This document shows positions 1 to 32,342 of a DNA stretch of 32,342 bases, piece after piece (the first letter of the stretch is position 1; every line of letters begins with the position of its first letter). Both the position numbers and the translations under genes were made by a program. The notes beneath the pieces are model-generated. The model was not told where the DNA came from and did not search any database. It saw only the letters and a list, made by a program, of their open reading frames with translations. The stretch is from Roseovarius sp. (GTDB lineage Bacteria > Pseudomonadota > Alphaproteobacteria > Rhodobacterales > Rhodobacteraceae): assembly GCF_018066915.1 (NCBI RefSeq), contig NZ_JAGPVV010000204.1:1-32342 (forward strand), in the 5' to 3' direction.

Positions 1-1022
1 CGCGCCAATTGCCCGGTCATCTGGGTGGCGCGCATGTATTCCGGCGTGCCAAAGGCCGGTGCGCCGGATTTCATGTCAACATTCGAGGTAAAAGTGCCAA
101 TCGCACAGGGCGCGCCAGGGCGGATCAGTTGCGCCAGAACCACCGCACAGAGCGCCTCGGCGATGGATTGCGCCACCGCCCCCGCCATCGTCACCGGCGC
201 CATGGCCCCGGCCAAAGTAAACGGCGTGACCACCAGCCCCTGACCGCGCCGCGCCAGCCGCATCCAGCCGTCCAGCATCGGATAGTCATGCTTGAGCGGC
301 GAGGTGGAGTTGATGTTGGTATACATGCGCGGGCTGGCCTCGAATTCCTCGTGGCTCAAACCCCCCGCAATCCGCACCATCTCCATCACGTCATCGACCC
401 GCTCTGCGCCCAAGCTATAGGCATGCATCGCCTTGTCGGTCAGCGTCAGCTTGTCATAGAGCACGTCGAGGTGCCGGACGCTGGCATGGATATCCTGCGG
501 CTCGACCGGATAGCCGCCCGCGAAATGGATACAGTTGAAATATTGCGTCAGTTTCAAGAGGTTCTGGCACATCTCGCGCGTGCCTGCGACCTTGCGCCCA
601 ATCTTCATGTCCCAATAACTCGGCGGTGACGACACATTGCCAAAATTAAGGTGATTGCCCCCCATGGTGATCCGGCGGTCCGGGTTGCGCGGCGTGATGG
701 TCCAGCTTTCGGGTGCCTTGGCGATCATCTCCATGACGAAATCGCGGCCCATGCGGACATTCTCGCCATTGATCTTGCAGCCACCGGACGCGCGCAGGAT
801 TTCAACCGCCTCGGGGTTGAGAAACTCGATCCCGATCTCTTCAAGTATACGCATCGCGCCATCGTGAATCGCCAACACCCCCGCATCGGTCAGAGGCTCG
901 GTCGGGCGATCGCGGTTGATGGGCGGGTTCCACGGCATCTGTTCGATGACCGCGCTGCCGCGCCGGGCCACCCCGCCTGCGCGCCCACCGCTGCGTGTCC
1001 TGCGTTTGAGATCTTCGGCCAT
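1..1022 (-). CDS. Trimethylamine methyltransferase (MttB) family protein, partial (runs off the left edge)
   Basis: Reverse-strand frame open from ATG at 1022 to the window edge: MAEDLKRRTRSGGRAGGVARRGSAVIEQMPWNPPINRDRPTEPLTDAGVLAIHDGAMRILEEIGIEFLNPEAVEILRASGG...; MttB-superfamily look; GGAGGGG Shine-Dalgarno just upstream. Absent from the ORF track because it has no stop inside the window. Confidence 0.85.
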   Translation of the reverse strand, partial: MAEDLKRRTRSGGRAGGVARRGSAVIEQMPWNPPINRDRPTEPLTDAGVLAIHDGAMRILEEIGIEFLNPEAVEILRASGGCKINGENVRMGRDFVMEMIAKAPESWTITPRNPDRRITMGGNHLNFGNVSSPPSYWDMKIGRKVAGTREMCQNLLKLTQYFNCIHFAGGYPVEPQDIHASVRHLDVLYDKLTLTDKAMHAYSLGAERVDDVMEMVRIAGGLSHEEFEASPRMYTNINSTSPLKHDYPMLDGWMRLARRGQGLVVTPFTLAGAMAPVTMAGAVAQSIAEALCAVVLAQLIRPGAPCAIGTFTSNVDMKSGAPAFGTPEYMRATQMTGQLA

Positions 1023-1122
1023 CTGATGCCCCTCCGGTGCTCGTTTGACCTCACGAAACACCGCTCAGGGCGACCTCACATGCCGCTTAGCGACGTATGC
1101 TGTCGTTTTTGCTTTTCGCGGA

Positions 1123-2022
1123 TCACGATTGCAGCGCCATGCGCCGCCGCCCGGTCTGCCAGAGGTAGATCGCCAGCGTGACCACCACGATCAGCCCCCC
1201 CAAGAGCATCATCGGCGTCGGCCCCTCACCGGTGCCCAGCCAGACCCAGAGCGGCCCAAGAACGGTCTCGAGCAGCAACAAGAGGCTCACATTCGAGGCG
1301 TGGGTATAGCGCGACGCAAGCGAGAGCGAAAAGAACGACACCGGCAAGATCACCAGACCACAGATCGCAATCGCCCAGACCTCGCCTTGCATCATGGCCG
1401 CAGGCCCGGTCACAAACACGCCAGAGGCCCCCGCCAGCACCGCGCCCAACCCGATCACCAAAAGGATCGGCACCTGCGGTTGCGCCCGCAGGATCACGAA
1501 ATTGAGCGCCAGCACCATCGCCACGCCCAGTCCAGCCAGTGCCCCCCAGAGCGCGGCGCGGTCCAGCGTCACATCGCCATGCCCGCCGCCAAACACCGCG
1601 AGCGCGATGCCCGCCATGACCACGACAATGGTGATCCATGTGGAGGTGCGCGTCGGCTCTCCGATGATGACCCGCGCAAAGAGTGCCGCGAACACCGGCA
1701 CGGTGGCCACGCCAAAGAGAACGACAGCGACCGGCGCATTGGCAATGCCTAGGCTGAAGAGCGTCGCGTTGGCATATTGGCAGATCACGATGCCAATCCC
1801 GTACCCACTGACCAGAACACCCAGATCGCGCAGACGGTGCCTAGAGGTCACGGCCCAGAAGATCAGGAAAACAAGGCCCATCATCAAGCCGCGCCAGCCG
1901 ACCATCTGATAGCCGCCCATGCCCGACCACCGCATGAAGAGCGCATCGGGCGTGAGCATCAGCGCGCCGAACGTCGCCAGCGCCAGCCCGAACAGGGGAT
2001 GTTGCCTCATGCGGTCAGCCAA
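1123..2022 (-). CDS. EamA/DMT-family transporter
   Basis: 299 aa, about 10 hydrophobic segments; DMT-like sequence (ALMLTPDALFMRWSGMGGYQMVGWRGL...; C-terminal LLLLLETVLGPLWVWLGTGEGPTPMMLLGGLIVV). Confidence 0.88.
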   Translation of the reverse strand: MADRMRQHPLFGLALATFGALMLTPDALFMRWSGMGGYQMVGWRGLMMGLVFLIFWAVTSRHRLRDLGVLVSGYGIGIVICQYANATLFSLGIANAPVAVVLFGVATVPVFAALFARVIIGEPTRTSTWITIVVVMAGIALAVFGGGHGDVTLDRAALWGALAGLGVAMVLALNFVILRAQPQVPILLVIGLGAVLAGASGVFVTGPAAMMQGEVWAIAICGLVILPVSFFSLSLASRYTHASNVSLLLLLETVLGPLWVWLGTGEGPTPMMLLGGLIVVVTLAIYLWQTGRRRMALQS

Positions 2023-2699
2023 GCCGGGATATGGCCGATGTCAGGCAGCACGATATCGGCGAGCGATTCCAGATCGGCGCGGCTCGCCGTGCCGGTCAGA
2101 ACGCCCACGCATTGCATCCCCGCCGCACGCCCTGCCATCAGGTCATGGGTGCTGTCACCCACCATGACCACGCGCGCAGGCTCTAGCGCCATGGCGCGCG
2201 CAAAGGCCAAGAGCGGCCCCGGCGCAGGCTTGGCCCCATAGCCCGAATCAAACCCCGCGATGAAATCGAAATGCCCAAGCACCCCGGCCTTGCCCAGATG
2301 CGCGCGCGCACCGTATTCGGTGTCATTGGTCATCACGCCCAGCCGCAGCCCTCGCGCGGCCAACCCTTCAAGATAGGGGGCAAGGGGCACCGCCGGGGCA
2401 AGCGGTGCGGTGGCCGCACTCAGCCTCAGGTGATCCTCGATCTCGTCCACGGCCCGGCCCGGTAAGGCGCGGCCCAGACATTCGGCGGCTTCCCGGTTGG
2501 TGCCCGCAATGATCGGGCTGGTGGGGTGAAATCGCCGCGCCACCAGATCGTAATGCGCCTCATGGGCCATCCGCGCCATGACATCGGGGGAACCCTCCGA
2601 GAGATCGGCAATGACCCCATGCGCCCACACGCTCCAGGTCGCGTGGAAATCAAAGAGCGTGCCGTCCTTGTCAAAGAGAATTCCGTCGGCGCGGCTCAT
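2007..2699 (-). CDS. HAD-family hydrolase, phosphoglycolate phosphatase-like
   Basis: HAD motifs FDKDGTLFD, MTNDT, and VVMVGDSTHDLMAGRAAGM; overlaps the downstream EamA start by 16 bp. Confidence 0.9.
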   Translation of the reverse strand: MSRADGILFDKDGTLFDFHATWSVWAHGVIADLSEGSPDVMARMAHEAHYDLVARRFHPTSPIIAGTNREAAECLGRALPGRAVDEIEDHLRLSAATAPLAPAVPLAPYLEGLAARGLRLGVMTNDTEYGARAHLGKAGVLGHFDFIAGFDSGYGAKPAPGPLLAFARAMALEPARVVMVGDSTHDLMAGRAAGMQCVGVLTGTASRADLESLADIVLPDIGHIPAWLTA

Positions 2700-2980
2700 G
2701 TCCAGCTCATCTGTGCCCCGCCCGGCAAGGCCGCACGCGCCATCATCGGCGTCTCGTATTTCATCCCCTGCGCGTCGCAGAACCGCACGACCCAGGCATC
2801 ATCCATCATCAGAAAATCCAGCACCGCACCCAGAAATTCCGGCTCTGTCGCGCGCACGCGCAGGTCCTGCTCCGAGGCACCCGTCGCCCCAAGGAACACC
2901 GGCAAGAGCTCGTCCTGCGCCGCAAGCCAGCCCAGCGCCTGCAAGGCAATCGTTTCGGCGGTTTCCTGCTGCATCGTCAT
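2696..2980 (-). CDS. DUF3572 family protein
   Basis: MTMQQETAETIALQALGWLAAQDELLPVFLGATGASEQDLRVRATEPEFLGAVLDFLMMDDAWVVRFC resembles DUF3572; 4-bp overlap with the HAD start; the upstream in-frame ATG at 3034 is less likely. Confidence 0.8.
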   Translation of the reverse strand: MTMQQETAETIALQALGWLAAQDELLPVFLGATGASEQDLRVRATEPEFLGAVLDFLMMDDAWVVRFCDAQGMKYETPMMARAALPGGAQMSWT

Positions 2981-3066
2981 CCCGGTTAATTTCTGGAAAG
3001 GTTTTCTTAACCTCTGCCATGGATAGTGAACCAATCGTAAAGGGCAAGAGCAAAGGCGTCGCGTCC

Positions 3067-4458
3067 ATGTCAGGAAAAATTCTGATCGTCGACGATCTTG
3101 CGACCAACAGGATCGTGTTGAAGGTCAAATTATGCCACGCACATTACGAGGTCGTTCAAGCGGCCTCGGCCAAAGAGGCGCTGCGCCTTGTCGCCGTAGA
3201 GCGCCCTGATCTGATCCTGGCAAATGCCTGCCTGCCCGATACCACGGCCTCGGACTTCCTCACCGCCCTGCGCCGCGCCGAAGGAAACCGGACCATTCCC
3301 GTGATGTTCCTCCAGACGACGGACTGTCCGACCGAACGCCGCGCAGCCCTCAGCGCCGGGGCGGACGACATTCTGAGCAAACCGGTGCCCGAGGCGCTGC
3401 TCTTGGCGCGCCTGCGCAATCTTCTGCGCCAGCATCACGGCGAACAGGAACTCAGCCTGCAAATTGGTGGCGCACAGGCCCTTGGCTTTGCCGAGGCCCC
3501 TCCGGGCTTTGATGCGCCGGGCCGCATCGGGATCATCGCCCGCTCGCGCGCCGGGGCCTATGGCCTGCAAACCCTGCTGGCGCGCCATTCCGCCCATGCC
3601 ACAACCGTCATCGACGCCGACCGCGCCCTGTCGCTCTCGGATACGCAGCCGCCCGCCGATGTCTATCTCCTGCAGATCACCGGGGCAGAGGCCGAAGAGG
3701 GCCTGCGTCTTTTGGCCGAACTCAAGGCCGCACCGCGCAGCCGCTGCCGCCCGATCATCGCACTGGTCGAGGCCGATGCCGCCTCTCTTGGCGTGACCGT
3801 GCTCGACATGGGCGCGGATGACGTGATCACAGGAGATCCCGATCCGCGAGAGCTGATTCTCCGCCTCTCGGCGCAACTGCGCCGCAAACGACGCGGCGAG
3901 CGCCTGCGCGCGGCGCTGCGCGACGGGCTCAACGCGGCCATGTTCGACCCGCTGACCGGCGCGCATAACCGCCGCTTTGCCCTGCCCTTCCTGCAACGTC
4001 TGATCGAATCCAGCCAGACATCCGGCGAGAGTTTTGCCGTGATGCTGGCCGACCTCGACTTTTTCAAACAGGTCAATGACCGCCATGGGCACGCGGCCGG
4101 CGACGAGGTGCTCTGCGCGGTCACGCGCCACTTGCGCGCACATCTGCGCGATGGCGACATGCTCGCCCGCATCGGCGGCGAGGAGTTTCTGATCGTGACC
4201 CCCGCCACCAGCCGCAGGCGCGCCCAGCGCACCGCCGACCGGCTCTGCGCCATGATTGCCCAGACCCCCATCGCGGTCACGGCCCAGACGCCCCCGCTGC
4301 ATGTCACCATCTCCATCGGCGTGACCATGGCCACACCGTCACCCACCGGCCCCGCGCCCGGTGTCGGGCAATTGCTGGAAGAGGCGGATCGCGCGCTCTA
4401 TGCGGCCAAGGCGCAGGGGCGCAACATGGTCACGTTCTGCGCCCGCTCCGCCGCCTGA
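3067..4458 (+). CDS. pleD: PleD-like response regulator diguanylate cyclase (REC-REC-GGDEF)
   Basis: MSGKILIVDDLATNRIVLKVKL (REC1), degenerate REC2, GGEEF active site (MLARIGGEEFLIV) with RxxD I-site (RDGD) five residues upstream. The track start at 2578 extends back over the divergent DUF3572 gene and is rejected. Confidence 0.92.
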   Translation: MSGKILIVDDLATNRIVLKVKLCHAHYEVVQAASAKEALRLVAVERPDLILANACLPDTTASDFLTALRRAEGNRTIPVMFLQTTDCPTERRAALSAGADDILSKPVPEALLLARLRNLLRQHHGEQELSLQIGGAQALGFAEAPPGFDAPGRIGIIARSRAGAYGLQTLLARHSAHATTVIDADRALSLSDTQPPADVYLLQITGAEAEEGLRLLAELKAAPRSRCRPIIALVEADAASLGVTVLDMGADDVITGDPDPRELILRLSAQLRRKRRGERLRAALRDGLNAAMFDPLTGAHNRRFALPFLQRLIESSQTSGESFAVMLADLDFFKQVNDRHGHAAGDEVLCAVTRHLRAHLRDGDMLARIGGEEFLIVTPATSRRRAQRTADRLCAMIAQTPIAVTAQTPPLHVTISIGVTMATPSPTGPAPGVGQLLEEADRALYAAKAQGRNMVTFCARSAA

Positions 4459-5373
4459 TCACCGCTCCTGTCCCAGCCGAAAGGCGCGCGGCGATTGTCC
4501 CCAGACCTCGACAAAGGCGCGGGTAAACGCGCTGCGGCTGGCAAAGCCCACCATTTGCGCCACCCGTTTGACCGGCACACGCTGATCCACCAAGAGCTGC
4601 GCCGCGCGCGCCAATCGCAACGCCCGCAGAAATCCCATCGGACCCTGCCCATAGGCGGCCTGAAACCGCTCTGCAAACCGCGACCGGCTCATGCCCGCAG
4701 CCTCGGCAAGACTCTCGAGCGCATGGGGCGCGCCGGGATCATCGAGCATCACGCAGAGCGCCCGCCACAGCCCCGGATCGGCCAACGCGCCCACCCACAT
4801 GACAGCGGGATCACCCGCCTCGAGCCGCCCGCGCAACATCTCGATCACGCATTGCAAGAGCAGAACGCGCACCATGGCCCGCCCGCCGGTCCGCTGCTGC
4901 GACACCTCGCCCAGCAAGGTCTCCATCGCCCGCGCGGCCCCCGGTGCCGTGTTCAGATCAAGACTGAGCGGCGCGCGCATGAGATCAATCAGCCCATGCG
5001 TGCCCCGGAGCCCCAGATGCAGCCGCGCACAGAGCACGACCATCGTGCCCTCGCCCTCGCCGCGCGCCACGTGTTCCTCAAGATCAAGCCCCGCAGGCTT
5101 GCACTCCGGCACCACCGTGGCACCTTTGCCATTGTGGCTCAGCGAATGGCGCGCACAGGATGGCACCAGCACCATCCGCCCCGGCGCAAGCGCAATCGGC
5201 GCATGCCCCTGCAAGCTCAGATGCCCCTCCCCGCTCAGGACATAATGCAACGTCGCGCCCGGCACCCGCCCAAGCCCGAGACTGCACATCCCCTCCAGCG
5301 CACAGAGCGCAAAGGGCTCTGGCCGGATGTCGAGCTCGCTCAGGATTCGGTCATGGGTCTCGGTGATCTGCAT
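4459..5373 (-). CDS. AraC-family transcriptional regulator with N-terminal cupin domain
   Basis: C-terminal double HTH (SLAEAAGMSRSRFAERFQAAYGQGPMGFLRALRLARAAQLL...VAQMVGFASRSAFTRAFVEVWGQSPRAFR); start at MQITETHDRILSEL. Confidence 0.9.
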   Translation of the reverse strand: MQITETHDRILSELDIRPEPFALCALEGMCSLGLGRVPGATLHYVLSGEGHLSLQGHAPIALAPGRMVLVPSCARHSLSHNGKGATVVPECKPAGLDLEEHVARGEGEGTMVVLCARLHLGLRGTHGLIDLMRAPLSLDLNTAPGAARAMETLLGEVSQQRTGGRAMVRVLLLQCVIEMLRGRLEAGDPAVMWVGALADPGLWRALCVMLDDPGAPHALESLAEAAGMSRSRFAERFQAAYGQGPMGFLRALRLARAAQLLVDQRVPVKRVAQMVGFASRSAFTRAFVEVWGQSPRAFRLGQER

Positions 5374-5504
5374 GGCGCAGAGCGTGCCACGGGCCGGGCG
5401 GGATTGGCACTGAAATAATGCCATGCGCCACGTATTCGGGACGCAAAGGCACATGGCCCCTGCCAATGTCGCCCCATTCAACCCCCACTCAGGAGAGAGA
5501 GACC

Positions 5505-6317
5505 ATGTGCAATTGTCATGACCACGACCACGAGCCGAAACTCACCCGCCGTCAGGCGCTGACCGGCACCGTGGCCCTTGCTGCCGCCGCGACCGGCCTT
5601 GCCGCCACCGGCGCTCAGGCGCAGGACAATCCCTATGCCGATCCCGCCGAACCGGCCCTGCCGCCCAGCGACATGAAGATCGACCTGACGCGCGTCGCCC
5701 TGGTCGTCACCGACCCGCAAAACGATTTTCTCAGCCCCAATGGCGTGACCTGGGGTGTGGTCGGCGCCAGTGTCGAGCGGAACAACACCGTCGCCAATAT
5801 CGAGAGCCTGTTCAAGGCGGCCAAGGCGGCGGGCATTACGGTCGCGGTCTCGCCGCATTACTACTATCCCACCGATCACGGCTGGAAGTTCGAAGGCGCG
5901 CTCGAAAAGCTGATGCACAAGATCGGCATGTTCGACCGCAAGGACCCGCTGTCGCTCGAAGGATTCGAAGGCTCGGGTGCCGATTTCCTCGATCTCTACA
6001 AACCCTACATCAACGACGGCAAGACCATCGTCACCTCGCCTCATAAACTCTACGGGCCAGAGCATAACGACCTTGCCCTGCAACTGCGCAAACAGGGCGT
6101 CGATCAGGTGATCCTCGCCGGCATGTCCGCCAACCTCTGCACCGAGAGCCATATGCGCGAATTGCTGGAACAGGGCTTCGAGGTCGCGGTGATCAAGGAC
6201 GCCACCGCCGCCGCCATGCTGCCCGAGGGCGATGGCTATCTCGCCGCCCTGATCAACTTCCGCTACATGGCCAACGCCGTCTGGACCACCGAAGAGGTCG
6301 TGGCGATGCTGGGCTAA
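5505..6317 (+). CDS. Cysteine hydrolase (isochorismatase-like family) with Tat signal peptide
   Basis: MCNCHDHDHEPKLTRRQALTGTVALAAAATGLAATGAQAQ twin-arginine signal; VVTDPQNDFLS and GMSANLCTESHMRELLEQGFEVAVIKDA family motifs including nucleophile Cys. Confidence 0.88.
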   Translation: MCNCHDHDHEPKLTRRQALTGTVALAAAATGLAATGAQAQDNPYADPAEPALPPSDMKIDLTRVALVVTDPQNDFLSPNGVTWGVVGASVERNNTVANIESLFKAAKAAGITVAVSPHYYYPTDHGWKFEGALEKLMHKIGMFDRKDPLSLEGFEGSGADFLDLYKPYINDGKTIVTSPHKLYGPEHNDLALQLRKQGVDQVILAGMSANLCTESHMRELLEQGFEVAVIKDATAAAMLPEGDGYLAALINFRYMANAVWTTEEVVAMLG

Positions 6318-6363
6318 CGCCCGCTGCCACTTTGCCTGCTTGCCGGGGATGACAGGCAGGCAC

Positions 6364-6396
6364 GCCCGCGCGGATCACGGACCGCGCGGGCATTTT
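6364..6396 (+). terminator. Rho-independent terminator after the cysteine hydrolase
   Basis: GCCCGCGCGG-atcacgga-CCGCGCGGGC followed by ATTTT; 10-bp perfect stem. Confidence 0.85.
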
Positions 6397-6455
6397 CATT
6401 TGCCGCGAACCGTCGTAACCATGATCCCAAGAGGCATCAGACAGGACAGCAGCAC

Positions 6456-7331
6456 ATGACAGAGACAATGATCGGGGTGATCGGCGGTTCCGGGCTCTAC
6501 GAGATTGACGGGCTGCAAGGGGCTGAATGGCGCAGGGTGGAAACCCCTTGGGGCGCGCCCTCGGATGCGATCCTCACCGGCACGCTCGACGGGGTGCCGA
6601 TGGCCTTTCTGCCCCGCCACGGGCGCGGTCATGTGCATAGCCCCTCTTCCGTGCCCTACCGCGCCAATATCGACGCGCTCAAACGTCTGGGTGTCACGGA
6701 TGTGATCTCTGTCTCGGCCTGCGGCTCGTTCCGCGAAGACATGGCACCGGGCGATTTCGTCCTTGTCGATCAGTATATCGACCGCACCTTTGCGCGCGAG
6801 AAATCCTTTTTCGGCCCCGGCTGCGTGGCCCATGTCAGCGTAGCGCATCCCACCTGTCCCCGCCTCTCAGAGGCCTGTGCTATAGCGGCAGAGGGGGCAG
6901 GCATCACCGTGCATCGCGCCGGCACCTACCTCGCCATGGAAGGCCCGCAATTCTCGACCCTCGCGGAATCGAACCTCTACCGCAATGTCTGGGGCTGCGA
7001 CGTGATCGGCATGACCGGCATGCCCGAGGCCAAACTCGCCCGCGAGGCGGAACTCTGCTATGCCTGCGTCGCCATGATCACCGACTATGATAGCTGGCAC
7101 CCGGATCACGGCGCGGTCGATATCACCGCCATCATCGCCACCCTCACCGGCAATGCCGACAAGGGGCGCAGCCTTCTTCGCCGCCTGCCTGCCCTTCTGG
7201 GGGCCGACCGCGCCCCCTGCCCGCATGGCTGCGACCGGGCGCTCGATTTTGCCCTGATCACCGCCCCCGAAAAACGCGATCCCGCGCTGATGGCGCGGCT
7301 CGACGCGGTGGCGGGGCGGGTGCTGGGCTGA
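6456..7331 (+). CDS. mtnP: S-methyl-5'-thioadenosine phosphorylase
   Basis: MIGVIGGSGLYEIDG..., LPRHGRGHVHSPSSVPYRANIDALKRLGV, MEGPQFSTLAESNLYR, GMTGMPEAKLAREAELCYACVAMITDYD. Confidence 0.95.
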   Translation: MTETMIGVIGGSGLYEIDGLQGAEWRRVETPWGAPSDAILTGTLDGVPMAFLPRHGRGHVHSPSSVPYRANIDALKRLGVTDVISVSACGSFREDMAPGDFVLVDQYIDRTFAREKSFFGPGCVAHVSVAHPTCPRLSEACAIAAEGAGITVHRAGTYLAMEGPQFSTLAESNLYRNVWGCDVIGMTGMPEAKLAREAELCYACVAMITDYDSWHPDHGAVDITAIIATLTGNADKGRSLLRRLPALLGADRAPCPHGCDRALDFALITAPEKRDPALMARLDAVAGRVLG

Positions 7332-7407
7332 TCGCCCCTGCTCAACTCTTCGCGCGCAGGCTGTCACACCACTGGACGCCCGCGCGCGCCGCGCCCACAA
7401 CAGGCGC

Positions 7408-7788
7408 ATGAGCCATTTCATCGACAAACTCACCAATCAACAGTGGCGCTATGCCATGGGCCGCCGCTTCGAGGCGCTCACCGATGAGATATTTCAGGTC
7501 ATCCGCTGGGTTCTGGTTGTGGGCTTTGCCAGCTATCTCGCGCGCACCAATGATCAGCCGATCATCCTCGTCACCTATTGGATTCTCTCGGCGCTGCTCT
7601 TTGGCTATATCGCCTCGCGCTTTCTCTTACGGCCTGAGATCGCCTTTCTCGGCAATCCGGCGGGGCGGCTTGGGCGCCTCCTACAATCCGCGCTCAATTT
7701 CCTCCTCTGCATCGTGGTCTTTGGCCTCACCCTCTGGGCCATCGGCACCCTGACCGAGGTCATCGCCCAGTATCGCACCACGCACTGA
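7408..7788 (+). CDS. Small membrane protein of unknown function (about 3 TM segments)
   Basis: 126 aa with hydrophobic stretches (VIRWVLVVGFASYLA; PIILVTYWILSALLFGYIASRFLL; LNFLLCIVVFGLTLWAIGTL), located between mtnP and apt. Confidence 0.7.
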   Translation: MSHFIDKLTNQQWRYAMGRRFEALTDEIFQVIRWVLVVGFASYLARTNDQPIILVTYWILSALLFGYIASRFLLRPEIAFLGNPAGRLGRLLQSALNFLLCIVVFGLTLWAIGTLTEVIAQYRTTH

Positions 7789-7848
7789 GCGCTTGCGCCC
7801 GCGCGCGCCCTGCGCCACAACCCTGCCGCAGCCAGCCGGAGCCACACC

Positions 7849-8388
7849 ATGCCACCGATTAAAACCGTCCGCGACTATATCCGCACCATCGTCGATTTCC
7901 CACATGAGGGGATTCTCTTTCGCGATGTGACCACGCTCTTTGCCGATCCGCGCGGCTTTCGCATGGCCATCGACCAGATGCTGCATCCCTATGCCGGCGA
8001 GCCCATCGACAAGGTGGCAGGGCTCGAGGCGCGCGGCTTCATCCTCGGCGGTGCCATCGCGCACCAATTGTCCGTGGGTTTCGTGCCGATCCGCAAAAAG
8101 GGCAAACTGCCCGGCGCGGTGATCTCAGAAGAGTATCAGCTCGAATATGGCGAAGCGGTGGTTGAAATCCATGATGACGCCATCCAGCCCGGCGAGCGCG
8201 TGCTCTTGGTCGATGACCTTCTGGCGACAGGCGGCACCGCAGCGGCGGGGATTCGGCTGATCGAACGGCTGGGCGGGATCATCACCGGCTGCGCCTTTGT
8301 CGTCGACCTGCCCGACTTGGGCGGCCACAAGCGGCTGACCGACATGGGCATGGACGTCCACACGCTCTGCACTTTCGAGGGGCTCTGA
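7849..8388 (+). CDS. apt: Adenine phosphoribosyltransferase
   Basis: [60 protein letters not shown] motif [16 protein letters not shown]. Confidence 0.96.
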
Positions 8389-8394
8389 CCGCCC

Positions 8395-8419
8395 CTTTCA
8401 TCGTTCCCAAAATACTCAA
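8395..8419. repeat. Intergenic 25-nt motif, copy 1
   Basis: CTTTCATCGTTCCCAAAATACTCAA; 23/25 identical to 11332..11356. Confidence 0.7.
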
Positions 8420-8454
8420 ATTTCCCGATCCGCCACGGGACACAGCACATCCGG

Positions 8455-9480
8455 CTACTTCAACGCTTCCCAAAAGAGCGCCAGATGCCGCTGGACAATC
8501 TCGCCATAGCGCCCGCTCTCGCGCAGCTTGGCAAGCCCCGCATTGAGCCGGTAGAGATGCGTCGTGCCGCGCCAATGGGTCTTGGAAATCACCGCAAAGA
8601 GCGCCTCACGCGAGAGCGGTTGATCGACCGGCACCACTTGCCCGCGCAGGCCCATGGCCACGATCTTGGCCGCGCCCTCGAACACATCGAGGCTGACGGC
8701 ATCGACCGCCCCCGCCATCAAGAGCGCAAAACACTCCTCGGGGCTGCCGGGCTGGGTCAGGCTGATCTTGCCTTGCGCTAACCAGCGCCGGTCCGCCCGG
8801 TCAAGATCATGGATAAACCGCCCCGCCGGACGGCAGAGCCGCTTGCCCAGAATATCCGCATCCTCAGTATAACGAAAATCGCTGTCGGCGCGCCGGAACA
8901 GCATCACCGGCAAATCCATCAAGGGCTCGGAAAAATGAAATTCAGTGCAGAGCGCCACGTCTGGCTCAAGGCTGCAATCGGGCTTGATCCAGGGAAAGCC
9001 CATGTCATAGCGCTTTTGCCCCAACAGCGGCTCCAGATGCTGACTGCGATCCGGCTCCCACACGATTTCATAGGGCACCGGCGACGGGCTCAGCTCTAAT
9101 GCGGCATTGACCAGTTCCGTAACCATGCCGCCCCCCGGCCAATCCTGATCGGCAAAGGGCACATCCCCCCCGGCGGTGAGCAGGGTCAGTTCCGCCCCGC
9201 TTTGGCGCAGCGGTGTGGCATCAGGCTCCGGGTTCTGTGCCGGACAGGGAATATAGATCTCGCTCCCTGCGACCAAGGCCTGAGCCTGCCCTGCCAGCCC
9301 GGCCTGATTGGCGTAATAGATCAAGGTCCATTGCTCGGCATCCTCGTAATGCGTCTCGGCAACCCCGGCCAGCGTATCGCCGGGCTGCACCCGGTAGGTC
9401 ACATCGCAGAGCGCCCGCGCCGCCCCCGGCAGCAGCAGGGTGGCCCCCAGAATGACGACGGCTGCGATCCGATCCTGCAT
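8455..9480 (-). CDS. LysM-domain plus periplasmic substrate-binding (SBP family 3-like) fusion
   Basis: Signal peptide; LysM (YRVQPGDTLAGVAETHYEDAEQWTLIYYAN...GSEIYIPC), then SBP-like region (ELTLLTAGGDVPFADQDWPGGGMVTELVNAAL...MGFPWIKPDC). Confidence 0.8.
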   Translation of the reverse strand: MQDRIAAVVILGATLLLPGAARALCDVTYRVQPGDTLAGVAETHYEDAEQWTLIYYANQAGLAGQAQALVAGSEIYIPCPAQNPEPDATPLRQSGAELTLLTAGGDVPFADQDWPGGGMVTELVNAALELSPSPVPYEIVWEPDRSQHLEPLLGQKRYDMGFPWIKPDCSLEPDVALCTEFHFSEPLMDLPVMLFRRADSDFRYTEDADILGKRLCRPAGRFIHDLDRADRRWLAQGKISLTQPGSPEECFALLMAGAVDAVSLDVFEGAAKIVAMGLRGQVVPVDQPLSREALFAVISKTHWRGTTHLYRLNAGLAKLRESGRYGEIVQRHLALFWEALK

Positions 9481-9484
9481 CCCC

Positions 9485-10567
9485 TCAGAACCCCGCCCAG
9501 ACGCGGCTCATATGCGCCTCGATGATTTGCTGATAGCGCCCATCCGCCTTGATTTCGGCCAGTCCCCGCTCGAACACCGCCAGAAACGCCGGGCCGTCGG
9601 GGTGCGACCGATGCACGACCATATGCGTGCCTTCGACCGAAATCGGCTGGCCGTCGGCCACGACCACGCGCGCCTCCAGCCCCAATTCCTTGATCTTGCC
9701 CCGTCCGAGGAATTCGTTGAGCACAACGCCATCCACCTCGCCTTCCACCAAGAGCCGCAGGCACTCAGCAGGGGAGCGCGGCGTCTTGAGCGTGATCACG
9801 CCCGTCTTGAGCCAGTTGCGCCCGCCCTGATCCAACATGAAGGTGGGATAGCCCGCAGGCCGGCACAGCGTCTTGCCTTGCATATCCGCGTCCGAGTGAA
9901 AGGCCATGGGCCGCGACCGATCGACAAAGAGCAGCATCAGCACTTCGAACATCGACCCGGAATAGAGCAGGTTAGCGCATTGATCGGTCTCGGGATCACG
10001 GGCGCAATCGGGCTTGAACCACGGAAACCCGATATCGAGGAGCGCATTGGACAAGAGCGGCTCTTGATGCGCAGACCAGTCATCGACCCAGTGAATCGCA
10101 AACCCCTGCGGCGGGTTCGTCGCCTGCATCGCCGCCTCTACTACCTCGGTCAGCATGCCGCCACCGGGCATCGCCTTGTCTGTGAAAGGCCAGAAATCGC
10201 CCCCCGTCAGGATGTTGATCTTGCGCCTCGTGGCGGCATTGCCGGGGGCCACGACCAGCGGCTTCGCGGCGGCAAGCGGTGCCTCGGGCGCGACCGTGCC
10301 ACCCGCGAGGCCCGTGGGCCGACCGTCGATACAGCGCAGCCGCAGGTTCATGCCCGCCCGCAAATTGTTGGGGTCTTCGCCGATCTGATCGAGATTGGCC
10401 GAATGGATCGCGGTCCACTTTCCCGCGTCCTGATAGAACCGATCCGCTATCAGCGTCAGGCTATCGCCGCCTTGCACCACATAGCTGCCGCCACAGCCCT
10501 GCGCCTGAGAGTGCCCGGCCACGACACCGGCCAGCAGCAACACCGCCCCACCAATAGCGTTCCTCAT
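9485..10567 (-). CDS. LysM-domain plus periplasmic substrate-binding fusion, paralogue of the 8455..9480 product
   Basis: Signal peptide; LysM (YVVQGGDSLTLIADRFYQDAGKWTAIHSANLDQIG...AGMNLRLRC); SBP-like (KINILTGGDFWPFTDKAMPGGGMLTEVVEAAM...DIGFPWFKPDC). 4-bp gap to the next gene. Confidence 0.8.
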   Translation of the reverse strand: MRNAIGGAVLLLAGVVAGHSQAQGCGGSYVVQGGDSLTLIADRFYQDAGKWTAIHSANLDQIGEDPNNLRAGMNLRLRCIDGRPTGLAGGTVAPEAPLAAAKPLVVAPGNAATRRKINILTGGDFWPFTDKAMPGGGMLTEVVEAAMQATNPPQGFAIHWVDDWSAHQEPLLSNALLDIGFPWFKPDCARDPETDQCANLLYSGSMFEVLMLLFVDRSRPMAFHSDADMQGKTLCRPAGYPTFMLDQGGRNWLKTGVITLKTPRSPAECLRLLVEGEVDGVVLNEFLGRGKIKELGLEARVVVADGQPISVEGTHMVVHRSHPDGPAFLAVFERGLAEIKADGRYQQIIEAHMSRVWAGF

Positions 10568-10655
10568 TAAACATTCCCCCAGATAATGGGGGCACTAAGG
10601 CCAATCCGGCAGATTCGGTCAAGTCGTTTCCGCCCCGCCACCCCGCTTTGCAGGC

Positions 10656-11300
10656 TCAGTGCGCGCCGCCCCGCCCGATCCGCGCGGCCAGTCGCAGCGC
10701 GTGGCTCGCATCCTGACTGACCGGCGGCAAAACAGGGTCATAGGCCGCCCGGATCAACGCCCCGATCTCGGGCCGCAGCACAACACCGCCCCCCGGCAGC
10801 ACGGCCAGCGCCGAGCGGTCCTGAAACGCCCGGTCCGACCATAAAACCATACTCTGCACGATCTGGCTCAGCGCCAATGTTTCAGCGGGCACCGCACTCA
10901 GATGCGCGTCCATCCGCAGGAACACAAAGCAGGCCCGAATGGCCCCCGCCGGATCAAAGCGGAAAATCCTGTATTGATTGGCTTCCGCCCCCTCCAGCTT
11001 TGCCACCAGCGGGCCAAGATCCGGGATCAGCCGATCCAGCCCCGGCACCTCCGGCAATTCCTGCCAGTCGCGAAAGAAAAAGAGCATGAGGTTCGCGCCC
11101 AGTTCCGGGTCGGTCTCGGCCATCTGATGCCCGGCCAAGGCCACCACCGCCTCGACCGCGCCCTTGACCACGCTCAATGTCGCGTCATCCGTGCCGAACA
11201 CCACCGGCACAATGGGCCGCCCCCAGCGGGCAAAGAGAAACTCCCCATCCGCACGCGTAAACAGCGCCGCAATCTCGTCAGGTGTCAGGGTGTCGCTCAT
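10656..11300 (-). CDS. Conserved-looking hypothetical protein
   Basis: MSDTLTPDEIAALFTRADGEFLFARWGRPIVPVVFGTDDATLSVVKG...; same strand as ruvB and the LysM-SBP genes; family not recognised. Start chosen at 11300; 11324 is also possible. Confidence 0.7.
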   Translation of the reverse strand: MSDTLTPDEIAALFTRADGEFLFARWGRPIVPVVFGTDDATLSVVKGAVEAVVALAGHQMAETDPELGANLMLFFFRDWQELPEVPGLDRLIPDLGPLVAKLEGAEANQYRIFRFDPAGAIRACFVFLRMDAHLSAVPAETLALSQIVQSMVLWSDRAFQDRSALAVLPGGGVVLRPEIGALIRAAYDPVLPPVSQDASHALRLAARIGRGGAH

Positions 11301-11331
11301 GCCAAGCCCCTGCAATCCAGGCACACCTTGC

Positions 11332-11356
11332 CTTTCATCGTTCTGAAAATACTCAA
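11332..11356. repeat. Intergenic 25-nt motif, copy 2
   Basis: CTTTCATCGTTCTGAAAATACTCAA; 23/25 identical to 8395..8419. Confidence 0.7.
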
Positions 11357-11378
11357 CTCCAACATCACCAACCGCGCC

Positions 11379-12407
11379 TTACCCCTCGAATAGATCACTC
11401 TGCCCTTTCGGCCCCGGTGCGGCCAGCCCCAGATGCGCCCAGCCGCCCTGCGCCAGCATCCTTCCGCGCGGTGTGCGTTGGATCAGGCCCTGTTGCAGGA
11501 GAAACGGCTCAATCACCTCTTCCAGCGCATCGCGGCTCTCACTCAGCGCCGCACTGATGGTCTCGATCCCAACTGGCCCGCCCTGATAGGCCTCGGCAAT
11601 CAGGCGCAGATAGCGCCGGTCGGCACCATCCAGCCCCAGATGATCCACGCCAAGCCGGGTGAGTGAACTATCCGCCAACGCACGACTGATGACGCCACCG
11701 CCCTCAACCACCGCGAAATCCACCACCCGGCGCAAGAGGCGGCCCGCGATGCGCGGCGTGCCGCGCGCGCGCCGCGCAATCTCGCGTGCGCCGTCGGTGT
11801 CGGTTGGGATGTTCAAGAGCTTTGCGTTGCGCGTCACGATCTCGTGCAACTCGTCGATCTCATAAAATTGCAGCCGCGTGGGAATGCCAAAGCGGTCGCG
11901 CAACGGCGTGGTCAAGAGGCCCAGCCGCGTTGTCGCCCCCACCAGCGTGAAGGGCTGCAACTCGATCCGCACGGTGCGCGCTGCGGGCCCTTCGCCGATC
12001 ACCAGATCCAGCTCGAAATCCTCCATCGCCGGATAGAGCACCTCTTCCACCGCCGGGTTGAGGCGATGGATTTCGTCGATGAAAAGCACATCATTGCGCT
12101 CGAGATTGGTGAGGATCGCCGCGAGATCCCCGGCCTTGGCCAGCACCGGACCAGAGGTCATGCGAAACCCCACCCCCAGTTCGCGCGCCATGATCTGCGC
12201 CAGCGTGGTCTTGCCCAGACCGGGGGGACCGTGAAAGAGCGTATGATCCATCGCATCGCCGCGCTGCCGCGCCGATTGGATAAAGACCGCCAGATTGGCC
12301 CGCGCCTCGCGCTGCCCGATGAACTCCGACAGCGCCTGTGGCCGCAGGCTGCGGTCCTGATCCTCGGGCAAGGCCGCGCCGCGCAATGTCGGGTCCGGTT
12401 CAGCCAT
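11379..12407 (-). CDS. ruvB: Holliday junction branch migration ATPase RuvB
   Basis: [23 protein letters not shown], Walker [50 protein letters not shown]. Confidence 0.98.
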
Positions 12408-12410
12408 GGT

Positions 12411-13076
12411 TTACCCTTTCGGTGCCAACCGCCGCAGGGCGGCGCGGATCAGATCGGATGTCGTGCCCTCGGGCATCTCGCCCGCCACCTGCGCCACGGC
12501 CCCTGCCGCCTCGCCGGGGGAATAGCCCAGATTGGTCAGCGCCGACAGTGCCTCGGCCTGTGCGCCGGGGCTGGGAGGGACCGTGGCGGGTGCGGCCACC
12601 AGCACAGTTTCGATCACCTCGCCCGTGTCCGGCGAAGGCGGGGCTGGGGGCGGTGCCGCCCCCATTGCCATGACCAGCGGCGCCTTGTCCTTCAACTCGT
12701 TGACCACGCGCTGCGCGGTCTTGGCCCCGATGCCCTTGGCCGCCGTGACCGAATTCCAATCCCCAATCGCAATCGCGCGCCCCACGCCCTCTGGCCCAAG
12801 CGCCCCCAAAATGGCGAGCGAGGCCTTGGCCCCCACCCCCTGCACGCTCATCAGCAAGCGGTGCCATTCCTTTTCCACCAGGGTTGGAAAGCCGAAAAGC
12901 TGCAAGAGATCCTCGCGCACCAGCAGATCCGTATAGAGCGCCGCCATCCCCCCAACCCCCGGCAGCGCCGACAGCGTCCGCTCCGAGCAATACACGAGAT
13001 AGCCCACCCCACGCACGTCGATCAGCACATGATCCGTGCCGCGATAATCAATCCGCCCGGCAACGCGCCCGATCAT
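12411..13076 (-). CDS. ruvA: Holliday junction branch migration protein RuvA
   Basis: [38 protein letters not shown]..., [37 protein letters not shown]; 4-bp overlap with ruvC. Confidence 0.97.
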
Positions 13077-13579
13077 GCGCTGGCCCTCGCCACCGCCCGC
13101 GCCAGCATGTCAGAGGACCGCGCGTGATGCGCGTGACAGATCGCAATCGCCAGCGCATCCGCCGCATCCGGCCCCGCCAGCACGACACCGGGCAATTGCA
13201 CCTTGACCATATGCGCCACCTGTTCCTTGGCGGCATGGCCCACGCCCACCACCGTTTTCTTGACCGTATTGGGCGAATATTCCCCCACCGTCAGCCCGTA
13301 TTGCGCGGGCACCAACAGGGCAATGCCCCGCGCCTGACCCAGTTTCAGCGTGCCCGCCCCGTCCTTGTTGACAAAGGTCTGCTCGACCGCCGCGGCCTGC
13401 GGATCAAATCGGTGCAGAATATCGGTGAGTTGCTCATAGAGCGACAAGAGCCGCGCCGCGAGGTCCGGACCACTCGAATGGCAGATGCCGTTGGCCACAT
13501 GGCTCAGCCTGCTGCCCTCGACCTCGATCACGCCCCAGCCGAGGTTGCGTAACCCCGGATCAATTCCCAATACCCGCAT
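13073..13579 (-). CDS. ruvC: Crossover junction endodeoxyribonuclease RuvC
   Basis: [49 protein letters not shown]; start shifted downstream from track 13618. Confidence 0.97.
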
Positions 13580-13887
13580 CTCGCTGCCCTGCCCGTTCAT
13601 TTTTTTCAGCAATAGCACGAAACGAGAACAAGCACCAAGCGGAATGCGCGTTCACAAACTGCCCGTTTTCCCATCGCTGCGTTGCAGAAATGTCGCGCAT
13701 CCCCTTGGCACGCGACCAATGCCAATTTTAAAATCATTTAAAAACAATAGGCTTAAGCCTTGTTATACCCATGCATAAAACGCATAAGAACTATGCAATA
13801 AACTCGCCTTGCGAGAACGATAGGTGCGGATTACCTGCGGTCCAGAAACAGACACACTCTGTCCCCTCATTCTACAGGAATAAAATC

Positions 13888-14085
13888 ATGGCCGCTCTCG
13901 ATAGCACCCGCTCTCACGCTTCTCACGCCGGTTTCGGCGCAATCTTCGCCCGCGCCTTCTCGGTTCTCGCCGCTTGGAACGAGCGTCGCGCCACCCGCGC
14001 CGCCCTGTCGCGCCTTTCGGACCGCGAACTCGACGATATCGGTCTCAGCCGGGGCGACATTGATCTGGTCGCACGCCAGATCTGA
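13888..14085 (+). CDS. DUF1127 small protein
   Basis: MAALDSTRSHASHAGFGAIFARAFSVLAAWNERRATRAALSRLSDRELDDIGLSRGDIDLVARQI; typical DUF1127 Arg-rich C-terminus; SD-like AGGA upstream. Confidence 0.9.
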   Translation: MAALDSTRSHASHAGFGAIFARAFSVLAAWNERRATRAALSRLSDRELDDIGLSRGDIDLVARQI

Positions 14086-14109
14086 TCGCGCCATGAGGCC
14101 CAAACAATA

Positions 14110-14143
14110 AACCCGCGCCGGTATGTACCGCGCGGGTTTTTTT
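14110..14143 (+). terminator. Rho-independent terminator after DUF1127
   Basis: AACCCGCGC-cggtatgtacc-GCGCGGGTT followed by a T-run. Confidence 0.88.
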
Positions 14144-14164
14144 CATGCGTAAAAGGCTTGGCGC

Positions 14165-14509
14165 TCAGCGCAGGATCGGGCGCAGATAGGCCGAGAGCAT
14201 CTGGCTGACCGGATCGGACTGCATCACCACAGCCCCTGCCTGTTCCACGATGCTGCCCTGCGCCAATTGCGCCAGCCGATCCGCATAGAGCGGCGCGCCC
14301 AGATGCGCGATGATCACCGCTTTGAAAAAGGTAAATCCGAGCACGAGATAGAACAGACCGCGCAGCGGCACGCCCGTTTTGCGGCGTTTGGGACGAAAGA
14401 CGATCAACCCGTCCTTGCCAACCTTGCTCACATAGCCCTGCGCCAGTCGTGTACGCTTGCGGCCGATGGATTTGAGGCGCGAGTCGAACCCTTGAAATGC
14501 TTCACTCAT
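14165..14509 (-). CDS. Small hypothetical protein with one central hydrophobic segment
   Basis: MSEAFQGFDSRLKSIGRKRTRLAQGYVSKVGKDGLIVFRPKRRKTGVPLRGLFYLVLGFTFFKAVIIAHLG...; start at MSEAF rather than 14539. Confidence 0.6.
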   Translation of the reverse strand: MSEAFQGFDSRLKSIGRKRTRLAQGYVSKVGKDGLIVFRPKRRKTGVPLRGLFYLVLGFTFFKAVIIAHLGAPLYADRLAQLAQGSIVEQAGAVVMQSDPVSQMLSAYLRPILR

Positions 14510-14617
14510 ATCGAGACATCCCGTTATCACGACCCCCACCGCGATAAGGAGAAGGTAGGTCCGAAATGTGGCAAAACCAAGGCAGCGTTCCAGATCAGCC
14601 CCAATCCTGACGCAATT

Positions 14618-15490
14618 TTATAGACTTTTAGATAGGGTCAGCGTGGTCCAGTCACCAATCTCTTCGCGATGCTCGACACTGTTTCCAAGCGCGCAATAAA
14701 CGTCGCGCACCTCATCGGCCTGCTCGTTCAAAATGCCCGAGAGAATCACTTTGCCCCCTGGCATCAACGCCGCCGTGATGCCAGGTGCCAGGGCAATCAA
14801 CGGCCCTTTCAGAATATTGGCAAAGACCAGATCATAGGGGGCCGCCGCACTCAGGCGCGGATGCTCCAGCCCTTCGGCCTCGATACAGTCCACCCGGCCC
14901 TCAAGCGCATTGGCCGTCACATTGGCACTCGCCACTTCGACCGCCACCGCGTCAATGTCGCTGGCCAGCATGACGCCCGGCCAGATCCGCGCCGCAGCCA
15001 TCGCCAAAACCGCCGTGCCACAGCCCAGATCGAGCACCGACCGCCCGACAAAGCCTTGACCCGCCAGCCGGTCCAGCGCCTTGAGACAGCCCTGAGTCGT
15101 GCCATGGTGCCCGGTGCCAAAGGCCATCGCCGCTTCGATCAACAGCGGCTCGCAATCCTCGGGCACCTTGTCGGCATCATGGCTGCCATAGACAAAGAAC
15201 CGACCCGCCACCACCGGCGTCAGATCGCGCCGCACCTTGGCCACCCAATCCACCTCGGGCAATTCGGAGATGACAAAGGGCTTGGCCCCGTGTGCTTTGG
15301 CCAAAAGCGCCAGCGCCAACTCGTCCGGGGCCTCCTCGAAATAGGCCCCAATCTCCCACAGACCCGATCCGTCCTCCATCTCGAACGATCCGATGCCGGT
15401 CGGTTCCGGTTCCAGATGCTCCAACGCCTCGGCCAGCGCCTCGGCATTGGCTTTTTCGGGAAGGGTGGTAAGGGCGGTATAGGTCGGCAT
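14618..15490 (-). CDS. prmA: 50S ribosomal protein L11 methyltransferase
   Basis: MPTYTALTTLPEKANAEALAEALE..., AFGTGHHGTTQGCLKALD, VLDLGCGTAVLAMAAARI, DLVFANILKGPLIALAP; start shifted from track 15661, which lies inside the MFS gene. Confidence 0.94.
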   Translation of the reverse strand: MPTYTALTTLPEKANAEALAEALEHLEPEPTGIGSFEMEDGSGLWEIGAYFEEAPDELALALLAKAHGAKPFVISELPEVDWVAKVRRDLTPVVAGRFFVYGSHDADKVPEDCEPLLIEAAMAFGTGHHGTTQGCLKALDRLAGQGFVGRSVLDLGCGTAVLAMAAARIWPGVMLASDIDAVAVEVASANVTANALEGRVDCIEAEGLEHPRLSAAAPYDLVFANILKGPLIALAPGITAALMPGGKVILSGILNEQADEVRDVYCALGNSVEHREEIGDWTTLTLSKSL

Positions 15491-15516
15491 GCAGGGTCTT
15501 TCTGAGAAGAATGGGA

Positions 15517-16749
15517 TCACTCGGCGGGGGCGGGAACGAACCGCGACAGCACGGTCTCGTTGCCCGGCTCGGGATGGCGCGGGATCAGCAGCGCAAGGCA
15601 GAACGAGACCATGGCCATTCCCGCCGCCCCCACAAACACCGCCGCGGGCGACACCAGCCACAAATAGCCCAGCGCCGCAGGCAGGAACACCGCCGCGATA
15701 TGGTTGATGGTAAAGGCCACGGCTGCGGTGGGCGCAATATCACCGGGATCGGCGATCTTCTGGAAATAGGTCTTGAGCGCCAGAGCCAGCGAAAACAGGA
15801 TATGGTCGATCACATAGAGCGTCGCCGCCAGCACCACGCCCCAGCCAAAGAAGTAAATGCCGCCATAGGCCAGAAACACGATCGCCAACCCGGCATATTC
15901 AAAGAGCAGCGTCCTGCGCTCGCCGAAATGAAACACCGCCTTGCCCATCAGGGGCGCGAAAATCATGTTGACCACAAGGTTGATGAGAAAGAGCGCCGTC
16001 ACCTCATGCACGTCAAAGCCGAATTTCTCGACCATCATGAAGCCAGCAAAGACGATGAAAATCTGCCGCCGCGCCCCGGCCATGAATTGCAGCGCATAAT
16101 AGAGCCAATAGCGCCGCCGCAGTATCATCTTCTTGATCTGCGGATTGGGCGCCTCGAACCGGGGATAGGCGATCAGGCAAAACACCGCCACCACGGCGGT
16201 AAAGCCACCCGAGACCATATAGACGAAATTGTAACTCAGATCAAAGGCTTGCCAGGTCAGCACAATGAGCACATAGGCCACCAGCGTCGCCGCCGACCCG
16301 CCCGCCATCAGCCAGCCCAGCATCTGCGGCGCGCGCAGCTTGTCCAGCCATTGCAATTGCAGCGATTGGTTCACGGTCTCGAAATAGTGAAACCCGATGG
16401 AACTGAGCATGGTGATCATCAGAATCCCGCCCAGACTCGGGAAATGCGCCGTGATCGCGGTCGCCACCCCCAAGAGCAGCAAAGAGACCAGCGCCAGAAC
16501 CTGCTCATGCATGAAGAGGATGAGCGCGATCACCCCGATGGCCAGAAACCCCGGAATTTCCCGCACCGTATGCAACCAGCCGATATCAGAGCCGTTGAAC
16601 CCCGCCACCTCGATTACAAAGTTATTGAGCAGCGCCGACCATGTGGCAAAGGCCACCGGCATCGCGGCGGCCATCAGGAACAGCAGCGTGACAGGCCTGC
16701 GCCAGAATGGCAGCTCTTGTGCTCTGCCCAGAGGGAATTGCGGTCTCAT
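15517..16749 (-). CDS. MFS transporter
   Basis: 410 aa, about 12 hydrophobic segments; MFS-like N-terminus (WSALLNNFVIEVAGFNGSDIGWLHTVREIPGFLAIGVIAL). Confidence 0.88.
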   Translation of the reverse strand: MRPQFPLGRAQELPFWRRPVTLLFLMAAAMPVAFATWSALLNNFVIEVAGFNGSDIGWLHTVREIPGFLAIGVIALILFMHEQVLALVSLLLLGVATAITAHFPSLGGILMITMLSSIGFHYFETVNQSLQLQWLDKLRAPQMLGWLMAGGSAATLVAYVLIVLTWQAFDLSYNFVYMVSGGFTAVVAVFCLIAYPRFEAPNPQIKKMILRRRYWLYYALQFMAGARRQIFIVFAGFMMVEKFGFDVHEVTALFLINLVVNMIFAPLMGKAVFHFGERRTLLFEYAGLAIVFLAYGGIYFFGWGVVLAATLYVIDHILFSLALALKTYFQKIADPGDIAPTAAVAFTINHIAAVFLPAALGYLWLVSPAAVFVGAAGMAMVSFCLALLIPRHPEPGNETVLSRFVPAPAE

Positions 16750-16805
16750 ATTTTCCCTTTACGCCCAAGTCGCCGCCTTGGCGAGAGGCTGCGCCATGGT
16801 CGCCT

Positions 16806-19007
16806 TCAATAAAAACTCTGCGGGTCAATATCGACCGTGAGGCGCATTTGCGCGGGCAACCGCACCTGCGCGATCCACTCCGACACCGCCGCCTGCAACG
16901 CCGCGCCCTTGGGGGCCTTGACCAGCAGGCGCACCCGGTGCCGCCCCCGGATACGGGCAATCGGTGCCGGTGCCGGACCAAAGACTTGCGCCCCCACCGC
17001 CCGAATAGGCCCATCGCGCCGCGCCAGCGCCTCGCCCAGATCGAACACCGCCTGCATGTCGGGGGAACTGAGGATGATCCCGGCCATCCGGCCATAGGGC
17101 GGCACGCCCGCCTGCCTGCGCCCCTCCGCCTCGGCGCGCCAGAACCCCTCCTCATCCCCCGCCAGAATCGCGCGAATGACCGGATGCTCGGGTTGGAACG
17201 TCTGCAAGAGCGCCCGCCCCGCCCGCTCGGCCCGGCCCGCACGCCCTGCCACCTGCCGCATCAATTGAAATGTCCGCTCGGCGGCGCGCAGGTCAGAGCC
17301 TTGCAAGCCCAGATCGGCATCAATCACCCCCACCAAGGTGAGCAACGGAAAATTATGTCCTTTTGCAACCAGTTGCGTGCCGATGATGATGTCAGCCGCC
17401 CCTTGGGCAATCTCGACGATCTGCTCTTTAAGCGCCCGCGCCGAGCCGAACAAATCCGACGACAGCACCGCGATCCGCGCCTGCGGGAAAAGCGCCGCCG
17501 CCTCTTCCGCCAGCCGCTCCACCCCCGGCCCGACCGCCGCCAGCTTGCCTGCCACACCGCAGGACGGGCAGGCCTCGGGCATGGCGGCGCTCTCGCCACA
17601 TTGATGGCACATAAGCCGCTTTTGAAACCGATGCTCGACCATCCGCGCATCGCACTGCGGGCATCCGATCTGATGCCCACAGGCGCGGCAGATCGTGGTC
17701 GGCGCATAGCCGCGCCGGTTGAGGAACAAGAGCGCCTGTTCCCCCGCCGCCACCCGCGCATTCACCGCCGCCTGCAACGTGGGCGAAATCCAGCGGTTCG
17801 ACGGCAAAGTTTCCGCCCGCATGTCGATGGCCGCCAGTTCCGGCATCACCGCCACGCCAAACCGCGCATCGAGATCCAATCGTTCATACTTCCCGGCTTC
17901 GGCATTGGCCCAGGTCTCAAGGCTTGGCGTGGCCGAGGCCAGCACCACCCGCGCCCCACACAGGCTCGCCCGCAAGACCGCCATATCGCGCGCATGATAG
18001 AGCGCGCCGTCCTCTTGCTTGTAGGAACTATCGTGTTCCTCATCGACCACGATCAGCGCAAGGTTCTGAAACGGCAGGAAAAGCGCAGACCTTGCGCCTA
18101 CCACCATTTGCGCGCCCCCCTGCCCGACCATTTTCCACACCCGCCGCCGCTCGGTCATGGTGACGCCGGAATGCCATTCCGCCGGGCGCGCGCCAAACCG
18201 CGCCTCAACCCGCGTCAGAAATTCGGCGGTCAGCGCAATCTCGGGCAAGAGCACCAGCGCTTGTCCCCCTTGGCGCAGCGCCTCGGCCACCGCCTCCAGA
18301 TACACTTCCGTTTTGCCCGATCCGGTCACACCGCGCAGCAAGGTTGTGCCATAGCCCTGCCCGCGCAGCCCCGCGCGCAAGTGCTCTGCCGCCGCTGCCT
18401 GATCCTCGGTCAGCGCCTTGGCGGGCAGGTCCGGATCAAGCGGGGCAAAGGGCGTATCGCGCGGCGTGTCCTCTTCGCGCACGGCCCCTTGCGCCACCAA
18501 CCCCTTGACCACCGACGATGTCACCCCCGCCAGATCGCTCACTTCCTTGAGCGTGAACCCCAGCCCACCATGGTCGCGCAAAACCTCCAAAACCCGCGCC
18601 CGTGCATCGGTCAGGCGCGCAGGCTCCGCCTCGCCCAGCCGGTAAATCTTCTGCATCGACGGCGGATCGCTTAGCCCCGGCGCGCGCGTGGCCAGTCGCA
18701 GCATCGCCGGCAGCGGCGTCAGCGTATATTCCCCCGCCCGGCGCAGAAACTCCTGCATTTCCTCCCGCATCGGGGCGACATCAAGCACACGCAAAATGCT
18801 GCGCGCCTTCTTGAGGTCAAATCCGCCCCGCCCCGGCCCCCAGACCACGCCCAAGACCTTGCGCGGTCCCAGCGGCACCTCGACAAAGGCCCCGGCCATG
18901 ACCCCGCCCTCAGGGGCCAGATAATCCAGCGGCCCCTGGAGCGGTTGCGCCGTCAGCACCGCCACCAACGCCCCTTCGTCGTAAAAGTCGGGCAAGGCTT
19001 GGGTCAA
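16806..19007 (-). CDS. priA: Primosomal protein N' (PriA helicase)
   Basis: Walker [49 protein letters not shown], Zn-binding [21 protein letters not shown]...CHQCG. Likely start is TTG at 19007; the track ATG at 19097 is 6 bp from the divergent aldolase ATG. Confidence 0.93.
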
Positions 19008-19102
19008 CGGGCGGCTCCTGTCGCATGAGGGGTTTCGGCGGACGCCCCCATGAGGTAAACGCTTCGCCAAGCAAACCCAACCCGCCACAGAGGGCAATCC
19101 CC

Positions 19103-19756
19103 ATGAAATTCTTTGTCGATACCGCCGAAACCGATCAGATCGCCGAACTCAATGACCTTGGCATGGTGGACGGCGTCACCACCAACCCCTCGCTCATCCT
19201 GAAATCAGGCCGCGACATTCTCGAAGTGACCAAAGAAATCGCCGAGATGGTCGATGGCCCGGTCAGCGCCGAGGTTGTGGCCCTCAAGGCCGACGAGATG
19301 ATTGCCGAGGGGCGCAAACTCGCCGCCATCGCGGGCAATATCGCCGTCAAGGTCCCGCTCACCTGGGACGGTCTCAAGGCGTGCAAGGTGCTCTCGGGCG
19401 AGGGCCACATGGTCAACGTGACGCTCTGCTTTTCGGCCAATCAGGCGCTCTTGGCGGCCAAGGCGGGCGCCACGTTCATTTCCCCCTTCATCGGGCGTCT
19501 TGATGACATCAACCTCGACGGGATGGAACTGATCGCCGACATCCGCACGATCTATGACAATTACGGGTTCGAGACGCAGATTCTCGCGGCCTCGATCCGC
19601 ACCGTCAACCACGCCTTTCAGGCCGCCCATATCGGGGCCGACGTGATGACCGCCCCCCCGTCCGTGATCAAGAAAATGGCCGAGCATCCGCTGACCGAAC
19701 AGGGGCTCAAGACCTTCATGGCCGATTGGGAAAAGACCGGCCAGAAAATCCTCTGA
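19103..19756 (+). CDS. Fructose-6-phosphate aldolase / transaldolase-like protein
   Basis: [70 protein letters not shown]; about 217 aa, as for short FSA/TalC proteins. Confidence 0.93.
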
Positions 19757-19780
19757 CCTGTCTTTGACAAGAGGCCAAGA

Positions 19781-19805
19781 GGGGCACCAATTGGTGCCCC
19801 TTTCT
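19781..19805 (+). terminator. Rho-independent terminator after the aldolase
   Basis: Perfect palindrome GGGGCACCAATTGGTGCCCC followed by TTT. Confidence 0.75.
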
Positions 19806-19902
19806 CATGGCACCTCTCGGGCAAGTGGACGCATCCCCCTGCCCCGCCTATACATCAGACATTGCGGGCTGTGGCAGCACCCCCAGACCGCGCGACAGAC
19901 AC

Positions 19903-20400
19903 ATGAGGATTTTCATGCGACATTTCATTTCAGCCCTGCTTGGCACGCTGGCCCTCTGCGGCGCGGCCCATGCCCATAGCGTGAAAAAAGACACGCTCGA
20001 GATCATCCACCCCCATATCAACGAACCCTTCGCCGGGGCCAAATCCGCCGCCGCCTATATGGCCATCAGCAATGAGGGGGCGCAGGACGACCGCCTCATT
20101 GGCATCGAAACCCCCGCCGCGAAAAAGGCCAGCCTGCACAGCACCGAACACGCCAGTGACGGGGTGGCGCGGATGACGCCGATAGAAGCCATCGACATCC
20201 CGGCGGGCGAAACCATCAATCTCGAACCGGGCGGGATGCATATCATGCTGATGGGCCTCACCGGACCGATCAAGGAGGGGGACATGGTGCCAACCACCTT
20301 CCATTTCGAGCACGCAGGCCCGGTCGCGGTCGAGTTCATGGTCGATCCGGCGGACGGCGTGGACCATTCCAAGATGGATCACGCCAGCCCCTCGAACTGA
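19903..20400 (+). CDS. Periplasmic copper chaperone PCu(A)C family
   Basis: Signal peptide (FISALLGTLALCGAAHAH); ...AYMAISNEGAQDDRLIG..., LEPGGMHIMLMGLTGPIKEGDMVPTTFHFEHAG. Confidence 0.9.
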   Translation: MRIFMRHFISALLGTLALCGAAHAHSVKKDTLEIIHPHINEPFAGAKSAAAYMAISNEGAQDDRLIGIETPAAKKASLHSTEHASDGVARMTPIEAIDIPAGETINLEPGGMHIMLMGLTGPIKEGDMVPTTFHFEHAGPVAVEFMVDPADGVDHSKMDHASPSN

Positions 20401-20410
20401 GCGCGCCACA

Positions 20411-20437
20411 GAAAAAGAGGGGGCACTAGGCCCCCTC
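20411..20437 (-). terminator. Rho-independent terminator on the minus strand (nrdJ side), possibly bidirectional
   Basis: Minus strand: GAGGGGGC-ctagt-GCCCCCTC-TTTTTC. Confidence 0.8.
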
Positions 20438-20549
20438 GAGTCTCGCGGATCGGGTGTCATTCACTGCCCGACTGTGGTTGTTGCCTGCTTCCGATCCGCG
20501 TCCGGGACGAGCGCACCCGCCCCGTGTCTCTGATATGTGTCCGAGATCC

Positions 20550-23500
20550 TCAGCTACACCCGCTCGTCGCACCACAGGTGTTGCACTTCATGCAGGTGCC
20601 GTTGCGCACCAGCGTGTAGTTGCCGCAATCGCCGCAGGCCTCGCCTTCGTAGCCCTGAAGCCGCGCCTTGGTGCGGGCATCCATGCTGACCGAGCCAGAG
20701 GCAACCGCCGTCGTCGTGGTCATCGACGACATCGTCGCTGTGGCCGTTTCGGGCACCAGCGTGGCCAGCATGCTCATCGCATCCATGCCATCGCCTGCGG
20801 CGCGCGCCATGGCCTGTCCACCTTGGAACACCACCAACTCTTGCGGCAGACGCTTGCGCAGATAGCCAGTCGAGCTGATCTGGCGCAGCACTTCCAGCGA
20901 CCGGCTTGCCGCCGCCTCGCTCATTTCCGAGACATTGCGCACGCCCTCTTCCTCGCCACGGCCCAGATCGTCAAAGCTGGCCCCTTGCGGTTTGACATGC
21001 GCCAGATCGGTGCGATCCAGATAGCTCACCGCCAGTTCGCGGAAGATATAGTCAAGGATCGAGGTTGCATTCTTGATGCTGTCATTGCCCTGCACCATGC
21101 CCGCCGGTTCGAACTTGGTAAAGGTGAAGGCGTCGACGAACTCCTCCAGCGGAACACCATATTGCAGGCCAACCGACACCGCGATCGCGAAATTGTTCAT
21201 CATTGCGCGGAACCCGGCACCCTCTTTGTGCATGTCGATAAAGATTTCACCGAGCTTGCCATCCTCATACTCGCCGGTGCGCAGGTAAACCTTGTGCCCG
21301 CCGACAATCGCCTTTTGCGTATAGCCCTTGCGCCGCTCGGGCAGCTTTTCGCGGTGCGATTTCTGGATTTCCTTGATGATCACCTTTTCGACAATCTTCT
21401 CGGCCAGCACCTGCGCCTTTTGCTGCGGCGTGCCGGACTCAAAGATTTCGGCGGCTTCTTCATCATCCTCGACAAGGCTGGCCGCAAGCGGCTGGCTCAG
21501 CTTCGATCCATCACGGTAGAGCGCATTGGCCTTGACGCCCAAGGACCACGACAGCTCATAGGCTTTTTGGCAATCCACGATGGTTGCATCATTGGCCATG
21601 TTGATGGTCTTGGAAATCGCCCCCGAGATAAAGGACTGCGCCGCCGCCATCATGGTGATATGGCTCTCGACGCTCAGATAGCGCTTGCCCTTCTTGCCGC
21701 AGGGATTGGCGCAGTCAAAGACCTTGTAATGCTCCACCTTGAGATGCGGTGCCCCCTCGAGCGTCATCGTGCCGCAAACATGGTCATTGGCCAGTTCGAC
21801 ATCGCGCTTGGAATAGCCCAGATGGGCGAGCAGATCAAAGGTCGGATCGTTCAGCTTTTCCGCCGGTATCCCCAACACATTGGTGCAGAATTCGGTGCCG
21901 AGCGTCCATTGGTTGAACACGAACCGGATATCAAAGGCCGAGCCGAGCGCGCCATCCACCTTGGCCAGCTCATTGGGGCCAAAGCCGTGACCGATCAAGG
22001 AGGTGTGGTTGATCCCCGGCGCGTTGCCGATGGTGCCATGGCCCACGGCGTAGCTCACGATTTCCTCGATCTGCGCCGATCCATAGCCCAGCTTTTCCAG
22101 CGCTGCGGGCACCGAATGGTTGATGATCTTGAAATAACCACCCCCCGCCAGCTTCTTGAACTTGACCAGCGCGAAATCGGGCTCGATCCCGGTCGTGTCG
22201 CAATCCATCACCAGACCGATGGTGCCCGTGGGCGCAATCACCGAGGTCTGCGCATTGCGGTAGCCATGCTTTTCGCCCAGCTTGAGCGCCTCGTCCCAAG
22301 ACGCCATCGCCAGATCAACAAGCCGCGCATCGGGGCAATTCTTGTGGTCGAGCGGCACGGGTTTCACCGCCAGCCCTTCATAGCCCTCAGTCGCGCCATA
22401 GGCGGCGTTGCGGTGGTTGCGGATCACGCGCAGCATATGCTTGGCATTGCGCTTGTAGCCCGCAAAGGCCCCCAGTTCCCCGGCCATCTCGGCGCTGGTG
22501 GCATAGGCCACGCCGGTCATGATCGCGGTCAGCGCCCCACAGAGCGCGCGGCCCTCGTCGCTGTCATAGCCAAAGCCCATGTTCATCAACAGGCCGCCGA
22601 TATTGGCATAGCCCAGACCCAGCGTGCGGAACTCATAGCTCAGTTGCGCGATTTCTTTGGACGGGAACTGCGCCATCGTCACCGAGATTTCCAGCGTCAC
22701 AGTCCAGAGGCGCGTCGCATGCATATAGGCGTCAGCATCAAACTTGCCGTCCACAAAGAACTTCAAGAGGTTCATCGAGGCAAGGTTGCAGGCCGTATCA
22801 TCAAGGAACATGTATTCCGAGCAGGGGTTCGACCCCCGGATCTCGCCATCTTCCGGGCAGGTGTGCCAGGCATTTACCGTGTCGTGATACTGGATACCCG
22901 GATCGGCACAGGCCCAGGCCGCATGCCCCACATCTTCCCACAGATCGCGCGCCTTGATCGTCTTGGCAACCGACCCATCGGTGCGGTTGATCAGCGCCCA
23001 ATCCTGATCCTCGCGGACCGCCTTGAGAAAGGCATCGGTGACGCGGATCGAGTTGTTGGAGTTTTGGCCCGAAACGCTGGCATAGGCCTCGCTGTCCCAA
23101 TCGGTGTCATAGGTCGGGAATTCGATGCTCTCATAGCCCTGCTTGGCATAATCCAGCACCCGCTTGACATAGGTCTCGGGGATTTGCACCTGCTTGGCGC
23201 TGCGAATGGCGGCCTTGAGTTGCTCGTTCTTCTTGGGGTCCACCGAATCCTCAGAGCTGCCATCCCACGCCCGGATCGCAGCAAAGATCTGGTTGAGCTT
23301 CTGCTCGTGCATCTTGGAGCCCGCGACGATGCTCGCGACCTTCTGCTCTTCCTTGACCTTCCAGTTGATGAATTCCTGAATGTCGGGGTGATCGGCATCA
23401 CAGATCACCATCTTGGCCGCGCGCCGCGTGGTGCCCCCCGATTTGATCGCCCCCGCCGCGCGGTCGCCAATCTTGAGAAAGCCCATGAGGCCAGACGACT

Positions 23501-24227
23501 TGCCGCCACCCGACAGCTTTTCACCCTCGGCACGCAGGCTCGAGAAATTCGTGCCGGTGCCCGACCCGTATTTGAACAGACGCGCCTCACGCACCCAGAG
23601 GTCCATGATGCCGCCATCCCCCACCAGATCATCCTTGACCGACTGGATAAAGCAGGCATGCGGCTGCGGATGCTCATAGGCCGAGGTGGACTTGGTCAGC
23701 TCGCCGGTCTGGAAATCGACATAGTAATGTCCTTGGCTCGGACCGTCGATGCCATAGGCCCAATGCAGGCCGGTGTTGAACCACTGCGGGCTATTGGGCG
23801 CCGCCATCTGGCGCGCCAGCATATAGCGCATCTCGTCGAAATAGGCGCGGGCATCGGCCTCTTTGGTGAAATAGCCACCTTTCCAGCCCCAATAGCACCA
23901 CGCCCCCGCCAGCCGGTCGAACACCTGCTTGGCGCTCGTCTCGCCGCCGAATCCGTCATTGTCCGCCGCCGGTACCGAGCGCCACAGGAACTCAGGGACC
24001 CCCTCTTCCTTGACCTTTTCGATCCGGTTCGGGATGCCCGCCTTGCGGAAATACTTTTGCGCGATCACGTCGCTTGCGACCTGGCTCCAGCCGCGGGGCA
24101 CTTCGATGTCATCCAGCCGGAAAACCGTCGTCCCATCCGGGTTGCGGATTTCAGAACTCGTGGTCACGAATTCCAGCGCTGCATACGCGTCTTGTCCGGC
24201 GGTGGTGAATTTTCTTTCGATCTTCAT
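20550..24227 (-). CDS. nrdJ: Adenosylcobalamin-dependent (class II) ribonucleoside-diphosphate reductase
   Basis: 1225 aa; RNR signatures ([99 protein letters not shown]); C-terminal Cys cluster [28 protein letters not shown]. Confidence 0.96.
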
Positions 24228-24423
24228 CTCTTCTGCCCCATCGCAATCGTTTTTAAGGCCCTCGGCCCGGTTTGATTTTCAGGCCGTGGGCCCGGTGTGG
24301 TTCGGTCGTTTCAACCTTGAACGGCATAGGTGCGGCATCGCGAAACGCCTCTGTTCCATACCGTGCGGAGTGGTCGCTATCTGGTCGTCCTGAGTGTTTG
24401 TGTCATGTCCCTGCCGAGGCGAG

Positions 24424-24439
24424 CCACTATATGTTGTGG
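24424..24439 (-). promoter_or_regulatory. Putative NrdR box upstream of nrdJ
   Basis: CCACTATATGTTGTGG (plus strand), resembling the NrdR palindrome ACAC-ATATA-GTGT; about 200 bp upstream of the nrdJ ATG. Confidence 0.6.
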
Positions 24440-24677
24440 CCTTGATGCCCGCCCACACAAACTGACGTATGTTGCCATAGGCGGTCAACGAAAACTTTTC
24501 GGATTTGGGTAGAAAAATCATTTGACTATGCCTCAGGTCACGCCCCCCCGATCGCAGACATGATTCATCCACAGGCTGCATCGCAAAGAAGCCGTTATTT
24601 CCGGCACATTTGCCGGTCATAGCTGTGACAGAGGTTGAAGTTTGGTGCGCCGCGTGCATGCACACGAACGCAAAGCA

Positions 24678-24716
24678 CACGCACTGAGGCCCCCGGAAAT
24701 TCGGGGCTCATGCGTG
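24678..24716 (-). terminator. Long bulged hairpin just downstream of tRNA-Pro (candidate processing/termination structure)
   Basis: Plus strand: CACGCA-c-TGAG-gc-CCCCG-gaaatt-CGGGG-CTCA-TGCGTG, 15 bp of pairing; only a short T-tract follows on the minus strand. Confidence 0.5.
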
Positions 24717-24732
24717 CCAACAGAGTGTGAAA

Positions 24733-24809
24733 TGGTCGGGGCGATAGGATTCGAACCTACGACCCCCTGTTCCCAAAACAGGTGCGCTACCAGACTGCGC
24801 TACGCCCCG
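24733..24809 (-). tRNA. tRNA-Pro(TGG), CCA encoded
   Basis: Minus strand: CGGGGCGTAGCGCAGTCTGGTAGCGCACCTGTTTTGGGAACAGGGGGTCGTAGGTTCGAATCCTATCGCCCCGACCA; anticodon stem CCTGT/ACAGG, loop TTTGGGA; TTCGAAT T-loop. Confidence 0.97.
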
Positions 24810-24851
24810 GACCGTGCGCCTGCATACTGGCGATTGCGTGCCTTGAAAAGC

Positions 24852-24875
24852 TAAAAACCGGCCTCACTTCGGTTT
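24852..24875 (-). terminator. Terminator overlapping the DUF192 stop codon
   Basis: Minus strand: AAACCG-aagtgaggc-CGGTTTTTAG; 6-bp stem running into T's. Confidence 0.6.
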
Positions 24876-25374
24876 ATTGGCTCTCTGCGCAGGGCCAGGC
24901 GGCCTTGGTCTGGTCAATCGCCGCGTGCCGAAGGGTCCAACCCTCGGCAATACCGATCTTGCGCGCCAGACCGCCATTGATCTCGAGCACGGCCAGAATA
25001 TCCTCGCCCCCGAAAATTGGCGACTCGTCCAGCGGCTGCGCCTCGTGATGCACCTTCTTCACGGTGCCCGTCTCGTCCATGAAAATCATGTCGAGCGGAA
25101 TCAGCGTGTTCTTCATCCAGAACCCCACCGGCTGCGGCTCGGGATAGACAAAGAGCATGCCCGCACTCATCGACATCGTCTCGCGATTCATGAGGCCCTG
25201 CGCACGCTCTTGCTTGTCATCCGCCACCTCGACACGGAAACGGGCGGTGCCGGCATCGCTGCGCAGCATCACCACATCCTCGCGGCAGCCTTCCGCCGCT
25301 GCCGTGCTTGCCAGACCGGCAAGCACGACAGCCGCCATCACTCGGACAATTTTACCGCCGTTTCCCATCCACAC
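24874..25374 (-). CDS. DUF192 family secreted protein
   Basis: Signal-like N-terminus; RFRVEVADDKQERAQGLMNRETMSMSAGMLFVYPEPQPVGFWMKNTLIPLDMIFMDETGTV. Start uncertain (25374, 25368 or 25338). Confidence 0.88.
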   Translation of the reverse strand: MWMGNGGKIVRVMAAVVLAGLASTAAAEGCREDVVMLRSDAGTARFRVEVADDKQERAQGLMNRETMSMSAGMLFVYPEPQPVGFWMKNTLIPLDMIFMDETGTVKKVHHEAQPLDESPIFGGEDILAVLEINGGLARKIGIAEGWTLRHAAIDQTKAAWPCAESQ

Positions 25375-25871
25375 ACCTCGGTTGCCATTCGCCCCCTTTT
25401 ACCATCAATCACGCGGATTGCCAGCGCCTCACCGGGCTGAACATCCGCAAGACCGGAGCGGCGCAAAACCTCGATATGCACGAACACATCTTCGTCGCGA
25501 CCAAAGGTATTGGCAAAGCCAAACCCCTTGCCCTTGTCGAACCATTTGACGCGGGCCGGTTGCAGCGGCGCGTTGCGAATGATCTCGGGATCAATCTCGT
25601 CGAGATCGGCAAGCCCCGTATGTTCAAGATCATCCGGCGGGCTGATCGCATGCACCGCCACCGCTTGCCGACCGCGTTCGGTCTGCTGCACGTCCAATTC
25701 CACCCCGGCGCGATCCGCAACCGAACTCTGACCAAAATTCCGCAGAACATTGGCGTGTAGCAAAATATCAGGGCCACCTTCATCGGCAATCACAAACCCG
25801 AACCCTTTCACAGGGTCAAACCACTTAACACGCCCCCTTACTCTGCGAATATCATCATCCTGTATCGTCAC
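25338..25871 (-). CDS. Protein with two cold-shock domains
   Basis: Two CSD signatures: GRVKWFDPVKGFGFVIADEGGPDILLHANVL and ARVKWFDKGKGFGFANTFGRDEDVFVHIEVL. Confidence 0.93.
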   Translation of the reverse strand: MTIQDDDIRRVRGRVKWFDPVKGFGFVIADEGGPDILLHANVLRNFGQSSVADRAGVELDVQQTERGRQAVAVHAISPPDDLEHTGLADLDEIDPEIIRNAPLQPARVKWFDKGKGFGFANTFGRDEDVFVHIEVLRRSGLADVQPGEALAIRVIDGKRGRMATEVCGWETAVKLSE

Positions 25872-25911
25872 TTTTTCCTACCTAACAGCCTTCATCCCCA
25901 AGACTGCCTAA

Positions 25912-25944
25912 CACTTGCGTTATATTCGCCCCCGCTTGCAAGTG
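25912..25944. promoter_or_regulatory. Inverted repeat in the csp promoter region
   Basis: CACTTGC-N19-GCAAGTG, enclosing a TATAAC (minus strand) -10-like hexamer. Confidence 0.5.
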
Positions 25945-25973
25945 GTTAATATCTTTCTTTTTCAATGCCTTGC

Positions 25974-25992
25974 ATTTCACGCAACGTGAAAT
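25974..25992. other. Perfect 8-bp inverted repeat directly after the pdxH stop
   Basis: ATTTCACG-CAA-CGTGAAAT. Confidence 0.6.
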
Positions 25993-26595
25993 TCACGGGT
26001 TCAGACGTTGAATTTTCCAGCTTTCCCCTACGCGCGCGCGTCGCCACACGAACCGGTCATGCAGACGAAACGCCCCGTCCGCCCAGAATTCGATTTCAAC
26101 GGGCGCAATCTTGAAACCGCCCCAAAAGGGCGGGCGCGGGGGATTCGGCCCCTTTTGCGCCGTGATCTTGGCCACTTTCGCCATCAGCGTCCCCCGACTG
26201 TCGAGCGGCTGAGACTGCTCCGACGCCCAGGCCCCAAGACGGCTCTTGAGCGAGCGCGAGGCGTAATACTCATCCGCACGCGTCCCCTCCTCGCGGCTGA
26301 CCATACCACGAATCCTGACCTGTCGCCGCAGAGATTTCCAATGCAACACCATCGCCGCCTTGGGATTGGCCGTCAGTTCCCGCCCCTTGGCGCTGTTGTA
26401 ATTGGTGTAAAAGATGAAGCCGTCCTCGGAAATCTCTTTGAGCAGCACCATCCGCACATTCGGCAACCCATCGGCATCCACCGTGGACAGCGCCACGGCA
26501 TTGGGATCATTCAGCTCTGATTTCTCCGCCTCAGCCAGCCAACTCCGAGCAATCTCGAACGGGTCATTCCCTGCAAATAGTCCGTCGCGTTCCAT
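25993..26595 (-). CDS. pdxH: Pyridoxamine 5'-phosphate oxidase
   Basis: [87 protein letters not shown]. Confidence 0.96.
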
Positions 26596-26644
26596 GAAGT
26601 TCCTTTGATCCTGCCTGCCAGATTCCGCCGATATGTTTCCATAT

Positions 26645-26678
26645 GTGTCAAACTAGTGTTCTCAACGGCATTTGACAC
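26645..26678. promoter_or_regulatory. Inverted repeat between divergent pdxH and fabI
   Basis: GTGTCAAA-N18-TTTGACAC, perfect 8-bp arms, each containing TTGACA. Confidence 0.5.
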
Positions 26679-26761
26679 CCTGCTCTGGAAAATGACCAGC
26701 CCTTGATGCAATCCCCCCAATCGCCTAAAGGTCAGAAAAATCTGATGGTCGGGGGCTGGGA

Positions 26762-27592
26762 ATGTCGAACAATCTGATGGCGGGAAAACGCGGGCTGATC
26801 ATGGGGCTCGCCAATGACAAATCAATCGCCTGGGGCATTGCCCGCGCCTGCGCCGATGCGGGCGCGGAACTGGCCTTCAGCTATCAGGGCGATGCGCTCA
26901 AGAAGCGGGTCGATCCGCTCGCGGCAGAGCTGGGCTCCACCATCGTTCTGCCCTGCGACGTGGGCAATATGGCCTCGGTCGATCAGCTCTTTGTCGATCT
27001 TGCCAGCCATTGGGACAGCCTCGATTTCGTGGTTCACGCCATCGGCTTTTCCGACAAGAACGAATTGCGCGGGCGCTACGTCGACACCAGCCGCGACAAT
27101 TTCCTGATGACCATGGATATCTCGGTCTATTCCTTTACCGCCGTGATGCAGCGCGCGGAAAAGATGATGGGCGAGGGCGGATCGGCCCTCACCCTTACCT
27201 ATTACGGGGCCGAACAGGTCATGCCGCATTACAACGTGATGGGGGTGGCCAAGGCCGCCCTTGAGGCATCGGTCAAGTACATGGCCGAGGATCTGGGCAA
27301 GGACGGCATCCGCGTCAACGCCATCAGCGCCGGTCCGATCAAGACACTGGCCGCCTCCGGCATCGGCGATTTCCGCTATATCCTGAAATGGAACGAACTG
27401 AACTCGCCGCTGCGCCGCAACGTGACCATCGACGACGTGGGCCGCTCCGCGGTCTACCTGCTCAGCGATCTGGGCTCTGGCGTGACCGGCGAGACGCTGC
27501 ATGTCGATGCCGGCTACCACATTGTCGGGATGAAGGCCGTGGATGCCCCCGACATCGACGCCACCGGCGGGCGCAAGGATCAGGATCAGTGA
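26762..27592 (+). CDS. fabI: Enoyl-[acyl-carrier-protein] reductase (NADH)
   Basis: LMAGKRGLIMGLANDKSIAWGIARACADAGAELAFSYQGDAL, LTYYGAEQVMPHYNVMGVAKAALEASVKYMAEDLG, RVNAISAGPIKTLAASGI. Confidence 0.96.
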   Translation: MSNNLMAGKRGLIMGLANDKSIAWGIARACADAGAELAFSYQGDALKKRVDPLAAELGSTIVLPCDVGNMASVDQLFVDLASHWDSLDFVVHAIGFSDKNELRGRYVDTSRDNFLMTMDISVYSFTAVMQRAEKMMGEGGSALTLTYYGAEQVMPHYNVMGVAKAALEASVKYMAEDLGKDGIRVNAISAGPIKTLAASGIGDFRYILKWNELNSPLRRNVTIDDVGRSAVYLLSDLGSGVTGETLHVDAGYHIVGMKAVDAPDIDATGGRKDQDQ

Positions 27593-28203
27593 CACTCGCG
27601 GCCTTTCTCGCCATTTGCGTCCTGCACCTGATGGCGGCGATCAGCCCCGGACCAGCAGTCTTGATGGCCGCGCGCACCGGCGTCACCGAAGGTCTGCGCA
27701 CCGGCGCCTTTCTGGCGATGGGCATCGGCGTGGGCGGCGTGGTCTGGGCGGCGGCGGCGCTCTTTGGCTTGGGTCTGGTGTTTCAGGCCGCCCCGGCCCT
27801 GCTCTGGGCGCTCAAGATCATCGGGGCCGCCTATCTCATCTGGATGGCTTGGGGCCTGTGGCGCGATGCCGACCGTCCGCTCGACATGGGCGCAGAGGCG
27901 CGGCTGCCCCGCTCTGCGGCTTCGGCCTTTCGGCTGGGCCTGATGACGCAATTGGCCAACCCGAAACCGGCGGTGCTCTTTTCCGCGATTTTCATCGGCA
28001 CCGTGCCCCCCGGCACCTCGCCTTTGATCTTTGCCGCGCTGCTGGCTGTGGTTTTTCTCAATGAAACCCTGTGGAACATCCTTGTTGCGCGTATCTTCTC
28101 GCTGGAACGCAGCCGCACCGCCTATGTCAGCCTGAAATCCATCCTTGATCGCACGTTCGGCGGGCTTTTGGCCCTGCTTGGCGTCAAGATCGCGAGCACC
28201 TGA
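27589..28203 (+). CDS. LysE-family translocator (first of two)
   Basis: GTG start overlapping the fabI stop (GTGA); MTLAAFLAICVLHLMAAISPGPAVLMAARTGVTEGLRTGAFLAMGIGVGG; start corrected from track 27388. Confidence 0.9.
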   Translation: MTLAAFLAICVLHLMAAISPGPAVLMAARTGVTEGLRTGAFLAMGIGVGGVVWAAAALFGLGLVFQAAPALLWALKIIGAAYLIWMAWGLWRDADRPLDMGAEARLPRSAASAFRLGLMTQLANPKPAVLFSAIFIGTVPPGTSPLIFAALLAVVFLNETLWNILVARIFSLERSRTAYVSLKSILDRTFGGLLALLGVKIAST

Positions 28204-28214
28204 GAGGACAGCCC

Positions 28215-28820
28215 ATGACCGCGCTCGATCTTTTGGCCTTCAACGCGGTTCTGGCCGCCGCCATTCTCAGCCCCGGTCCCGCCCTCTTGTTTGCCCTGCG
28301 CACCGCATTGGCCGATGGCCGCAGCGCGGGCATCGCCGCGGGACTGGGACTTGGCCTTGTCGCCGCACTCTGGACACTCGCCGCACTTCTGGGGCTCGAG
28401 GCACTCTTTACCCTCTTTCCATGGGCCTACATGGCGCTCAAGATCTCAGGGGCGGCCTATCTCCTCTATATTGCATGGACCACGTGGCGCGCCGCCCGTC
28501 AGCCCGTGAATGAAGGCCCACGCAAACCGCGCGGGCGGGCGTTTCTCGACGGGGTGCTGATCAACCTTGGCAATCCGAAATCGGTGCTCTTCGCGGCCTC
28601 CGTGCTGGTGGTGGTCTTTCCCAAGGGCCTCAGCGCCACGGAAATCGCGCTCATCACCGCCAATCACATGCTGGTGGAATGGCTCTTTTACGCGGGCTTC
28701 GCCACCCTTCTGAGCGGGGCCGCCGCCCGCCGCGCCTATCTGGGCGCAAAACCGATGATCGACCGCGCAGCAGCCCTCCTTCTGGGCGCGCTCGGGCTGA
28801 AACTCCTCTTGAGCAGGTAA
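28215..28820 (+). CDS. LysE-family translocator (second of two)
   Basis: [47 protein letters not shown]..., [22 protein letters not shown]. Confidence 0.9.
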
Positions 28821-28824
28821 CGAC

Positions 28825-29322
28825 ATGATGGACCGCCTCCCCCATGAAAAAGGCTTTCACGTAAGCTGGGATCAACTCCACCGCGACGCCCGCGCCCTTG
28901 CGTGGCGGCTTCAGGGCGAGGCACCCGAAGGCGGCTGGCGCGCAGTCGTGGCGATCACGCGCGGCGGCATGGCCCCGGCAATGATCGTCGCGCGCGAGTT
29001 GGACATTCGCACCGTCGATACGATCAGCGTCAAATCCTACAACCACCAGAGCCAGACCGCCCCGGTGGTGATCAAATCCCCCGATATGTCGATCATGGGC
29101 GATGGTGCGGGCGTGCTCATCGTCGATGATCTGGTGGACACTGGCCGCACACTGGAAGTCGTGCGCCAACATCTGCCAAAGGCGCATGTCGCCACCGTCT
29201 ACGCCAAGCCGATGGGCCGCGCTCAGGTCAACACCTTCGTGACCGAAGTGAGTCAGGATACCTGGATTTTCTTCCCGTGGGACATGGCCCTGCAATATGT
29301 CGAACCCTATCGGGGCGCCTGA
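28825..29322 (+). CDS. gpt: Xanthine (xanthine-guanine) phosphoribosyltransferase
   Basis: [53 protein letters not shown] motif [17 protein letters not shown]. Confidence 0.93.
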
Positions 29323-29323
29323 C

Positions 29324-30529
29324 ATGACCAACCTGCCCCGCACCGCCTGCACCTTTTCGCCCCCCGTGATGGAGGCGCGGCGCTGGCTTGACGGGGTGAC
29401 ATTCCCGGCCCATCGCCCGCTCATCAACGTAAGCCAAGCCGCCCCTGTCGCGCCCCCGCCAGAGGCGCTGCGCCGTGCCGTGGCAGAGGCGGCGCTGAAT
29501 GAACCGCAGGCGCATCTCTACGGCCCCGTGCTGGGCCTGCCCGACCTGCGCGCCGAAGTGGCGGCGCAATGGTCCGCCACCTATGGCGGCAGCATCACGC
29601 CCGCTCAGGTCGCAATCACCTCGGGGTGCAATCAGGCCTTTTGCGCGGCCATCACCACGCTCTGCGCCGAAGGGGATGAAGTTATCCTTCCAACCCCTTG
29701 GTATTTCAACCATAAAATGTGGCTCGACATGGCAGGCGTGCGGGCTGTCCCGCTGCCTGCGGGGGCCGAACTCTTGCCTGATCCGGATCAGGCAGCGGCG
29801 CTTATCACGCCCCGCACCCGCGCCATCGTGCTCGTCACCCCCAACAATCCGGGCGGCGTGGAATACCCCGCCGACCTCACCCGCGCCTTCTATACTCTGG
29901 CCCAAGAGCGCGGCATCGCCCTCATCGTGGATGAAACCTACCGCGATTTCGATGCCCGCCCCGGCGCAGGCCATGATCTCTTTCACGATCCCGACTGGGC
30001 CGAGACACTCATCCAGCTTTATTCCTTTTCCAAGGCCTACCGCCTGACCGGACACCGCGTCGGCGCAATGGTGGCCTCCCCGACCCGTCTGGCCGAGGTC
30101 GAGAAATTCCTCGACACCGTCACCATCTGCCCCAACCAACTGGGCCAGATCGCAGCCCTCTGGGGGATGCGCAACCTCGGGCAATGGCTGGCCGGAGAGC
30201 GCGCCGAAATCCTCGACCGGCGCGCGGCCATCCACGACAACATGCCCAAACTCGCAGGCCAAGGCTGGACCCTCTTGGGCTGCGGCGCCTATTTCGCCTA
30301 TATTGCGCATCCCTTCGCGATGGACTCGACCCAACTGGCACAGGCGCTGGTGCCCGAGGCAGGCGTGCTTCTGCTCCCCGGCACGATGTTCCGGCCCGCC
30401 GATGACCCACAGGGGCTGCATGAATTGCGCGTGGCCTTCGCCAATCTCGACCGCGCCGGCATCGACACGCTCTTTGACCGGCTGGCTGCGCTCCGCTGGC
30501 CCCTTGTCGCGGGCGGTCACAGCGCGTAG
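29324..30529 (+). CDS. PLP-dependent aminotransferase (class I/II)
   Basis: YGPVLGLPDLRAEVAAQW, ITSGCNQAF, VTPNNPGGVEYP, LIVDETYRDF, LYSFSKAYRLTGHRVGAM (PLP Lys in SFSKAY). Confidence 0.93.
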   Translation: MTNLPRTACTFSPPVMEARRWLDGVTFPAHRPLINVSQAAPVAPPPEALRRAVAEAALNEPQAHLYGPVLGLPDLRAEVAAQWSATYGGSITPAQVAITSGCNQAFCAAITTLCAEGDEVILPTPWYFNHKMWLDMAGVRAVPLPAGAELLPDPDQAAALITPRTRAIVLVTPNNPGGVEYPADLTRAFYTLAQERGIALIVDETYRDFDARPGAGHDLFHDPDWAETLIQLYSFSKAYRLTGHRVGAMVASPTRLAEVEKFLDTVTICPNQLGQIAALWGMRNLGQWLAGERAEILDRRAAIHDNMPKLAGQGWTLLGCGAYFAYIAHPFAMDSTQLAQALVPEAGVLLLPGTMFRPADDPQGLHELRVAFANLDRAGIDTLFDRLAALRWPLVAGGHSA

Positions 30530-30576
30530 ACAGTCGCCCAATGAGGGCGCAAGCCACCAACAGTGAGGGGGCCATC

Positions 30577-32342
30577 ATGGCGGGCAAAGGTATCTACAAG
30601 GGCGCGATGTGGCTTCTGATGGGCCTCTTGATCATCGGCCTTGCCGGGTTTGGCGCAACCAACCTCTCGGGCAATGTGCGCAGCATCGGCCATGTCGGCA
30701 CCGCCGAGATTGACGTGACCACCTACGCCCGCGCGCTGCAAAACGAAATCCGCGCGCTCGAGGCCGAGCGCGGCTCTGCCTTGACCTTTGCCGAGGCCCG
30801 CGCCGCCGGAGTCGATACCGATGTGCTGGGCCGTCTGGTGGCGCGCGCGGCGCTGGAACATGAGGCCAATCGTCTTGGCCTCTCCATCGGCGACGAGAAC
30901 CTGCGCGACCAAATTCTCGACATTCCCGCCTTTCAGGGGCTCGACGGCAGCTTCGATCGCGCGGCCTATACCTTTGCCCTCGATCAGGCGGGGCTGAACG
31001 AATCCCAGTTCGAGGAGAATATCCGCGCCGAGACCGCCAGCACGCTGGTGCAGGCGGCAGCACTCGCCGGTCTGCAAACGCCCACGGCCTATATGGACGC
31101 GATGATGACCTATCTGGCCGAGCGGCGCAGCCTGGCCTTTGCCGTGCTCGACCGCAGCGCGCTGCAAACTGGCCTGCCAGTCCCGTCAGAGGATGACCTC
31201 AAGACCTATCACCAGAGCCATCTGCCCGACTTTACCACGCCCGAAACCAAGAGCATCACCTACGCTTGGGTCACGCCCGCGATGATCCTCGATAGCGTCG
31301 AGGTGGACGAGACCGCCCTGCGCGAGGCCTATGCCGAACGTGAGTCCGAATTCAACCTGCCCGAACGTCGGCTGGTGGAACGTCTGGTCTTTGCCGATAC
31401 CGAGGCCGCCACCCGCGCCCGCGCCCGGATCGACGAGGGCGTAGCCCTCGAAATGCTGGTCTCTGAACGCGGGCTCGACATGGCCGATATTGATCTTGGC
31501 GATGTCAGCCGCGATGATCTGGGCGCTGCCGCTGACGCGGTGTTCTCTGCTCAGGCCGGCGATGTGGTCGGCCCGATCGACACCAACCTTGGCCCGGCCC
31601 TCTTTCGCGTCAATGCCATTCTCGCCGCGCAAGTCACCCCCTTCGAAGAGGCTGAACCGCGCCTGCGCGAAGAGCTGGCCTCTGACCGCGCCCGCCGCGT
31701 GATCGAGGCCCAGATCGACACGGTCAGTGACCTTCTCGCTGGCGGGGCCACGCTCGAGGATGTGGCCAAGGAAACCGATCTCGAACTCGGCAGCATCGAC
31801 TGGCACCCCGGCCTGACCGAAGGCATGGCAGGCTACGACAGCTTCCGCGAGGCCGCCGACGCGGTGACGACAGGCGACTATCCCGAGGTCGAACAACTTG
31901 CCGATGGCGGCATCTTTGCCCTGCGTCTCGACGGTACCCAAGAGCCGCAGATTCAACCGCTCGAAGATGTGCGCGACGCCGTGCTCAGCGGCTGGCGGGC
32001 CGAGGCCACGGTCGCCGCCCTGCGCGCGCAACTGGAACCGCAACTTGCCGAACTGCGCGCCGGTGCCAGCTTTGCCGATCTGGGTCTGACCGCCACCGAA
32101 GTGACCGACATGACCCGCCGCGATTACCGCCCCGAGGCGCCTGCCGAATTCATCGACACGGTCTTTTCCATGACCACCGGCGAGGTCCGCGTGATCGAGG
32201 GCGAAGGCCGCCTCTTTGTGCTGCGTCTCGACAGCATCGCGCCGCCCCTGCCCGCAGAAGAGGACGAGGATCTCGCCCGCCTGCGCAGCGCCCTTCAGGA
32301 TCAGGTCGCCGCCGATCTCGGGCAGGATCTCTTTCAGGTGCT
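30577..32342 (+). CDS. PpiD/SurA-type peptidylprolyl isomerase, partial (runs off the right edge)
   Basis: Open frame from ATG 30577 to the edge: MAGKGIYKGAMWLLMGLLIIGLAGFGATNLSGNVRSIGHVGTAEIDVTTYARALQNEIRAL...; single N-terminal TM and parvulin-like repeats (ADAVFSAQAGDVVGPIDTNLGPALFRV). Missing from the track because no stop lies in the window. Confidence 0.85.
   Translation, partial: MAGKGIYKGAMWLLMGLLIIGLAGFGATNLSGNVRSIGHVGTAEIDVTTYARALQNEIRALEAERGSALTFAEARAAGVDTDVLGRLVARAALEHEANRLGLSIGDENLRDQILDIPAFQGLDGSFDRAAYTFALDQAGLNESQFEENIRAETASTLVQAAALAGLQTPTAYMDAMMTYLAERRSLAFAVLDRSALQTGLPVPSEDDLKTYHQSHLPDFTTPETKSITYAWVTPAMILDSVEVDETALREAYAERESEFNLPERRLVERLVFADTEAATRARARIDEGVALEMLVSERGLDMADIDLGDVSRDDLGAAADAVFSAQAGDVVGPIDTNLGPALFRVNAILAAQVTPFEEAEPRLREELASDRARRVIEAQIDTVSDLLAGGATLEDVAKETDLELGSIDWHPGLTEGMAGYDSFREAADAVTTGDYPEVEQLADGGIFALRLDGTQEPQIQPLEDVRDAVLSGWRAEATVAALRAQLEPQLAELRAGASFADLGLTATEVTDMTRRDYRPEAPAEFIDTVFSMTTGEVRVIEGEGRLFVLRLDSIAPPLPAEEDEDLARLRSALQDQVAADLGQDLFQV

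Follow-up and report, generated by a model that had tools for sequence, protein, structure and literature searches.

Tandem LysM–solute-binding-protein fusions with no permease alongside: candidate wall-bound receptors co-inherited with a membrane protein in Roseovarius

Introduction

Two adjacent genes on a contig of Roseovarius sp. (NZ_JAGPVV010000204.1) raise the question of what a solute-binding protein (SBP) does when it carries a LysM domain and has no permease encoded beside it. A prediction made from the sequence had proposed that the two products are wall-anchored ligand binders or sensors rather than transport components. Here we examined the genes within the window (the whole stretch of DNA analysed, 32,342 nucleotides) and in related genomes.

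Binding proteins of this type can serve functions other than uptake. The regulatory domain of the lytic transglycosylase MltF belongs to the SBP-3-like fold class. This N-terminal domain binds muropeptides and is reported to be switched by them (PMC10746161). In the GlnH-GlnX-PknG system of Corynebacterium and Mycobacterium, the SBP-3-type protein GlnH controls the Ser/Thr kinase PknG (PMC6069109, PMC9769921). The stimuli of bacterial Ser/Thr kinases, called outstanding in PMC6069109, and the sensing of wall state are open questions in the field.

Results

Both genes lie on the minus strand, which the original prediction had left unstated, with A upstream of B. The predicted coordinates and spacing of 4 bp were correct.

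9485..10567, minus strand: gene A, secreted LysM-SBP3 protein of 360 aa, upstream tandem member, T1 clade (Pfam, AlphaFold model, fold search, tree)
8455..9480, minus strand: gene B, secreted LysM-SBP3 protein of 341 aa, downstream tandem member, T2 clade (Pfam, BLASTP, tree)
10656..11300, minus strand: flanking gene of 214 aa, without a family match, that separates A from ruvB in Roseovarius

A and B are paralogues with 35% identity over their full length (BLASTP, E 3e-72). Among Roseovarius orthologues, dN/dS was 0.10-0.28 for A and B, indicating that both are maintained. Together with the A-B tandem order, which is kept in about 90 loci, this value led us to judge that the pair is not a chance arrangement: A and B are real genes under purifying selection. 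A perfect short hairpin, CCCCCATTATCTGGGGG, was also seen over the ribosome-binding region of gene A (window 10576-10592, minus strand).

The domain composition of each protein agreed with the prediction of a signal peptide, a LysM-like domain and an SBP-3-like domain, as did the shared (M/I)GFPW(I/F)KPDC motif.

10502..10567, minus strand: predicted signal peptide of A, residues 1-22, MRNAIGGAVLLLAGVVAGHSQA, with a hydrophobic core
10331..10489, minus strand: LysM domain of A, residues 27-79, between C25 and C79 (Pfam, family profile, fold)
9488..10222, minus strand: SBP-3-type (PBP2 fold) domain of A, residues 116-360, with C188, C197, C235 and C269 (profile, fold)
10004..10033, minus strand: motif IGFPWFKPDC of A, residues 179-188
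9412..9480, minus strand: predicted signal peptide of B, residues 1-23, MQDRIAAVVILGATLLLPGAARA, with a hydrophobic core
9244..9399, minus strand: LysM domain of B, residues 28-79 (Pfam, family consensus)
8458..9192, minus strand: SBP-3-type domain of B, residues 97-341, with C169, C178, C216 and C250 (Pfam, alignment)
8974..9003, minus strand: motif MGFPWIKPDC of B, residues 160-169

Both N-termini start with positive charge, continue into a hydrophobic core and end in a putative cleavage region of the Ala-x-Ala type. The HMM search proposed with the original prediction matched many relatives at E<0.01 (LysM in 24/28 and SBP_bac_3 in 11/28), but A and B themselves stayed below the curated Pfam cut-offs. 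For LysM (PF01476; cut-off 20.9 bits), B gave E 0.0058 and A gave E 0.019 (17.0 and 15.3 bits). For SBP_bac_3 (PF00497; cut-off 26.4 bits), the window proteins gave E 0.024 and 0.025 (14.9 and 14.8 bits). The LysM consensus GDT/S-L..IA...Y...N.....I..G..L..P is present in the family, and the family profile matched LysM proteins of solved structure (Kbp, E 7e-13) as well as amino-acid SBPs (E 3e-11). An AlphaFold model of a LysM-SBP protein (mean pLDDT 84) resembled amino-acid SBPs in the PDB (Foldseek, E about 5e-14), corresponding to a PBP2 fold, and its LysM part superposed on viral LysM models. The family profiles and the predicted fold thus support a LysM plus SBP-3-type architecture for both A and B despite the sub-cut-off Pfam scores. 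No C-terminal transglycosylase domain was found in A or B by Pfam. In one relative (L078, G004:C400:279554-281368), a 669-aa frame carries extra LysM-like repeats before the SBP domain.

The several cysteines noted in the original prediction number six in A and six in B, and most LysM-SBP family members have exactly six. This count suggests three disulfides, which would be C25-C79 around the LysM domain, C188-C197 in lobe 1 and C235-C269 in lobe 2. Among 152 dereplicated relatives, C79, P127, P186, C188, C197, C235, C269 and D279 were essentially invariant, and C25, N58, D163, H167, W183, S203 and R236 nearly so (A numbering). The family profile also matched transferrins over ~30 residues (A residues 257-290, E about 1e-4); we did not adopt iron binding from this match, which covers ~30 residues of the common binding-protein fold.

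Where SBP-3 proteins usually have their ligand loop, the family has a GFPWxKPDC...RC segment. In a profile alignment to an ancestral Arg/Gln-binding protein, the residue preceding C197 fell at the position of the carboxylate-binding Arg. By this alignment, the position is occupied by Q196 in A and by Leu in B, and by Arg in 65-84% of the family. As this Arg is absent from both window proteins, the pair may bind something other than amino acids, or nothing. The T1 and T2 clades have partly different conserved residues, and this divergence would be compatible with separate ligands for A and B, with a single ligand used in two roles, or with an obligate heteropair.

As predicted, no ABC permease or ATPase gene was detected by Pfam among the immediate neighbours of A and B in the window; these neighbours are apt and the gene for the 214-aa protein, which adjoins ruvB. 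Of 141 immediate neighbours in about 50 LysM-SBP loci, 3 matched ABC_tran. The ABC permease family BPD_transp_1 was not among the 25 most frequent families of these 141 neighbours and therefore matches at most 2 of them, so that no permease was consistently adjacent in relatives. We rejected a role as a transport component, as neither the window locus nor the loci of relatives contained a permease. The reading of A and B as free of a transport role is well supported across these loci, and for the other half of the original proposal, anchoring to the wall, peptidoglycan binding is inferred from the LysM domain.

We surveyed 385 genomes at class level and 399 at phylum level. In these genomes the LysM-SBP fusion was confined to Rhodobacteraceae, and elsewhere only LysM-less relatives were found. 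These LysM-less SBPs of other Alpha- and Gammaproteobacteria (L221-L236) are the nearest relatives of the SBP domain, and most share the second-lobe cysteine pair; they differ in having no LysM domain, in a PWKRGY-type motif instead of NDWxAH, and in the absence of the first-lobe cysteine pair. Of the 148 gene runs examined, 106 were pairs, 37 were singles and 5 were triplets. Phylogenetically, A (T1, support 70) and B (T2, support 96) are products of one old duplication, and the kinase-linked pair described below arose from another (K1, support 98; K2, inside a clade with support 99), K1 and K2 being separate clades.

The pair is often located with ruvCAB and the 214-aa gene on one side and ybgC-tolQ on the other. 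In pair-less genomes, the flanking gene abuts apt (L269, L281) or adjoins thpR/ybgC-tolQ. A relic of B was found in L275, and frameshifted pairs were found in L279 and L280, both in genomes that still have M, the membrane protein described below. Roseovarius has thus gained or lost the pair repeatedly, leaving relics. Many Roseovarius genomes lack the pair or have broken copies, so it is dispensable. The pair-less junctions, the relic and the frameshifted copies indicate that the function of A and B is conditional, not essential.

Several other candidates were set aside. The 214-aa flanking gene is retained in pair-less genomes and missing beside most pairs outside Roseovarius, and was classed as a ruvB neighbour. 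A link to tol-pal or apt is positional only, since pair-less genomes close up cleanly. A phage origin was rejected because PHROGs and viral fold matches concerned only LysM or generic SBP folds. A and B had no PADLOC match that would indicate a defence system, and what matched in other genera, kinase and dynamin, did so generically.

In Leisingera, Phaeobacter and their relatives, the gene directly upstream of A-B encodes M, a small protein whose features are a single transmembrane helix and a ~50-aa conserved domain (consensus ...LYAMVLTALAQGQSEAYIDQLVNDAYEKGEVTVPASLITADGRVDTAALLALL). M lies on the same strand as A-B in 34/34 cis cases, nearly all in genera other than Roseovarius, and its domain occurs in no other position among the genes of pair-bearing loci. 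It is built from an N-terminal anchor, a Pro/Ala-rich linker and the conserved ~50-residue domain, with a LysM domain of its own in Roseovarius.

G000:C313:5616-6239: M in the window's genome, with a C-terminal LysM domain at 35.7 bits, above the Pfam cut-off

This M has almost no cytoplasmic part, and the genes preceding it are, as we take them from their sequences, accD-like and folC-like. Using an M that lacks a LysM domain as the query against 50 Roseovarius genomes, we detected M in 18/20 pair-bearing and 0/30 pair-less genomes (Fisher p 1e-11); the two pair-bearing genomes in which this search did not detect M were G182 and G198. M is mostly unlinked to the pair in Roseovarius, although G169 (L060) has it in cis. 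Beyond Roseovarius and the cis cases, the part of the genomes that was covered yielded a single further example of M in trans (G100, L300).

Mapped on a tree built from RuvB and the flanking protein, the pair shows 7 changes of state. M moved with the pair in a mean of 3.8/4 independent contrasts on supported branches, and never in the opposite direction. The sign test on 4 contrasts gave p 0.125. Because four contrasts cannot reach 0.05, the co-inheritance of M with the pair is strong but not conclusive.

The linked kinase for which the original prediction proposed a synteny survey was found in other genera. A protein kinase lies beside a LysM-SBP pair or triplet in 12 loci (Pfam E 1e-28 to 1e-32 for the kinases scanned), and genes for FHA, PP2C and dynamin-like GTPases are frequently present as well. 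Each of the 12 combines its kinase domain with a single transmembrane helix and a conserved C-terminal domain of ~200 aa that is predicted to be periplasmic. A model of this domain (pLDDT 91) resembles the PDZ regions of HtrA/DegP and RseP. Among 246 Rhodobacteraceae genomes, 20 had a strong match to the domain (E<=1e-27), and in all 20 LysM-SBP genes lay within about 5 kb of it. By contrast, the window's genome yielded no homologue of the receptor kinase and no Hanks-type kinase in a PF00069 search in which control genomes were positive. A kinase partner was excluded there on both searches; it is M that tracks the pair in Roseovarius.

A conserved kinase cassette in other Rhodobacteraceae (L085:40-8717, L079, L194, L196, L217) comprises dynamin-like GTPases, the transmembrane Ser/Thr kinase with its PDZ-like periplasmic domain, FHA and PP2C phosphatase genes, followed by LysM-SBP. 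In a third recurring context, LysM-SBP directly follows two genes, one encoding an SPFH (Band 7) protein and the other a membrane protein resembling NfeD (L069, L077, L078, L082, L198, L201, L202).

Discussion

The reading we favour, and to which we give about an even chance, is that A and B work as ligand receptors bound to the wall, with no permease, and act through M, or in other lineages through a kinase. A and B would be exported as a matched pair serving no transporter, and the N-terminal LysM domain would hold each at the wall by binding peptidoglycan. The disulfide-stabilised SBP-3 clamp would then close on a small ligand, perhaps amino-acid-like or wall-derived, and the closed clamp would act on M, a periplasmic partner anchored in the inner membrane, by way of a presumed contact. 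Together, A, B and M would make up a unit for sensing or assembly that is tethered to the wall and depends on the ligand. The scarcity of cytoplasmic sequence in M makes the route of a signal across the membrane obscure and counts against sensing by this unit. The missing carboxylate Arg, the dispensability of the pair, the small number of contrasts and the two pair-bearing genomes in which M was not detected weigh against this reading too. Two counter-examples also show that gene neighbourhood can occur without interaction between an SBP and a receptor (PMC11113362).

The nearest precedent for the kinase-linked relatives is GlnH-GlnX-PknG, in which a periplasmic amino-acid-type binding protein is thought to signal via a membrane protein rather than to serve uptake. 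However, GlnH is a single protein, whereas the LysM-SBP proteins are two LysM fusions acting as a pair; moreover, the window's genome has no Hanks-type kinase, and its putative partner M is unrelated and is not a kinase. To our knowledge, GlnH carries no LysM domain. MltF likewise couples an SBP-3-like domain to the wall, but its catalytic domain lies in the same chain, whereas A and B have none and would use LysM for wall contact. The amino-acid SBPs of ABC transporters (SBP_bac_3; PDB 4oen, 3vv5) share the two-lobed PBP2 fold with A and B, which differ from them in having no permease, in the added LysM domain and disulfides, in the GFPWxKPDC...RC loop and in the loss of the carboxylate Arg. 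LysM proteins of the Kbp/YgaU type provide the closest solved LysM sequences, but Kbp is a potassium-binding protein that lacks an SBP domain.

Other explanations were weighed against this one. The SBP domain may no longer bind solute, the clamp serving protein contacts instead; A, B and M would then tether the wall to the membrane or act as a factor in envelope shape or division. The canonical carboxylate-binding Arg is indeed missing from both window proteins, LysM domains on A, B and M would suit a tether, and the pair often sits between ruvCAB and ybgC-tolQ. A LysM protein also tops the vesicle membrane proteins of Dinoroseobacter shibae (PMC7901474), although it is only a possible member of the LysM-SBP family. 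We nevertheless consider such a scaffold unlikely, given that the SBP signature residues D163, H167, W183, R236, SDP and D279 are among the best conserved, with A and B keeping clade-specific ones, that a receptor kinase beside the same proteins in other lineages favours sensing, and that the pair is frequently lost, which core tethers are not. It is decidedly improbable that the pair and M are passengers with no joint function, their co-occurrence reflecting shared ancestry or joint transfer. Their patchy distribution, frequent loss and the few independent contrasts would allow it, but M and the pair occupy mostly separate chromosomal places in Roseovarius and yet are adjacent in 34 loci, and both the 18/2/0/30 association and purifying selection speak against it.

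SBPs can operate with unlinked permeases, and the SBP-3 fold of A and B is near that of amino-acid SBPs. They might accordingly supply a solute to a transporter whose genes lie at another locus, while LysM holds them close to the wall. We think this very doubtful: no permease is adjacent in the window or in related loci, an SBP that has to shuttle would be impeded by LysM anchoring it to the wall, and tight co-inheritance with M and the kinase linkage in relatives would be unaccounted for. Least probable of all, in our assessment, is an enzyme derived from the SBP fold, like cyclohexadienyl dehydratase, that acts on a periplasmic or wall-derived substrate. Ancestral dehydratase/SBP proteins were among the profile and fold-search matches and the SBP domain has invariant Asp, His and Arg residues, but ordinary amino-acid SBPs matched at least as well, we identified no catalytic motif, and the pairing with membrane proteins would be left unexplained.

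Returning to the receptor reading, the original observation is confirmed and its interpretation partly supported. The separately duplicated pair found with a transmembrane kinase in other Rhodobacteraceae points to the LysM-SBP pair as an input module that can be exchanged between systems. We extend this, tentatively and with more doubt than belief, to a wall-anchored receptor module that in one lineage feeds M, a non-kinase often with its own LysM, and in another a transmembrane Ser/Thr kinase via its PDZ-like domain together with FHA, PP2C and dynamin-like proteins, a small molecule at the wall controlling both. SBP-mediated sensing is already known; what is new here is the membrane partner M and the kinase-linked sister systems. 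The LysM-SBP proteins are soluble, secreted and small, so they can be purified and screened for ligands, and a partner can be named for each lineage (M or the receptor kinase). The proposal offers a functional hypothesis for LysM-SBP and M, two widespread uncurated families of abundant marine bacteria.

No curated family for the LysM-SBP protein as a whole was present in Pfam, NCBIfam, PHROGs or PADLOC, and we found no published description of the family in the literature searched. Among the membrane proteins of D. shibae outer-membrane vesicles, the most abundant is Dshi_2138 (PMC7901474), a periplasmic LysM protein of uncharacterised function that may or may not belong to the LysM-SBP family. 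A Leisingera-like M-A-B locus was also present on a contig labelled Nocardioides marinus, an actinobacterium (L164), and probably reflects contamination or mislabelling.
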